In this document: in pieces, positions 1-60,625 of the stretch
How positions within the stretch are numbered: position 1 is the first letter of the stretch
How the letters are laid out: each line of letters begins with the position of its first letter
From: Thiorhodospira sibirica ATCC 700588
GTDB taxonomy: Bacteria > Pseudomonadota > Gammaproteobacteria > Ectothiorhodospirales > Ectothiorhodospiraceae
Reading direction: 5' to 3'
DNA length: 60,625 nt
Assembly: GCF_000227725.2 (NCBI RefSeq)
Contig: NZ_MU255056.1
Span: 859,312-919,936, forward strand
Notes under the pieces: model-generated
Seen by the model: the letters and a program-made list of their open reading frames with translations, nothing else
Databases searched by the model: none
What the model was told of the DNA's origin: nothing
Made by a program: the position numbers and the translations under genes

Positions 1-48
1 AATTCCAGGGATGCCAATACCAAGAAGAAGGATCTGATTACCGTCCAT
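1..48 (-). CDS. N-terminal fragment of a probable transposase (partial)
   Basis: Only 16 codons are inside the window, starting ATG at 48 and reading MDGNQILLLGIGIPGI before the edge. Short hydrophobic starts of the form NQILLLGLG are typical of ISL3-family transposases, and an AGGTGA Shine-Dalgarno lies six bases upstream. The rest of the gene, including the zinc ribbon and DDE domain that would settle the family, is outside the window. It could also be an unrelated open frame. Confidence 0.35.
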   Translation of the reverse strand, partial: MDGNQILLLGIGIPGI

Positions 49-130
49 CGCGTTCACCTGTACTGTTCGAACCAGCCCTATCGTATCTCAACGTTTTGTT
101 GAAGGATTCCACTTAATGTGACGAGGAGCC
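1..130 (-). mobile_element. End of an insertion sequence, possibly ISL3 family, cut by the window edge
   Basis: On the minus strand the segment reads outward-in as GGCTCCTCGTCACATTAAG at about 130-112, which has the look of an ISL3-type terminal inverted repeat. It is followed by a good ribosome-binding site (AGGTGA, 54-59) and an ATG at 46-48 opening a frame that runs off the left edge. The IS would then occupy position 1 to about 130. The family assignment rests on remembered similarity of the first residues and the GGCTC end, so it is tentative. Confidence 0.4.
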
Positions 131-201
131 TCAAAAAACCACCTAACTAAAACCTTAATCAGCAACGCCTGCTTTTTGTATTTAATCTCTCAGGTCATAT
201 T

Positions 202-221
202 CCCCGCCGCTTGCGGCGGGG
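202..221 (-). terminator. GC-rich hairpin downstream of the methyltransferase gene
   Basis: CCCCGCCGC and GCGGCGGGG form a perfect nine-pair stem with a two-base loop, 38 bases after the methyltransferase stop. There is no run of T after it on the minus strand, so it is not a standard intrinsic terminator. It may be a stable transcript end, or part of the neighbouring mobile DNA. Confidence 0.4.
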
Positions 222-259
222 ACGTTAGCTGCTGCAATATACATCGAATATTTGTATAC

Positions 260-1033
260 TTAAATTTTCTTTCCTATGTAAAACACATACCCATAATATT
301 TCTTATATTTATTATATAATTCAGCTTCATGCCTTTGGTTTATTACAAGATCTTCAGCCGCTTTATTTCCCGCATATTTCTTTAAAAATAATTCTTGTGC
401 AGGCACTTGCGGAACATAAAAATTTTCAGTCCAGCAGTTTTCTGGCAAAACAAAAGCAGCCATCGGTATGTATCCAGCTTTTTGCATTTGGCCTATCTTG
501 TTTGCAATAGTATCAATTTCCGGATAAGCATCTTTCCAAAATCTATCAATCTCATCCGGCCTCGTTTCGGTGAACCAGGATGCCTCAGAAACGGCAATAA
601 AGCCTCCATTATTTAGGAACTTACGCCATTCGTTTATGCCACGCTCAAAGCCGATATTATAGATAGCCCCCTCTGACCAGATCAGATCCAGCGCTTCATT
701 CTGAAAGGAAAGATCATCCATTGCACCAACAACGCCGACCACTCTACTCTGGAGATTTTTCTTTCGGAAACTGTCGTTGAAAATGTCAATAAAGTCGGCA
801 AACAAATCAATACCGGTAATATGCCCTAAGGTATTTTCAGCCAGCACCATTGTCTGACCGCCTGTTCCGCACCCTATATCGGCTATTTTTGATTCACTTG
901 TAAGGTTATCAATAAAACTCAAAGCTTTTACAGTTACATCTGGACTCCCGGGCCCTTGTCGTTCTATGCTCGAAAAATATTCACAGATCAATTTAAAGTC
1001 AAATTCATGTATTGATTTATCTGCCTGGCTCAT
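260..1033 (-). CDS. Class I SAM-dependent methyltransferase, A+T-rich, probably acquired
   Basis: The 257-residue product has a Rossmann methyltransferase fold: motif [13 protein letters not shown] at residues 50-61 binds S-adenosylmethionine, an acidic GID about residue 75 follows, and a [10 protein letters not shown] segment sits at the usual motif IV position. It belongs to the UbiE/BioC-like small-molecule methyltransferases; no feature indicates the substrate. There is no signal peptide, so it is cytoplasmic. Base composition is clearly richer in A+T than the aroE-rho region, and the gene lies between a probable IS end and a possible intron remnant, both pointing to horizontal transfer. 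It appears to be a single-gene unit with no partner next to it. The fold is sure, the role unknown. Confidence 0.75.
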
Positions 1034-1044
1034 ATCTCTTATCT

Positions 1045-1265
1045 ATCCTCAATGGGTGAAACACGGTGAAGGCCCGAACTTCCGACAACGAGAGAGACCC
1101 GCGTGTTTCAACGGACGTCATGCGCCCAAGCGGGTGAAACGGCCTTGGCGATTCGTTGGGTAACCCGCGTTGGAGCTCACCATGGTTGCATGGTCCTTTG
1201 AACTCCGGAGGAAACGCCCCGAGCGTACCCGCATGCGGGGTGGTGTGGAGGCCGGGGGGGAATTC
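1045..1265 (+). other. Non-coding structured segment, possible group II intron 3' remnant
   Basis: No convincing gene lies here. The G+C-rich sequence ends with GCATGCGGGGTGGTGTGGAG (about 1230-1249), closely resembling the domain V/VI region seen at the 3' end of many bacterial group II introns, where a GGTGGTGTG motif follows the domain V stem. Upstream blocks such as GAACTTCCGACAACGAG and GGAGCTCACCATGGTTGC look like structured RNA rather than protein. No reverse transcriptase frame is present, so any intron would be a degenerate fragment. Recognition is by eye only. Confidence 0.35.
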
Positions 1266-1276
1266 CGGTTGTCCGG

Positions 1277-1609
1277 TTAGTGCTTTTCACCACTGGCAAC
1301 TTCTTCAGTCACTGATAGTAAGTTGTCGTGTGAAAGCCGACCGGGAGGTCCGTCCCAAGTAATTTTTCCCATGTCCATGAGTGGAAAAAGATGATTGATA
1401 GCAAGATCATCGAGGTCCATATCCAAATACTCTGCTACTTTCTTCATTGATATTTGTTGATGCTCTTTGATAGCTTTTAAAACAGACTCGGATTTAAGCG
1501 ATTTTTTGCGGAACTTAGCTGATTTTAGAATATTCTCCATTACATCTTCCAGACGTTTCACAATCTCCTCTTGGTTAGATTCTTTTACATCGTATTTTTT
1601 TAGGACCAA
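1277..1609 (-). CDS. Downstream part of an interrupted gene: helical, winged-helix-like protein
   Basis: The frame encodes 110 residues. The first half is charged and helical (EEIVKRLEDVMENILKSAKF), the second contains SVLKAIKEHQQISMKKVAEYLDMD, which looks like a small winged-helix or MarR/ArsR-like helix-turn-helix unit. The only possible local start is a TTG immediately after the TGA of the frame at 1610-1951, in the same reading frame and without its own Shine-Dalgarno. It is therefore most simply the C-terminal part of one protein cut by a nonsense codon, or a product made by readthrough or reinitiation. No family is recognised with confidence, and the function is unknown. Confidence 0.5.
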   Translation of the reverse strand: MVLKKYDVKESNQEEIVKRLEDVMENILKSAKFRKKSLKSESVLKAIKEHQQISMKKVAEYLDMDLDDLAINHLFPLMDMGKITWDGPPGRLSHDNLLSVTEEVASGEKH

Positions 1610-1951
1610 TCAAACCTGCGATTCTATTTCTTGCTTTATGAGTTGGCTTAGCTCGCCATTTTCTTTTGATGGCTTACTCCAGATGTGCCTTCTCATATCA
1701 CTGACAGTATCTTTCATCATTGAAAAAGTATCTGAATAAAGTTTGTCGAATAATTTTTCAAGCCTTTGAACACTTGCATCTATACCCTTCGCTGCCTCAT
1801 TTTTTGCATTAGATGCATTACTCGACATTTTGTAGAATACTATCGATAACCAGATAGCACCGACTGCAACTATTAAGGAAGCTATGGAGGCTATCAAGGA
1901 TACCAAATCCATAACGGTCATCATTCCTGCAGTCACTTGAAACTCGTTCAT
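1610..1951 (-). CDS. Small membrane-anchored coiled-coil protein, upstream half of an interrupted gene
   Basis: The frame gives 113 residues: a short N-terminus, one strongly hydrophobic segment at about residues 12-40 (VMDLVSLIASIASLIVAVGA), then a charged helical stretch probably forming a coiled coil (ASVQRLEKLFDKLYSDTF). An AGGAG site at 1962-1966 precedes the ATG. It ends with TGA at 1612-1610, and the frame continues uninterrupted for 110 codons to 1277. Together the two parts would make a single 224-codon protein with an anchor, a coiled coil and a winged-helix end, resembling membrane-tethered hypothetical proteins seen next to mobile DNA. Function unknown. Confidence 0.55.
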   Translation of the reverse strand: MNEFQVTAGMMTVMDLVSLIASIASLIVAVGAIWLSIVFYKMSSNASNAKNEAAKGIDASVQRLEKLFDKLYSDTFSMMKDTVSDMRRHIWSKPSKENGELSQLIKQEIESQV

Positions 1952-2304
1952 ATTTCAGTGCTCCTGTTTCGCGCATCGTAGTAGGAATGCCATTTATCTG
2001 ACGCTCTTGCACAGATCCCGGCGTGAGGTTTTCCCGCACAGGGATCTTCAGTCATATCACTCGCGCAGAAAGACGTTCCCTCACACAAGCCCCTAATTTT
2101 GTAGTCTCTGCATTGTATATTTTAGACCACCATAAATTGATTGAAATTCAAAAAGCGCATCCACCGGACAGAGAGGCTTTATGCTGATGGCTTTGGGGGT
2201 ATAATAAATAATCAATTTATTTAAGTTTTGCTATAGCGACGGCTGGAAGCCGCCGCCCGGTTTATTATGCTGAATGGGTGCTGGCGTTCTCACAACCCGG
2301 CAGT
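1952..2304. other. Intergenic region, no gene seen
   Basis: The right part holds an A+T-rich stretch (2195-2235) and a small CGGCT-GGA-AGCCG hairpin at about 2239-2255 that could lie in the aroE 3' end, though it lacks a T-run. The left part carries the Shine-Dalgarno of the interrupted membrane protein and a GATCCC/GGGATC inverted repeat near 2010-2045 in its presumed leader. No open frame here has coding character. Confidence 0.5.
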
Positions 2305-3123
2305 TTAGGGGCTGCGCAGGCGTTGGTGTAGGAGTGGGGTGGTGTCTGGGCGGATGCCGCGCCAGAGGTAGAAGGCCTCGGCGGCTTGTTCGACGAGCAT
2401 GCCTAGGCCGTCGGCGTACCAGCGGGGGTTTTGTTGTTGCGCCCAGTGCAGGAAGGGGGTCAGGGTCTGGCTGTAGAACATGTCATAACAGCCGCCGCCG
2501 GGGTTGAGCAGTCCATCGGGGAGCGCGGGCTGTTCACCGTCAAGGCCGGCGGAGGTGGCGTTAATGATCAGGTCAAAGTGGTGGCCGACGAGATCGTCAT
2601 AGCCGCTGGCGGAGAGGCGTCCCAGGTGGGCAAATTGGCTGAGCAGATGTTCGGCGCGGCTGAGGGTGCGGTTGGCGATGTGCAGATGTGCCGGGTTGTG
2701 CGCCAATAAGGGTGCCAGCACGCCGCGCACTGCGCCCCCGGCCCCCAGGATGAGGATTTTGCGGGCGTGTAATGTCACGCCGAGATTGCTGCTTAAATCG
2801 CGCACCAGTCCGGCCCCATCGGTGTTGTCGGCCAGCAGGCTGCGATCCGCTTGCACCACGAAGGTGTTAGCCGCTTGTGCCAGCGTGGCCCGGGGGGTGT
2901 GTTCCTGGGCCAGGGCGAAGGCTTCTTCCTTGAAGGGGACGGTGATGTTCATCCCGCGAAAGCCCTCTTTGACCCGTTCAGCGATACAGGCGCGAAAGCC
3001 ATCCTTGGGGGCAAGGATGGCTTCGTATTGCATCCGCTGCCCGGTCTGGGCGGCAAACTGGCGGTGTATCGCCGGTGAGCGGCTGTGGGCGATGGGGTGA
3101 CCGATGACGGCGTAGCGGTCCAC
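2305..3123 (-). CDS. aroE: Shikimate dehydrogenase (NADP+)
   Basis: This enzyme reduces 3-dehydroshikimate to shikimate in aromatic amino acid synthesis, in the cytoplasm. At 272 residues it has the normal family length. The N-terminal substrate domain carries SRSP near residue 14 and NITVPFKEEAF with the catalytic lysine; the NTDGAGL segment holds the catalytic aspartate; GAGGAVRGVLAPL is the nucleotide-binding loop, followed by NRTLSRAE, which fits NADP binding; the end has DGLGMLVEQAAEAF. The start is GTG at 3123, in register with the family start MDRYAVIGHPIAHS. It lies six bases after hemB and is probably co-transcribed with it. Confidence 0.95.
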   Translation of the reverse strand: MDRYAVIGHPIAHSRSPAIHRQFAAQTGQRMQYEAILAPKDGFRACIAERVKEGFRGMNITVPFKEEAFALAQEHTPRATLAQAANTFVVQADRSLLADNTDGAGLVRDLSSNLGVTLHARKILILGAGGAVRGVLAPLLAHNPAHLHIANRTLSRAEHLLSQFAHLGRLSASGYDDLVGHHFDLIINATSAGLDGEQPALPDGLLNPGGGCYDMFYSQTLTPFLHWAQQQNPRWYADGLGMLVEQAAEAFYLWRGIRPDTTPLLHQRLRSP

Positions 3124-3129
3124 GCGGCC

Positions 3130-4155
<1,026 letters not shown>

Positions 4156-4220
4156 CTAAGGCGTTGAGTGAGGGAGGCGCTGCGCGGGAAAGGGCCGGTC
4201 AGCGCGTCAGTGTTGTATGG

Positions 4221-5174
4221 TCAGGCGGCCTGTTCGCGATCCAGCCAGATTTCCAGCCCTTGTACGTTAAGGGTGACATCCATCTCCAGCAGATTGCGCT
4301 GCTCGGCTTTGGGCAGGGTACAGCCCAGAGCATCAAGGCGAGACAGCATGATGTCCATCATGCCCTCGCACAGCGCCTGATGGCGGTTCGGCGCATCTTT
4401 GAGGGCCAGGCCCAGCGCCACATAGGCATCAATCTGTTCATGGAGTCCTTGCGTGAGCGCCGGGGTTTTGCGGATGCGTCCATAGTGGGTCAGGTAGATA
4501 TAGTCCAGGCCCTGGGCATCGATCTTATCCACCGAAGCATGCAGCTTTTCGGGCTCAAACTGTACCGGCGTTGTGGTGGGAAACAGGAATACCTCGCCAG
4601 CAACGTCAAATTCACGGTACGAGATGCCGAAAGTGTCACCGGTGTACACGCCATTGCCTTGGGCATCCACAATGCAGAAATGATGACGGGCGTGGCCGGG
4701 GGTATCAATGATGCGCAGCTCGCGTCCGTTGAAGCTGAAAATATCGCCGTCATGCGCCTGCATCACCCGCGCCTCGGGAACCGGTACTACGGTGCCATAA
4801 AGGCGGGCCATGGCCTCTTCGCCATAGACAGCACTGGCACCCGCAATCAACTGACTGGGATCAATCATGTGACGGGCACCGCGTGGATGAATGATCAGCC
4901 GCGCCTCGGGTAAATGGCGTATCAGTTCACCGGCACCGCCGCCATGATCCAGATGCACATGGGTGGGGATTACATAATCCACCGCCGTGCGCGCAATGCC
5001 CTTGGCATCCAGCACCGCCAGCAGACCGGGAATCGACAGGCTGGTACCGGTTTCAATAAACGCAGCGCGCCCCTTTTCAATGAGCAAATAGGCCGCCGCC
5101 AGGGCATGGCGGCAAAAGCCGGTGTCAATGGCGGTGATGCCATGATCCAAATCAGTGTAGTGGGGTAAAGACAT
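4221..5174 (-). CDS. Metallo-beta-lactamase-fold hydrolase
   Basis: A 317-residue MBL-fold protein of the glyoxalase II type. The zinc-binding HVHLDHGGG motif is at about residues 72-80, and further metal ligands are in DTPGHARHH and VYTGDTFG. The C-terminal 100 residues are helical and contain TLPKAEQRNLLEMD, beyond the core domain. No signal peptide is seen. The substrate is unknown; related proteins are often annotated as beta-lactamase-like or RNA-processing, but nothing here supports either. Eleven bases separate it from the upstream START-domain gene, so the two are probably co-transcribed. Confidence 0.8.
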   Translation of the reverse strand: MSLPHYTDLDHGITAIDTGFCRHALAAAYLLIEKGRAAFIETGTSLSIPGLLAVLDAKGIARTAVDYVIPTHVHLDHGGGAGELIRHLPEARLIIHPRGARHMIDPSQLIAGASAVYGEEAMARLYGTVVPVPEARVMQAHDGDIFSFNGRELRIIDTPGHARHHFCIVDAQGNGVYTGDTFGISYREFDVAGEVFLFPTTTPVQFEPEKLHASVDKIDAQGLDYIYLTHYGRIRKTPALTQGLHEQIDAYVALGLALKDAPNRHQALCEGMMDIMLSRLDALGCTLPKAEQRNLLEMDVTLNVQGLEIWLDREQAA

Positions 5175-5185
5175 GCAAGCACTCG

Positions 5186-5659
5186 TTATGCAGAAGGGAT
5201 GGTGTCGTTTGGGTCAAGCCCTGCCGCAGCGGCCTGGCGGTTTTCTGCGCGGATGCGCTGGCGGATGCGTTCCAGGGCTTGCTCGCCAATGGAGCGCACC
5301 ACCGGATTGACCAGTCGCCCGAGGGTTTTATCCAGCAGGCGGCTGGGCAGTTGATAGCTGATCACCAGATGAACCTGGGTGCCTGCCCCCGCCGGGGTGA
5401 TGTGATAACGCCCGGTGTTGGGGATGCCACTGAGCGAGCGCCAGACAATGGTGGTGGGCGGGACACATTCGACGATGGCCACATCCCAGGAAAAGACCTT
5501 ACCGGCGGCGCGCACCTGCCAGCGGTAGCGGTCGCTGCCCAAGGGGACGATGGATTCCACCGCATCGCTGTAGCGGCTGAATTCTTCGACCTTGCGAATC
5601 AGCCCGAATACGCGCTCCGGGCTGGCTTCCAAAAACATCTGCTGCTCAATATCAGGCAT
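5186..5659 (-). CDS. START-like (SRPBCC/COQ10-type) lipid-binding protein
   Basis: 157 residues with the start of a helix-grip domain, FLEASPERVFGLIRKVEEFS, then alternating strands including YRWQVRAAGKVFSWDV and TIVWRSLSGIPNTGRYHI, and a long C-terminal helix. This is the polyketide-cyclase/COQ10 family, which binds hydrophobic ligands such as quinones. It does not look close enough to RatA to claim a ribosome-linked role. The C-terminus (ENRQAAAAGLDPND) is probably disordered. It sits between the CBS gene (18 bases upstream) and the MBL gene, in what looks like one operon. Confidence 0.75.
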   Translation of the reverse strand: MPDIEQQMFLEASPERVFGLIRKVEEFSRYSDAVESIVPLGSDRYRWQVRAAGKVFSWDVAIVECVPPTTIVWRSLSGIPNTGRYHITPAGAGTQVHLVISYQLPSRLLDKTLGRLVNPVVRSIGEQALERIRQRIRAENRQAAAAGLDPNDTIPSA

Positions 5660-5677
5660 GATCAGCCCATCTGCATT

Positions 5678-6067
5678 TTATTCTGCGGCCAGATCCAGAA
5701 TGGAGCCGACAATATCGTTGATGGTCACAATGCCTTCCAGTTCATTGTTACGCAACACCACCAGGCGGCGGATTGACTGGCTGACCATCAGCTTGGCGAC
5801 GTATTTGATGTCCATCTCGCTGGGCACGGTGAGCACCGGCTTGGAGCACACATCATAGACATTGATCATGTCAATATCGCCGCCCTCGGCCACAATGGTG
5901 CGCAAGACGGTGGTGTAGGTCACAATCCCGTAGGCATCATGAGGATTGCGTTTTTCAACGACTAAGGATTTCACCTTGTGGCGGCGCATTAAACGCATCG
6001 CATCGCGCAGGGTGGCCAGCGGCGATACGGTGATGACATTGCGCACCATGATATCACTAACAAGCAT
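5678..6067 (-). CDS. CBS-domain pair protein
   Basis: The protein has 129 residues and consists of two CBS motifs and nothing else: the first covers about residues 6-62 (DIMVRNVITVSPLATLRDAM, then KSLVVEKRNPHDAYGIVT), the second about 74-128 (KPVLTVPSEMDIKYVAKLMV, then RLVVLRNNELEGIVTINDIVG). Paired CBS domains bind adenine nucleotides and usually control an associated enzyme or transporter. The neighbouring PII-like and DUF1538 genes make a shared job in transport regulation likely, by inference. It lies 14 bases after the PII-like gene. Confidence 0.85.
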   Translation of the reverse strand: MLVSDIMVRNVITVSPLATLRDAMRLMRRHKVKSLVVEKRNPHDAYGIVTYTTVLRTIVAEGGDIDMINVYDVCSKPVLTVPSEMDIKYVAKLMVSQSIRRLVVLRNNELEGIVTINDIVGSILDLAAE

Positions 6068-6081
6068 GGGGAGTTCCTCGG

Positions 6082-6429
6082 CTAAATTTCATCTTTGAGA
6101 TGTTCTTCAAAGCGGGTGAGCTGTTCGATATCAATCCCGGCAATGTGTTCAAGCGGCATGGTAAAGATCACGCCCTTGGTGTGGGTCTTGAGTTCGAGCT
6201 CATCGCATAAACGCTTCATGACGCTCAGCGACAGACTTTTTTCCAATACAAAAATCAACACCGACTGACTGCCTTCGTAGGTCAGGCCGAAAAAGGTCTT
6301 TTTTTCGGCGGCGCCGATACCGCGAGCATCCAGAATGGTGACGCCACCGGCACCGGCCTGTTTGGCGACATCAATCGCCTTATCTTCGAGATCTTCAGCA
6401 AGAATGGCAACAAGTACGGCAAATTTCAT
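6082..6429 (-). CDS. PII-like nucleotide-sensing regulator
   Basis: From the ATG at 6429 the product is 115 residues beginning MKFAVLVAILAEDLEDKAID. The pattern of a first strand, helix, GVTILDARG second strand, a loop region KTFFGLTYEGSQSV, and a third strand LIFVLEKS is the ferredoxin-like PII fold; the C-terminal helix and GVIFTMPLEHIAGI complete it. An upstream TTG at 6492 would add 21 residues that do not look like PII, so the internal ATG is preferred. PII-like proteins trimerise and regulate transporters or enzymes by binding adenylates. The adjacent DUF1538 membrane protein is the likely target. Confidence 0.75.
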   Translation of the reverse strand: MKFAVLVAILAEDLEDKAIDVAKQAGAGGVTILDARGIGAAEKKTFFGLTYEGSQSVLIFVLEKSLSLSVMKRLCDELELKTHTKGVIFTMPLEHIAGIDIEQLTRFEEHLKDEI

Positions 6430-6526
6430 AGATTGTGTGCGGGCCTTGCGCCCTTGAGCTGCGCCGGGCTGACTCCGCGTCTCCTCAGTCAATTACATGG
6501 GGTGGATAACCAATGGTGTCTGTGCT

Positions 6527-8074
6527 TTAGCGGGATGCGTTCGGTTCTGGAGGGGCACGTTTGCGCTGCAGGCGCGTGCCCAGTTCGATAAAGATGGCAT
6601 AGAGCATGACGGTAACGATAGGAAAAATCGAGGCAAAGGCAATCAGCCCAAAGCCATCAATCAAGACATTACGCCCCTCAATATGCGTTGCCAGACCGAT
6701 ACCCAAGGCGGTGACCAACGGTACGGTGACCTCAGAGGTGGTCACCCCACCCAGATCAAAGGCCAGCGCGATGATATAGCTTGGAGCCAGCCAGGTCAGC
6801 AGAATCACCAGCGTATATCCGGCCATGATATAAAAATGGATGGAGTCGCCAGTGATGATGCGATGCACCCCGATGGTGATGCCAATCGCCACCCCGACGG
6901 CGACCAGCAGACGAATCACCGTACCACTGAGACGCCCCCGGGCGGCTTCCTGTGCCTTTTGCCCGATAGCAATCAGGGCGGGTTCGGCCATGGTGGTACC
7001 AAAACCGATGGCGAAGGCAAACAGATAGAGATAGCCGTGATAATCCAGCGCCACCAACTGCTCGGCCATGCTGCGGCCAATGGGGAAAAGCCCCAGCTTC
7101 AGGCCCACCACAAAGGCATACAAGCCTAAAATCACCAGCACAAAGCCAACGATCACCTTGGCCAGATGCGCAATCGGGCGGCGAATCACCACATACTGGA
7201 AAAACAGAATCACCAGAATGATCGGCGCCACATCGCGCAACATTTTCAGCAGATCCAGCACCATACTCAGCCAGAATGCCGGGGGCGCAGCCGCCGGGGT
7301 CTCAACCGCTGCACTGGCATGACTGGCATTGAGCATGGTCCCCGCCAGCTGCGCGTCAGCCTCACCGAAGCTGTACACCAAAACGCCATACAGCTGCACG
7401 GTGATCATCGGTACCATCACCGCCAGGGCGACCAGCCCAAAGCCATCGCTTAAGGTGCTGCGTCCTTTGATGGATGCGGCCAGACCGATCCCCAGGGCGG
7501 CAATCAACGGCACGGTGACAATATTGGTGGTCACGCCGCCAGAGTCATAGGCCAGGCCGACAATCTCTGCCGGGGCAAAGAAGGTGATCATCACCACCAG
7601 CACATAACCGCTGATCAGATACCAGTGAATCGGGTGTCCAAAGACGATACGCATGATGCCCAAGGCCACCACCGCACCCACCGACAAGGCGACAATCAGG
7701 CGCAATACCGTAGCACTCACCCGTCCCTCGCTGATCTGCTGAGCCTGATCGGCCACCGCAATCAGCGCCGGTTCAGCCACCACCGCCGCAAAGCCCAGAC
7801 AAAAACCAAAGGTCAGCAACAGCAGCAAGGAACCTTTTTTCGCAAAGGCATTGGAGAGATTTTTGCCGATGGGAAAAATCCCCATCTCCAGCCCTTGCAG
7901 AAACAGCGCCACCCCAAGCACCACCACGCCCAGGCCAAAGAGGATCATACCCAGATCGTCAGGCACCTGACGGATGATGACCGCCTGAAAGAAGGCAACC
8001 ACCGCAATAATGGGCAGCAGGTTTTTAAAGGAGTGAAGCAGGATATGCCAAAAGGCCTTCAGCGAGTCCAGCAA
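6527..8074 (-). CDS. DUF1538 membrane protein with two homologous halves, predicted transporter
   Basis: 515 residues, almost entirely hydrophobic. The two halves (about residues 10-245 and 265-500) are clear duplicates: each contains FPIG, then AEPALIA, then GR-S-TV-RL-VA, GYxLV, D-GGVTT followed by VTVPL, ALGIGLA, and DGFGL. This is the DUF1538 family, uncharacterised but with the internal symmetry of a secondary transporter; the repeated GGVTT and AEPALIA segments are good candidates for the translocation site. The start is TTG at 8074, supported by AAGGAG at 8084-8089. It is followed by the PII-like and CBS genes, suggesting a regulated transporter of unknown substrate. Confidence 0.8.
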   Translation of the reverse strand: MLDSLKAFWHILLHSFKNLLPIIAVVAFFQAVIIRQVPDDLGMILFGLGVVVLGVALFLQGLEMGIFPIGKNLSNAFAKKGSLLLLLTFGFCLGFAAVVAEPALIAVADQAQQISEGRVSATVLRLIVALSVGAVVALGIMRIVFGHPIHWYLISGYVLVVMITFFAPAEIVGLAYDSGGVTTNIVTVPLIAALGIGLAASIKGRSTLSDGFGLVALAVMVPMITVQLYGVLVYSFGEADAQLAGTMLNASHASAAVETPAAAPPAFWLSMVLDLLKMLRDVAPIILVILFFQYVVIRRPIAHLAKVIVGFVLVILGLYAFVVGLKLGLFPIGRSMAEQLVALDYHGYLYLFAFAIGFGTTMAEPALIAIGQKAQEAARGRLSGTVIRLLVAVGVAIGITIGVHRIITGDSIHFYIMAGYTLVILLTWLAPSYIIALAFDLGGVTTSEVTVPLVTALGIGLATHIEGRNVLIDGFGLIAFASIFPIVTVMLYAIFIELGTRLQRKRAPPEPNASR

Positions 8075-8095
8075 ACGGACAATCTCCTTTTCGGA

Positions 8096-8205
8096 AGCGC
8101 CGAGTTATACTCGGCTTGGTTTTATGGAACGCCGACGTGGAGTCGGCCCTACCGGCAAACATCACGCGACGCCTGCGGCTTGGTTGCCGAGTACCACTCG
8201 GCGCT
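8096..8205. repeat. Interspersed palindromic repeat, two arms facing each other
   Basis: AGCGCCGAGTTATACTCGGC (8096-8115) and GCCGAGTACCACTCGGCGCT (8186-8205) are inverted copies with two mismatches. The 70 bases between contain TATGGAACGCCGA (8123-8135), a second repeat module also found at 32201, 34043 and 46591. The same arm pair occurs inside gmhB at 32275-32343. The element is in the gap between ispA and the DUF1538 gene. A T-run after the right arm (8210-8216) could make it a plus-strand terminator. Confidence 0.8.
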
Positions 8206-8246
8206 CCTTGTTTTTTTGCCGCAGGATTAGCCGGGTAGGTATGCGC

Positions 8247-9131
8247 TTAATGAATCCGCTCGACGATGTAGCGTGCGACAAAACGCAATAAATCCGCATC
8301 AGGACCCAGCGGGCTAATGCTCTCCAGGGCATCATCCACCAATTCACGCGCCCGCTGCTTGGAAGCCTCCATACCGATCAAGGCCGGATAGGTCGGCTTG
8401 TTTTGCGCCATATCGGAACCCTGTGGCTTACCCAAGGTCTCGGTATCGCTTTCCACATCGAGAATATCATCGCGGATCTGAAAGGCCAAACCAATGCACT
8501 TGGCGTAACGGTCCAGCTTTTCCAGGCGCACTTCATCAATCTCGACCAAACTCAAGGCGCCGAGCAACACCGAGGCGCGAATCAGGGCGCCGGTTTTGTG
8601 AATGTGCATATCTTCAAGCTGGACCAGATCAATCTGTTGCCCAACGGAGGCCAGATCAATCGCCTGTCCACCGGCCATGCCGCGTGACCCGGAGGCCCGC
8701 GCCAGAATTTCCATCATGCGCAGACGAACCTTGGGATCCTCGGTCATTTCCGGGTCGGTCACCAGAATCTGAAAGGCCAGCGCCTGCATCGCATCCCCGG
8801 CCAGAATTGCGGTGGCCTCATCAAAGGCCTTATGACAGGTCGGTCGGCCCCGGCGCAGATCGTCATTGTCCATCGCCGGCAGGTCGTCATGAATCAGCGA
8901 ATACACATGAATCAGCTCAACCGCGCAGGCCGGGCCATCCACACAGCTCAGCGGAACGCCCAGCGCCTTGGCCGTGGCATAGACCAAAATGGGACGAATC
9001 CGCTTGCCGCCATCCATCGCCGAGTAGCGCATGGCCTGATGCAAACTGGCGGGGTGGGTGGTCGGGGGTTGCAACCAGTGATCGAGGACGGTTTCGATGC
9101 GTTGCTGATACTCGCGCAGCAATCCCTCCAT
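8247..9131 (-). CDS. ispA: Farnesyl diphosphate synthase (prenyltransferase)
   Basis: Condenses isopentenyl diphosphate with dimethylallyl and geranyl diphosphate to farnesyl (possibly geranylgeranyl) diphosphate, feeding quinone, undecaprenyl and carotenoid synthesis. 294 residues, usual length. The first aspartate-rich motif is LIHDDLPAMDNDDLRRG, the second FQIRDDILDVESD, and GGKRIRP binds the pyrophosphate. Its start overlaps the xseB stop by one base (TAATG), the classic xseB-ispA coupling; dxs, often the third gene, is absent. Given crtI/crtB at 21-24 kb it may supply carotenoid precursors, but chain length cannot be read from the sequence with certainty. Confidence 0.93.
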   Translation of the reverse strand: MEGLLREYQQRIETVLDHWLQPPTTHPASLHQAMRYSAMDGGKRIRPILVYATAKALGVPLSCVDGPACAVELIHVYSLIHDDLPAMDNDDLRRGRPTCHKAFDEATAILAGDAMQALAFQILVTDPEMTEDPKVRLRMMEILARASGSRGMAGGQAIDLASVGQQIDLVQLEDMHIHKTGALIRASVLLGALSLVEIDEVRLEKLDRYAKCIGLAFQIRDDILDVESDTETLGKPQGSDMAQNKPTYPALIGMEASKQRARELVDDALESISPLGPDADLLRFVARYIVERIH

Positions 9132-9400
9132 TATTCGTTTTCTCCGCTTTGAAGGTGATGATCGGGGCTGAACTCGACAGCCCCCTGTTCAGTCAGGATA
9201 TGCACTTTTTGCTCAGCGATGGCCAGCGCGTGCTGGCACTGGCGTGTGAGCGCCAAACCACGCTCAAACTCACTTAAGGCGTCTTCCAGGGACAGATCAC
9301 CCTGCTCCAGACGCTGCACCAGGCGTTCCAGTTCCTCCAGTGCCTGGGCAAAATCCGGGGGCGCTTCCAGTGGCAAAGTCTGTGGGGAATCGTGTGTCAT
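9131..9400 (-). CDS. xseB: Exodeoxyribonuclease VII small subunit
   Basis: Small helical partner of XseA in exonuclease VII. The conserved [20 protein letters not shown] and [18 protein letters not shown] segments are present. The frame extends upstream to a TTG at 9409, but the ATG at 9400 is preferred, giving 89 residues. It starts 27 bases after the rho stop and overlaps ispA by one base. The large subunit gene is not in the window. Confidence 0.92.
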
Positions 9401-9427
9401 CGTCGGCAAGCTCGACCTGTGCAGGCG

Positions 9428-10687
9428 TCAGGAGCGCTTCATCATGTCAAAAAATTCGTTATTGGTCTTGCTTGACTGGAGCCGTGCCAGCAGGAAATCC
9501 ATCGCCTCCACATCATCCATGGGATGGAGAAACTTACGCAAGATCCACAGCTTTTGCAACTCTTCTTGATCGGCCAGCAGTTCTTCGCGGCGAGTCCCGG
9601 AACGGTTGATATTGATGGCGGGATAGACCCGTTTTTCGGCGATGCGGCGATCCAGATGGATTTCCATGTTGCCGGTGCCTTTAAATTCCTCGTAGATCAC
9701 TTCATCCATTTTTGACCCGGTGTCGATCAAGGCTGTGGCGAGAATCGTCAGGCTGCCGCCTTCTTCCACATTGCGCGCCGCGCCAAAAAAGCGCTTGGGT
9801 CGGTGCAAGGCGTTGGCATCAACACCGCCGGTAAGCACCTTGCCGGAGCTGGGGACAACGGTGTTATAGGCCCGTGCCAGACGAGTAATGGAATCGAGCA
9901 AAATCACCACATCGCGCCGGTGTTCGACTAGGCGCTTGGCCTTTTCAATCACCATTTCGGCAACTTGTACATGGCGGCTGGCGGGTTCGTCAAAGGTACT
10001 GGAGATCACCTCGCCCTGCACCATGCGCGACATCTCGGTGACTTCCTCGGGGCGCTCATCAATGAGCAACACCATCAGATAACATTCGGGATAATTGGTG
10101 GCGATGCTTTGCGCAATATTCTGCAGCATCAGGGTCTTACCGGCCTTGGGAGGAGAAACAATCAAACCGCGCTGGCCCTTGCCGAAGGGGGCGACAATAT
10201 CAATCACCCGGGCGGTGATGTCTTCGGTGGAGCCGTTCCCTCGCTCCATGCGCATCCGTTCGGTGGCATGTAAGGGGGTGAGATTTTCAAATAAGACCTT
10301 GCTGCGGGCGTTTTCCGGGGATTCAAAGTTAATCTTGTCAACTTTTAATAAGGCAAAATAGCGTTCCCCTTCTTTGGGGGGGCGAATCTTGCCGGAAATG
10401 GTATCCCCGGTGCGTAGATTGAAACGACGAATCTGGCTGGGCGAGACATAGATATCATCCGGGCCGGCCAGATAAGAGCCATCGGCGGAACGCAGAAAGC
10501 CAAAGCCATCCTGCAAAATTTCCAGTACGCCATCACCGCAGATATCTTCGCCACTTTTCGCGTGGGCCTTGAGGATGGCAAAAATTACATCCTGTTTGCG
10601 CGCTCTGGCCATGCCTTCAATATCCATGGCTTGAGCAAGATCAATAAGTTCGGAGGCAGATTTACGCTTGATTTCGGTTAAGTTCAT
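9428..10687 (-). CDS. rho: Transcription termination factor Rho
   Basis: Hexameric RNA helicase that ends factor-dependent transcripts. 419 residues, the typical length. The N-terminus [19 protein letters not shown] and the cold-shock-like RNA-binding part [21 protein letters not shown] are intact. The Walker A is [14 protein letters not shown], the Walker [17 protein letters not shown], and the Q/R-loop residues in [20 protein letters not shown] are conserved. A promoter 357 bases upstream implies a long leader, as is usual for autoregulated rho genes. Confidence 0.97.
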
Positions 10688-11050
10688 ATGAAAACGGTGG
10701 GAAGGTTTACGGAGATAGGAAAGCGAGACTGTCTGAGCCGGTTAACAGAGGCACATCTGCAAGGAATACGGAGCAAAACCTGAGTTTGAGATTGCTGTGA
10801 GACCGCAGTTGAGGCGAATACGCAGACGTTTGGTTCCCAACATCGGGCAGGCTCGGTGCGTAAGGCGCGTTGCTTGGGATTAATGGGCGCAATGCACCCC
10901 GGATGATCGCACGCTGATCCTCATGCCAGACAACATGGCTACCTTCGCGTGTAACCATAGATGCGTGTGCTGAGGGGCCTGAGATCGGTTTTGATTATTA
11001 GCTTATAATTTAAGGTCGAGATCTTCCACGGAAGCGCCGATCTTGGGCGG
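10688..11050 (-). other. Long untranslated leader of rho
   Basis: About 350 bases separate the predicted rho transcription start from its ATG. A possible 83-codon reading frame (ATG at 10958) lies in the leader, but it lacks coding character and no homologue is recognised. Long leaders carrying rut-like sites are known for rho genes, where Rho ends its own transcript early; the length fits but no particular site is proved here. Confidence 0.4.
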
Positions 11051-11079
11051 ATTCTATACCGCTACTCACCCAAGGTCAA
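11051..11079 (-). promoter_or_regulatory. Sigma-70-type promoter for rho
   Basis: On the minus strand, TTGACC (11074-11079) and TAGAAT (11051-11056) are separated by 17 bases, close to consensus at both boxes. It lies just after the lpxB stop (11086) and points toward rho. Confidence 0.65.
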
Positions 11080-11085
11080 ACGCAA

Positions 11086-12270
11086 TCACGGCAATGAGGT
11101 GCGCAAGGTGCCATATTTTATCAATTCCAGCGCCATGGCGGCGACATGGGCCGAGTGGCCGCTGCTGCCCAGTCGTTGACGCAGCGCGCTCAGCGCCGTG
11201 CGCATCTCCTGGGCATAGGCCGGATCATGCAGCAGGCGCTCGACTTCTGTGCCAACCTGTACCGGCGTGGCCGCCTGTTGAATAAATTCCTGCACGACGC
11301 GCTTTTCACAGACGATATTCACCAGACCAATATCGCGAATCTTTACCAGCCGTTTGAGAATGGCATAACTCAGCGGCGAGATGCGGTAGATAATGGCCAT
11401 CGGCACCCCCAGCAATCCGGCTTCGAGGGTGGCCGTTCCAGAGGCCACCACTAAGGCATCGCAGGCGTGCATGGCATCATAGGTTTCCCCCTGGATCACG
11501 GTCACGCCGCAAGCGGAATCAAGATAAGGGTATAAATCCCGGGCCTGATTGACGCCCGGTGCCACCGGCAGAATAAACTGCAACTCCGGGTGACGGATGC
11601 GCAGGTATTGACAGGTGGCCATCAAGAGGGGCAGATGACGCCGCAACTCGCCGCGCCGACTGCCGGGCAACAGTCCCACCAGCGGTGCATCGGTGTCCAA
11701 CCCAAAATGAACCCGCGCCTGTTCCCGGCTGTAGCGGGGATGAACCTGATCCAGCAGCGGATTGCCGACATAGCGCACCGGGATGGCGTGGCGCTGATAC
11801 ACCGCCTCTTCAAAGGGAAACAGCACCGCCATGGCATCCACGCAGCGTTTGATGCGCTGGATGCGTCCGGCCCGCCAGGCCCAGATCTGCGGGCTGACAT
11901 AAAACAATACAGTAATGCCTAAACGTTTGGCCTGTTCAGCCAGCCGCAGATTGAATTCCACATAATCCACCAAAATCAGCAGCTGCGGGCGGGTGGCGCG
12001 CAGATGCGCAACGAGCTGTTTGAGTGCGCGGCGAATCTGGCGGTAATGCACCAACACCTCCCAGATGCCCACCACCGCCAGATCGCTGGCATCCACCAGC
12101 AGATCAACCCCGGCACGGCGCATGGCCTCGCCCCCCATGCCGCTATAGCAAAGCCCCGGCTGCTGGCGTTTGAGCGCCTCGACCAATTGCGCGGCGTGAT
12201 TGTCACCCGAGGCCTCGCCCGCCACAATCACCACATGCGGCGCGGTGGCGTTTTGAGCGGCTTGGGCCAT
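11086..12270 (-). CDS. lpxB: Lipid-A-disaccharide synthase
   Basis: Joins UDP-2,3-diacyl-glucosamine and lipid X to form the lipid A disaccharide at the inner membrane. Motifs of the GT19 family are clear: GEASGDNHAAQLVEALK, YVSPQIWAWR, LLPGSRRGELRRHLP and SGTATLEAGLLGVPM. The frame is open to 12384, but the ATG at 12270 (394 residues, MAQAAQNATAPHVVIVAGEA) fits the family length and starts 10 bases after the gnnB stop; the longer version would overlap gnnB. The gnnA-gnnB-lpxB order matches that known in Acidithiobacillus ferrooxidans, so the enzyme probably works on diamino-sugar acceptors. Confidence 0.93.
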   Translation of the reverse strand: MAQAAQNATAPHVVIVAGEASGDNHAAQLVEALKRQQPGLCYSGMGGEAMRRAGVDLLVDASDLAVVGIWEVLVHYRQIRRALKQLVAHLRATRPQLLILVDYVEFNLRLAEQAKRLGITVLFYVSPQIWAWRAGRIQRIKRCVDAMAVLFPFEEAVYQRHAIPVRYVGNPLLDQVHPRYSREQARVHFGLDTDAPLVGLLPGSRRGELRRHLPLLMATCQYLRIRHPELQFILPVAPGVNQARDLYPYLDSACGVTVIQGETYDAMHACDALVVASGTATLEAGLLGVPMAIIYRISPLSYAILKRLVKIRDIGLVNIVCEKRVVQEFIQQAATPVQVGTEVERLLHDPAYAQEMRTALSALRQRLGSSGHSAHVAAMALELIKYGTLRTSLP

Positions 12271-12280
12271 CGTGCGAGCG

Positions 12281-13387
12281 TCAGGCAAGGGCGCGTGTGA
12301 GACACTCAGCGATACGGTCGAGCTGATCATCATCGAGTTCCGGATACATGGGAAGCGACAGACAGCGTGTCGCCAGACGCTCACTCACCGGCAGCTGGAT
12401 GGACTGATATTCCTGGGCAAACACTTTTTGCCGGTGCAGCGGGATGGGGTAATAAATGGCGCTGGCAATCTGCGCCGCGCCCAGCTGCTGGATCAGGTGA
12501 TCGCGCTGCGTGGCCTCACATTGCACGGTATATTGATGATACACATGAGTACCCAGCCCATCTTCATGTGGCAACACCAGCGGCAAGGTCGCCAGCCGCT
12601 GTTTATAGCCTTGCGCAACGGCCCGCCGCTGGGCGTTTGTCGCATCAATGTCTTTAAGCTTGATGCGCAAAATGGCCGCCTGTATCTCATCCAGGCGGCT
12701 GTTATAACCAATCTCATCATGATGATAACGCACCTGACTGCCATGATTGCGCAGCCCGCGCAGGCGTTTGGCAGCTACCGGATCCTCGGTGATCACCAGA
12801 CCGCCATCGCCATAACAGCCCAAATTTTTGCTGGGAAAAAAGCTAAAGCAGCCGAATTCGCCGAAGGTGCCGGTTTGTTGTCCATCCACCCGTGCCCCGA
12901 AAGACTGCGCGCAGTCTTCAATCAACAGCAGATTATGCTGCTGACACAGTGCCACCAGGCTTGCCATATCCGCCGGTTGCCCAAACAGATGCACCGGTAA
13001 AATCGCCTTGGTGCGCGGGGTAATCGCCGCCTCCACCAACGCAGGATCAAGGTTAAAGCTGTGCGGATCAATATCCACAAACACCGCCTTGGCCCCGCAA
13101 TAGTGAATGGCCTCCGCCGTGGCGATAAAGGTAAAGGGCGTGGTAATCACCTCATCCCCCGGCCCGATCTGCGCTGCCTTTAGCGCCAGATGCAGGGCGT
13201 CGGTACCCGAGGCACAGCTAATCGCATGAGGTGTGCCGAGATAGGCGGCCAGCTCCTCTTCCAGGGCGCTGACATTAGGCCCCAGAATAAACTGCGTACT
13301 GGCCAGCACTTGCGCCAACGCGCCATCAATCTGCGCTTGCAGGGCCGCATACTGGCGCTGCAGATCCACCATCGGAATAGGATTCAT
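12281..13387 (-). CDS. gnnB: DegT/DnrJ/EryC1 aminotransferase, GnnB-like
   Basis: PLP-dependent sugar aminotransferase of 368 residues. The cofactor lysine is in FFPSKNLGCYGDGG, IEDCAQSFGA carries the pyridine-binding aspartate, and SGTDALHLAL the phosphate-binding loop. In A. ferrooxidans GnnA oxidises the 3-hydroxyl of UDP-GlcNAc and GnnB transaminates it to UDP-GlcNAc3N, which becomes lipid A with amide-linked acyl chains at positions 3 and 3'. Here the gene lies between a Gfo/Idh oxidoreductase and lpxB in the same order, which is the main reason for the name. An alternative role in O-antigen amino-sugar synthesis cannot be excluded from sequence. Confidence 0.75.
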   Translation of the reverse strand: MNPIPMVDLQRQYAALQAQIDGALAQVLASTQFILGPNVSALEEELAAYLGTPHAISCASGTDALHLALKAAQIGPGDEVITTPFTFIATAEAIHYCGAKAVFVDIDPHSFNLDPALVEAAITPRTKAILPVHLFGQPADMASLVALCQQHNLLLIEDCAQSFGARVDGQQTGTFGEFGCFSFFPSKNLGCYGDGGLVITEDPVAAKRLRGLRNHGSQVRYHHDEIGYNSRLDEIQAAILRIKLKDIDATNAQRRAVAQGYKQRLATLPLVLPHEDGLGTHVYHQYTVQCEATQRDHLIQQLGAAQIASAIYYPIPLHRQKVFAQEYQSIQLPVSERLATRCLSLPMYPELDDDQLDRIAECLTRALA

Positions 13388-13441
13388 TTATTTTTTGATT
13401 TCAAAAGATTGTCGATAAAAGCCGCTGCTGTAGACCCGCGA

Positions 13442-14419
13442 TCAGGCCGGGCGCACTGGCAACGGGCGTTTTACCAGCGGGGCACTGGCGCGAACCAGCT
13501 CGGTAATACGCATCGCTGTGGCCAAGGCGCGCTCACCGTCTTCACCAGAGACGATCACCGGGGCGCCGTGCTGAATGGCGGCCAAAAAGGCCTCAATCTC
13601 AGCCTTGAGGGCATCGGCCTGCTCAAAAAAGCTTTCCTCGCGGATAATTTCCGGAATGCCCGGAAACATCTCGCGCTCCCCCACGCGATGAATCGCCAGG
13701 CCGCGATTTTGAAAATCAATGGCAATATAGGCATCCGGCTGAAAGATACGCATCTTGCGTTCGCTTTTGATGCTGACCCGGCTGGAGGTCACATTTGCCA
13801 CACAGCCATTGGCAAATTCCAGGCGCGCATTGGCGATATCAATATCCTCAGACAATACACACGCCCCGCTGGCCGCAATGGACTGCACCGGCGCGCCCAC
13901 AATCTCCAGAATAATATCAATATCGTGAATCATCAGATCCAGCACCACGCTGACATCGGTGGCACGGGGCTTAAACGGCGCCAGACGGTGCGATTCAATA
14001 AACACCGGGCACAAGTCCATGCCCTCCAGATCCAGAAAGGCTGCATTAAAGCGCTCCAGATGGCCGATCTGCAAAACCACACCCTGGGCTTTGGCCAGCT
14101 GATTTAATTCATGGGCCTGCGCCAGGGTTGTGGTCATCGGCTTTTCCAGCAGCACATGCGTGCCACACTGCAAAAAATCCCGTGCGACCGCGAAATGATG
14201 CAGCGTTGGCACGGCAATACTCACCGCAGCCACCTGCCCCAGCAGCTCCCGATAGTCGGTGAGCGCCTGACACTGACACTCCGCCGCCACCTGCGCGGCT
14301 GTCTGGGCATCCACATCCACCACCGCCACCAGATTGGCCTGCGCCAGAGCGGCATATTTCTGTGCATGGAATTTACCCAGATAGCCTACGCCAATCACTG
14401 CACACGGGGTCACTGTCAT
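13442..14419 (-). CDS. gnnA: Gfo/Idh/MocA-family oxidoreductase, GnnA-like
   Basis: 325 residues. The Rossmann loop is GVGYLGKFHAQKY near the N-terminus, the EKP motif is in VLLEKPMTTTLAQA, and IGHLERFNAAF and DLMIHDIDIIL complete the family pattern. By position (immediately before a DegT aminotransferase and lpxB) it is the likely GnnA, oxidising UDP-GlcNAc at C3 with NAD+. The gap to gnnB is 54 bases and to rph 50 bases. The function is inferred from synteny rather than a diagnostic residue. Confidence 0.75.
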   Translation of the reverse strand: MTVTPCAVIGVGYLGKFHAQKYAALAQANLVAVVDVDAQTAAQVAAECQCQALTDYRELLGQVAAVSIAVPTLHHFAVARDFLQCGTHVLLEKPMTTTLAQAHELNQLAKAQGVVLQIGHLERFNAAFLDLEGMDLCPVFIESHRLAPFKPRATDVSVVLDLMIHDIDIILEIVGAPVQSIAASGACVLSEDIDIANARLEFANGCVANVTSSRVSIKSERKMRIFQPDAYIAIDFQNRGLAIHRVGEREMFPGIPEIIREESFFEQADALKAEIEAFLAAIQHGAPVIVSGEDGERALATAMRITELVRASAPLVKRPLPVRPA

Positions 14420-14469
14420 CAGGGTTATGCCTATGCTAATGAGGGTTAGTACGCGAGGTCATTTAAGAT

Positions 14470-15186
14470 TTAATCAAGAAGCACGGCGCGTTGTGCCTGG
14501 GTAATCTCGGCAACCCCTTTTTGCGCCAGCGCCAGCATGGCATCCAGTTCGTCTTTGCGAAAGGCATGGCCCTCCGCAGTGCCCTGGACCTCAATGAAGG
14601 CCCCGGCCTCATTCATGACTACATTCATATCGGTTTCGGCCCCGGCATCCTCGGCATAATCCAGATCGAGTACCGCCACGCCCTTATAAATCCCCACCGA
14701 GACGGCGGCCACCATCCCATAAACCGGATCTTTCTTCAGAGATTTTTTTTGCATCAGATGGGAAATCGCATCCCGCAAGGCCACAAAACCGCCGCTGATG
14801 GCCGCCGTGCGGGTGCCGCCGTCGGCCTGAATCACATCACAATCCACCGTAATCTGGCGCTCGCCCAGCTTTTCCAGATCAACCGCTGCCCGCAGCGAAC
14901 GCCCAATCAGGCGCTGAATCTCCAGGGTGCGTCCATTTTGTCGGCCCCGGCTGGCCTCGCGGGCGGTACGCTCACCGGTAGCCCGTGGCAACATGCCATA
15001 TTCCGCCGTTACCCAGCCTCGCCCCTTGCCTTTCAAAAACGACGGCACCCGCTCATCCAGCGAGGCCGTACAAATGACTTTGGTATCGCCAAACTCCACC
15101 AACACCGAGCCTTCGGCATGACGGGTGTAATGACGGGTAAAACGGATCGGACGCAAGGCATCAGGATCACGGCCACTGGGTCGCAT
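14470..15186 (-). CDS. rph: Ribonuclease PH
   Basis: Phosphorolytic 3'-5' exonuclease that trims tRNA 3' ends. From the ATG at 15186 it is 238 residues, the family length; a TTG one codon earlier is not needed. The phosphate-binding region [20 protein letters not shown] and [22 protein letters not shown] are present, as is [19 protein letters not shown]. It is upstream of gnnA in the same direction. An intact rph suggests 3' tRNA processing is normal. Confidence 0.95.
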
Positions 15187-15349
15187 CAACTCACTACTCC
15201 AAATACAATAAAAGGCCGCCCATTATAGCCCAGTCACACGCCTGACGCTGCGGGATGCGCCATCGTAATTTTCAGCTTAACGCACAGGCTGTTGTTAAAA
15301 CTGAGTAATCCGTCATGCCGCGCTGCGATTTGACGCCCCACGGAGTCGT

Positions 15350-15847
15350 TCAGCAGGTATGGTTTGATTCAATGCGTGGGCGTCCCATAATGCTTATTAC
15401 TACGCGGCGTGCGGAAGAATCCAAGCAGATGTCTATTCTTCCGAAACTTACAGGTCTTCCAGTGGGTTCAAAGGTAATTCGTCGTGCAACAGTTTGATTA
15501 CCAGTGACACGCGGTCCGGGGCCTTTGATGACGCGCAGGACCGGGCCGGCGTCTTGCAGGGATTGTCCGGGAGCTGGGCCAACGACAATAATCCATTGCT
15601 CGGAGTAATCCACCTGATTACTGCAGTGCTGGCCATCGACGCTGGGGCAGATGGTCACGCGTTCGGCGCGCTTGATGGCTTCAGAGCGGGCAAAGTGCAC
15701 AGAGGCGATGAAGAGGTTGGTGGTTGTGGTGAGGCGTTGCTCACGCAGCAGCTGGTTAACACTGGGGATGCCGATGGCCAGGACAACGGCAAGCACCGCA
15801 AGGGCGACCATCAGTTCTATCAAGCTAAGACCGGCTTCCGTGCGCAT
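15350..15847 (-). CDS. Type IV pilin-like minor pseudopilin (GspH/FimT family)
   Basis: 165 residues. The N-terminus is a prepilin signal: EAGLSLIELMVALAVLAVVL, with the cleavage site before the hydrophobic helix and the conserved glutamate at mature position 5. The GspH/FimT domain follows, with two cysteine pairs (CPSVDGQHC and others) that may form disulphides in the periplasm. A GAGG site precedes the ATG. No other pilin genes adjoin it; gspF is at 28.6 kb. It could serve in type II secretion or as a FimT-like pilus/DNA-binding subunit. Confidence 0.8.
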   Translation of the reverse strand: MRTEAGLSLIELMVALAVLAVVLAIGIPSVNQLLREQRLTTTTNLFIASVHFARSEAIKRAERVTICPSVDGQHCSNQVDYSEQWIIVVGPAPGQSLQDAGPVLRVIKGPGPRVTGNQTVARRITFEPTGRPVSFGRIDICLDSSARRVVISIMGRPRIESNHTC

Positions 15848-15894
15848 GGAATACCTCTCGTCCTGAGCGTTGTTGGGGTTATGGTTGAAGATAG

Positions 15895-15918
15895 AAAAGC
15901 CTGTTGACTGGCTTTTTT
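15895..15918 (-). terminator. Intrinsic terminator after recJ
   Basis: AAAAGCC (15895-15901) and GGCTTTT (15910-15916) form a stem flanked by A-runs and T-runs on both sides, so it could act in either direction. It is 66 bases past the recJ stop and before the pseudopilin start. Confidence 0.6.
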
Positions 15919-15983
15919 ATAATCAATATGGCGCGCTTTGCAAAGAGAAGTGGTTCACAAAATGGGCGATGATCCGGGTATTT

Positions 15984-17720
15984 TCAGCGCAGTGGCTGTT
16001 GCCACACAATTACCAGTTGTGGTGTGAATTCTCCACGGAACGCGTTGATTTCCAGACGATAGGCCAGATGCATCCAGCGCACATCCTCGGGCCACTGCGC
16101 GGCGTCGGCATTAAAGGCCATGCCGATGATGGGGTGGGCGCCGGTTTCCGGTCGCAGGGTCAGGCGCAGATGCCGTTGCCCGACCACTCGCCGCTGTAAA
16201 ATCTCAAAGGTACCGTCAAACAGCGGCTCCGGAAAGCCTTGTCCCCAGGGGCCGCCCATGCGTAAGGCCCAGGCAGTTTCCAGGGAAAATTCATGCGCTT
16301 GCAAAGGCCCATCGCTTAAGAGCACGCCCTGTAAGTGCTGCGGATCGAGACGCTCGCGCACGCTTTGATCAAAGATCTCCCGAAAATCACTGAAGGCCGC
16401 TTCGGCAATGCTTAAGCCCGCTGCCATGGCATGTCCACCGAAGCGCTGGATCAAGCCAGGGTGTTGCGCTGCCATCCGCTCCAGGGTGTCACGAATGTGC
16501 AAGCCGGGAATAGAGCGTGCCGAGCCTTTGAGTTCGCCATCCTCGCCCTTGGCAAAGGCAATGACCGGGCGGTGTAACCGCTCCTTGATGCGCGAGGCCA
16601 GAATGCCAATGATGCCTTGATGCCAGTCCGCTTGATACAGGCAGATGCCGTGTGGGTGGTCGTCTGCGGGGGTTTTGCCGTTGAGATTTGCCAAAATCTC
16701 CAGGGCTTGGGACTGCATTTTGCTCTCAATGCTGCGCCGTTCGGTGTTGAGGGTGTCTAACTGGCTTGCCAGCGCCCGGGCGGCGTAGAGATCATCGCTC
16801 AGCAGGCATTCAATGCCGATGGACATATCATCCAGGCGCCCTGCCGCATTTAGCCGGGGGCCGATGGCAAAACCCAGATCGGTGGCGTTAAGTTGTGCCG
16901 GATCACGCCCCGCCACTTCCGCCAGGGCAAAGATCCCGGGGCTGCTGCCTTGCGCGGCGCGGATACGGCGCAGGCCCTGTTCGACCAGAATGCGGTTGTT
17001 ATAGTCCAAGACGGCCACGTCGGCCACCGTGCCCAAGGCGACCAAATCCAGCAGCGGGCTTAAATCCGGCGGGGTACGCGCCTGGGCACGAAACCAGCCC
17101 TGGCGCTGTAGATGGGTACGCAATACCTGCAGCACATAAAAAATCACCCCCACCCCGGCGAGGTGTTTGCTCGGGAAGGTATCGCCCGGCAGATTGGGGT
17201 TGATGATAGCATCGGCGGGCGGCAATACAGCTCCCGGCAGATGATGATCCGTGATCAACACGCGCATCCCGGCGGCCTGTGCAGCGCGTACCCCGTCCAG
17301 ACTGGAAATGCCATTATCCACGGTAATCAGCACATCCGGGCGCGAACGGGCTGCCACGGCAACAATTTCCGGGCTCAGCCCATAGCCATAGGCAAAGCGA
17401 TTAGGCACCAGATAACTGACCCGCTGCGCCCCCAGCAAACGCAAGGCCCGCACCGCCAAGGCCGTACTGGTTGCTCCATCCGCATCAAAATCCCCCAGAA
17501 TCAGGATATGTGCCTGTGTCACCAGTGCCTGCTCCAGCAGCGTCACGGCAGTCTCAATGCCCTGCAAGGTGTCGGCGGCGTGCAAATGACGCAGGCGATA
17601 ATCCCGATGCCGCTGCGGGTCCGCGCCGCGATGTCGATACACCCGCGTCAGCAGATCCTCGTGCGCCCGCGCAGTATCAACAGCCGGGTAATGTTTTAAA
17701 AGCTGTGACGGTGTATGCAT
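15984..17720 (-). CDS. recJ: Single-stranded-DNA-specific 5'-3' exonuclease RecJ
   Basis: Acts in recombination and mismatch repair. 578 residues, as in E. coli. DHH-family motifs in order: ILGDFDADGATSTALAV, VDNGISS, ITDHHLPG, and AGVGVIFYVL; the DHHA1 part has RSIPGLHIRDTLERM and RFGGHAMAAGLSI. The C-terminal OB-fold region (LRLTLRPETGAHPIIGM) is present. The ATG at 17720 is accepted. It is the second gene after the persulfide dioxygenase on the minus strand (53-base gap). Confidence 0.95.
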   Translation of the reverse strand: MHTPSQLLKHYPAVDTARAHEDLLTRVYRHRGADPQRHRDYRLRHLHAADTLQGIETAVTLLEQALVTQAHILILGDFDADGATSTALAVRALRLLGAQRVSYLVPNRFAYGYGLSPEIVAVAARSRPDVLITVDNGISSLDGVRAAQAAGMRVLITDHHLPGAVLPPADAIINPNLPGDTFPSKHLAGVGVIFYVLQVLRTHLQRQGWFRAQARTPPDLSPLLDLVALGTVADVAVLDYNNRILVEQGLRRIRAAQGSSPGIFALAEVAGRDPAQLNATDLGFAIGPRLNAAGRLDDMSIGIECLLSDDLYAARALASQLDTLNTERRSIESKMQSQALEILANLNGKTPADDHPHGICLYQADWHQGIIGILASRIKERLHRPVIAFAKGEDGELKGSARSIPGLHIRDTLERMAAQHPGLIQRFGGHAMAAGLSIAEAAFSDFREIFDQSVRERLDPQHLQGVLLSDGPLQAHEFSLETAWALRMGGPWGQGFPEPLFDGTFEILQRRVVGQRHLRLTLRPETGAHPIIGMAFNADAAQWPEDVRWMHLAYRLEINAFRGEFTPQLVIVWQQPLR

Positions 17721-17773
17721 GATGTCGTGCTTGAGCGGCTGGCTTTAGAGGTATGGCGGTTGAGCAAGGCGGT

Positions 17774-18526
17774 TTAGCCCTGATCTTTGGGTTCGCAAGG
17801 GCCGCGTTGCGCCTCGGGCATGTTGTCCGGGCAGCGTCCGCACTGCTGATTGCCGGGCAGGCTGATGTCGATTTTGCGGGGGTAGGGCAGCTCCAGGCTG
17901 TTCATCAGTGCGACAAATTCCGCTTCACTGCGATGACCACCAAGACGGGGATTGCGTTTTTTTTCCTGGGCAATGGTAGAGATACAGCGGTTTTCGTAGT
18001 CGTGTGCCGGATAGACCAGGGTTTCATCAGGCAGGGTGAAAAATTTGGTGTGAATGGAGCGGTATAAGGCACTGGCATCACCGGATTGAAAATCGGTGCG
18101 CCCGCAGCTGTCAATCAGCAAGGCATCGCCGGAAAACAGCATCGCGTGGGTGCCAGTATCGAGGATATAGGCATGATGGGTGTCGGTATGCCCTGGGGTA
18201 AACAGGGGGTTTAAGACGATGTTGCCCAGCATGAAGGCTTCGCCTTCTTTGAGTCCGATGTCGGTGCAGGGGAGTTCATCGAAGGCCGGGCCACAGATTT
18301 TGCAGCCGGTGAGGGCCTTGAGTTTATAAGCCCCGGTGATGTGGTCGGCATGCAGATGGGTTTCGATGGTATAACCCAGTTTCAGCCCCATCTGTTGCAG
18401 GATGTCAAGATCGCGTTCGACGGTTTCCAGGACCGGATCAATCAGGGCCACTTCACGGGTATTCGGGCAGGCCAGCAGGTAGGTGTAGGTACTTGAATCA
18501 GGTTCAAAAAGTTGACGAAAGATCAT
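17774..18526 (-). CDS. Persulfide dioxygenase (ETHE1-type), metallo-beta-lactamase fold
   Basis: Oxidises glutathione persulfide to sulfite with a mononuclear iron. Starting at the ATG at 18526 (GGAGG at 18532-18536) it has 250 residues. The MBL motif THLHADHITGAYKLK and the later GHTDTHHAYIL, FSGDALLIDSCGRTDF and VYPAHDYENR are the ETHE1 arrangement, distinguishing it from glyoxalase II. The C-terminal 30 residues carry a CGRC pair and are probably flexible. It fits a sulfur-oxidising lifestyle and would generate the sulfite a SoeABC-like enzyme consumes. No fused rhodanese. Confidence 0.85.
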   Translation of the reverse strand: MIFRQLFEPDSSTYTYLLACPNTREVALIDPVLETVERDLDILQQMGLKLGYTIETHLHADHITGAYKLKALTGCKICGPAFDELPCTDIGLKEGEAFMLGNIVLNPLFTPGHTDTHHAYILDTGTHAMLFSGDALLIDSCGRTDFQSGDASALYRSIHTKFFTLPDETLVYPAHDYENRCISTIAQEKKRNPRLGGHRSEAEFVALMNSLELPYPRKIDISLPGNQQCGRCPDNMPEAQRGPCEPKDQG

Positions 18527-18538
18527 GAGTGCCTCCGC

Positions 18539-18570
18539 AAAAAAAAAGCCCACCCCTCGACAGGGCGGGC
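18539..18570 (-). terminator. Intrinsic terminator of pckG
   Basis: The stem GCCCGCCC/GGGGTGGGC (18548-18570) is followed on the minus strand by nine T (18547-18539). It lies 29 bases past the pckG stop, and its T-run abuts the Shine-Dalgarno of the persulfide dioxygenase, so that gene depends on readthrough or on an unseen promoter. Confidence 0.85.
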
Positions 18571-18598
18571 AAGGTGTTACACGTTATACCCGGCAGGC

Positions 18599-20443
18599 TT
18601 AGGCCCGTTCTGGCGCCATGCCCCAATGCGGCGGGGAGCGCCACAAGCTGGAGAACAGCAATTCACGCATGAAGATGAATTCCTTGGGCAGTTTGTCATA
18701 CAGACTGGAGAAGAATTCATCTTCCGAGACCACTTCACGCTTCCAGGCCTCGCAGTCAATGGACATCAACTCGTTAAAATCATCCCGCGAAAAACCTTCC
18801 ATCCCGCGCCAGTCAATGTCTTCATAACGTGGCATCCAGCCCAGCGGGCTTTCAATCGCCGTGGTGCGACCGTGGGCGCGGTCAATGATCCATTTCAGCA
18901 CGCGCATGTTTTCGCCAAAACCGGGCCAGAGGAAATTGCCCTGTTCGTCACGGCGAAACCAGTTAACGCCAAAGACACGCGGCGGATGCGCCAGGTCGCG
19001 ACCGATTTGCAACCAGTGGTTGAAATAATCAGACATGTGATAGCCGCAAAACGGCAGCATGGCAAAGGGATCACGGCGCACCTTGCCCAGCTCGCCGAAG
19101 GCGGCGGCGGTGGTTTCTGATCCCATGGTTGCCGCCAGATAGACGCCGAAATTCCAGTTGGCCGCCTGATAAACTAGCGGCACGGTGGTGCTGCGCCGTC
19201 CACCGAAGATAAAGGCATCAATCGGCACACCCTTGGGATCTTCCCAGGCTGGATCAATGGAGGGGCATTGTGAGGCCGGGGCGGTAAAGCGGGCGTTGGG
19301 ATGCGCCGCCGGACGGCCGCTGTCGGGTGTCCAGGGCTTGCGCTGCCAGTCAATCAGATTAGCTGGCGGGGTTTTGCTCATGCCTTCCCACCAGATATCG
19401 CCATCTGGGGTCAGGCCGACGTTGGTAAAGATGGTGTTGCGACGAATCGTCGCCATGGCGTTGGGGTTGGTATAATCATTGGTCCCAGGGGCGACGCCAA
19501 AAAAACCCGCCTCGGGATTGATGGCGTACAAGCGCCCATCTTCACCCGGTTTGATCCAGGCAATATCATCGCCCACCGTGGTGATTTCCCAGCCCTCGCT
19601 TTTGAAAGGCTCCGGGGGAACCAGCATCGCCAGATTGGTTTTGCCACAGGCACTGGGGAACGCCGCAGCCAGATAGGTTTTTTCACCATCCGGGGCCTTG
19701 GCGCCCAGAATCAGCATATGCTCGGCTAGCCAGCCTTCTTTGCGGGCCATGGTCGAGGCAATCCGCAGGGCAAAGCATTTCTTGCCCAATAAGGCATTGC
19801 CACCATAGCCGCTGCCGTAGGAGATAATTGTCTTTTTCTCGGGGAAATGGACGATGTATTTGGTGGTGGGATTGCAGGGCCACGGCACATCCTGCTGACC
19901 TTCTGCCAGCGGCGCGCCCACCGAATGCAGGCATTTGACAAAATCGCCATCACCCAGAATATCCAGCACTTTTTGTCCCATGCGGGTCATGGTGCGCATA
20001 TTGACGACCACATACGGCGAATCGGTCAGCTCAATCCCGATCTGCGAGATATGCGAACCCAACGGCCCCATGCTAAACGGCACCACATACAGGGTACGCC
20101 CTTTCATGCAGCCCTGCATCAGCTCGTTGAGGGTGTTGCGCATATCCTTGGGATCGACCCAGTTATTGGTCGGTCCGGCGTCTTTCATGCTCAGACTGCA
20201 CACATAGGTACGATCCTCAACGCGGGCAACGTCGCTGGGATCACTGAATGCAGCAAAACAGCCCGGCCATTTTTGCTGATCCAGGCGTACAAAGGTTCCG
20301 GCCTCAACCAGTTCATCGGTCAAGCGGTCGTATTCTTCCTGCGAGCCATCGCACCAGTGAATGTGGGCAGGCTCGCACAGCGTGGCAATTTCCTCAATCC
20401 ATTGCAAAAGCGCCTGATTCTGGGTGGGAGCGGTATCGGTCAT
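18599..20443 (-). CDS. pckG: Phosphoenolpyruvate carboxykinase (GTP)
   Basis: Interconverts oxaloacetate and phosphoenolpyruvate with GTP/GDP in gluconeogenesis or anaplerosis. 614 residues. The kinase P-loop is [16 protein letters not shown], the metal-binding [15 protein letters not shown] follows, and ENRATE-type loops are replaced by the GTP-type [14 protein letters not shown] and [11 protein letters not shown]. The ATG at 20443 has GGAG six bases upstream. Most Gammaproteobacteria use the ATP enzyme, so the GTP form is a useful lineage marker. Its own terminator follows. Confidence 0.95.
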
Positions 20444-20717
20444 GAAGGTCTCCGTTGAGAGTTCTCGGTGTATGTCGGGTGGTTATCGTACAGCAACCGG
20501 CAAGTATCGCTTGCCGGTATTTTATTTTAATGATGTACGCCATGGACGCCGGGGTTGCACAGTGCATGACGCGCGAGCTAAGGACTGCAAATTGCGCCTG
20601 ATGTTTCAGGCTACGCGATCTTATGCCGGTGTCAAGCGATTCAGATCAACTGAATCGATCCTAAATCTTGACCCGGCCCGGTGTTTGAAGTTCACCACAT
20701 CAAGCACAGCAACAGCT

Positions 20718-21140
20718 TCAGTGAGTGCTCTGTGGGGGTGGTGATGAAGGCTCAGACGTGGCGACGGTCTCTGGTGCGCGCTCCGGCGATGATGCCTTGG
20801 GCGTGCGATAGTTCAGGCGGGTGATCATCCACGCGCCATAAGCCGCCAAAAAGATCAAAAAGCCATACAGATCAATGTGAGAAAAACCGCCCTGTGGATT
20901 GATGGTGTTGAACATAAAGACCATCTTTATACCCACCATGCCCAACAGCAAAATAATGATGGGCGCGGCCCCGCTGGTAAAGCGCACCATGGCCGAACGC
21001 TGCTCCAGAAAGCTTGGGGTATAGGCCCCCTGCGCTTTGAGCGCCTCGCGCTGCGCAATAATGTCACTGCGATGCCGGAAGGCGCGATACACCAGCGCCA
21101 CACTGACGATGATCAAAAAAATACCCAGGATATGTTCCAT
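20718..21140 (-). CDS. Small membrane protein, unknown function
   Basis: 140 residues with three hydrophobic helices at about residues 3-20, 57-77 and 90-108, and a long Pro/Ser/Glu-rich tail (KASSPERAPETVATSEPSSP) that is probably disordered. No conserved motif is recognised. It follows crtB with a 25-base gap on the same strand, so it may belong to the carotenoid operon by position only. Confidence 0.6.
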   Translation of the reverse strand: MEHILGIFLIIVSVALVYRAFRHRSDIIAQREALKAQGAYTPSFLEQRSAMVRFTSGAAPIIILLLGMVGIKMVFMFNTINPQGGFSHIDLYGFLIFLAAYGAWMITRLNYRTPKASSPERAPETVATSEPSSPPPQSTH

Positions 21141-21165
21141 ACCAAGACCTTACGACCGATTGTTT

Positions 21166-22254
21166 TCAGGATATCATGCGTTTATTGGCAGAGCTGAGGC
21201 GCTTTTCGCGTTTTTCCAGTTGGGAAAACAACTCCAACGTCCAGCCCATCTTGTCATCAAAACTTTTGCGCGGTAAGCCCTTGTAAATCCGTCCCACCGG
21301 GTTTTTGGGAATGGGGGCATGGGCTACTGCATCCACCAGATAGCGCGTTTCTTCCAGCGGCGGCAGCGACAGACGCCCTTCAAAGCGCGGTACCGCCGCC
21401 AAGACACTGAGAAAGCGCAGCGCCTTGCGTTGCGGCGAGACAATGGCCCGCTGCGAGACGGAATCATAGCCATTACGCGCCACTTCGCGGCCAATCTCGG
21501 CATACAGATAGCGGGCGGCATACATCGCCGGGCGGCAACCCAGCGGCAGGCGCGCAATCCCGGCACCGGAACGCTTATACAGCATATCGGCGGTCTGCAG
21601 CAGGCGCCTGACCACCCGGCGGATGCTTTCATTAAACACCGGCTCAGCCAGCCACTGTTCCGGGTCAATGCCTTCTTCGCGCAGCCAGGACAGTGGCAAA
21701 TAAATCCGCCCGGCGCGGGCATCTTCGCCCACATCGCGGGCAATATTGGTCAACTGCATCGCCACGCCCAGATCACAGGCCCGCGCCGCCAGACGCGCAT
21801 CCCGCACACCCATGAGCATCGCCATCATGGCTCCCACCGTCGCCGCTACCCGCGCCGAGTAATGATACACCCCGGCAAGGTCTTCATAACGTCGCCCCTC
21901 GGCATCCCAGGCAAAGCCTTCCAGCAGCGCCTCAGGCAACACCTTCGGAATGGCAAAGCGCTCCACGACCTCGGCAAAGGCACGATCCGCCGGCAAGGGC
22001 AATGGATCACCGGCATAGGCACGATCCAGACGCTCCTGCAAGGCTTTCAGCGCGGTCGGACGATCATCGCTAAAATCAATCGCATCATCGGCCACCCGGC
22101 AAAAGGCATACAGCGCCGAGGCCGGCTCGCGGATACCGTGCGGCAACATGAACGAGGCCGCATAGAAGGTACGCGACCCTTCACACAGCATCTCATGACA
22201 GGCCAGCAGATCAGGACTTAAGTTTTTGGACGTGTTAGACAAATGCAGCAGCAT
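21166..22254 (-). CDS. crtB: Phytoene synthase
   Basis: Makes phytoene from two geranylgeranyl diphosphates, the first committed step of C40 carotenoids. Both aspartate-rich motifs are present: FCRVADDAID and MQLTNIARDVGEDARAGRIYLP. It uses the ATG at 22254 (363 residues), overlapping the crtI end by 20 bases, so the two are translationally coupled. The C-terminus (PIPKNPVGRIYKGLPRKSFDDKMGW) is longer than squalene-synthase types. With crtI it would give lycopene or neurosporene; no further cyclase or hydroxylase is here. A bacteriochlorophyll gene cluster is absent from the window, so phototrophy is not shown. Confidence 0.9.
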   Translation of the reverse strand: MLLHLSNTSKNLSPDLLACHEMLCEGSRTFYAASFMLPHGIREPASALYAFCRVADDAIDFSDDRPTALKALQERLDRAYAGDPLPLPADRAFAEVVERFAIPKVLPEALLEGFAWDAEGRRYEDLAGVYHYSARVAATVGAMMAMLMGVRDARLAARACDLGVAMQLTNIARDVGEDARAGRIYLPLSWLREEGIDPEQWLAEPVFNESIRRVVRRLLQTADMLYKRSGAGIARLPLGCRPAMYAARYLYAEIGREVARNGYDSVSQRAIVSPQRKALRFLSVLAAVPRFEGRLSLPPLEETRYLVDAVAHAPIPKNPVGRIYKGLPRKSFDDKMGWTLELFSQLEKREKRLSSANKRMIS

Positions 22255-23764
22255 CGGGCACCACCGAATCAAGGACGCGGGCAGAAGAAATGACACCTGG
22301 CACACCCGCACCGGGGTGCGTCCCAGCGCCTACGAGATACAGGCCCAAGACATCTTCACTTTTATTGTGTGGGCGAAACCAGGCGCTTTGCAAAAGGGTT
22401 GGCTCCAGACTGAAACCCGCGCCTTGAAATGATAACAGGCGATCATGGAAATCCTGCGGCGTAGCCACCCGCGAGGTAATCACCTGCGCCCCCAGATCCG
22501 GCAAAATACTCTCACTGAGATACTTCTCAATCGCCTGACGGTAAGGCTCTGCCTGCTGCGCCCAGTCCGTGCCGCTGGCCAGATGCGGTACTGGTGCCAG
22601 GGCATAGAAAGTATCACAGCCCGGCGGGGCTAAAGACGGGTCGGTCGCGGTGGGGCGATGCAGATATAAACTGAAATCCTCGGCCAAGACCTTGCGATCA
22701 AAAATATCACGCAGCAGCTCTTGATAACGCGGCCCCATCATGATGGTGTGATGCAACACCTCGGGATATTGACGCTGTGTCCCGAAATACCAGACAAACA
22801 AGCCATTGGAATAATCCGCCCGCTCCACCTTGCGATCCGTCCAGCGCCGCCGGGTTTCTGCCGGTAACAGATAACGATAGGTCCAGGCGGCATCTGCATT
22901 GGAAACCACCACATCAGCGGCCATCTGCTCGCCATTTTTCAGCATCACCCCGACTGCACGCCCGTCTTTGACCAAAATCTGGCTAACCTCGGCCTCGCAG
23001 CGCACCGTGTTACCCTGACCCTCAATCAGCGTGACCAGCCCCTTGACCAGACTGCCGGTTCCACCCATGGTGGAATGCACACCCCAACGCCGTTCCAGAA
23101 AAGAAATCAGCGCATAAATGGACGTGACTTTCAGCGGATTACCACCGACCAACAGCGGGTGAAAACTTAAGACCTGGCGGATTTTGGGGTGCTTGATGTG
23201 TTTGCAAACCAGACTATACACAGAACGGTAACTGCCCAGGCGCACCATCTCCGGCACAATCTTGGCCATATCCGTCCACGAACTAAAGTGTACATGCGCC
23301 AAATCCTCAAAGCCGACCTTGAAAATGGCCTCACTTTCCTGCATGAAGCGGTCATAACCGTCCACATCCTCCGGCGAAAAACGCGCAATCTCGGCCTTGA
23401 CCTGCGCGGCATCGCCGCTGTAATCAAAGGCCTCGCCATCATCAAAGCGGATGCGGTAGAAAGGGGTCATCAATTTAAGCTCGATATCATCGGAAAAATT
23501 GCGTCCCCCCAAGCGCCATAACTCCTCCAGCAGAAACGGCGCCGTTACAATGGTCGGCCCCATATCAAAGCGGAAACCGTCCTGATCAAAAACATAGGCC
23601 CGCCCACCGGGGGCATCAAGCTTTTCCAATACGGTCACCCGATATCCCCGGGCGCCCAACCGCACAGCGGCGGCCAAACCGCCAAAGCCACTGCCAATCA
23701 CCACGGCATGTGGCGCGCTATCTTTAGGGGTGACCCGACTTAGGGTGGGTTTTGCTGAACTCAA
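22235..23764 (-). CDS. crtI: Phytoene desaturase
   Basis: FAD-dependent desaturase converting phytoene to lycopene-type carotenoids. 509 residues. The N-terminal dinucleotide site is VVIGSGFGGLAAAVRLGARGY, followed by PGGRAYVFDQDGFRFDMGPT; the C-terminal signature is LYLVGAGTHPGAGVPGVISSA. The start is TTG at 23764, supported by GGGAG ten bases upstream; an internal GTG (residue 11) is possible. It overlaps crtB. A TATACT box (23843-23848, minus strand) may be its promoter. Confidence 0.92.
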   Translation of the reverse strand: MSSAKPTLSRVTPKDSAPHAVVIGSGFGGLAAAVRLGARGYRVTVLEKLDAPGGRAYVFDQDGFRFDMGPTIVTAPFLLEELWRLGGRNFSDDIELKLMTPFYRIRFDDGEAFDYSGDAAQVKAEIARFSPEDVDGYDRFMQESEAIFKVGFEDLAHVHFSSWTDMAKIVPEMVRLGSYRSVYSLVCKHIKHPKIRQVLSFHPLLVGGNPLKVTSIYALISFLERRWGVHSTMGGTGSLVKGLVTLIEGQGNTVRCEAEVSQILVKDGRAVGVMLKNGEQMAADVVVSNADAAWTYRYLLPAETRRRWTDRKVERADYSNGLFVWYFGTQRQYPEVLHHTIMMGPRYQELLRDIFDRKVLAEDFSLYLHRPTATDPSLAPPGCDTFYALAPVPHLASGTDWAQQAEPYRQAIEKYLSESILPDLGAQVITSRVATPQDFHDRLLSFQGAGFSLEPTLLQSAWFRPHNKSEDVLGLYLVGAGTHPGAGVPGVISSARVLDSVVPDAAAFV

Positions 23765-24050
23765 AGCGAAGATACTCCCAGAAAATAAACATATGAATAT
23801 GACGATTTGTTATGGCTCACACCAAGGCCATATGATCAAGACAGTATAGCCTGATTTACGCCGAGGTCTAGCTTTGTCCAACAGCCCGCAGCAATTCCAG
23901 ATTTGCCCGATCACCGCCCTGGCGGTTCACGAGTAAGGCACACAGAACCCACAAATATGGGGCATTCTTCCGGTAGCAAGAAAACCAGTAAGGCGGCGCG
24001 TGGGTAGACATTGCGGCCTCGTCAAGAGAGATTTTGCCAAGAGCAAATAA
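23765..24050. other. Divergent intergenic region between crtI and the zinc-binding protein gene
   Basis: Toward crtI the minus strand has TATACT (23843-23848) with a weak TAGACC 16 bases upstream, a plausible promoter. Nothing recognisable as a PpsR/CrtJ or other light or redox site was found. The right end leads into the Zur-like box. No open frame of note. Confidence 0.4.
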
Positions 24051-24063
24051 GTTATGTTATAAC
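24051..24063 (+). promoter_or_regulatory. Zur-like operator
   Basis: GTTATGTTATAAC matches the core of the zinc-uptake regulator box (GTTATANTATAAC), lying 31 bases before the znuA-like ATG. It predicts repression in zinc-replete cells. The zur gene itself is not in the window. Confidence 0.65.
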
Positions 24064-24093
24064 AAATCAAATCTACACAATGAGGCTAAATTT

Positions 24094-25083
24094 ATGTCTG
24101 TCAAACGTATCTGCGTATTTTTGATTCTGTTTGGGTGGCTACCCAGCAGCCTGCTGGCCGCACCCAATGTCGTGGTCAGCATCAATCCGATTCATGCCTT
24201 GGTGAGTGGTGTGATGGAGGGTGTCGCCGAACCACTGCGCTTGGTACCACCGGGAACCTCGCCGCACGATTACGCCATGCGCCCCTCGGAGATGCGTGCC
24301 CTGCAGGACGCTGATTTAGTGATATGGGTTGGTCCAGAGCTGGAACGCTTTTTACAGCGGCCATTGCACAATCTGCCTGCCCAGGTGCAACGCCTGACAC
24401 TGCTAAAAGACGCAGAGCTGCGGCTGCTGCCAATGCGTGAAGGGGGAATCTGGGACGCTCATGAGCATGGCCATGATCACGACCATAATCACCGTCATGA
24501 TCATCACCATCACGGCCATCACCATCATGATGATGATCATCTGGATACGCATATCTGGCTGTCACCCTACAATGCGCAACGCATTGTCGAGGCGGTGAGT
24601 ACGCAGTTGATAGCGCTTGACCCACACCATGCGGATCAATATCGCCAGAATCGGGATGCACTGCTATCAGGCTTGCAGGCACTGGATACGCGCTTACAGC
24701 AGCGCCTTGCTACGGTGAAAGAACGCCCCTTTATTGTGTTTCATGATGCGTATCAATATTTTGAGCAGCATTATGGCCTAACCCCGGCAGGCTCCATTAC
24801 GGTAGATCCCTCACAGCCTCCCGGTGCCCGCCGCCTGCGTGAAATTCGCACACGGATTCAGCAAGCAGACGCCATCTGCGTATTCAGTGAACCACAATTC
24901 CGGCCTGCCTTGGTGAGAACGCTGATCGAAGGCACCTCAGCACGCACCGGAGTCCTCGATCCCCTGGGCATCGACCTGGCGCAAGGTGCGCAAGGCTATA
25001 TGCAGTTACTCGAACAGCTGGCGGATGCTGTCTATCGCTGCCTGAGTGATACACAAAAGCCACTTGATCCATCCAGCCCCTAG
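24094..25083 (+). CDS. znuA: Periplasmic zinc-binding protein (ZnuA-like), without adjacent znuBC
   Basis: Cluster A-I metal-binding lipoprotein-like subunit of a zinc ABC importer. The ATG at 24094 with GAGG at 24082 gives 329 residues; a TTG at 24034 would add 20 unlikely residues. A signal peptide (ICVFLILFGWLPSSLLA) is followed by VSINPIHALVSGVMEG with ligand His34, then a histidine/aspartate-rich loop at residues 123-149 typical of ZnuA, then DTHIWLSPYN (His153) and FHDAYQYFEQHYG. The Zur-like box supports zinc control. No permease or ATPase lies near; they must be elsewhere. After it the strand continues to cpdA. Confidence 0.88.
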   Translation: MSVKRICVFLILFGWLPSSLLAAPNVVVSINPIHALVSGVMEGVAEPLRLVPPGTSPHDYAMRPSEMRALQDADLVIWVGPELERFLQRPLHNLPAQVQRLTLLKDAELRLLPMREGGIWDAHEHGHDHDHNHRHDHHHHGHHHHDDDHLDTHIWLSPYNAQRIVEAVSTQLIALDPHHADQYRQNRDALLSGLQALDTRLQQRLATVKERPFIVFHDAYQYFEQHYGLTPAGSITVDPSQPPGARRLREIRTRIQQADAICVFSEPQFRPALVRTLIEGTSARTGVLDPLGIDLAQGAQGYMQLLEQLADAVYRCLSDTQKPLDPSSP

Positions 25084-25122
25084 CGCCACAAATCCTCAAA
25101 GCCGGTCTCAATAAACCTTTAT

Positions 25123-25148
25123 ACCCTTAATGGCTTAGGGTGTTTTGT
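25123..25148 (+). terminator. Terminator-like hairpin after the zinc-binding protein gene
   Basis: ACCCT and AGGGT close a small stem (25123-25141) followed by GTTTTGTT. It is modest in strength and lies 40 bases after the stop. Confidence 0.45.
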
Positions 25149-25203
25149 TGGCGAAATTCATTGGCATCGACTGCTCGTCATCTTTTTTGGATGTAATTTT
25201 GCG

Positions 25204-25209
25204 TATAAT
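25204..25209 (+). promoter_or_regulatory. Possible -10 box for cpdA
   Basis: A perfect TATAAT lies 42 bases before the cpdA ATG. No good -35 is at the right spacing, so it may depend on an activator or be weak. Confidence 0.4.
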
Positions 25210-25250
25210 GGCGCGGCTTGCATCTCTACAAGAGCGGAGGGTTTGTGCCC

Positions 25251-26063
25251 ATGGATAATATCCTGTCTCGTACTTCATCGGTGCGTCAATCGCCGCTGCG
25301 ATTGATTCAGATTACTGACCTGCATATCCGTGCCGTGCCTGGCGGTATCCAGGGTTGCGAGGTCAACACGGATGTGGCGTTGGCCCGTGTCCTGGATCAG
25401 ATTCGTCTGTATGAAAACCCGCTTGATCTTGTGGTGGCGACCGGGGATTTGGTACATGACCCGCAGCCTTCGGCGTATCGGCGCTTGCGCAATATGCTCA
25501 TGAAGCTGAATCAGCCGGTGTGTTGTCTGCCGGGCAATCATGATGATCCGTATCTGGCTGAGGATATTCTCAAGGGCGGGATGCTCAGTTGTCCCAAGCT
25601 GTTGACCCTGGATGACTGGGTGTTGATTTTGCTGGATAGTACGGTCAAAGAGGCGGTGCATGGCTATCTGGACGAAGAAGAGCTGGCCTTGCTCGATGAA
25701 ACGCTCAGCCGCCATCCGGCGCGCCATGCGCTGATTTTTTTGCATCATCCGGTCTATCCGATCGGCAGTCCCTGGATGGATCGCGTGGGTCTGCACAATG
25801 CAGATGCCCTGTTTGCCGTACTTGAGCGCCATGCGCAGGTGCGGGGGGTGGTGTTTGGGCATATTCATCAATGTTTTGAGCGGGTTCACAAAGGCATCCG
25901 CCTGTTTGGTTCACCGGCCACCAGTGTGCAGTTTGCGCCCCGCAGCAAGACGTTGATGCTGGATAGCTTGCCACCGGCCTATCGCAGACTTGCCTTGTAT
26001 CCCGATGGACAGATTGTGAGTGACATCGCCTTTTTGCATGAGGCGGCTCGTAAACGGGCCTGA
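25251..26063 (+). CDS. cpdA: 3',5'-cyclic-AMP phosphodiesterase
   Basis: Hydrolyses cAMP. From the ATG at 25251 (GGAGG at 25236-25240) it has 270 residues. All calcineurin-type metal motifs are present: TDLHI, ATGDLVHD, PGNHDDP, FLHHPVY and FGHIHQ. It is cytoplasmic. The neighbouring small helical gene starts 46 bases later on the same strand. Confidence 0.9.
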   Translation: MDNILSRTSSVRQSPLRLIQITDLHIRAVPGGIQGCEVNTDVALARVLDQIRLYENPLDLVVATGDLVHDPQPSAYRRLRNMLMKLNQPVCCLPGNHDDPYLAEDILKGGMLSCPKLLTLDDWVLILLDSTVKEAVHGYLDEEELALLDETLSRHPARHALIFLHHPVYPIGSPWMDRVGLHNADALFAVLERHAQVRGVVFGHIHQCFERVHKGIRLFGSPATSVQFAPRSKTLMLDSLPPAYRRLALYPDGQIVSDIAFLHEAARKRA

Positions 26064-26109
26064 TCTTGCGGGATTAGGTCTGCATATATGCGATTGATTG
26101 AGGTTTGTC

Positions 26110-26421
26110 GTGAAACGTCCCATTGAGACGGCGCAAAAAGCGCTGCAAGCGGCCAAGTCCAAGGATTGGGAGACAGTCAGCCAACTGGATGCCCAGTGTC
26201 GCAGCGAGGTTGATCAACTGGTCAAAGAGGCCACCAGCATGGAAATGGCGCAGGAGGCACAGCGATCGCTGGCGCAGATTCATGCGCTATATCAACAGAT
26301 TACTGAGCTGGCTGAGGCCGATCGTCAGGCGGTTGCCGATGAGCGCAAAAATATCGTGAAGTCACGCTCCGGGGCCTTGAGTTATCTGGAAGCCAAGGTG
26401 CGCGGCGAGCAGGAGCATTGA
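26110..26421 (+). CDS. Small all-helical protein of unknown function
   Basis: Starting at GTG 26110 (GAGG at 26100-26103) the product is 103 residues, nearly all charged helix, likely a two- or three-helix bundle or coiled coil: AQKALQAAKSKDWETVSQLD, AQEAQRSLAQIHALY, then ALSYLEAKVRGEQ. It loosely resembles flagellar chaperones such as FliT in size and composition, but no diagnostic motif supports that. It is convergent with relA, seven bases away. Confidence 0.5.
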   Translation: MKRPIETAQKALQAAKSKDWETVSQLDAQCRSEVDQLVKEATSMEMAQEAQRSLAQIHALYQQITELAEADRQAVADERKNIVKSRSGALSYLEAKVRGEQEH

Positions 26422-26428
26422 GCGCACC

Positions 26429-28609
26429 TTAACCGGGCTTGCGGCGGATGGCAGTGACATTGGACAGCGCGCCGATTTTATCCATGACGGCGCTAAGCTG
26501 TCCGGTGTCACTGATTTCCAGGGTCAGGTCCATGCTGACACTTTGATCGACGCGGTCGGTGCGAGTAGAGGCGGACAGTACATTGACCTTGTCATTGGCC
26601 AGAATTGAGGTGATGTCACGCAACAGGCCCTGACGATCAAAGGCCTCAATGTAGACATTGACGGGGTAGGCATGCGGCTCATCGCCCCAGCTGACTTCTA
26701 CCAGGCGGCTGCGTTTTTCGCCGGGCATCCGCAGGATGTTGACGCAGTCACGGCGGTGAATGCTGACCCCTTTGCCCCGCGTGATAAAGCCGATGATGCT
26801 ATCCCCCGGAACCGGACGGCAGCAGCGGGCAATCTGGGTCAAAAGATTACCCACGCCGCGAATATGTATGCCGCTGCTGGCTGCTTTGCCGCTGGATGGG
26901 CGCCGTTTATTGCTATGGGCAAGCAAGGCCTGGGCGGGGGTGAGCGGAATCGGTACCTGCAGCGCATGGGCCAGTTGTGCCGGGGTGATCTCACCGGCGC
27001 CAATGGCAATCAATAAATCCTCTTTGCGGGCATAGCGATAACGGCGCAGCAGTTCGTCGATATCCGGATGTTCTACCGCCAGGCGCTGGCATTCGCGCTC
27101 GAAGATGGCTTTGCCTTCTATAAGATTGCGGTCCTGGTCTTGCTGTTTGAACCAGGAACGGGCCTTGGCGCGGGCGCGCGAGGTGCGCAGATAGCCCATG
27201 TGCGGATTGAGCCAGTCACGGCTAGGGCCGCCTTGGCGGGTAGTCAGCACTTCCACGCGCTCGCCGGATTTGAGTTCATAGGTCAGGGTGACGATGCGCC
27301 CGTTGATCTTGGCACCGCGACAGCGATGCCCGACCTCGGTATGAATGGCATAGGCAAAATCCAGCGGCGTGGCGCCTTTGGGCAGATCAATCACATCCCC
27401 CCGCGGGGTCAGCACAAAGACCCGATCCTGAAACAGCTCGGAGCGGAAGCTGTCGAGCAATTCGTTATCGTCTTCCTTGTTGTCCAGCAGGCGACGCAGT
27501 GAGGCAATGGCCCGCGTCAGCGCCTTGTCTTCGGTGCCACCTTCCTTGTAACGCCAATGCGCAGCCACCCCCAGCTCGGCGAATTCATCCATATCGCGGG
27601 TGCGAATCTGCACCTCCACCACCTTGGCCTGTGGGCCGATGACGGCGGTATGCAGCGATTGATAGCCATTGTCTTTGGGGTTGGCGATGTAGTCGTCAAA
27701 TTCACGCGGGATATGCGGCCACAGGCTATGCACAACACCCAAAGCGGTATAGCAGCTGGAAATGCGCTCCACAATCACCCGCACCGCCCGCAGATCATAG
27801 ACTTCCTCAAAATCCAGCTGCTTTTTTTGCATTTTGCGCCAGATGCTGTAGATATGCTTGGGGCGCCCGCGCACCTCCGCCTGGCTGAGTCCTTCTGCCT
27901 GCAGCGCATCGCTTAGGCGCACCATGAAATCGGCAATATAGCGCTCGCGTCCGGTGCGGTTTTCTTCCAGCAGACAGGCCAACCGTCGGTATTCCTCCGG
28001 CTCCAGGATGCGAAAGGCCAGATCTTCCATTTCCCATTTCAGCTGGCCGATACCCAGGCGGTTGGCCAACGGGGAAAAAATATCCAGCGTCTCGCGGGCA
28101 TAGGCCAGGGTGGTGCTGTCTGGATGGGCGGCCAGATTGCGCAGCCGCTGCAGACGATAGGCCAGCTTGATCAGCACGGCGCGCACATCATCGACCATCG
28201 CCAAGAGCATCCGCCGCAGCCGTTCGGCCTCCTCGGGCTGGCTGGCGGTTTCGCGGGGGATGCCCTTGAAGGTAATCAGCCAATGGACATTATTCACCAG
28301 TCCGGCGACCCGCTCACCAAAATTGCTTTTGATCTCGTTGCTGTCCAATGTCTCTTGCAGGTGGGCATCAATCAGCAACGTGGCGATCAAGGTTTCACGA
28401 TCCACCCCTAAGACACGCAGAATTTCCGCGACATCCAGACAATGCGGATGGTACAGGCTGGGTTCTTTGTGCTCTAAGGCATAGGTGAGTGCCAGCGAGA
28501 TCCGCAGATCGGTCTGTTGTGTTTGATTATCCGTGTTGCAAAAGCGCGCCAACAAGGCCTCACGCGGTTCACAAACCAGGGAATGCTTTTGGTATTGGGT
28601 ATGACGCAT
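26429..28609 (-). CDS. relA: GTP pyrophosphokinase RelA
   Basis: Makes (p)ppGpp in the stringent response. 726 residues. The N-terminal hydrolase-like domain has lost the HD catalytic pair: where SpoT has LLHDVIEDT this has LLIDAHLQETL, so it should only synthesise. The synthetase has RPKHIYSIWRKMQKK, DYIANPKDNGYQSLHTAV and EFAELGVAAHWRYKEG; a TGS domain (VFVLTPRGDVIDLPKGATPL) follows, then a zinc-finger-like segment with a CC pair (RCCRPVPGD), and a C-terminal ACT domain. A SpoT would be needed elsewhere for ppGpp removal. Confidence 0.9.
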   Translation of the reverse strand: MRHTQYQKHSLVCEPREALLARFCNTDNQTQQTDLRISLALTYALEHKEPSLYHPHCLDVAEILRVLGVDRETLIATLLIDAHLQETLDSNEIKSNFGERVAGLVNNVHWLITFKGIPRETASQPEEAERLRRMLLAMVDDVRAVLIKLAYRLQRLRNLAAHPDSTTLAYARETLDIFSPLANRLGIGQLKWEMEDLAFRILEPEEYRRLACLLEENRTGRERYIADFMVRLSDALQAEGLSQAEVRGRPKHIYSIWRKMQKKQLDFEEVYDLRAVRVIVERISSCYTALGVVHSLWPHIPREFDDYIANPKDNGYQSLHTAVIGPQAKVVEVQIRTRDMDEFAELGVAAHWRYKEGGTEDKALTRAIASLRRLLDNKEDDNELLDSFRSELFQDRVFVLTPRGDVIDLPKGATPLDFAYAIHTEVGHRCRGAKINGRIVTLTYELKSGERVEVLTTRQGGPSRDWLNPHMGYLRTSRARAKARSWFKQQDQDRNLIEGKAIFERECQRLAVEHPDIDELLRRYRYARKEDLLIAIGAGEITPAQLAHALQVPIPLTPAQALLAHSNKRRPSSGKAASSGIHIRGVGNLLTQIARCCRPVPGDSIIGFITRGKGVSIHRRDCVNILRMPGEKRSRLVEVSWGDEPHAYPVNVYIEAFDRQGLLRDITSILANDKVNVLSASTRTDRVDQSVSMDLTLEISDTGQLSAVMDKIGALSNVTAIRRKPG

Positions 28610-28634
28610 AAATGATTTTCGGCTAACCGCAGAA

Positions 28635-29849
28635 TCAGTTAACCAACTGGTTCAACTCAAAAATAGGCAACAAAATCGCCAGCACAATGATCAGCACAAT
28701 GGCCCCCATGAGTAGAATCAACAGCGGTTCCAGAATCCCCATCAGCATCGCAATGCGGGTTTCCAGCTCACGCTCCTGGTTGATGGCGGCACGCTCCAGC
28801 ATGGAATCCAGCGCGCCGCTGGACTCACCGCTGCGGATTAAATGCACGGTCATGGGCGGAAACTGCTGACTGCGTTCCAAGGCCGCACCAATGCCCGAGC
28901 CTTCGCGCACCCGCCGGGCGGCCTCTTCGACCGCAGCGCGCATCGGCAGATTGGCAATCACCTGCGCAGCAATTCGCAAAGCCTCAAGCACCGCCACCCC
29001 ACTGGCCGATAAAATCGCCAGGGTACGGGCAAAGCGGGCGGTGTTAATGCCACGGGTCAGCCGACCCAACAAGGGCAGGCGCAACAAAAAAGCATGGGCG
29101 GCATATTGAGGGGCGGGGCGGCGCAACAGCCAGGCCCCCAGACTGCCCACAAAAATCACCCCTAGCAACAGCGCCAGGCCATGTTCACGCAGGCCATCAC
29201 TGAGCGCAATCAGGGTGCGGGTCAGCCACGGCAGTTCCTGCCCGATGCCGGCAAAGACCTGCACGACCTCAGGCACCACATAGGTCAGCAAGGCCATGGT
29301 TACGCCCAGGGCCATCAAGGTCAGCAAGGTCGGATAAAACAGCGCCAGCTGAATTTTCTGGCGCATCTGCTGGCGGTTTTCGGCGTAATCGGCGAGACGT
29401 TCCAGCACCACATCCAGATGCCCGGATTGCTCGCCAGCGGCCACCGTGGTGCGATAAATATCGGGAAAAACATGGGGAAAATCGGCCAGCCCCTGCGCCA
29501 GGCTGTGACCTTCCATAACCTTGGTGCGCACCGCCAGCAAGAGATTACGAATACGAGGTTTTTCACTTTGCCGGGCCACCGTGCCCAGCGATTCTTCTAA
29601 AGGCAGCCCGGAACGCACCAAGGTGGCTAACTGCCGGGTCAATAAAGCCAGATCCATGGCATTGATCCCCCGCCGCAGACCGGGACGGCTCAGACGCCGC
29701 CGCTCGCGGTTGTGTACTGCCTCAACCGTTAGCGGAATCAGCCCTTTATCGCGCAGCTGCTGACGAATCTGCCGAGGGGTATCGCCCTCACAGACACCGC
29801 GTACCTTGGAACCACTGGGTTTTAAGGCGAGGTATTCAAACGCCGGCAT
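28635..29849 (-). CDS. gspF: Type II secretion/pilus inner-membrane protein GspF
   Basis: Polytopic platform protein of type II secretion, 404 residues. Two homologous T2SSF domains (about residues 70-195 and 275-395) share RQLATLVRSGLPLEESL and RTLAILSASGVAVLEAL, with hydrophobic segments near 170-190, 220-240 and 375-400. The N-terminal FEYLALKPSGSKVRG is the family start. It is alone here; the pilin-like gene at 15.3 kb may be part of the same dispersed system. PilC of type IV pili is the alternative; the short N-terminus favours GspF. Confidence 0.85.
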   Translation of the reverse strand: MPAFEYLALKPSGSKVRGVCEGDTPRQIRQQLRDKGLIPLTVEAVHNRERRRLSRPGLRRGINAMDLALLTRQLATLVRSGLPLEESLGTVARQSEKPRIRNLLLAVRTKVMEGHSLAQGLADFPHVFPDIYRTTVAAGEQSGHLDVVLERLADYAENRQQMRQKIQLALFYPTLLTLMALGVTMALLTYVVPEVVQVFAGIGQELPWLTRTLIALSDGLREHGLALLLGVIFVGSLGAWLLRRPAPQYAAHAFLLRLPLLGRLTRGINTARFARTLAILSASGVAVLEALRIAAQVIANLPMRAAVEEAARRVREGSGIGAALERSQQFPPMTVHLIRSGESSGALDSMLERAAINQERELETRIAMLMGILEPLLILLMGAIVLIIVLAILLPIFELNQLVN

Positions 29850-29884
29850 AACAGGGGCCTGAAGCGAAGGGCAAAGGAAAGGAC

Positions 29885-30805
29885 CTAATAGGCCGAAACC
29901 GGTTGAATGTAGGCAATGGGTGCAGGCTCAGCCCCGCCACGGGTGTCAAAACTGACCAGCTCCCAGGCATCTTCTTGGGCGAGCAAGGTGCGTATCAGTT
30001 GATTATTCAGTGCATGGCCGGATTTATAGCCCTGAAAGGCGCCAATCAAGGTATGACCCAGCAGATACAGATCACCGATGGCATCCAGAATCTTGTGCTT
30101 GACCAGCTCATCTTCATAACGCAAACCATCTTCGTTAAGAATGCGAAACTCATCCAGCACCACGGCATTGTCCAGACTTCCGCCTAAGGCCAACTGATTT
30201 TTGCGCAGGCTCTCGATATCGCGCATAAAACCAAAGGTGCGCGCCCGGCTGACTTCCTTGACAAAAGAGGTGGTGGAAAAATCCAGCTCGGCGCTTTGCG
30301 TGCCCCGATGAAACAAGGGATGCTGAAAATCGATGGAAAAGCCCACCTTGAAGCCATTAAACGGCTCCAGACACGCCCATTTATCGCCACTTTCCACTTT
30401 CACCCGGCGCTTGATGCGAATAAATTGCTTTGGCGCGTTTTGTTCCACGATGCCTGCCGACTGAATCAGGAAAACAAAGGGACCGGCGCTACCATCCATG
30501 ATCGGTACCTCCGGCGCGCTGACATCGACATACACATTATCAATGCCCAGCCCGGCAATCGCGGATAACAGATGCTCCACCGTGGAAATGCGCACCCCGT
30601 CTTTGATCAATGAGGTGGATAAGCGCGTATCGCCGACATGTTCGGGACAGGCCTTGATGGCCACCGGCGGATCCAGATCAACCCGTCGGAACACAACCCC
30701 GGTATTGACCGGCGCAGGGCTTAGACCCAAGTAAATCTTTTCTCCGGTATGTAGACCAACGCCGGTGGCACGGATGGTAATTTTCAGGGTGCGTTGCCGA
30801 ATCAA
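29885..30805 (-). CDS. lpxC: UDP-3-O-acyl-N-acetylglucosamine deacetylase
   Basis: Committed zinc-dependent step of lipid A synthesis. 306 residues. Zinc ligands are in [10 protein letters not shown], and in [10 protein letters not shown] (His and Asp); the catalytic GHALNNQL histidine is present. Start is TTG at 30805 in GATCTTTGATTCGG, with GAGG upstream, matching the conserved MIRQRTLK start. With lpxB, gnnA/B and gmhB it makes the window rich in envelope genes, though lpxC is in its own unit next to gspF. Confidence 0.95.
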
Positions 30806-31492
30806 AGATCAGTCCTCTTGGTAGGGGCAATGTGTGCGTATATCGGTTCAAAAAATATCAACGATTACAGGCGCGGTTTTGACCGCAGATGAGCGCAAAA
30901 AATTCAAGGCCTGGATATCATAAAACAACATATCATTTATGATGTGATATCTATTTAAAAATAGATATCAAGAAAACTTCATCAGGAATTACAAAATGCG
31001 GGCAAGCAGGAAGACCCGAACGCAGCGGTTCAATGATTTTCCATGCTGTGTCTGTTAGCCTGCAGTGTTTTGCTGCTCCGCTGTTTTCGGGAAGGTCAGC
31101 GTTCAACCCAGGCGTAGGGTAAAGCTCACAAGCTCCACCCCTGGGCAGAGATCCTTGACCAACAGAGAAATGACCGGCTGGAATATACCATAACCCGGAT
31201 AGTGGCGGCATCTTCCAGATACCGCAGGGCGAATGCAAGAGGCATCCCCAGGTGGCAGCGAGCGAAATAGGACGGCAACCATCGCCACCTTTTGCAAAGA
31301 ATGAAGCCACCCCACGAATTTCCAAAAACTGGAATGGCTTTAATGAAAAACCCCACGCGCCGACAGAGTCTGCTGATATTTTTACTATTTTGTCTGGGTA
31401 TTGCTGCGCTGAGTGTCATCAGCCTGCACTATAGCTATCAACCGTTAAGGGGTAATGCCGGGCACTCATTGCGTCATGGCGGCGGATTTGCT
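30806..31492. other. Long intergenic region with no clear gene
   Basis: The lpxC side is A+T-rich with the palindrome at 30945-30970. A minus-strand frame (124 codons, 30951-31325) contains LTDTAWKIIEPL, faintly like the start of IS5-type transposases, so an IS remnant is possible but unproved. On the plus strand an ATG at 31343 begins a hydrophobic signal-anchor-like segment (RRQSLLIFLLFCLGIAALSV) but then runs antisense into yciO, so it is probably a truncated membrane-protein start or chance. Confidence 0.4.
30945..30970. repeat. Perfect A+T-rich inverted repeat
   Basis: TGATATCTATTT and AAATAGATATCA are perfect inverted copies around a two-base centre. It could be an operator or part of a decayed mobile element. 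It is 140 bases upstream of the lpxC start, on the side from which lpxC is transcribed. Confidence 0.7.
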
Positions 31493-32119
31493 TTAGTCCA
31501 GTTCCAGCCAGTCTACCTGTCCTTTGCCCTGGCGGATGACGTCGGGAACCTCGCCCACAAGGTCTATCACGGTCGTTGGTTCGACCCCGCATCCCCCGCC
31601 GTCAATGATCAGTTCCACTTGCGTCCCCAGACGTTCTTTGAATTCGTAGGGTTCGATCAACGGGAGGTCGTCATGCGGCAATTTCAGGGTGCTGCTGCTG
31701 ATGGGTTGACCGAGAGCGTCGAGCAGGGCCAGCGTGATCGGGTTGTCGGGAATCCGCAGACCGACAGTTTTGCGCTTGGGGTGTTGCAGGCGGCGCGGAA
31801 CTTCGTGAGTGGCTTTGAGCAGGAAGGTATATGGCCCAGGGGTGAGGGCTTTAAGCAACCGGTAGGCGCTGTTGGTGACTTTGGCATAGGTCGAGATTTC
31901 GGATAAATCACGACATACCAAGGTAAAATGATGGCTGTCGTTGAGCTGGCGCAGGCGGCGGATGCGTTCCATGCCGGCCTTGTTGCCAATGGCGCAGCCC
32001 AGGGCGTAGCTGGAGTCGGTGGGGTAGGCAATGATCCCGCCAGCGTTGATGACCTCTACGGCCTGTTGAATCAGGCGGGCCTGTGGGGTGATCGGATGGA
32101 TTTCAATCAAACGGCTCAT
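31493..32119 (-). CDS. yciO: YciO-type Sua5/TsaC-family protein
   Basis: 208 residues of the YrdC/Sua5 fold: GGIIAYPTDSSYALGCAIG near the N-terminus, then IRRLRQLNDSHHFTLVCRD and SEISTYAKV, which are YciO rather than TsaC features, and EPTTVIDLVGEVP near the end. The family binds ATP and RNA; TsaC makes threonylcarbamoyl-AMP for tRNA t6A, and YciO has been linked to the same chemistry with lower efficiency. The ATG at 32119 is preferred. It lies 80 bases after gmhB. Confidence 0.85.
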   Translation of the reverse strand: MSRLIEIHPITPQARLIQQAVEVINAGGIIAYPTDSSYALGCAIGNKAGMERIRRLRQLNDSHHFTLVCRDLSEISTYAKVTNSAYRLLKALTPGPYTFLLKATHEVPRRLQHPKRKTVGLRIPDNPITLALLDALGQPISSSTLKLPHDDLPLIEPYEFKERLGTQVELIIDGGGCGVEPTTVIDLVGEVPDVIRQGKGQVDWLELD

Positions 32120-32199
32120 GGGTATGCAATCAATCGTAGGGTTTATCGGCAGAACCTGCGGTGTGCCGTGACAGGGTGGCCTGACTGTATTGTTTAGGC

Positions 32200-32862
32200 C
32201 TATGGAACGCCGCTCACCAAAGCGGCATGAAGGAGCTCATCCGCCACAGCAGCCAGATCATCAAAGACGCGGGCGGAGCGCCGAGTTGTACTCGGTTCGT
32301 CGGGACACGGATTAAAAACCAGCCGAGTACAACTCGGCGCTCCACCTAGACGCGCTAAGGTCTGCTGGCCTTTGCCGGTGCGTACCAGAATCGGCTGGCA
32401 GTGCATGGCGGCCGCACATTGCAGATCCCGCAGGGCATCGCCAACCGCCGCCACGCCGTGCAGATTCACCGCAAAGTGGGCCTGAATCTGCTCAAACAGG
32501 CCGGGTAGCGGCTTGCGACAGCGACATCCCGTCTGTGGCCCGTGCGGACAATAAAAAATACCCGCAATCTGGCCGCCCATTGTAGCAATCATTTGTTGCA
32601 GCGTGGCATGTATTTCATGCAAGGTATGCAGGGATAGCAGGCCACGGGCCACTCCGGACTGATTGGTGGCAATCACCACGCGAAAGCCGGCCTGTGATAA
32701 GCGCACGATGGCCTCAAGGCTTCCAGGGATCGGCACCCATTCGGCCACGGACTTGATATAGGCATCGGAATCATGATTGATCACGCCATCCCGGTCCAAA
32801 ATCACCAGCCGGGCGGGGTGTGCGGTCAATGCGGGGAGGGGCGTGCGTACAACGGCGGTCAT
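32200..32862 (-). CDS. gmhB: D-glycero-beta-D-manno-heptose-1,7-bisphosphate 7-phosphatase, with an inserted palindromic element
   Basis: HAD phosphatase that dephosphorylates heptose bisphosphate for the LPS core. The nucleophile motif is VILDRDGVINHDSDA, then ATNQSGVARG, the zinc loop CPHGPQTGCRCRKP and GDALRDLQCAA. Start is probably the ATG at 32862 (220 residues); the frame extends 18 codons upstream. The C-terminal region is unusual: between LARLG and ARVFDDLAAV a 23-residue segment (GAPSCTRLVFNPCPDEPSTT followed by RRS) is encoded exactly by the palindromic repeat at 32275-32343. Without it the length would be about 197. The last codons and stop come from a second repeat module at 32201-32232. 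The core catalytic domain is intact. Confidence 0.85.
   Translation of the reverse strand: MTAVVRTPLPALTAHPARLVILDRDGVINHDSDAYIKSVAEWVPIPGSLEAIVRLSQAGFRVVIATNQSGVARGLLSLHTLHEIHATLQQMIATMGGQIAGIFYCPHGPQTGCRCRKPLPGLFEQIQAHFAVNLHGVAAVGDALRDLQCAAAMHCQPILVRTGKGQQTLARLGGAPSCTRLVFNPCPDEPSTTRRSARVFDDLAAVADELLHAALVSGVP
32201..32232. repeat. Repeat module 2, overlapping the gmhB 3' end
   Basis: TATGGAACGCCGCTCACC then AAAGCGGCATGAAG. Close copies lie at 34043-34074 and 46591-46622 and a diverged one at 8123. The copy encodes the final HAALVSGVP and stop of gmhB on the minus strand. Confidence 0.85.
32275..32343. repeat. Palindromic element inserted in frame inside gmhB
   Basis: Two perfect 21-base inverted arms (32275-32295 and 32323-32343) flank a 27-base loop; total 69 bases, exactly 23 codons. 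Each arm is itself near-palindromic (CCGAGT-TGT-ACTCGG). The arms match those of the intergenic copy at 8096-8205. No stop is introduced in the gmhB frame. Confidence 0.9.
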
Positions 32863-32972
32863 TGCGGTATACTTTTGAGTCTTTGGATAATCCGGTTTTC
32901 TTGGCGTACGGTACATGAACGCAATCGCGTCTGGCCGTGCGTTTCACTTTTTACTGAATCTGTGAGGTTTAC

Positions 32973-34028
32973 ATGCAGTTTAACACGTCACGGGTATTAC
33001 ACCGCGAAGTCGCCCTGGATACCGTGTATAGCATTGCCCTAAGCCCGGATGCGCGCATCGCGGCAACCGGTAGCTGGGATCATCACGTCAAACTGTGGGA
33101 CCTGCAAAACGGTGGCCTGCTGCATGACATTCCGGCGCACACGGATCGGGTGTATATCGTTGCCTTCAGTCCCGATGGAACATTGCTGGCCTCGGGTAGC
33201 ACCGATACCACAGTGCGCATGTGGGATGTCGCCACCGGGCAGGAGCGCTGGTCAGGCAGTGCCCACACCAGCCTGGTTTACGGTGTCAGTTTCAGCCCGG
33301 ATGGCACCTTGCTGGCCTCGGGCAGCGAAGACGGCAGCATTTGCATTTGGGACGTGGCCACGGGTGAGCGCGTGCATTTTCTCGAAGATGCGCATCCGCA
33401 ATATATCAAAAGTGTTGCTTTCAGCCCGGACGGTACGCAACTGGCCGCCGGCAGCCGTGATTGCACCGTATCGTTTTGGGATGTGGCCAGCGGCGAGGAA
33501 ACCGGCTCGCGCATGGGGGTTGATACCAACGGGATTAACGGGATTCTCTACAGCCAGGATGGCGCTGATCTGTTGATCAGCAACGTCGATGGCAGTGTGG
33601 GCGTGTGGGATCTCACCAGCCGTAGTCTGAAGCGGGAAATGGTCAAACATACCTACCCCTCCTGGTCAGCCATCTACACCCCGGACAGTCGCTATATCAT
33701 CTCTGGCAGTGCCGATAAGACCATTATTGTCTGGGACGCGCACAGCGGTCAGCCTTTGCAACAGTTCGAGGCTCATGCCAAAGATGTCTATGGCGTAGCC
33801 TTGAGTCAGGATATGCGTTTTTTGATCTCTGGCGGAGCGGATCGTTTTCTGCGCCTGTGGTGTCTGGATGTCGATGAGGCGCAATGGCAGACACTGCAAA
33901 CGGCCTGGCAGGCCCAGGAGGCCACCGAGCAGGCCCGCTTGCAGGCCAATGCGCAGGCGGACAAAGACAGCACCCAGCACAGCGGCGGCTTGCTGGGCAA
34001 GGTGCTGGGATGGTTTAAAAAATCCTGA
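32973..34028 (+). CDS. Seven-bladed WD40 repeat protein
   Basis: 351 residues, with seven WD40 blades over about residues 8-300: the blade ends read VKLWDLQN, VRMWDVAT, ICIWDVAT, VSFWDVAS, VGVWDLTS, IIVWDAHS and LRLWCLDV. Blades 2-4 are very alike (VAFSPDGTLLASGS), so they are recent duplications. After the propeller comes a linker rich in Ala/Gln and a C-terminal GGLLGKVLGWFKKS that could be an amphipathic helix. There is no signal peptide, so it is probably cytoplasmic and acts as a scaffold; partner unknown. It lies just upstream of the FeS subunit gene. Confidence 0.8.
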   Translation: MQFNTSRVLHREVALDTVYSIALSPDARIAATGSWDHHVKLWDLQNGGLLHDIPAHTDRVYIVAFSPDGTLLASGSTDTTVRMWDVATGQERWSGSAHTSLVYGVSFSPDGTLLASGSEDGSICIWDVATGERVHFLEDAHPQYIKSVAFSPDGTQLAAGSRDCTVSFWDVASGEETGSRMGVDTNGINGILYSQDGADLLISNVDGSVGVWDLTSRSLKREMVKHTYPSWSAIYTPDSRYIISGSADKTIIVWDAHSGQPLQQFEAHAKDVYGVALSQDMRFLISGGADRFLRLWCLDVDEAQWQTLQTAWQAQEATEQARLQANAQADKDSTQHSGGLLGKVLGWFKKS

Positions 34029-34042
34029 GTGTCGCCTTGGGC

Positions 34043-34074
34043 TATGGAACGCCGCGCACCCGAGCGGCATGAAG
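34043..34074. repeat. Repeat module 2 between the WD40 and FeS genes
   Basis: TATGGAACGCCGCGCACC then CGAGCGGCATGAAG, the same module as at 32201 and 46591. It lies 14 bases after the WD40 stop. Confidence 0.8.
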
Positions 34075-34189
34075 ACGCAAGGCGGCGCACTGACGCACTT
34101 CGATCCGTGCTTGGGTTCAGGCGCTGCGCCGCTCAAGTCATGACTTGACCTTCGGCGCCTCGGCGCTGACTGATTGTGAGGATACACCG

Positions 34190-34885
34190 ATGCAACTTGG
34201 GCTGGTGATTGATCTGGATACCTGCGTGGGCTGTCATGCCTGTGCGCTGGCCTGTAAACAATGGAACACCTCCGGCGCTACCGGGCCGCTGACCGATGAT
34301 GCACCCTACGGTGCCGATCCCAGCGGAGTCTGGTTTAACCGCGTGCGTCACTATGAGCTTGATCGCTTCCCGCATAACAAAACCATCAATTTGCCGATGT
34401 CGTGTATGCACTGTGAACAGCCCGACTGTGTGCAGGTGTGCCCTACCGGGGCTTCTTACAAGCGTGCCGAGGATGGCATTGTGCTGGTGGATCAAGATAA
34501 GTGTATGGGCTGCAATTACTGCGCCTGGGCCTGTCCCTATGGGGCGCGGGAGCTGGATCGGGTCGATGGGGTGATGAAAAAATGCACCCTGTGCATTGAC
34601 CGCATCTATGACGCCGCCCTGCCAGAGCTGGATCGCCAGCCGGCCTGCGTCATCACCTGTCCGGCCCATGCCCGTCATTATGGTGATCTCAGCGAGCCGG
34701 ATAGCCTGGTCAGCCGTCTGGTGCGGGAACGCGCCGGGCAAAAGCTGATGCCAGAACTGGGTTATCAGCCCAGCAACACCTACCTGCCGCCGCGCCTGGC
34801 GCCAGTCATCCCCATTGACGATGTGCGGGCGCACACACCGATTCAACAGGTCAGCGACTGGACGAACCGGGCGATTGCGCGCTAG
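34190..34885 (+). CDS. Four-cluster ferredoxin subunit of a molybdopterin oxidoreductase (DmsB/NrfC/SoeB type)
   Basis: From the ATG at 34190 (GAGG at 34178-34181) it has 231 residues. Cysteine groups for four [4Fe-4S] clusters are clear: CVGCHACALACK, CMHCEQPDCVQVCPTG, CMGCNYCAWACPYG and CTLCIDRIYD with CVITCP. This type carries electrons between a molybdopterin catalytic subunit and a membrane anchor. The short C-terminus resembles SoeB, the sulfite dehydrogenase subunit of purple sulfur bacteria, but no catalytic (SoeA) or anchor (SoeC) gene is adjacent. Its partner must be elsewhere, or the gene is a stray duplicate. No Tat signal is seen, so it would face the cytoplasm. Confidence 0.75.
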   Translation: MQLGLVIDLDTCVGCHACALACKQWNTSGATGPLTDDAPYGADPSGVWFNRVRHYELDRFPHNKTINLPMSCMHCEQPDCVQVCPTGASYKRAEDGIVLVDQDKCMGCNYCAWACPYGARELDRVDGVMKKCTLCIDRIYDAALPELDRQPACVITCPAHARHYGDLSEPDSLVSRLVRERAGQKLMPELGYQPSNTYLPPRLAPVIPIDDVRAHTPIQQVSDWTNRAIAR

Positions 34886-34940
34886 GGTGTTGCCCTGCCT
34901 GAGCGCGCACTGCGCCTTATTCGGTCAGCGCCTATCCACC

Positions 34941-34968
34941 GCCATCAGGTATTTATTGGCCTGATGGC
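34941..34968. other. Nine-pair hairpin between the FeS gene and the receiver gene
   Basis: GCCATCAGG (34941-34949) and CCTGATGGC (34960-34968) pair perfectly with a ten-base loop. There is no T-run, so it is not a standard terminator; it may separate the FeS gene from the signalling cluster. Confidence 0.6.
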
Positions 34969-35079
34969 CAGATATATCCACCCACACTGACGGAGGAGCG
35001 GGACAGGACAGCGTGCCCCGGTATAACACGATGCGGCATGCTGCCCACACCTTGATGAAGCAGGGGCCCGTATACACGA

Positions 35080-35433
35080 ATGAAGATCCTGGTCGTTGAT
35101 GATGATCCCATTGCGGCGGAAATGATTGCTGCCATTTTAGAAGATGCCGGCCATGTCGTCATACAGGTCGGCAATGGCATGGAAGCCATCGAGGCGATTG
35201 AGTCGGCATCTGCCTTTGATCTGATTATTTCGGACATGAATATGCCGTTAATCAGCGGGATAGAGCTATTTCATACCCTGCAAAGTCAGGGTATTGACAC
35301 CCCCTTTATGTTGTTGACCGGCGATGATCCAACCGCCCTCAAAGACAGCGAGCCGGGCTTGAGTGATTGTCTTAAAAAGGATTTTGATCTGGATGTTACC
35401 TTGATACAATCCCTGGAGCGTCTTTTCCTATGA
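35080..35433 (+). CDS. Single-domain response regulator (CheY-like)
   Basis: 117 residues, only a receiver domain: ILVVDDDPIAAEM (acidic pocket), LIISDMNMPLISG with the phosphoacceptor aspartate, MLLTGDDP, and a C-terminal lysine region (LKKDF). It starts the five-gene signalling cluster and is 16 bases from the Hpt-GGDEF gene. It lacks an output domain, so it would act by docking, probably on a partner in the cluster or on flagellar/other targets. Confidence 0.85.
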   Translation: MKILVVDDDPIAAEMIAAILEDAGHVVIQVGNGMEAIEAIESASAFDLIISDMNMPLISGIELFHTLQSQGIDTPFMLLTGDDPTALKDSEPGLSDCLKKDFDLDVTLIQSLERLFL

Positions 35434-35449
35434 TTCTCAGGTATCCGGT

Positions 35450-37201
35450 GTGAACAGCCCCTCAACCGTACAAAAGTCCCCGTTACTACGCGACAAAGTC
35501 AAGCAGTTACGGCGCACCTTCATCGAAGGTCTGCCCAGGACTTTGAGCGAAGCCCGTCAACTGTGTGCGCTGTTGACGCAAGCACCACACGCCACGCCGT
35601 CCCAGCCTGCCCGCGAACGCGATGCTTTAAGCGCGGATCTGTTTCGTTTATTTCATGGCATCAAAGGCACCTCGGCCTCGCTGGGCCTGATGCAGATCAG
35701 TCAGGAAGGCGGGATTGGCGAGCATCTGGTGCTGGATATCCAGCACTGCTGTGCGGAGGTTTTTGCAGCAACGGACGAGGCCATAGGTAGCAACGTCGAG
35801 GCGCTGTTGGCGTGTATTGCGCGCCTGGAGCGCCTGCAGCAGGAGCACGCAGAAGACGAAGATCATGGAGTAACGCGCCTGCCCAGCTTTGAGATTGAGA
35901 GCAAAAGCAGCTTTACCAACCAGAACAAAAAAAAGATTTACGTCTGTGACGATGATGAGTGGGACGCCCAGCAGCTCAGCGCACAGCTGGCCTGTTTTGG
36001 TTTTTCGGTGAGCGTGTTTACCACGCCTGAGGGGCTGCGGGCGGCGGTGCTGGCGGCGCAACCGGCAGCGGTGATCATGGATATTGTCTTTCCCAATGGG
36101 GCCGCCACCGGTACTGAGTTGATTGCCGCCCTGCGTCGGGAAATCCGCACCCCGCCGCCGGTGGTGTTTGTCTCGGCGCGCAATGATTTTGATGCCCGCC
36201 TGCGGGCGGTCAAGGCCGGAGGCGAGGCCTATTTTGTCAAGCCGCTTAAAGCCATCGATATTGTTGAAATTCTGGATTCACTAACCGCCAACCGTGAGCC
36301 GGAACCTTACCGCATTCTGGTGATTGACGATGAGGCCCAGGCAGCGGCGTACCATAGCTTCATCCTTGAGCAGGTGGGGATGCAAACGCGCATCCTCAAC
36401 GATACCAGCCTGATCTTGAGCACGCTTGCAGATTTCAAACCCGATCTGGTGTTGATGGATATGTACATGCCGATCTGTTCAGGGCGTGAACTGGCGCAAC
36501 TGATCCGCCAGGTACCCGAATTTGTCAGCCTGCCGATTGTGTTTTTATCCAGCGAGACCAACAAAAACAAGCAAACCTCGGCGCTGCGCGTCGGCGCTGA
36601 AGGCTTTCTGACCAAACCGATCCAGCCCGAGGATCTGGTCAATGCCGTCGCCATTCGCGCCGAACGTACCCGCACCCTGCAAGGATTGATGATCCGCGAT
36701 GGCCTGACCGGGCTGTTTAATCACTCGTTTATGTCGCAATATCTGGAAACGGCACTGGCCAATACCCGCCGTGACCACAAGCGCCTGTGCTTTGTGATGA
36801 TCGACGTGGATCTGTTCAAGCTGGTTAATGATACCTATGGCCATGCCGTGGGCGATCAGGTGCTGGTGGCCTTGGCGCGCTTGCTGCAGCAGCGCCTGCG
36901 CAATTCCGATACGGTGGGGCGCTATGGCGGCGAGGAATTTGTCGTGATCTTGCAAGATGCCAATGAAGACAGCGCCTTTAGCATCATCGATACCCTGCGC
37001 GAGGATTTTTCCAAGATCACCTTTCACGCCGATGAACACGAATTTTCCTGCTCGTTTAGCGCCGGGATTGCCTGTTTTCCGGATTCTTCCAGCAGCGATC
37101 AGCTGCGCGAAAACGCGGACCGGGCGCTTTATGAAGCCAAACGCACCGGACGCAACCGGGTTTTAATCGCAGACAATCAAAGCTTTAGACAGCAGGATTA
37201 G
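35450..37201 (+). CDS. Hpt-REC-REC-GGDEF diguanylate cyclase
   Basis: 583 residues. N-terminal Hpt domain with HGIKGTS (His69 as phosphoacceptor); two receiver domains at about 158-275 (YVCDDDEWDAQ, VIMDIVFPN) and about 283-400 (ILVIDDEAQAA, LVLMDMYMP); then a GGDEF domain with RYGGEEFVVIL. RNSD lies exactly five residues before GGEEF, the position of the inhibitory I-site, so c-di-GMP feedback is likely. It starts at GTG 35450, 16 bases after the receiver gene. Together with the downstream CheW genes and MCP it looks like the output enzyme of a Wsp-like pathway. Confidence 0.85.
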   Translation: MNSPSTVQKSPLLRDKVKQLRRTFIEGLPRTLSEARQLCALLTQAPHATPSQPARERDALSADLFRLFHGIKGTSASLGLMQISQEGGIGEHLVLDIQHCCAEVFAATDEAIGSNVEALLACIARLERLQQEHAEDEDHGVTRLPSFEIESKSSFTNQNKKKIYVCDDDEWDAQQLSAQLACFGFSVSVFTTPEGLRAAVLAAQPAAVIMDIVFPNGAATGTELIAALRREIRTPPPVVFVSARNDFDARLRAVKAGGEAYFVKPLKAIDIVEILDSLTANREPEPYRILVIDDEAQAAAYHSFILEQVGMQTRILNDTSLILSTLADFKPDLVLMDMYMPICSGRELAQLIRQVPEFVSLPIVFLSSETNKNKQTSALRVGAEGFLTKPIQPEDLVNAVAIRAERTRTLQGLMIRDGLTGLFNHSFMSQYLETALANTRRDHKRLCFVMIDVDLFKLVNDTYGHAVGDQVLVALARLLQQRLRNSDTVGRYGGEEFVVILQDANEDSAFSIIDTLREDFSKITFHADEHEFSCSFSAGIACFPDSSSSDQLRENADRALYEAKRTGRNRVLIADNQSFRQQD

Positions 37202-37203
37202 CC

Positions 37204-37737
37204 ATGGAGACGACTCCCCGTCTTAATGAAATGCTTGCGGCCCATCACCAGGGACGCGCCGATGTGGTGAATGTCGATCTGCCCACGGTGAAGCTGGTGA
37301 TTTTTTTGCTTGAAGACGACTGGTTCGCCTTTTATGGCGAACAGATCAAGGAAATTCTCGCGCATAGCACGGTCTTTTTCCTGCCCGGCTGCCCGCCCAG
37401 CCTTGAAGGCGTGATTAACGTGCGCGGGGATATCGAGTCCGTGCTCAATCTGCGCAGCCTATGGGGCTATCCGCCGACCCCGCAGCCCAAGGCATCACGC
37501 ATCCTGCTCGCCCAAGGGGAACAGATCCGCAGCGGGATTCGCGTAGATCGTGTGGAAGAAGTCACAGATATCATCGAAAACAGCATCCAGGCCCCGCCGC
37601 ACGCCGCCCCCGAACACTTGCGCCCGCTGCTTTTAGGGCAATTCAGCATGGGATCACAGGTGGTCAGCCTGCTGGATGTGGATCGTCTGTTTGCCCAAAA
37701 CCTGGCCACGCCTGAACCCGCACATGGACGCGTATGA
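37204..37737 (+). CDS. CheW-like adaptor
   Basis: 177 residues with a CheW fold: VIFLLEDDWFAFYGEQIKEIL, PPSLEGVINVRGDIESVL and RIRVDR-type strands followed by LLDVDRLF. The ATG follows the GGDEF gene stop by two bases. CheW couples receptors to CheA; here no CheA is present, so it may tether the Hpt-GGDEF protein instead. Overlaps the next CheW-like frame by 14 bases. Confidence 0.8.
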   Translation: METTPRLNEMLAAHHQGRADVVNVDLPTVKLVIFLLEDDWFAFYGEQIKEILAHSTVFFLPGCPPSLEGVINVRGDIESVLNLRSLWGYPPTPQPKASRILLAQGEQIRSGIRVDRVEEVTDIIENSIQAPPHAAPEHLRPLLLGQFSMGSQVVSLLDVDRLFAQNLATPEPAHGRV

Positions 37738-38158
37738 TGAGCACCAGGACGCACTGCTGTTGTGGGTGGTGCGTTTTCAGGCCGGCACCTTTTCCTGCGC
37801 CGTGGAAGCCTGTCATGTGAAGGCATTGCACACCAGCATCCCCGAGAGTCAGCCGATTGAGGCGCTGTTGGGTCTGCCGCCCGCGCCATCCGGCGCCTGC
37901 CGACGCACCCTGCTGATCGGCCAGAACACACCGCCTTATGCGCTTGAAGTCAGCGAACCGGTGATACTGGAAAGCCTCTGCGTGCAACAGCTTAGACCTT
38001 TGCCCGCCCTGATCACACGGCATACGCAAATCAGGGCGCTCCAGGGACTGGCGCTGGATGAAAGCGCTGCCCCCTGCCTGCTGCTGGATCTTCAGGCCCT
38101 GACGCTGCACGATGCTACCCACGATATGCCACCACACCTAAACCAGATAAAGCCCTGA
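37724..38158 (+). CDS. Second, divergent CheW-like protein
   Basis: From the ATG at 37724 it is 144 residues: LLLWVVRFQAGTFSCAVEAC opens with a CheW-like strand pair, and LLLDLQALTL ends it. Several core CheW residues differ, so it may be a dedicated adaptor as in Wsp systems, which also have two CheW proteins. It overlaps the first CheW by 14 bases, and the MCP starts five bases after it. Confidence 0.65.
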   Translation: MDAYDEHQDALLLWVVRFQAGTFSCAVEACHVKALHTSIPESQPIEALLGLPPAPSGACRRTLLIGQNTPPYALEVSEPVILESLCVQQLRPLPALITRHTQIRALQGLALDESAAPCLLLDLQALTLHDATHDMPPHLNQIKP

Positions 38159-38162
38159 GCTC

Positions 38163-39995
38163 ATGACAGTCACCCAAAACACCCTCGGCGTTCGCATTCT
38201 CTCGGTCAAGTCTTTGTTTGTGGCCTTGGCCTTGGCGTGGAGCATCCTTGCCATCATTCTGCTGGCTTCGCTCAGTCAACTCGCACAGACGCAGGCGCAG
38301 CTCAACAAGGTCTACGAAAACCGCTATCTGTCCTACCTGTTGGCCAATGAACTGCGCCAAAGCTCCGATGATCTGACCCGCTTTGCCCGCACCTACGTGG
38401 TCACCGGCGACCCGCGCTATGAGCAGATGTATCACCAGGTGCTGGCGATTCGCAATGGCACCGCCCCCCGCCCGCAAAACTACGAGCGTATTTACTGGGA
38501 TTTCGTGGCCGCCGGGATGGAAGTGCCAGACGCCGATGGTCCGATGGTGCCTTTGCAAAGCCTGATGCGTCGTGCCGGTTTTAGCGCTGCCGAATTTGCC
38601 AAGTTGCGTGAGGCGGAAAACAACTCCAATGCCTTGGTCAATACCGAAGAGATTGCCATGCATGCCATCAAGGGCTTATACGATGATGGCCAGGGTCGAT
38701 TTATTGTTGAAGGCAAGCCCAACCCGGAATTTGCACGGCAGTTGTTGCATGATGAAAATTATCATCTCTTTAAGGCGCAGATCATGCAGCCGGTGGATAA
38801 GTTTTTTGCCCTGCTGGATGCACGCACTTCAGAGGAGGTAAAAACGGCCCAGGCCTTGACCAGCACCGCCCATCACATCGTCATCGGCATGGTGCTTTTT
38901 TCCCTGGTGACGCTGATGGGCTCGCTGTTTTTGGTCTATCGCATGATTCAACGCCAGCTCGGCGGCGAACCCCACTATGCCCAAGAGGTGGTCGAGCAGA
39001 TTGCACACGGTGATTTTCGCTACCGCATTGTCCTTCAGTCACACCACGAAGGCAGCCTGCTTGCCGCGATGGAACACATGCAAATGCGCTTTGTGCAGAT
39101 GATCGGGCGGGTGATGGAAAATGCCAACCAGCTCACCATCAGTGCCGAAAAACTCGCCACCACCGCCGGTCTGATGGCGCGCAATACCCACGAACAGCAA
39201 AGCGCCAAACAATCCATGGCTGCCGCAGTTGAACAGATGTCCTCATCGGTGGCCGAAATCACCTCCACCATGGAAGAACTGTCCACCTCCTCCACCGAAA
39301 TTGCGGATCACTCGCGGGCGGTGGTCGATGTTGCCAACCACACCCTGGCCAGCAGCCGCAAAGGCTCTGAGGCCATGCAAGCCCTGCAGCGCAGCATCGA
39401 AGACATCAGCGCCGATAATCAGCGCGGCCTGGAAGAAATCACGCAGCTCAGCGCCCAATCCAAACAGATCAGCAAGGTGATGGACTTCATTACCACCGTC
39501 GCCGACCAAACCAAACTGATTGCCTTTAATGCCGCGCTGGAAGCCTCCAGTGCAGGCGAGGCGGGTAAGCGGTTTTCCGTGGTGGCGGTGGAAATCCGCC
39601 GTCTGGCCGATAGCGTGACCGATTCCACCCGGGAAATCGAAAGCAAGGTACAGGAAATCCAAAGCGCCATCAGCCGCCTCACCATCGCCTCGGAAAAAGG
39701 CGTTGCCACCATCAACACCAGCCGCGACATCAGCGAAAATACCGCCCGTATCCTGGATGATCTGGTCCATGCCGCCGGACGCACCAGCAGCGCCGCGCAG
39801 CAAATCTCTTTATCCACGCAACAGCAAAAAACCGCGAGCAATCAAGTCGTTGTTGCCCTGCGTGAAATATCCACCGCCAGCAGCCGCAACGCCAACTCGG
39901 TCAAACAGATCTCTGATATCAGTGTCGAACTGGTGGCGATGTCCACCACCCTGCGCGAATTGATGCAGCAATTTAAACTGCCCAAACAAAACTAA
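38163..39995 (+). CDS. Methyl-accepting chemotaxis protein
   Basis: 610 residues. A first membrane helix at about 17-38, a sensor domain of some 200 residues (DLTRFARTYVVTGDPRYEQM is typical of one sensory family), a second membrane helix at about 238-260, a HAMP-like linker, and a cytoplasmic signalling domain with the hairpin tip KLIAFNAALEASSAGEAGKR. Glutamine/glutamate pairs flank the tip. It ends the signalling cluster. The ligand is unknown. Confidence 0.88.
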   Translation: MTVTQNTLGVRILSVKSLFVALALAWSILAIILLASLSQLAQTQAQLNKVYENRYLSYLLANELRQSSDDLTRFARTYVVTGDPRYEQMYHQVLAIRNGTAPRPQNYERIYWDFVAAGMEVPDADGPMVPLQSLMRRAGFSAAEFAKLREAENNSNALVNTEEIAMHAIKGLYDDGQGRFIVEGKPNPEFARQLLHDENYHLFKAQIMQPVDKFFALLDARTSEEVKTAQALTSTAHHIVIGMVLFSLVTLMGSLFLVYRMIQRQLGGEPHYAQEVVEQIAHGDFRYRIVLQSHHEGSLLAAMEHMQMRFVQMIGRVMENANQLTISAEKLATTAGLMARNTHEQQSAKQSMAAAVEQMSSSVAEITSTMEELSTSSTEIADHSRAVVDVANHTLASSRKGSEAMQALQRSIEDISADNQRGLEEITQLSAQSKQISKVMDFITTVADQTKLIAFNAALEASSAGEAGKRFSVVAVEIRRLADSVTDSTREIESKVQEIQSAISRLTIASEKGVATINTSRDISENTARILDDLVHAAGRTSSAAQQISLSTQQQKTASNQVVVALREISTASSRNANSVKQISDISVELVAMSTTLRELMQQFKLPKQN

Positions 39996-40071
39996 AAACG
40001 CATCACAGACGCCTCATGCGCCTAAAAACCCCGCCGACATCAGGACAACGGCAGATTTGGCATGGCTATAC

Positions 40072-40100
40072 TTGATCTGTGTAGGGGTATGCGCTTATCA
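40072..40100 (+). promoter_or_regulatory. Promoter of the tRNA-Gly gene
   Basis: TTGATC (40072-40077) and TTATCA (40095-40100) are 17 bases apart, with the tRNA starting 15 bases after the -10 box. Confidence 0.6.
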
Positions 40101-40114
40101 TGATCGCCTCGTCT

Positions 40115-40188
40115 GCGGGTGTAGTTCAATGGTAGAACCTCAGCTTCCCAAGCTGATGGCGTGGGTTCGATTCCCATCACCCGCTCCA
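40115..40188 (+). tRNA. tRNA-Gly (CCC)
   Basis: 74 bases with encoded CCA. Acceptor GCGGGTG pairs with CACCCGC; D arm GTTC/GAAC; anticodon stem TCAGC/GCTGA with loop TTCCCAA, giving anticodon CCC (40147-40149); T arm with the TTCGATT loop. A minus-strand reading frame across it (MERVMGIEPTPSAWEAE) is the usual spurious antisense product of such tRNA genes. Confidence 0.95.
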
Positions 40189-40419
40189 TCCTCGGTATAT
40201 GTGCTGTCATTTTCGGCTGTTTCTTCCCACCGTATCCCTTCATCGGCGTGATTGGCGCAAGCCTTCGCGAGTATCTGGCAAACAGGATGGCAGGCATTCC
40301 ACGGCGGTGCTAAAATGGCCTGCATTCAGATAAACCCACGATTTATCAGGCTGCAGACCAAGGCCTGTGCGGTCAACCAACCCCTTCATTCACCACATCG
40401 CGTGTAGATCCAGAGCATC

Positions 40420-42300
40420 ATGCTGCAAAAAATCAGAGATAAAGCCACTGGCTGGTTTGCCTATATCATCATCATCCTGATCGCCATTCCCTTTGCCCTG
40501 TGGGGCTTAAATGAGTATTTCGGCGGGGCGGGGTCGTTGGTGGCGGCCGAGATCAATGGCACGGAAATCCCGGTACGGGCCTATCAACAGGAGTTTCAGC
40601 AACAACGGCGCCAGCTGGCGGAGATGTTTGGCGGGCGGATTCCGGCGGGGCTGATTGATGATCAGCAGTTGCGGGATAATGCCTTGCAAACCCTGATCCG
40701 CCGCGAGTTACTGGCACAGCTTGCGCAGGAGCGCGGCTATGGGGTCAGTCCGCGTCTGGTGGCTGAGGAAATCCGCGCCATGGAGTTTTTCCATGAAAAC
40801 GGTCAGTTTGACAGCGCCCGTTATCAGCGGGTGTTGGCCGAGCAGCGTCTGAACAAGGCACAGTTTGAGGCGGATGTGCGTTATTCGCTGCTGCTTTTGC
40901 AGGTTGAGCAATCCTTGGGTTATGCCGCCTTTTTAACCTCGGCAGATTTGCAAGAATATGCGCGCTTGCGTGAGCAGACGCGACGGGTGAGTTATCACAC
41001 CATTGCGGCAGCGCAGTTTGCCCAACAGGTGCAGATTGATGAGGCTGACATCGAGCGCCATTATCAGCAGCATGGGCAGCGGTTTTTGCGCCCCGAGCGG
41101 CTGCGTCTGGCCTATCTGATGCTAGCCCCGCAAGACCTGGAGGCACATAGCGAGGTCACTGAAGAGGATTTGCGCCGCTATTACGAGCAGCATACTGACC
41201 GCTTCGCCAGTCCCGAGGAGCGGCGTATCCGCCATATCGTGCTCAGTGCCCAGGCTGACGATGCGCAGGCGCAGATTCAGGCCGTCCGCGCCCGGATTGA
41301 GGCGGGTGAATCCTTTGCCGAGGTGGCGCAGGCCGTGTCACAAGACCCGGTGTCTGCGTCTCGCGGCGGTGATCTGGGCTTTTTAGCGCGGGGCGATATG
41401 GACCCGGCCCTGGATGTGGTGTCGTTTACCCTGCCCCAAGGGGTCATCAGCCAGCCGGTGCAAATTGGCAATACCTGGCAGTTGATTGAGGTCACAGAAA
41501 TTCGTGCGCCGCAACGTGAGCCGCTGGAAGCCGTGCGCGATGAGATCATGACCGATCTGCGTTCGCGTCAGGTGGAAAGCCGGTATATTGAGCTGACCGA
41601 GCGGCTGTTAACGGAAAGCTTTGAGCAGCCCTTGAGCCTGGAACCGGCCGCTGATGCCACGGGGCTGGAGATTGCCTATACCGACTGGATGACGGCCCAG
41701 GGTGGTGAGGATGAATTGGCGACATATCCCGAGATTCGCCGGGCGGCCTTTAGTGCTGAGGTTTTGCAATACCAGCGCAACAGCGATCTGATTGATTTGC
41801 CTGATGGGCGCTCGGTGGTGCTGCGCGTGCATGAACATCAGCCCAGTGCGCCCAGACCACTGGCGGAGGTGCAAGACGAGATTCGCGCCCAACTGGCCGA
41901 TGAAAAAATGAGCGCGCTGGCCCAACAGGCCGCAGATGAGGTTTTACAGGCCATCCGCGCCAGTACGCCCGTCAGCGAAGCCTTTGCCACGGTGCCCGGA
42001 GATGCGGTGTATAGCATCAATATGCGCCGCGATACCCCTGACATTGCCAGCACACTCAAGCAGCGCATCTTTAGCTTGCCGCACCCTGAGACTGAACCAC
42101 AAAGCGATGTGGTCACGCTGAATAATGGAGATGCGGTGGTGCTGGTGCTTGAGCAGGTCGAAGACGGACAGGTAGACAGTGCTGCGCTGGCGCGTTATCG
42201 CAACCAGCTGCAAAATGTGTACGCCAATCTGGAGGCTGAGGCGGTGCTCGAAAGCCTGGAACAACGCGCAAAAATCCAGATTTACCGTGAAAATCTCTGA
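40420..42300 (+). CDS. ppiD: Periplasmic folding chaperone/peptidyl-prolyl isomerase PpiD
   Basis: 626 residues, anchored by one N-terminal helix (AYIIIILIAIPFALWGLN) with a long periplasmic part. A SurA-like N-terminal domain is followed by a parvulin domain at about 265-360 (RRIRHIVLSAQADDAQAQIQ, then ESFAEVAQAVSQDPVSASRGG). PpiD helps fold outer membrane and secreted proteins at the SecYEG exit. The ATG at 40420 is preferred. It stands alone between the tRNA and rnd. Confidence 0.92.
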   Translation: MLQKIRDKATGWFAYIIIILIAIPFALWGLNEYFGGAGSLVAAEINGTEIPVRAYQQEFQQQRRQLAEMFGGRIPAGLIDDQQLRDNALQTLIRRELLAQLAQERGYGVSPRLVAEEIRAMEFFHENGQFDSARYQRVLAEQRLNKAQFEADVRYSLLLLQVEQSLGYAAFLTSADLQEYARLREQTRRVSYHTIAAAQFAQQVQIDEADIERHYQQHGQRFLRPERLRLAYLMLAPQDLEAHSEVTEEDLRRYYEQHTDRFASPEERRIRHIVLSAQADDAQAQIQAVRARIEAGESFAEVAQAVSQDPVSASRGGDLGFLARGDMDPALDVVSFTLPQGVISQPVQIGNTWQLIEVTEIRAPQREPLEAVRDEIMTDLRSRQVESRYIELTERLLTESFEQPLSLEPAADATGLEIAYTDWMTAQGGEDELATYPEIRRAAFSAEVLQYQRNSDLIDLPDGRSVVLRVHEHQPSAPRPLAEVQDEIRAQLADEKMSALAQQAADEVLQAIRASTPVSEAFATVPGDAVYSINMRRDTPDIASTLKQRIFSLPHPETEPQSDVVTLNNGDAVVLVLEQVEDGQVDSAALARYRNQLQNVYANLEAEAVLESLEQRAKIQIYRENL

Positions 42301-42453
42301 TTTTTGCCTGCAATGCCTTCCGTATCCCGCACTGACATGGAGAGGATGGTGCGGGATACGCCCTGTCAATCCCTAAACACCCAGACGTAGCCGCGATACA
42401 CGCCAGCGCTTCGATGCGCCTGCCAACCGACAACCCAGGAATCCACGCCATTT

Positions 42454-43629
42454 ATGGAACATGCTGAATTGATTGACAGCGCCGAGGCGCTTGAGGCCCT
42501 GTGCGCCCATCTGCAACAGCAACGCTGGTTTGCCCTGGACACCGAATTCGTCCGCGAAAAGACCTACTACCCCAAACTGTGTCTGATTCAGGTGGCAACC
42601 GCGCAACAGGTGGCCTGCATTGATCCCCTGCATATCAGCGATTTATCGCCGTTTCTGGCCTGTCTGCATAATCCTGCCATCACCAAGGTCTTGCATGCGG
42701 CAAGCCAGGATTTAGAGCTGTTTTATTGCCTGGATGGCCGGGTTCCGGCACCCATTTTTGATACCCAGCTGGCCGGGGCCTTGCTCGGCTATGGCGATCA
42801 AGCGGGGTATGCCAAACTGGTGAGCGCGATGTTAGGGGTTGAGCTGGACAAGGATATGACCCGTACTGATTGGTCACAGCGTCCCCTGAGCGCGGCGCAA
42901 CTGCGCTATGCCGAAGATGATGTGCGCTATCTGGCGCAGCTGTATCCCTTAATGCATACACAGCTGAGTGAAACCCGGCGTCTGGAGTGGCTGGCCAGTG
43001 ATTTTGCGGCACTCTCCGAGGCACGCCACTATGAATCACAACCGGCGAAGGCCTGGAAGCGCATCAAGGGGCATCAAACCCTGCGCGGCCCACAACTGGC
43101 GGTGCTGGCCAGCCTGGCCAGCTGGCGGGAAAGCGAGGCGATGCGCGCCAACCGCCCCCGGCGCTGGATCATTGCCGATGATCCTTTGCTGGACATGGCG
43201 CGCCAGCAGCCCAACACCGCTGAAAAACTGGCGCGCATCCGGGGAGTGAATGAAGGCAGCCTGCGCCGCTATGAAGGGGCTTTGTTAAATGCCATTGCCC
43301 AGGGCAAACAACTCCCCCAGGAACAATGGCCGCAGCTTAGCCTGCGCACTCGCCTGGAACCCCCGCAAGAGGCCCTGGTAGAGGTGGCGATGGGCTTGCT
43401 CAAACATCAGGCACATCTGCATCAAATCAGCCCGCTGGCCATTGGCGGTCGTCATGAGCTGGAACTGATGATACAAGGCGAGACAGAGACTGCGCTGGAT
43501 CAAGGCTGGCGGGCGCGCCTGGTCGGCGGTGTGATTCGTCAATGGCTGGCCGGAGAGCTCAGCCTGCAGGTCAGTCAGGACGCACTGATACTGCAACCGC
43601 TGGCGCAGCAGACGATCCAAAAGGCTTAA
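42454..43629 (+). CDS. rnd: Ribonuclease D
   Basis: 3'-5' exoribonuclease acting on tRNA precursors. 391 residues. DEDD motifs are present: LDTEFVRE, then ASQDLELFY, then YAEDDVRYLAQLYP. Two HRDC domains follow (WRESEAMRANRPRRWIIADD is the first). ATG at 42454. Together with rph in this window it covers two tRNA-end nucleases. Confidence 0.93.
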   Translation: MEHAELIDSAEALEALCAHLQQQRWFALDTEFVREKTYYPKLCLIQVATAQQVACIDPLHISDLSPFLACLHNPAITKVLHAASQDLELFYCLDGRVPAPIFDTQLAGALLGYGDQAGYAKLVSAMLGVELDKDMTRTDWSQRPLSAAQLRYAEDDVRYLAQLYPLMHTQLSETRRLEWLASDFAALSEARHYESQPAKAWKRIKGHQTLRGPQLAVLASLASWRESEAMRANRPRRWIIADDPLLDMARQQPNTAEKLARIRGVNEGSLRRYEGALLNAIAQGKQLPQEQWPQLSLRTRLEPPQEALVEVAMGLLKHQAHLHQISPLAIGGRHELELMIQGETETALDQGWRARLVGGVIRQWLAGELSLQVSQDALILQPLAQQTIQKA

Positions 43630-43690
43630 GCCATTTTCTTAACCCCGCGACCCGATTATCTTAATCGCATGTTACCGCAGGATTTTGCTC

Positions 43691-44056
43691 ATGCCTTTGT
43701 TACCCACGCGCCGCGCATCTCAGCGCGAACTCATTAAAATCCATAACAGTCTGAGCGTCGAACAACAGCAAACGCTGTTAAGCTTTGCAAAATTTTTGAG
43801 CACTCAGCCGCCAGAACCGGTCAAACGCATCATCCCGGCGCCGCAAGCTATCCCGCGACCGGCGGAGGAATCGGTGGTACAGGCGATGAAACGCCTCTCG
43901 GCCACCTATTTCATGCTCGACAAGGCCCCCCTGCTTAACGAGACCTCGGCCCTGATGGCCCAACACCTGATTCAGGGACGCGACCGGGTTGAGGTCATCG
44001 ACGAACTGGAGGTCATTTTTAAAACCCACTATCAGCGTTTAGTTGAGGACGCTTAA
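43691..44056 (+). CDS. Small conserved-looking protein of unknown function, coupled to perM
   Basis: From the ATG at 43691 (CAGGA upstream) it is 121 residues and predicted mostly helical: REL-type helix SQRELIKIHNSLSVEQQQTL, a Pro-rich linker, then ESVVQAMKRLSATYFML and VEVIDELEVIFKTHYQRL. It ends TAATGG, overlapping the perM start by one base, so the two are translationally coupled and may act together. No family is recognised. Confidence 0.6.
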   Translation: MPLLPTRRASQRELIKIHNSLSVEQQQTLLSFAKFLSTQPPEPVKRIIPAPQAIPRPAEESVVQAMKRLSATYFMLDKAPLLNETSALMAQHLIQGRDRVEVIDELEVIFKTHYQRLVEDA

Positions 44057-45135
44057 TGGTTCGCCTGTTACGTAATTGGTATGAGCGCCACTTCACTGAC
44101 CCGCAGGTCGTGATTCTGGCCTTGTTGCTAATCTTTGGTTTTACCGTGATCATCTTTGCCGGCAAGATTCTTGCTCCTTTGCTGGCGGCGCTGATCATCG
44201 CCTATCTGTTGGAAGACCCGGTACAACGGCTGCAACGCTTTCGTGTGCCGCGCCTGGTGGCGGTGCTGGTGGTGTTTTTGCTCTTTTTCACCATCTCGGT
44301 AATGGCGCTGGTATTGCTCTTGCCGCTGATCACCCAGCAGATCACCCAGCTGGTGCGCGAATTACCGCTGATGATTGCCCAGGGGCAACAGGTCTTGCTG
44401 CAACTGCCGGAACATTACCCGCAGTTTTTCTCCGAGGAACAGGTGCGTGAGCTGATGGGGGCGATTCGTGCCGAGGCGGCCTTGCTGGGGCAGCGGGTGG
44501 TGTCACTCTCGCTGTCTTCGGTGGTGCATATCGTCAGCTTTATCGTCTATATCATCATCGTCCCGTTGATGGTGTTTTTCCTGCTCAAGGACAAAGAGTC
44601 CATCCTCGCCTGGATGCTTAGCTTTATGCCCAAAGACCGCCTGCTGGCCGATCAGGTATGGGCCGAGGTGAATATGAAAATCGGCAGCTATGTGCGCGGC
44701 AAATTCATTGAAATCCTCATTGTTTGGGCGGTCACCTTCATCACCTTTGCCTTCTTTGGGCTGAATTACGCCATGTTGCTGTCCTTTCTGGTCGGTATCT
44801 CGGTGATTATTCCCTACATTGGCGCGGCGGTGGTTACGCTGCCAGTGGCATTGGTGGCCTATTTTCAATGGGGCATCGGCAGTGAATTTGTCTATCTGCT
44901 GGTTGCCTATGCGGTGATTCAATTCCTCGATGGCAACGTGCTTGTGCCACTCTTGTTTTCCGAGGTCGTCAACCTGCATCCGGTGGCGATTCTCGCGGCG
45001 GTGATTGTATTTGGCGGAATCTGGGGATTATGGGGCGTCTTTTTCGCAATCCCCTTGGCGACCCTGATTCAGGCGGTGATCCGCTCCTGGCCGCGTGAGG
45101 ACAAACTGCGCGATGGGTACAGCAAGTCAGCATAA
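44056..45135 (+). CDS. perM: AI-2E/PerM-family membrane transporter
   Basis: 359 residues with about eight hydrophobic segments; the family signatures are the N-terminal ILAPLLAALIIAYLLEDPVQ and the GPVLLPL-like NVLVPLLFSEVVNLHPVAI near the end. The family includes AI-2 exporters and Na+/H+-linked transporters; the substrate here is unknown. Coupled to the preceding small gene by one-base overlap. Confidence 0.85.
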   Translation: MVRLLRNWYERHFTDPQVVILALLLIFGFTVIIFAGKILAPLLAALIIAYLLEDPVQRLQRFRVPRLVAVLVVFLLFFTISVMALVLLLPLITQQITQLVRELPLMIAQGQQVLLQLPEHYPQFFSEEQVRELMGAIRAEAALLGQRVVSLSLSSVVHIVSFIVYIIIVPLMVFFLLKDKESILAWMLSFMPKDRLLADQVWAEVNMKIGSYVRGKFIEILIVWAVTFITFAFFGLNYAMLLSFLVGISVIIPYIGAAVVTLPVALVAYFQWGIGSEFVYLLVAYAVIQFLDGNVLVPLLFSEVVNLHPVAILAAVIVFGGIWGLWGVFFAIPLATLIQAVIRSWPREDKLRDGYSKSA

Positions 45136-45204
45136 ATCCGCTATCGACGATGTTGCGACAATACGCCAACGCAGAACACACACCCTGTATACGGGAACCA
45201 CGCC

Positions 45205-45846
45205 ATGCCTACCTACAACCGCCTGGAGCAATGCCTAAGTCTCATTGAACAGGGATTGCGCACCCTGTATAGCGACATCCCGGCCTGTCAGCGCCCTAAT
45301 CCGGCAGACAATGCATCCGCAGCGCCGCTATCCGGCCACGAGCGGCGCCAAGCGGTGCGCCTGTTGCGCGTACATCATGCGACAGAAATTGCCAGCCAGG
45401 GGCTGTATCATGGGCAAGCCGTTACCGGGCGCCGGGCGCGGATTCGCCGCAATATGGCGCGCAACCTCCGCGAAGAAGGCGATCACCTGGGCTGGACGCA
45501 GCAGCGCCTGCGCCAGCTGCACGCACGCCCCAGCCTCAGCAACCCGCTGTGGTATGGCAGTGCCTTTATCATCGGCGCATTGAGCGCCAAGGCTGGCGAA
45601 CAATGGAGCCTGGGCTGTATTGAGGCGCATGAGCACCATCTGGAAAAACAGCTCGAACAGCAACTACAACAGCTCCCGGCCAATGACCACGCCAGCCGCG
45701 CCGTGCTCGAACAGATAAAAACCGAGGCTCGCCGCCACGGACAAAGCGCGTGGCAAGCGGGTGCAGCCCCCTTACCCTGGCCGCTGCGCCAGGTGCTTAT
45801 TCCCGCCGCCCGGCGCTTGATGCAGCGCATCGCGTACTGGATATAA
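45205..45846 (+). CDS. coq7: Coq7-like demethoxyubiquinone hydroxylase with an altered iron-ligand motif
   Basis: 213 residues of the diiron DMQ hydroxylase family in ubiquinone synthesis: VHHATEIASQGLYHGQ (ligand Glu61), REEGDHLGWTQ (Glu91, His94), CIEAHEHHLEKQL (Glu143) and IKTEARRHGQSAW (His178). In the last motif the family has E three residues before H; here that position is Ala175 and a Glu is one residue earlier. This may weaken the second iron site, or the helix may shift to use Glu174. Length and other ligands are normal. Confidence 0.8.
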   Translation: MPTYNRLEQCLSLIEQGLRTLYSDIPACQRPNPADNASAAPLSGHERRQAVRLLRVHHATEIASQGLYHGQAVTGRRARIRRNMARNLREEGDHLGWTQQRLRQLHARPSLSNPLWYGSAFIIGALSAKAGEQWSLGCIEAHEHHLEKQLEQQLQQLPANDHASRAVLEQIKTEARRHGQSAWQAGAAPLPWPLRQVLIPAARRLMQRIAYWI

Positions 45847-45885
45847 ACTCACAATAACCACATTTTTTCCATAGGAGTCATCAAC

Positions 45886-46551
45886 ATGGCCAGAGGCATT
45901 AACAAAGTCATCCTCATCGGTCGCCTGGGCGCCGATCCTGAGCTCAAATACATGCCCAGCGGAGGCGCCGTGGTCAACGTCAATCTTGCCACCAGCGAAA
46001 GCTGGCGCGATAAAAACAGCGGTGAACAGCAAGAACGCACCGAATGGCATCGCCTGGTGTTTTATGGCAAGGTGGCCGAAATCACCGCCCAATACGTGCG
46101 CAAAGGCGCACACCTCTACATCGAAGGCCGTCTGCAAACGCGCAAATGGCAAGGCCAGGACGGGCAAGACCGCTACACCACCGAGATCATTGTCAACGAC
46201 ATGCAGATGCTCGACAGCAAAAACGCCGCCACCAGCAGCTTTGATGCACCCACCGCCGCGCCCACACACCCGACAGCACCGACGCATCATGCCCCAGCCC
46301 ACCACCCGCACATGTCCGCCCATGCTGCTCCCGCCTATGGTGGCTATGCAGAACCCCCAGCCTACCCTGCCGCCGCACCAGCCCCGCGCCAGCCCCCCAA
46401 TGCCCCGCTGCAACAACCGGCCTACACCAACGCCCCCTACGGCGGAGGCGCACCCAGCGCCCCAGCCCCCGGCTATCCCCAACAACCGCCGCCATCACCA
46501 CACCAACAACGCCCCGCTGCCGAGGATTTTGACGACGACATCCCGTTTTAG
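45886..46551 (+). CDS. ssb: Single-stranded DNA-binding protein with a long Pro/Ala/His-rich linker
   Basis: 221 residues. The OB-fold (residues 1-110) includes [19 protein letters not shown] and [16 protein letters not shown] low-complexity linker of some 90 residues rich in Pro, Ala and His follows, then the acidic interaction tip DFDDDIPF. The linker is longer than in E. coli Ssb. ATG at 45886 with AGGAG upstream. Followed by a repeat element at 46566. Confidence 0.95.
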
Positions 46552-46565
46552 TCTTGACCTTGCTG

Positions 46566-46622
46566 GGAGCGCCGGGCACCAGCCCGGCATTATGGAACGC
46601 CGCTCACCAGAGCGGCACGAAG
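46566..46622. repeat. Palindromic repeat with both modules, after ssb
   Basis: GGAGCGCCGGGCACCAGCCC (46566-46585) is the stem module, followed by TATGGAACGCCGCTCACC and AGAGCGGCACGAAG (46591-46622). The same combination occurs at 8096 with other stem sequence. It could form the ssb 3' end. Confidence 0.75.
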
Positions 46623-46770
46623 TGGCGGCGGCTTCCCGTCGTCTCTTTTTGTAACGGCATTGCGCTTTCCGTTAAAATAGGCCAACGGAAAGCGATTTAA
46701 GGGTGTTTTGCCTGCAAATACAGGGATTTTGTTATTAACTTATATTCTAACCAACGGAGTCGATGATTCA

Positions 46771-48219
46771 ATGGGTACACATATTGCCGATGCCAATGTC
46801 CGTCCTGATCCTGATAAGGAATTAGTGGCGATTGCAGATTATATCTGCGACACCCAGATCAACAGTGAGGAGGCGTTTGACACGGCGCGCAACTGCCTGA
46901 TGGATTCATTGGGCTGTGCCATGCTGGCACTGCAATACCCGGAATGCACCAAGCATCTGGGGCCGATTGTGCCAGGGACAGTAGTACCTCATGGTGCTAA
47001 AGTGCCGGGCACGCAATTCGTACTCGATCCGGTCAAGGCCGCTTTTGATATTGGTGCGCTGGTGCGCTGGCTGGATTTCAACGACACCTGGCTGGCAGCA
47101 GAGTGGGGCCATCCTTCGGATAATCTGGGTGCGATTCTGGCGCTGGCTGATTATTTGAGCCGGGTGCGCGTGGCGCAAGGGCAGGCGCCGCTGAGTATGC
47201 GCGATGTGCTGACTTATATGATCAAGGCGCATGAAATTCAGGGTGTGATGGCGCTGGAAAACAGCTTTAACCGCGTCGGTCTGGATCATGTGATTCTGGT
47301 GAAGCTGGCCTCTGCCGGGGTGGCCGCGCACATGCTTGGGGCCACCAAGGCGCAAGTGATTGATGTATTGTCGCAGGCCTTTGTAGATGGGCAGTCAATG
47401 CGGACTTACCGTCATGCGCCTAATACGGGTTCACGCAAATCCTGGGCGGCAGGTGATGCCTCCAGCCGTGGGGTGCGCCTGGCGATGATGGTGATGCGCG
47501 GCGAGATGGGCCTGCCTTCGGTGCTAACTGCGCCGCGCTGGGGTTTTTATGATGTGTTGTTCAAGGGCGAAAAATTCAAGTTCCAGCGCGATTTTGGCAG
47601 CTATGTGATGGAGCATGTGCTGTTTAAGATCAGCTTCCCGGCAGAATTCCATGCCCAGACGGCGGTAGAGTGTGCGCTTAAGCTGCATGATCAGGTTAAG
47701 GATCGTCTGGAGCAGATTGATTACATCGCCCTGACGACGCAGGAATCTGCGGTGCGTATTATCAGTAAAGATGGTCCGCTGCATAACCCTGCCGACCGCG
47801 ACCACTGCCTGCAGTACATGGTCGCGGTTCCGTTGATCTATGGCGCCCTCACCGCCCGTCATTATGAAGACGATGTGGCCGCCGATCCGCGTATCGACGC
47901 GCTGCGCAGCAAGATGCGCGTCACCGAAGATCCGCGCTATTCCAAGGAATATCACGATCCGGACAAGCGCTCCATTGCCAATGCCGTGCAGGTGTTTTTC
48001 AAAGATGGCAGCGCAACGGACAAGGTAGAAATCGAGTACCCCATCGGCCATCGTCGCCGTCGTGCCGAGGGCATTCCGGTGTTGGAGCGCAAGTTCAGCG
48101 ACGCGCTGCGCACCCGCTTCCCCAAGGCTCAGGCCGAGGGCATCTATGCCCTGTGCAAAGACCCGCAGCGGCTGCACAATACCTCAATCAATGCCTTTAT
48201 GGATATGCTGGTTATCTGA
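46771..48219 (+). CDS. prpD: PrpD/MmgE-family 2-methylcitrate dehydratase
   Basis: 482 residues from the ATG at 46771 (GGAG at 46756-46759); a TTG at 46708 gives an unlikely extension. Characteristic segments are [33 protein letters not shown]-type and [17 protein letters not shown]. The enzyme dehydrates 2-methylcitrate in propionate breakdown; prpB and prpC are not adjacent, so an alternative substrate such as citrate/aconitate is possible. Confidence 0.85.
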
Positions 48220-48239
48220 TCTAAGCCGGCGGTATTGCA

Positions 48240-48270
48240 CACACAGGCGCTCCGCGTGGGGGCCTGTGTG
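48240..48270 (+). other. Strong hairpin in the leader of the polyamine-binding protein gene
   Basis: CACACAGGC (48240-48248) pairs with GCCTGTGTG (48262-48270). No T-run follows, so it may be an attenuation or stability element, or the prpD 3' end. Confidence 0.55.
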
Positions 48271-48315
48271 CGCTTTGCGTTTCATTCACCGCAAGATTTT
48301 GGGAGTGTTAGCACC

Positions 48316-49401
48316 ATGCGCAGCGTGATAATGTGTTTGTTGGGCCTGAGTTTTTTGACGGTAGCGGCACAGGCCTCGGTGGTACACGTCTACAACTGGT
48401 CTGACTACATCGCCGATGAGGTGATCCAGCGCTTTGAGGCGCAAACCGGCATTCGTGTGGTCTATGATGTCTACGATGCCAACGAGATTCTGGAGGCCAA
48501 GCTGTTGGCCGGGCGCAGTGGTTATGATGTGATCTTCCCCACAGCGCAACCCTTTGCCAAACGCCATATTGAGGCCAATTTGTACCGACCTTTGGACTTC
48601 TCCCTGCTGCCCCACCGGGTGCATCTGGATGAGGGCCTGCTGGCGAAGCTTGCCAGCGTTGATCCGGACAACCGCTATATCGTCCCCTATATGTGGGGTA
48701 CCACCGGCATCGGCTTTAATCCCGCCAAGGTGCAGCAGGCGCTGGGTACCGAGAAGATCCCCGATTCCTGGTCGCTGATTTTTGATCCGGCGCTGGCAGA
48801 AAAGCTGTCAGGCTGCGGCATTGCCGTTTTGGATGATGAAGGTGAGGCCCTGGCGGCGGCCTTGATGTATCTGGGCGAAGATCCCAACACCCACGACCCC
48901 CAGGCGATTGCCGCAGCGGCTGAGCTGTTTGCTCAGGTGCGTCCCTTTATTCGCTATTTTCACGCCTCTAAATATATCAACGACCTGGCCAATGGCGATA
49001 TCTGCGTGGCCCACGGTTATTCCGGGGATGTGTTGCAGGCGCGTGACCGGGCTGAGGAGGCCGGGCGTGGCGTGACAGTCGATTATCTGATTCCGCAGGA
49101 AGGCGCGGTGCTGTGGTTTGACGTGATGGCCATTCCCGCCGATGCCCCCAACCCGGAAAATGCCCACGCCTTCATTGATTTTCTGCTGCAGCCGGAAAAT
49201 ATCGCCGAGATCACCAATGTGGTGGCCTACGCCAATGCCAATGCCAGCGCGACAGCACTGGTTGATGAGGCGATTCGCAACGACCCGGGGATTTATCCCG
49301 ACAGTGACTTGCGCCAGCGACTGGTGACACTGGAGGCCCTGCCCGCCTCTGTGCAACGTCTGCGGGTGCGCACCTGGACGCGGATTCGCACCGGGCGCTA
49401 G
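48316..49401 (+). CDS. potF: Polyamine ABC transporter substrate-binding protein
   Basis: 361 residues from the ATG at 48316 (GGGAG upstream). A signal peptide (MCLLGLSFLTVAAQA) precedes VVHVYNWSDYIADEVIQRFE, the typical PotD/PotF start; VPYMWGTTGIGFNP is also family. It should bind putrescine or a related polyamine in the periplasm. A strong terminator separates it from the ATPase and permeases, which fits separate and higher expression of the binding protein. Confidence 0.88.
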   Translation: MRSVIMCLLGLSFLTVAAQASVVHVYNWSDYIADEVIQRFEAQTGIRVVYDVYDANEILEAKLLAGRSGYDVIFPTAQPFAKRHIEANLYRPLDFSLLPHRVHLDEGLLAKLASVDPDNRYIVPYMWGTTGIGFNPAKVQQALGTEKIPDSWSLIFDPALAEKLSGCGIAVLDDEGEALAAALMYLGEDPNTHDPQAIAAAAELFAQVRPFIRYFHASKYINDLANGDICVAHGYSGDVLQARDRAEEAGRGVTVDYLIPQEGAVLWFDVMAIPADAPNPENAHAFIDFLLQPENIAEITNVVAYANANASATALVDEAIRNDPGIYPDSDLRQRLVTLEALPASVQRLRVRTWTRIRTGR

Positions 49402-49421
49402 TGGGTGCGGCTGGATTGTGT

Positions 49422-49445
49422 GACCGGTCGCAAGACCGGTCTTTT
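49422..49445 (+). terminator. Intrinsic terminator after potF
   Basis: GACCGGTC (49422-49429), loop GCAA, GACCGGTC (49434-49441), then TTTT. Confidence 0.85.
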
Positions 49446-49733
49446 CCATGCCGGGCGCTGACCTGGCGTACCGCTACTAAAAATCTATGAAAATCTATTT
49501 CACGGATTTGTATACGCCGTCACTGCTATTGCCAGGAAAAACCGGGTCTTACATAACTCTTGCGTACGGATTAACGTCCAGCCGTAGCCTGTCTGGACGG
49601 TGCAAAAGCGCACAAGGACAGCCTACTACATAACAAAGCACAGCGCAACCGGGCGCAAAAAGACAAGGTTTTTATAGAAAATGATAGATTTTAGCCAGCA
49701 GTTACAAACCCTTACCCTGATCAACATGTCCTT
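49446..49733 (+). other. Leader of potG with a hairpin
   Basis: A CGTCCAG/CTGGACG stem lies at 49575-49599, near a TGC-AAAA-GCGCA fold. It is in the 332-base potF-potG gap, and could be an RNA control element or the start of the potG transcript. No open frame is convincing. There is no clear Shine-Dalgarno for potG. Confidence 0.4.
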
Positions 49734-50885
49734 ATGGCACAAACAAAACGTGACCCGGCGCTGATAGATGCCTGGCAAGACCCCACGGCTCGCCCTTTTT
49801 TGCAGATTCAGCAGGTGAGTAAGGTGTTTGAGAGCGGGCATTATGCCGTGGATGAGGTCTCATTGGAGATTTTTCGCGGCGAGTTTTTCTCCCTGCTCGG
49901 TGCCTCGGGCTGTGGCAAAAGCACCTTGCTGCGTATCCTTGCCGGGCTGGAACGGCCTACCCAGGGACGGGTGTGGATTGATGGCGAGGATGTCACCGAT
50001 ACCCCGCCGTATGAGCGCCCGGTCAATATGATGTTTCAGTCTTACGCCTTGTTTCCGCACATGAGCGTGGCGCAAAACATCGCCTTTGGGCTACGCCAGG
50101 AGCGCTTACCCAAGGCACAGATCAAAGCGCGGGTGGCCGAGATGCTGGAGCTGGTACACATGCAAGACTTTGCCCGGCGCAAGCCTGACCAGCTCTCCGG
50201 TGGCCAACGCCAGCGCGTGGCCCTGGCGCGCTCCCTGGCCAAACATCCCAAATTATTGTTACTCGATGAGCCGCTGGGTGCCCTGGATCGCAAATTGCGC
50301 GAACGTACCCAGTTTGAGCTGGTGAACATTCAGGAGCGCGTGGGAACGACCTTTATCATGGTCACTCATGATCAGGAAGAGGCGATGACCATGTCGACCC
50401 GTCTGGCGGTGATGGAGGCCGGACGCATTCTCCAGATTGGCACCCCTTCTGAGGTTTATGAATACCCCGCCTCGCGCTTTGTGGCGGAATTTATCGGGGC
50501 GGCCAATCTTTTTGAGGGGCGGGTGGAGGGCTATGATGAAGCGGCGGAATTGCTGACCATTCACACCGAGGCAGCCGCACAACACATCACCTTGTATCAT
50601 CCCACCCCCCTGGCGGTGGGCACCCCGGTGGCGGTAGCTCTGCGCCCGGAAAAGATTCATGTAGCCGCGCAGATCCCTAACCCCGACACCAACTGGGTGC
50701 GTGGTACGGTCAAGGAAATCGGCTACCTGGGCGATGTATCGATTTATCATGTGCGCACCGAGCAAGGCAGCACGGTGCAGGTGCAGGTCACCAATCTGGC
50801 GCGGCGCACTGCTGGCCCGCTGACCTGGGACGATGAGGTATTACTGGCCTGGGATGAAGATGCCGGAGTGGTGCTGACCCTATGA
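49734..50885 (+). CDS. potG: Polyamine ABC transporter ATP-binding protein
   Basis: 383 residues. Walker A LGASGCGKSTLLR, signature LSGGQRQRVALARSL, Walker B LLLLDEPLGALD, and the H-loop THDQEEA. The C-terminal TOBE-like domain (VRPEK-type ALRPEKIHVAAQ) is family. ATG at 49734; it overlaps potH by four bases (ATGA). Confidence 0.92.
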   Translation: MAQTKRDPALIDAWQDPTARPFLQIQQVSKVFESGHYAVDEVSLEIFRGEFFSLLGASGCGKSTLLRILAGLERPTQGRVWIDGEDVTDTPPYERPVNMMFQSYALFPHMSVAQNIAFGLRQERLPKAQIKARVAEMLELVHMQDFARRKPDQLSGGQRQRVALARSLAKHPKLLLLDEPLGALDRKLRERTQFELVNIQERVGTTFIMVTHDQEEAMTMSTRLAVMEAGRILQIGTPSEVYEYPASRFVAEFIGAANLFEGRVEGYDEAAELLTIHTEAAAQHITLYHPTPLAVGTPVAVALRPEKIHVAAQIPNPDTNWVRGTVKEIGYLGDVSIYHVRTEQGSTVQVQVTNLARRTAGPLTWDDEVLLAWDEDAGVVLTL

Positions 50886-51865
50886 GTACCCTGCCCTCGG
50901 CCACGACCGCAAGCGGCCCATCCTCGGCCCGCCTGCGGCTGCAGTTTGATCGCGGCGTAAAAAGCCTCACCCAGGGGCGTCTGGGCCGCACCTTGGTGAT
51001 GGCAACGCCGTATGTCTGGCTGCTGGTTTTTCTGCTGTTGCCGTTTTTCATTGTGCTGCGCATCAGTCTGGCGGAAATGGTGCTGGCCAGCCCGCCCTAT
51101 ACCAGTCTGTGGGAATGGACCCAGGATCAGACCCTGCTGATTCGCCTGCATCTGGGCAATTATGCCTACCTGTGGGAAGACCCGCTGTATCTGGCGGCCT
51201 ATCTCAACTCGCTCAAGGTCGCGGCGATTGCCACCGTCATCTGTTTATTGATTGGCTATCCGATGGCCTTAGGAATTGCCCGCGCCCCGGCAGGATGGCG
51301 CCTGGTGCTGTTGATGCTGGTGATTTTGCCCTTTTGGACCAGCTTTTTGATTCGCATCTATGCCTGGATGGGCCTGTTACAAAATCAGGGCCTGATCAAT
51401 CAACTGCTCATGTGGCTGGGCCTGATTGAGCAGCCCCTGGCCCTGCTGCATTCCAATTTTGCGGTATATCTGGGCATTGTCTACTCGTACCTGCCCTTTA
51501 TGGTACTGCCCCTCTATGCCACCCTGGTGCGTCAGGATTTAGGCCTGCTGGAAGCCGCTGCCGATCTGGGAGCGCGTCCGTGGAAAAGCTTTGTCACCAT
51601 CACCTGGCCCTTGTCGCTGCCGGGGGTGATTGCCGGCAGTCTGCTGGTGTTTATCCCGGCAGTGGGGGAATTTGTCATCCCCGATCTGCTCGGTGGCCCG
51701 GATACGCTGATGATCGGCAAAGTGTTGTGGGGTGAATTTTTCGCCAACCGTGACTGGCCGGTGGCCTCAGCGGTGGCGATTGCGATGCTGCTGGTGGTGG
51801 TCCTGCCATTGCTGTTATTGCAGCGCATCGGCGAACGCCAGACCACCCAAAAGGTCAACCCATGA
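50882..51865 (+). CDS. potH: Polyamine ABC transporter permease
   Basis: 327 residues with an N-terminal membrane helix and the conserved binding-protein-dependent permease signature EAAADLGARPWKSFVTITWPLSLPG. It overlaps potG and potI by four bases each, an ATGA arrangement. Partner of potI. Confidence 0.9.
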   Translation: MSTLPSATTASGPSSARLRLQFDRGVKSLTQGRLGRTLVMATPYVWLLVFLLLPFFIVLRISLAEMVLASPPYTSLWEWTQDQTLLIRLHLGNYAYLWEDPLYLAAYLNSLKVAAIATVICLLIGYPMALGIARAPAGWRLVLLMLVILPFWTSFLIRIYAWMGLLQNQGLINQLLMWLGLIEQPLALLHSNFAVYLGIVYSYLPFMVLPLYATLVRQDLGLLEAAADLGARPWKSFVTITWPLSLPGVIAGSLLVFIPAVGEFVIPDLLGGPDTLMIGKVLWGEFFANRDWPVASAVAIAMLLVVVLPLLLLQRIGERQTTQKVNP

Positions 51866-52689
51866 GCGGGCGGCGCTCCTTTTGGCTGTTTACCGGCATG
51901 GCCTTTGGCTATGCCTTTTTATACCTGCCCATCATCACCCTGATCGTTTATTCCTTCAACGATTCCCGCCTGGTGACCGTCTGGGGCGGCTTTTCTACGC
52001 GCTGGTATGTGGCGCTGCTGGAAAATGAGCAGATTCTCACCGCGTTGTGGCTGTCTATACGCATTGCCGCGCTCAATGCCACCTTTGCCGTCGTGCTGGG
52101 CTTGCTGGCCGCGCTGACCCTGGTACGCTTCAGCCGCTTTCGCGGACGTACCCTGTTTGCCGGCATGGTCACTGCGCCGCTGGTAATGCCGGAGGTCATT
52201 CTGGGGCTGTCCGCCCTGCTGCTATTCGTGCATCTGGAACAACTCATCGGCTGGCCGGATGGGCGTGGCATGACCACCATCACCTTAGCGCACATCACCT
52301 TCAGCACCGCCTATGTCGCCGTGATTGTGCAATCGCGCCTGTCGCAGCTTGATGTCAGTCTGGAAGAGGCGGCGATGGATCTGGGGGCGCGTCCGTGGAA
52401 GGTGTTTGTGGTGATCATTTTGCCGATCATCTCCCCGGCGTTGCTGGCCGGGTGGCTTTTGGCCTTTACCCTGTCAATGGATGATCTGGTGATTGCCAGC
52501 TTTGTCTCCGGCCCCGGTGCAACCACCCTGCCGATGGTGGTCTATTCCAGCGTGCGCATGGGCGTCAGTCCGCAGATCAACGCCCTGGCCACGGTGATAG
52601 TCGTCGTGGTCAGCATCGGCGTACTGATTGCCGGCTGGCTATTGCATCGCAGTCAGCGCAGCAGCGATCATGGCAATCTACGCAAGTAG
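51862..52689 (+). CDS. potI: Polyamine ABC transporter permease
   Basis: 275 residues, six predicted membrane segments, and EEAAMDLGARPWKVFVVIILPI as the EAA loop. Last gene of the potGHI unit, followed by a direct repeat. Confidence 0.9.
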   Translation: MSGRRSFWLFTGMAFGYAFLYLPIITLIVYSFNDSRLVTVWGGFSTRWYVALLENEQILTALWLSIRIAALNATFAVVLGLLAALTLVRFSRFRGRTLFAGMVTAPLVMPEVILGLSALLLFVHLEQLIGWPDGRGMTTITLAHITFSTAYVAVIVQSRLSQLDVSLEEAAMDLGARPWKVFVVIILPIISPALLAGWLLAFTLSMDDLVIASFVSGPGATTLPMVVYSSVRMGVSPQINALATVIVVVVSIGVLIAGWLLHRSQRSSDHGNLRK

Positions 52690-52700
52690 CGGCGGCTTCC

Positions 52701-52791
52701 CTGCCTGCCGCGACGCACGCGGCGCAGGCCGGTAGCCGTCGCTCTTTTTAAGCCGCATCTGCCTGCCTGCCGCGACGCACACGGCGCAGGC
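52701..52791. repeat. Two direct repeats of 29 bases between potI and the dsbA-like gene
   Basis: CTGCCTGCCGCGACGCAC then GCGGCGCAGGC (52701-52729) recurs at 52763-52791 with one change, each able to form a stem. They are a further intergenic repeat type. Confidence 0.8.
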
Positions 52792-52841
52792 AGGGACGAT
52801 GCCGCCACACCTAAAACCCTTAGCCTATCAAGAGGCCCCTT

Positions 52842-53486
52842 ATGCCTATCACAAGACGCCGCTTTAATCAGTATCTCGTAGCGCTGGCCGGAGCCAGCAA
52901 CATCCCGCTGGCCTGGGGGCAAGCCCACGCCTTACGCGAAGGCATCGACTGGCGTCCAATTGTCCCGCCCGCGCCTCGGCAAGACCCGGAAAAAATCGAG
53001 GTCATCGAATTTTTTTCCTACGGCTGCCCCTTTTGTGGTGAATTTGACCCCCTGATCAAGGCCTGGGCTGCCACACTGCCCGACGACATTATCTTTCGCC
53101 AGCAGCCGGTGTCTTTTGGGCGCATGGCCTGGGCCAATCTGGCCCGCCTGTATTTTGTGCTCGACGATCTGGGCGACACCCAGCGCCTCAATCCACTGAT
53201 TTTTGACGCCTTGGGCCGTCAGGGCCGCCGCCTGTACACCGAACGCGCTATCAGCAACTGGCTGGAACTGCACGATGTCGATATTGCCGCCTTCCAGGCC
53301 GGTTTTCAGTCAGAACAGGTCACCGCCCGTCTGCAGGCCAGCGACGCCTTAGCCACCCAATATGGGATCAACGCCGTCCCCATGATCGCCGTCGATGGCC
53401 GCTTTATCGTTCTCGGTCAGGAAGCCCGTGGGTTTAACGACCTGCTCACCATCGCCAGCGGCCTGATCGACAAAGCCCGCCGCTAA
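52842..53486 (+). CDS. dsbA: DsbA-like thiol oxidoreductase with a Tat-like signal
   Basis: 214 residues. The thioredoxin active site is CPFC in FFSYGCPFCGEFDPL, whereas E. coli DsbA has CPHC; the cis-proline loop is AVPMIAVDG. The N-terminus has TRRRFNQYLVALAG, fitting the twin-arginine pattern (T-R-R-x-F), rather than an ordinary Sec signal. It probably oxidises cysteines in exported proteins. ATG at 52842. Confidence 0.85.
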   Translation: MPITRRRFNQYLVALAGASNIPLAWGQAHALREGIDWRPIVPPAPRQDPEKIEVIEFFSYGCPFCGEFDPLIKAWAATLPDDIIFRQQPVSFGRMAWANLARLYFVLDDLGDTQRLNPLIFDALGRQGRRLYTERAISNWLELHDVDIAAFQAGFQSEQVTARLQASDALATQYGINAVPMIAVDGRFIVLGQEARGFNDLLTIASGLIDKARR

Positions 53487-53505
53487 AGCGAGAGCGTCCT
53501 GTAGG

Positions 53506-53528
53506 AGCGGCATCTTCCCGATGCCGCT
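53506..53528. terminator. Hairpin between convergent dsbA-like and MBL genes
   Basis: AGCGGCATC (53506-53514) pairs with GATGCCGCT (53520-53528), five-base loop. No T-run; it may work as a bidirectional transcript end. It shares its sequence style with the interspersed repeats. Confidence 0.5.
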
Positions 53529-53575
53529 GCAAAAGCCGCCGCCACTTCGTATCGAGCTGAGGTTAGGCGAGCCTG

Positions 53576-54256
53576 TTAGACGGGCGTATACGGGCTGCTG
53601 CGTGTCCGGTCGTGTTCGTATAGCCGGTAGTGGGTGAAGGCGGTGAGTTCTGTAAACTGCAGGAAAGGGTTGCCCTGCATCTGCTCGGCGAGGGTGGAGC
53701 TTGGCTGGCAGCCGTAATCATGCCCCGGGTGGATGCGGGTTTGTGCGGGCAGGGTTGTGCAGAGCTTGTGCAGAGAGGCGAACAGTTGTGCGGCATCGCC
53801 CCCGCGCAGATCACAACGGCCACAGCCATAGACAAACAGGGTATCCCCGGTCAGCAAGTCATTGCCGACTAACAGACAGGCCGAGCCGGGGGTATGCCCT
53901 GGGGTGTGCAGCCAGCGGATCGGCGTATCCCCCAGATAGCAGACATCCTGATCCTCATGTTCCGTCAATGGAAATGCCTGAGCCCCCCAAAATTCGGCTT
54001 CGGGACGCAGCAGATGCACAGTGGCCTGTGTCTGCGCATGGAGTTCAGCCACCGCATTGGTATGATCGCTGTGACTGTGGGTCAGAAAAATATCGCTCAG
54101 TTGCCCGCCCAGCGCGGCCACTTCGGCCAAAATCCGTTGCGCCTCCCAGGCCGGGTCCACCACGGCCACGCGCTGTGTATTCACATCCTGGATTAAATAG
54201 ACGATATTAGCCATCGAACCGACCGCAAGCGGTCGCAGAAGGGTTGTCTCTTGCAT
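53576..54256 (-). CDS. Glyoxalase II-like metallo-beta-lactamase-fold hydrolase
   Basis: 226 residues from the ATG at 54256 (AGGTGA upstream). THSHSDHTNAV is the metal motif, then HTPGHTPGSACLL, TGDTLFVYGCGRCD and HPGHDYG. It resembles hydroxyacylglutathione hydrolase-type proteins; persulfide dioxygenase activity is an alternative. It is divergent from the HAD gene at 54290. Confidence 0.75.
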   Translation of the reverse strand: MQETTLLRPLAVGSMANIVYLIQDVNTQRVAVVDPAWEAQRILAEVAALGGQLSDIFLTHSHSDHTNAVAELHAQTQATVHLLRPEAEFWGAQAFPLTEHEDQDVCYLGDTPIRWLHTPGHTPGSACLLVGNDLLTGDTLFVYGCGRCDLRGGDAAQLFASLHKLCTTLPAQTRIHPGHDYGCQPSSTLAEQMQGNPFLQFTELTAFTHYRLYEHDRTRSSPYTPV

Positions 54257-54289
54257 GAAAATCACCTGTTTGTATAACGAGGAAAAATG

Positions 54290-55045
54290 ATGAGCTTAAA
54301 GGCGTTGATTTTTGATGTCGATGGAACCCTGGCCGATACCGAGCGCGACGGTCATCGCGTGGCGTTCAATGCCGCCTTTGCAGCGGTCGGGCTGGACTGG
54401 CATTGGTCAGAGGATCTGTACGGGGAGTTGCTGGCCGTCACCGGCGGCAAGGAACGCATCCGCTATTATCTCCAGCACCACCATCCCCAATGGCTCGAAC
54501 AGCAAGGGATTGAGCAGACCATCATCGCCTTGCATGAAAGCAAGACCGCACATTATCAGATGTTGGTCAAAGACGGTGCCATTCCCCTGCGTCCAGGCAT
54601 CCAGCGTCTTTTGCAGGAGGCCCGCGACCGCGCCATAACCCTGGCCATTGCTACCACCACCACGCATAGCAACGTCGCGCATTTACTGCAGGCCACCCTG
54701 GGCGCGCACAGCCTGGAGTGGTTTGCCGTCATCGGCGCCGGCGATGTCGTCCCCGCGAAAAAACCGGCCCCGGATATCTATCATTATGTCATGCAGCAGC
54801 TGGGGTTATCGCCGCAGCACTGCCTGGCGATTGAAGACTCTGCGCAAGGGCTGCAGGCGGCGCACGCTGCCGGAATAGCGACGCTGATTACCTTTAATGG
54901 CTACACCCGCGAAGACACTTTCGACGGTGCCCTGGCCGTGCTGGATCATCTGGGTGAACCCGACCAGCCCTGCCAGCAACTGGCCGGAAGCTGCCGTTGT
55001 GGTACGTATGTCACCCTTGAGGCGCTCAGAAACTGCCTGTCCTGA
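54290..55045 (+). CDS. HAD phosphatase, CbbY-like
   Basis: 251 residues from the ATG at 54290 (an ATG one codon earlier is possible; GAGG at 54279). LIFDVDGTLADTERDGHR holds the nucleophile, IATTTTHSNV the second motif, KKPAPDIY and AIEDSAQGLQAA the rest. This matches CbbY, which removes the inhibitor xylulose-1,5-bisphosphate for RuBisCO; that would suggest Calvin-cycle autotrophy, but no cbb gene adjoins. Convergent with alr. Confidence 0.7.
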   Translation: MSLKALIFDVDGTLADTERDGHRVAFNAAFAAVGLDWHWSEDLYGELLAVTGGKERIRYYLQHHHPQWLEQQGIEQTIIALHESKTAHYQMLVKDGAIPLRPGIQRLLQEARDRAITLAIATTTTHSNVAHLLQATLGAHSLEWFAVIGAGDVVPAKKPAPDIYHYVMQQLGLSPQHCLAIEDSAQGLQAAHAAGIATLITFNGYTREDTFDGALAVLDHLGEPDQPCQQLAGSCRCGTYVTLEALRNCLS

Positions 55046-55060
55046 CCGCAAACACACACC

Positions 55061-56149
55061 TCAAAGACCACTGACCCCGCACAGCAGGTCATAGGCAATG
55101 GTATCGGCGGCCTGGGCGATGTCATCGACAGCCAGACCGTTGCCCCACAGCGTCACGGTATCGCCCAGTTGCGCGTGCGGGATGCTGGAAAGGTCAATGC
55201 TGATCATATCCATCGACACCCGCCCAAGGCGCGGCACGGTTTGTCCATGAATCAGCACCGGCGTGCCGCTGGGCGCGTGGCGCGGATAGCCATCGGCATA
55301 GCCTATGGCCACCACGCCCACCCGCATCGGATGCGGGCAAACATAAGTACCGCCATAGCCAATGCAGGCCCCAGCCGGCAAGTGATTGATCGCAATCAGT
55401 GGCGCAGTGACGGTCATCACGGCCTGCAAGCCTAAGCTGGCCGCTGTTTGTCCGGCCAAGGGGGAGGCGCCGTAAAGCATAATGCCGGGGCGTACCCACT
55501 GTGCCTTGGTGGCAAGGGATGTCACCGCCGCATCTTGTGATAAGGGGGATAACAAGGCCGCCGAATTGGCCAGACTGTAGCCCCCCGGCAAGGGATCAAT
55601 GGCCGCAGCAAACTGGGCGCGCTGCTGGCTATTTTCACCGCGCAGGGGTTCATCGGCGCAGGCCAGATGGGTCATCCACACCCAGTCCGGCGCAACATTG
55701 GCACAGCCAAGCAAGCGTTGATGCAGCGTTGGGGCCGTATGCAGCGCAAAGCCCAGCCGATGCATGCCGCTATCCAGCTTAATCCAGACATGTAGCGGGC
55801 GTTTCAGCGTGGCCTGATCCAGCAGGCTGAGCTGAGCGTCCTGATGGATCACCGGCCAGAGATCAAGCTGCGCCATGCAGCGCAACTGGGCCACATCCTG
55901 AAAGCCCTGCAACACCACAATCGGCAGGCGGATACCGGCCTCGCGCAGCACCATCGCCTCCGTCACACACGACACCGCAAAGCCCGCCACCCGATCCGCC
56001 AAAGCCTCCGCCGCAGCGAGCATCCCATGCCCATAGGCATTGGCCTTGATCACCGCCAAAACCTCTGCCGCCCCGGCCTGATTCACCGCCAGGGACGCGT
56101 TGGCGCGCAGCGCCTCAAGATCAAGCCATTTGCTGGCGCTACGTTTCAC
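55061..56149 (-). CDS. alr: Alanine racemase
   Basis: 362 residues. Lysine for PLP is in VIKANAYGHG, and the tyrosine base in CIGYGGTYVC; VAIGYADGYPRH and VSMDMISIDLS are family. Supplies D-alanine for peptidoglycan. Starts with GTG at 56149, overlapping the dnaB stop by one base (TAGTG), so is coupled to dnaB. Confidence 0.95.
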   Translation of the reverse strand: MKRSASKWLDLEALRANASLAVNQAGAAEVLAVIKANAYGHGMLAAAEALADRVAGFAVSCVTEAMVLREAGIRLPIVVLQGFQDVAQLRCMAQLDLWPVIHQDAQLSLLDQATLKRPLHVWIKLDSGMHRLGFALHTAPTLHQRLLGCANVAPDWVWMTHLACADEPLRGENSQQRAQFAAAIDPLPGGYSLANSAALLSPLSQDAAVTSLATKAQWVRPGIMLYGASPLAGQTAASLGLQAVMTVTAPLIAINHLPAGACIGYGGTYVCPHPMRVGVVAIGYADGYPRHAPSGTPVLIHGQTVPRLGRVSMDMISIDLSSIPHAQLGDTVTLWGNGLAVDDIAQAADTIAYDLLCGVSGL

Positions 56150-57957
56150 TAAAAGCCCTCGCCCGTATAAACCTCTGGGATGTAGTTGTCAAAGCGGGCG
56201 AAATGCCCTACAAAGCTTAGGCGCACCGTACCGATAGGACCGTTGCGCTGCTTGCCGATGATGATCTCGGCAACGCCTTTGTCGGCGCTGTCTTTGTCAT
56301 ACACCTCATCACGATAGACAAAGGCAATCACATCCGCATCTTGCTCAATCCCGCCGGAATTATGGCTAATCAAACCATCGGCCAGCCAGCAGGCATGACC
56401 CGGCACGCAGATGTCAAAGACCTCCGCCACTCCATCCGCCGCCTGCGACACCAGAGCATCCCAGCGTACGGCCTGCGCGGGTTCTGATGATCGACCCTGA
56501 ATGATCTGACCAAGGCCAGATTCATCCACCAGCGCCACCCCCTCGCCTGGACGTAAATGCTGCACCTCGACAAAGCCGTGCGGCGTCAATACCCGATGCT
56601 CCGGGGTGCAGCGCAATTGCCGTCCGCTGGCAAAATCCAGCCGCAACACGGCGCGCACACCCACAGGCCAGATACTTTGCGCCAGCGCCGCCTCAATCAC
56701 ACCCTGCGGATTGCGCGCCAACACCCACGGCGACTGACCGACCAGCGATGCAATCGGCACGCGCTGCCCATCCGCCAGCACCACCGGCGTATCGCCGCTG
56801 ACGCATTCGCGCAAATCTGACATCACGGGCCGCTTGTTGGGGCGTTGTTCCAGACTGCGGTTAAGCTGCGACAGTGCAATCACCGGTACGCGCATCTCCT
56901 TGGCCAGGGCCTTGAGCGAGCGCGAAATCTCGGCAATTTCCGTGGCGCGATTTTCTTTATTGCCCGGCAACTGCATCAATTGCAGGTAATCAATCACCAC
57001 CAGCCCAATGGATTTTTGCTCACGCACCAAGCGCCGGGTGCGCGCCCGCACCTCGGTAGGGGACAGCGCCGGGCTATCATCAATAAAAATCGGGGCTTCC
57101 GAGAGCAGCGACACGATACTGGTCAGGCGCGGCCAGTCTTCTTCCTCAAGTTTACCGGTGCGCAGACCTTGCAACTGGATGCGTCCGAGCGAAGAAATCA
57201 TGCGCAGCACCAATTGTTCAGCCGGCATTTCCATGCTGAAAATCGCCACCGCCACCTGCTTATTGAGGGCCGCAAACTCGGCGATATTCATCGCAAAGGT
57301 GGTCTTGCCCATCGACGGACGACCCGCAACAATCACCAGATCGCCGCCCTGCAAGCCAGAGGTCAGGGTATCCAGCTCATAATAGCCCGTTGACAGGCCG
57401 GTAATCGGATCATCCCGCTCATGCAGCATTTCGACTTCTGCAATCGTGCTGTTTAACAGCGTGCGCATACTGCGAAATCCCTGATTCGCACGCGTGCCTT
57501 TCTCGGCAATCGCAAACACGAGCCGTTCCGCCTCATCTAACAGGCTGCGGGTATCACGACCTTTGGGGTTAAACGCACTCTCGGCAATCTGACTGCCCGC
57601 ATCAATGAGCTGGCGCAACACCGAGCGGTCACGCACAATATCAGCGTATGCCCCGATATTCGCCGCACTCGGCACATCATGAGCCAGCCGCCCCAAATAA
57701 GGCAGCCCCCCGGCATCCTCAAGCAGATTGCACTTTTCCAGATATTCCGACAGGGTGATGGCGTCAAACGGGGTATTGCGACTGGCAAGCTCAGTGATGG
57801 CGCGAAAAATCAGGCGATGATCATAACGGTAGAAATCCACCTCAGACACACGATCCGCAATCGTATCCCAAGCGCTGTTTTCCAGCATCAAGCCGCCCAA
57901 AACGGCCTGTTCTGCCTCCATGGAATGCGGTGGCACCTTAGGGGCTGCGCCTTCCAT
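56149..57957 (-). CDS. dnaB: Replicative DNA helicase DnaB containing an in-frame mini-intein
   Basis: 602 codons encode a 453-residue helicase plus a 149-residue intein (residues 385-533). The helicase has the N-terminal domain (PPHSMEAEQAVLGGLML), Walker A AGRPSMGKTTFAMN, Walker B VVIDYLQLMQ and, after the intein, SGGIEQDADVIAFVYRDEVY. The intein splits the DLRE/SGGIEQDAD motif, so the helicase is only functional after splicing. ATG at 57957. Coupled to alr. DnaB unwinds the chromosome replication fork. Confidence 0.95.
   Translation of the reverse strand: MEGAAPKVPPHSMEAEQAVLGGLMLENSAWDTIADRVSEVDFYRYDHRLIFRAITELASRNTPFDAITLSEYLEKCNLLEDAGGLPYLGRLAHDVPSAANIGAYADIVRDRSVLRQLIDAGSQIAESAFNPKGRDTRSLLDEAERLVFAIAEKGTRANQGFRSMRTLLNSTIAEVEMLHERDDPITGLSTGYYELDTLTSGLQGGDLVIVAGRPSMGKTTFAMNIAEFAALNKQVAVAIFSMEMPAEQLVLRMISSLGRIQLQGLRTGKLEEEDWPRLTSIVSLLSEAPIFIDDSPALSPTEVRARTRRLVREQKSIGLVVIDYLQLMQLPGNKENRATEIAEISRSLKALAKEMRVPVIALSQLNRSLEQRPNKRPVMSDLRECVSGDTPVVLADGQRVPIASLVGQSPWVLARNPQGVIEAALAQSIWPVGVRAVLRLDFASGRQLRCTPEHRVLTPHGFVEVQHLRPGEGVALVDESGLGQIIQGRSSEPAQAVRWDALVSQAADGVAEVFDICVPGHACWLADGLISHNSGGIEQDADVIAFVYRDEVYDKDSADKGVAEIIIGKQRNGPIGTVRLSFVGHFARFDNYIPEVYTGEGF
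56359..56805 (-). other. DnaB mini-intein, 149 residues, no homing endonuclease
   Basis: The element starts with Cys1 in CVSGDTPVVLADGQ (block A), has block B LRCTPEHRVLTPHG with the TxxH histidine, block F VAEVFDICVPGHACWLADG and ends ISHN with the penultimate His and last Asn; the +1 residue is Ser. The position matches the well known Synechocystis DnaB intein, inserted at the same motif. There is no room for a LAGLIDADG endonuclease. All catalytic residues are present, so it should splice. Confidence 0.93.
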
Positions 57958-58059
57958 CCGTTCTTACCTGTATCGCGTAAATGTAGGGAACACCGGCCAG
58001 CAGACCAGCGTATTAGCAAGGGGGAGTGCCCGTCAGCCGACCGGCACGAACATCAACAG

Positions 58060-58095
58060 GAACGCCGCAGGATATCCCCCGGCGCTCCCAACAAC
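58060..58095. repeat. Copy of the palindromic stem module between rplI and dnaB
   Basis: GGAACGCCGCAGGATATCCC, then CCGGCGCTCCC: the same outer motifs as the elements at 46566 and 8096, here pointing the other way. It lies between the rplI stop and the dnaB start. Confidence 0.55.
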
Positions 58096-58106
58096 AATGC
58101 GCCCGC

Positions 58107-58562
58107 TTAGGCCTCAGCAACAACCTCAATGCGGATGCTGGTTTTAACGTCCGTGTGCAAGTGAACCTCAACGTCAAACTCGCCCGTATGGCGCAGCGGA
58201 CTGGACGAGGGCAAACGCACCTCACGCTTATCCAGCTTCACCCCGGCCTCGGTCACTGCCTGCGCAATATCTTGCGCGCCGACAGAACCAAACAGCTTGC
58301 CTTCGTTTCCCGCCTTGGAGGCGATTTTAATCTGCCCCATTCCGGCCAATTTTTCAGCACGCACACGCGCATCGGCCACCAAAGCCTCTGCCGCCTGCTC
58401 AAGCTCAGCGCGACGCGCTTCAAATGCTGCAATATTCTCAGGCGTAGCAAACTTCGCTTTACCCTTTGGAATCAGAAAATTACGCGCAAAGCCGGCGCGT
58501 ACCCGCACCTTATCGCCAAGCTGTCCTAAATTCTCGACCTTCTCCAACAAAATGACTTCCAT
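58107..58562 (-). CDS. rplI: 50S ribosomal protein L9
   Basis: 151 residues: [19 protein letters not shown] is the conserved start, [20 protein letters not shown] the linker helix, and the C-terminal domain follows. Part of the rpsF operon. The ATG has GAGG ten bases upstream. Confidence 0.97.
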
Positions 58563-58684
58563 CGTGGTATGACCTCATATAAATTTTTGTTCGGGGGCCG
58601 GGGATAGCGACCTTCATCCAAAAGCGCGCCTTAACACCAGCAACACGGCCTGTGCGCGGCAATCCACGGCCTGAAAAGAAGGGT

Positions 58685-59608
58685 TTAATCAGCCTGATCA
58701 GCATCTCGGGGAGGCGGCGGAGGGGGCAAACGCTGCCGAAAATTCATAAAGGCATCCAGCGCCGCAAAGGTCGCCAGAATCACCATCATCTGCGGAAACG
58801 CAAACACCAACAGCACATACAAACTGATCAACCAGGCGCGATGCATCTTCAAACTGCGACACAAAGCATGCACCAGCGCAAGCCCCTGCAGGAAAAACAG
58901 CGCCAGCATGATCAATGCAAGCTCGGTCAGCAGATTACTTTGCCCAAGCCAGGAACCCAGCAGCAAGACCAGCAAAATCAACGCCGGAATCCGGCCCAAT
59001 TGCAGCGCCTGAAACTCCTGCGCAAAACCACCCGGATTGTACAGCGCAGCCTGCCAATAGCGGGCGATAAACAAAGATACCGCCATATTCAACACCATCG
59101 CCATCGCCAGAATGCCCGACATCAACTCCGCCGCCCGCACCAGATTCTGCGTCACCTCCACAGGCGGCATCCCGGTTTGTGACAGAAAGGGGCCCAGCGT
59201 ATTCTCAAGAATCTCCAGCCACACCCCCGGCAGATCAGCCACCGCCAGATGCAACAACAGCACCGCGCCAATCCCCAGCAAGGCCGCACCGAGCAGAGTC
59301 AAGGCCCATGAAGCGGTATGGCGCAAAACCTGCGCCAACGCCACATTAGGCAGCCACTGCACCAGCCCCATGAACACCCCAAGCAGCGGCGACAGACCCA
59401 AGGCCCAAGCCAGCAAAGCCAAGACCCCAGCCGCTCCCGCCCCGACCCACAGCGCCGACACCAGCCCAGCGCGCAAGCCCACCAAGGCCAGACAGGCATT
59501 ACTGACCATCGCCAACGGCGGCAACAGCAAAAAGCCAATCCCAAAACCTGCGGTGGCCGTTACCGCCCGCAAGCGGGTCTGCATGACAAACGAGGCAAGC
59601 GCTTTCAT
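58685..59608 (-). CDS. DUF2232 membrane protein
   Basis: 307 residues with about eight membrane segments and a Pro-rich C-terminal tail. It occupies the slot between rpsR and rplI where many Gammaproteobacteria (for example Pseudomonas) have a DUF2232/YybS-like protein. Function unknown. Confidence 0.85.
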   Translation of the reverse strand: MKALASFVMQTRLRAVTATAGFGIGFLLLPPLAMVSNACLALVGLRAGLVSALWVGAGAAGVLALLAWALGLSPLLGVFMGLVQWLPNVALAQVLRHTASWALTLLGAALLGIGAVLLLHLAVADLPGVWLEILENTLGPFLSQTGMPPVEVTQNLVRAAELMSGILAMAMVLNMAVSLFIARYWQAALYNPGGFAQEFQALQLGRIPALILLVLLLGSWLGQSNLLTELALIMLALFFLQGLALVHALCRSLKMHRAWLISLYVLLVFAFPQMMVILATFAALDAFMNFRQRLPPPPPPRDADQAD

Positions 59609-59669
59609 TTAAATCGTAGGCAGGCGCGTGGCCGATGCGCAAGCATGCGCGCTGATCAGCAACACAGCG

Positions 59670-59894
59670 TTAGTGATTATCGGTATAAGGCAGCAGCGCC
59701 AAATAGCGAGCACGCTTGATCGCCGTGGCTAACTGACGCTGATAGCGGGCACTGGTCCCGGTAATCCGGCTAGGCACCACCTTCCCGGTCTCAGTAATGA
59801 AATTCTTCAACGTATTGAGGTCTTTATAATCAATAGACTCAACATTCTCGGCGGTAAAACGGCAATATTTGCGGCGACGAAAAAAACGAGACAT
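59670..59894 (-). CDS. rpsR: 30S ribosomal protein S18
   Basis: 74 residues; [23 protein letters not shown] is the conserved start, and the basic core follows. AGGAG at 59905-59909. Forms a pair with S6 on 16S rRNA; follows rpsF. Confidence 0.97.
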
Positions 59895-59941
59895 CAGCAG
59901 TCAACTCCTAAAACTCAAAAATAACAGGATAAACGCAATGA

Positions 59942-60391
59942 TCAATCCGCTTGCGGACGCACATCAGAACCCTTGGCGCGATGATCCTCATCATAATCAC
60001 CATCATTGTCGTTATCACCATCCGTGTCACCATCATCATCTGCAGAAACCGATGCATCATCATCGTCATCATCGCGACGCTTGATCAACAACGAAGCCTC
60101 CGTCTCAGCCTTATCCATACGGATCACCAAGTGACGCAACACCGCATCGTTGAAACGAAACGCGCTGACCATCTCCTCCAAGGCATGCTCACCGCACTCC
60201 ACATTCATCAACACATAATGCGCCTTGTGCAATTTCTGAATCGGGTACGCCAACTGACGCCGCCCCCAATCTTCCAGACGGTGAATCGTACCGCCATCGC
60301 CCTCAACCAGGCTACGATAACGCTCGACCATCGCCGCAACCTGCTCGCTTTGATCAGGATGAACCAAAAAAACAATTTCGTAATGCCGCAT
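59942..60391 (-). CDS. rpsF: 30S ribosomal protein S6 with a long acidic tail
   Basis: 149 residues. The conserved core ([33 protein letters not shown]) is followed by a C-terminal extension of about 40 residues rich in Asp/Asn/Gly. The S6 tail is normally acidic and is glutamylated by RimK in E. coli; here it is longer and mostly aspartate. First gene of the operon. Confidence 0.95.
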
Positions 60392-60480
60392 CTAAAATGC
60401 TCCCTACGGGTGACAGCCCCCGCCGCGCCAAAAGCGTGGGTGGGGCAAGGAGAAAACCGGAGCAATCCGGAAAACCGCTA

Positions 60481-60486
60481 ATTATA
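60481..60486 (-). promoter_or_regulatory. Possible -10 box of the rpsF operon
   Basis: TATAAT on the minus strand, 90 bases before the rpsF ATG; the -35 region TAGCGT at 17 bases is weak. The leader in between contains GC-rich stems near 60399-60440 (GGGAGC, CCCGTAGGG) that could be an S6:S18 autoregulatory site, as known for other rpsF leaders, but it was not proved. Confidence 0.4.
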
Positions 60487-60540
60487 ACCATCACACCCAA
60501 GCGACGCTAGGAAAATCACACGCCGTGTTAGCCCAAAGCA

Positions 60541-60625
60541 GTAATGTCCCCTTCGTCCAATTCTAAAATGTCCCCTTTATATTTAAGCGGGAGGGGCACG
60601 CATGACGAAGGAGCACATTACGATG
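60541..60625 (+). mobile_element. Left end of an insertion sequence cut by the window edge
   Basis: AATGTCCCCTT occurs twice 24 bases apart (60543-60553, 60567-60577), the repeated terminal motif seen in some ISNCY/IS21-like elements. A short leader and ribosome-binding site (GGGAGGGG) precede an ATG. Confidence 0.5.
60602..60625 (+). CDS. Start of a transposase gene (partial)
   Basis: Eight codons, MTKEHITM, run off the window. With GGGAGG upstream and the tgtcccc repeats this is likely the IS transposase start. Family not resolved. Confidence 0.4.

Follow-up and report, generated by a model that had tools for sequence, protein, structure and literature searches.

REP elements have been described inside genes of several species, over half of them as dimers or groups coding for 20–30 residues, and the intragenic examples include uvrA of Thioalkalivibrio as well as O. 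terrae and Rickettsia (PMC3733652, BMC Genomics 2013). The GTAG and CGTC REPs of that study are short hairpins which mostly form inverted dimers, lie mainly in intergenic regions and are in some cases found in frame in ORFs. CGTC REPs, including RPE-4 and RPE-6, carry a CGTC tag at one end and possess a stem of 8–9 bp with a loop of 4–5 bases. In Pseudomonas fluorescens two inverted REPs and a spacer form the dispersed REPINs, hairpins of about 70 bp or longer (PMC3116915, PLoS Genet 2011). Rickettsia palindromic elements (RPEs) measure about 150 bp, fall into several families and insert in frame in conserved genes; nearly half of the first-described RPEs of R. conorii were reported in ORFs (PMC10969869).

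A comparable element is read in frame within the gmhB gene of Thiorhodospira sibirica ATCC 700588. The following features belong to the analysed stretch of 60,625 nucleotides, which is referred to as the window:

32200..32862, minus strand: gmhB, D-glycero-beta-D-manno-heptose 1,7-bisphosphate 7-phosphatase, 220 aa
32275..32343, no strand assigned: very probable REP dimer (REPIN), 69 bp, in frame in gmhB, residues 174-196 (G174-S196), GAPSCTRLVFNPCPDEPSTTRRS
32275..32296, plus strand: REP unit 1, GGAGCGCCGAGTTGTACTCGGT, consensus except for one mismatch
32297..32321, plus strand: spacer, TCGTCGGGACACGGATTAAAAACCA, resembling in the alignment those of other 69/70-bp copies
32322..32343, minus strand: REP unit 2, GGAGCGCCGAGTTGTACTCGGC, exact consensus
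8094..8207, no strand assigned: three related REP units, intergenic, between a membrane-protein gene and the farnesyl diphosphate synthase gene (ispA)

The first-pass annotation had recognized a stop-free palindrome of 69 bases at 32275–32343, and this description was confirmed at the stated coordinates: the arms of 21 bases (32275–32295 and 32323–32343) are perfectly complementary and enclose a loop of 27 bases. The element is the longest near-perfect inverted repeat of the window and folds far better than shuffled sequences (z of -8.8 as DNA and -9.1 as RNA). It is read in phase 0, starting on a codon boundary, and 3' of it the gmhB frame leads back into the enzyme's conserved end, VFDDLAAVADELL.

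Each arm corresponds to one hairpin of 22 bases, GGA[G/T]CGCCGAGTNNNACTCGGC: the head GGA[G/T] precedes the hairpin CGCCGAGT-NNN-ACTCGGC, whose stem has 7–8 bp and whose loop has three bases. Of 130 units, 74 have G and 54 have T as the fourth base of the head, after GGA, and stem variants with CGACT/AGTCG occur in the family. The arm motif was found five times in the window, where 0.24 occurrences were expected and the maximum in 100 shuffles was two. The genome as a whole contains 150 units with up to three mismatches (reversed-pattern control: four), so the repeat postulated earlier is indeed dispersed and by no means confined to gmhB. With a covariance model derived from 28 copies, 135 matches were obtained in the genome (E <= 0.01, both strands counted), and the gmhB element is the best of them with 92.9 bits. 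Besides single units and tandem arrays there are 45 inverted pairs with a common spacer, mostly of 69–70, 77 or 85 bp (up to 86), and the conserved spacer of these dimers comprises 25 bases.

In 28 aligned pairs, the base pairs within an arm are kept in 98.7% of the cells (95.6 in shuffles) and show a covariation of 0.096 compared with 0.037 in shuffles, none of 500 shuffles being as high, whereas covariation of arm-to-arm pairing did not exceed the shuffles. The unit is therefore a REP hairpin, and the element an inverted pair of REPs. The earlier term "mobile palindromic repeat" holds in so far as the repeat is dispersed; it is, however, made up of two inverted REP hairpins and not a plain long palindrome. 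Likewise, the intergenic region at 8096–8205 had been considered a copy with the same arms, but the three-unit cluster found at 8094–8207 has other loop letters and a divergent head and is only related.

A second set of stems (GCGGAGC, GCGTAGC, GCGCAGC and GCACAGC) shares the GGA-N-CG head and accounts for 188 matches, compared with two in the control. A scan of the retrieved stretches which disregarded the stem detected 232 units, and one in shuffled sequence. Further REP-like arrangements were seen elsewhere. One is a mosaic REP array (L186:3047-3919; G000:C5:198446-199318) at the end of which a 24-base tandem repeat of GGATCGCCGAGTTGTACTCGGCTT is located, and another consists of six REP-like units such as GGACCGCGCAGCACCAGCTACGC, which follow each other every 33–36 bases (L295, G000:C4:2451698-2451888).

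Tens to hundreds of dispersed, mostly extragenic hairpin units and inverted dimers with a spacer, as are typical of REPs and REPINs, are thus both present. The sequence differs from that of the P. fluorescens REPINs, and far fewer copies exist here. Compared with the families of PMC3733652, the head is GGA[G/T] instead of GTAG or CGTC. As the GTAG (or GTGG) head of RAYT-linked REPs is lacking, the unit is not placed in the GTAG superfamily and is described only as a REP-type dimer. With regard to CGTC REPs, the outer end is again GGA[G/T], and although GTC often follows the stem on the inner side, the consensus is not CGTC. RPEs, to which the first-pass annotation had compared the element, are indeed similar in form; this comparison missed the REP literature, in which in-ORF dimers of 20–30 residues are already known (PMC3733652), and the statement that coding insertions are unusual outside Rickettsia is not supported. 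The phenomenon itself is hence known; the present case concerns other genes (gmhB, nuoG and nuoL), which are not named in the main text of PMC3733652, and a REP class with a GGA[G/T] head, a mildly notable trait.

The identity of GmhB is supported by matches (NCBIfam NF006506, 219 bits; PDB 3l8h, 4pnh and 2gmw), its start codon at 32862 being deduced from homologues, and no second GmhB-type match was found in the genome, so that this gene is the only one. At 32204–32226 a GGAACG-hairpin with one mismatch overlaps the last gmhB codons, which is no more than chance would produce in the window. Codon scores remain like those of a gene on either side of the element (0.33 upstream, 0.30 downstream). 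Alignment with approximately 100 GmhB homologues, from relatives and a collection of species genomes, showed that the residues of the insert are absent from all of them, and none of these repeat-free proteins carries the same 23 residues. The linker from TGKG to the DL of the last helix mostly comprises 16–17 residues (72 homologues) but 36 residues here, which corresponds to a net gain of 19–20 residues and not of 23; the 23 codons given by the first-pass annotation are the length of the element itself. Without the 69 bp, the linker would be 3–4 residues shorter than those of relatives. Either the insertion was no clean addition or the flank has changed since, and some linker bases were lost or changed besides the entry of the element.

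GmhB retains the residues which are invariant among its homologues, including the DRDG motif and the C/H/C/C site. In an AlphaFold2 model (39 sequences) the core reached a pLDDT of about 95, and the insert blocks were loose with values of 66–79, which matches the expectation for a tolerated surface loop. We consider it very probable that the gmhB feature is a REP dimer which was inserted in a linker. The dimer would have entered this variable linker immediately ahead of the enzyme's final strand and helix, having presumably been copied there by a RAYT (REP-associated tyrosine transposase). As the element has 69 bp and is stop-free in frame, GmhB can still be made with a surface loop of about 20 residues, and the enzyme presumably still works. 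The case is clear and checkable, with a REP dimer serving as protein sequence in core genes of heptose synthesis and, as described below, of complex I.

The gene context was evaluated for copies in the retrieved genome stretches, degenerate copies being taken from the matches listed. When 66 clusters of the gmhB-element family were judged by codon scores, 64 were placed outside coding sequence and two inside, namely those in gmhB and nuoG. NuoG (818 aa; NCBIfam NuoG, 562 bits) contains an in-frame copy of 77 bp, corresponding to about 23–24 residues, which is missing in 24 relatives. Since 77 is not a multiple of three, extra bases must have changed there too. A related cluster of the second stem family is located in nuoL, in a linker which is also variable among relatives. 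The nuo operon from nuoN to nuoF (L213; G000:C4:1917600-1933200) is densely studded with REPs: within 15.6 kb it harbors ten clusters of the two stem families, occupying almost all junctions between genes as well as sites within nuoL and nuoG, compared with four clusters in the 60.6-kb window, and may represent a hot spot.

The suggestion that the repeat is able to enter genes and is tolerated there consequently stands for gmhB and nuoG, where it is in frame, but the 64 noncoding clusters speak against an adaptation to genes. As bacterial genomes are mostly coding, the scarcity of genic copies means that insertions into genes are for the most part lost or avoided, and two of 66 clusters show how rarely such insertions survive there. 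Entry into genes is rare, and the survivors are in frame and located in linkers. Selection would have removed insertions that broke genes, leaving such in-frame survivors. The element may still be moving at present.

Several other candidates for intragenic copies were rejected. N-terminal "insertions" were discarded for Obg, PilX, NuoE and a methylase ORF, because the element is situated 5' of the likely true start and is thus intergenic. Long ORFs across many REPs without a Pfam match were dismissed as spurious in view of the many open frames of REP arms. REP-derived C-terminal tails of a dinitrogenase-reductase ADP-ribosyl hydrolase and an LpxH-like protein (L198) are protein ends and not internal insertions, and a possible further insert in nuoM (L213, about position 5400) revealed no REP-like palindrome in the DNA by eye.

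A coding-adapted palindrome in the manner of RPEs, selected to enter genes with a benign peptide, would account for the openness of the sequence: 65 of 84 arms of 22 bases are open in all six frames, and whole dimers have on average 3.2 of six frames open, compared with 2.7 in dinucleotide shuffles. As roughly half of the six frames of a dimer are open, a stop-free landing in frame is not improbable. Against such an adaptation, 17 of 42 dimers have a length divisible by three, which is near chance, the frame in which the element is read differs between gmhB and nuoG, and the two coding clusters of 66 contrast with the large share of RPEs in ORFs, which moreover are longer and have another host and sequence. 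An adaptation of this kind is extremely unlikely. Movement as a MITE by a DDE transposase, with terminal inverted repeats and target duplications in place of a RAYT-linked REP dimer, is very unlikely too. The inverted ends and dispersed copies would agree with it, and on both sides of the gmhB copy, 3–4 bases away, lies the 7-base direct repeat AGACGCG. Taken as a target-site duplication, this repeat would set the net insert at 83 bp, in conflict with both the frame and the linker lengths, and it was rejected. Furthermore, no target duplication was visible by eye in the flanks of 130 units, single units and tandem arrays occur, and the constraint is on the hairpin in each arm.

A maintained functional addition, either as a new loop of GmhB or as an mRNA hairpin affecting expression, might be suspected from the very stable RNA hairpin (-45 kcal/mol), the presence of REPs in three respiratory or envelope genes and the perfect arms of the gmhB copy, which is accordingly either young or conserved. 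The element is not conserved outside this genome, though, and the insert is modeled as a loose loop with low confidence, so we regard such a function as very improbable. It is similarly improbable, if slightly less so, that selection keeps REP dimers in the nuo operon and gmhB for RNA hairpins or encoded loops that tune expression or assembly. That the repeat was put into gmhB by the assembly can hardly be assumed: it is a multi-copy repeat seen in the assembly alone, but its 69 bp are shorter than the usual read length, gmhB is open and gene-like on both sides of it and nuoG and nuoL show the same pattern.

One RAYT gene was detected (NF047646, 86.5 bits, cut-off 80), and a cognate RAYT of the GCCGAGT stem family was not found in the genome, which is 98% complete. 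On either side of the RAYT gene stand REPs which share the GGAGC head but carry another stem (GCGGAGC, not GCCGAGT). REPs adjacent to a RAYT are reported to be able to change by mutation into a new class, which then multiplies and leaves older classes behind (PMC3686654), and a turnover of this type would fit the stem mismatch observed here.

Rfam yielded only below-threshold matches to microRNA hairpins, which were taken as chance, and no exact copy of the element was present in viral contigs. Among 58 relatives the palindromic core was seen in just one more genome, where it forms a single palindrome whose loop is different. The full unit is restricted, among 369 genomes of the class, to this genome and one distant genome (G103; L248, L250 and L251), which possesses three copies, at least two as inverted pairs and one with the compensated stem GCCAAGT..ACTTGGC. 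The family is therefore not unique to this organism, though rare. The frame of the RAYT gene (L141:1339-2043) enters its own flanking REPs, which form its C-terminal residues, and the peptide of this tail is also encoded by REPs elsewhere.
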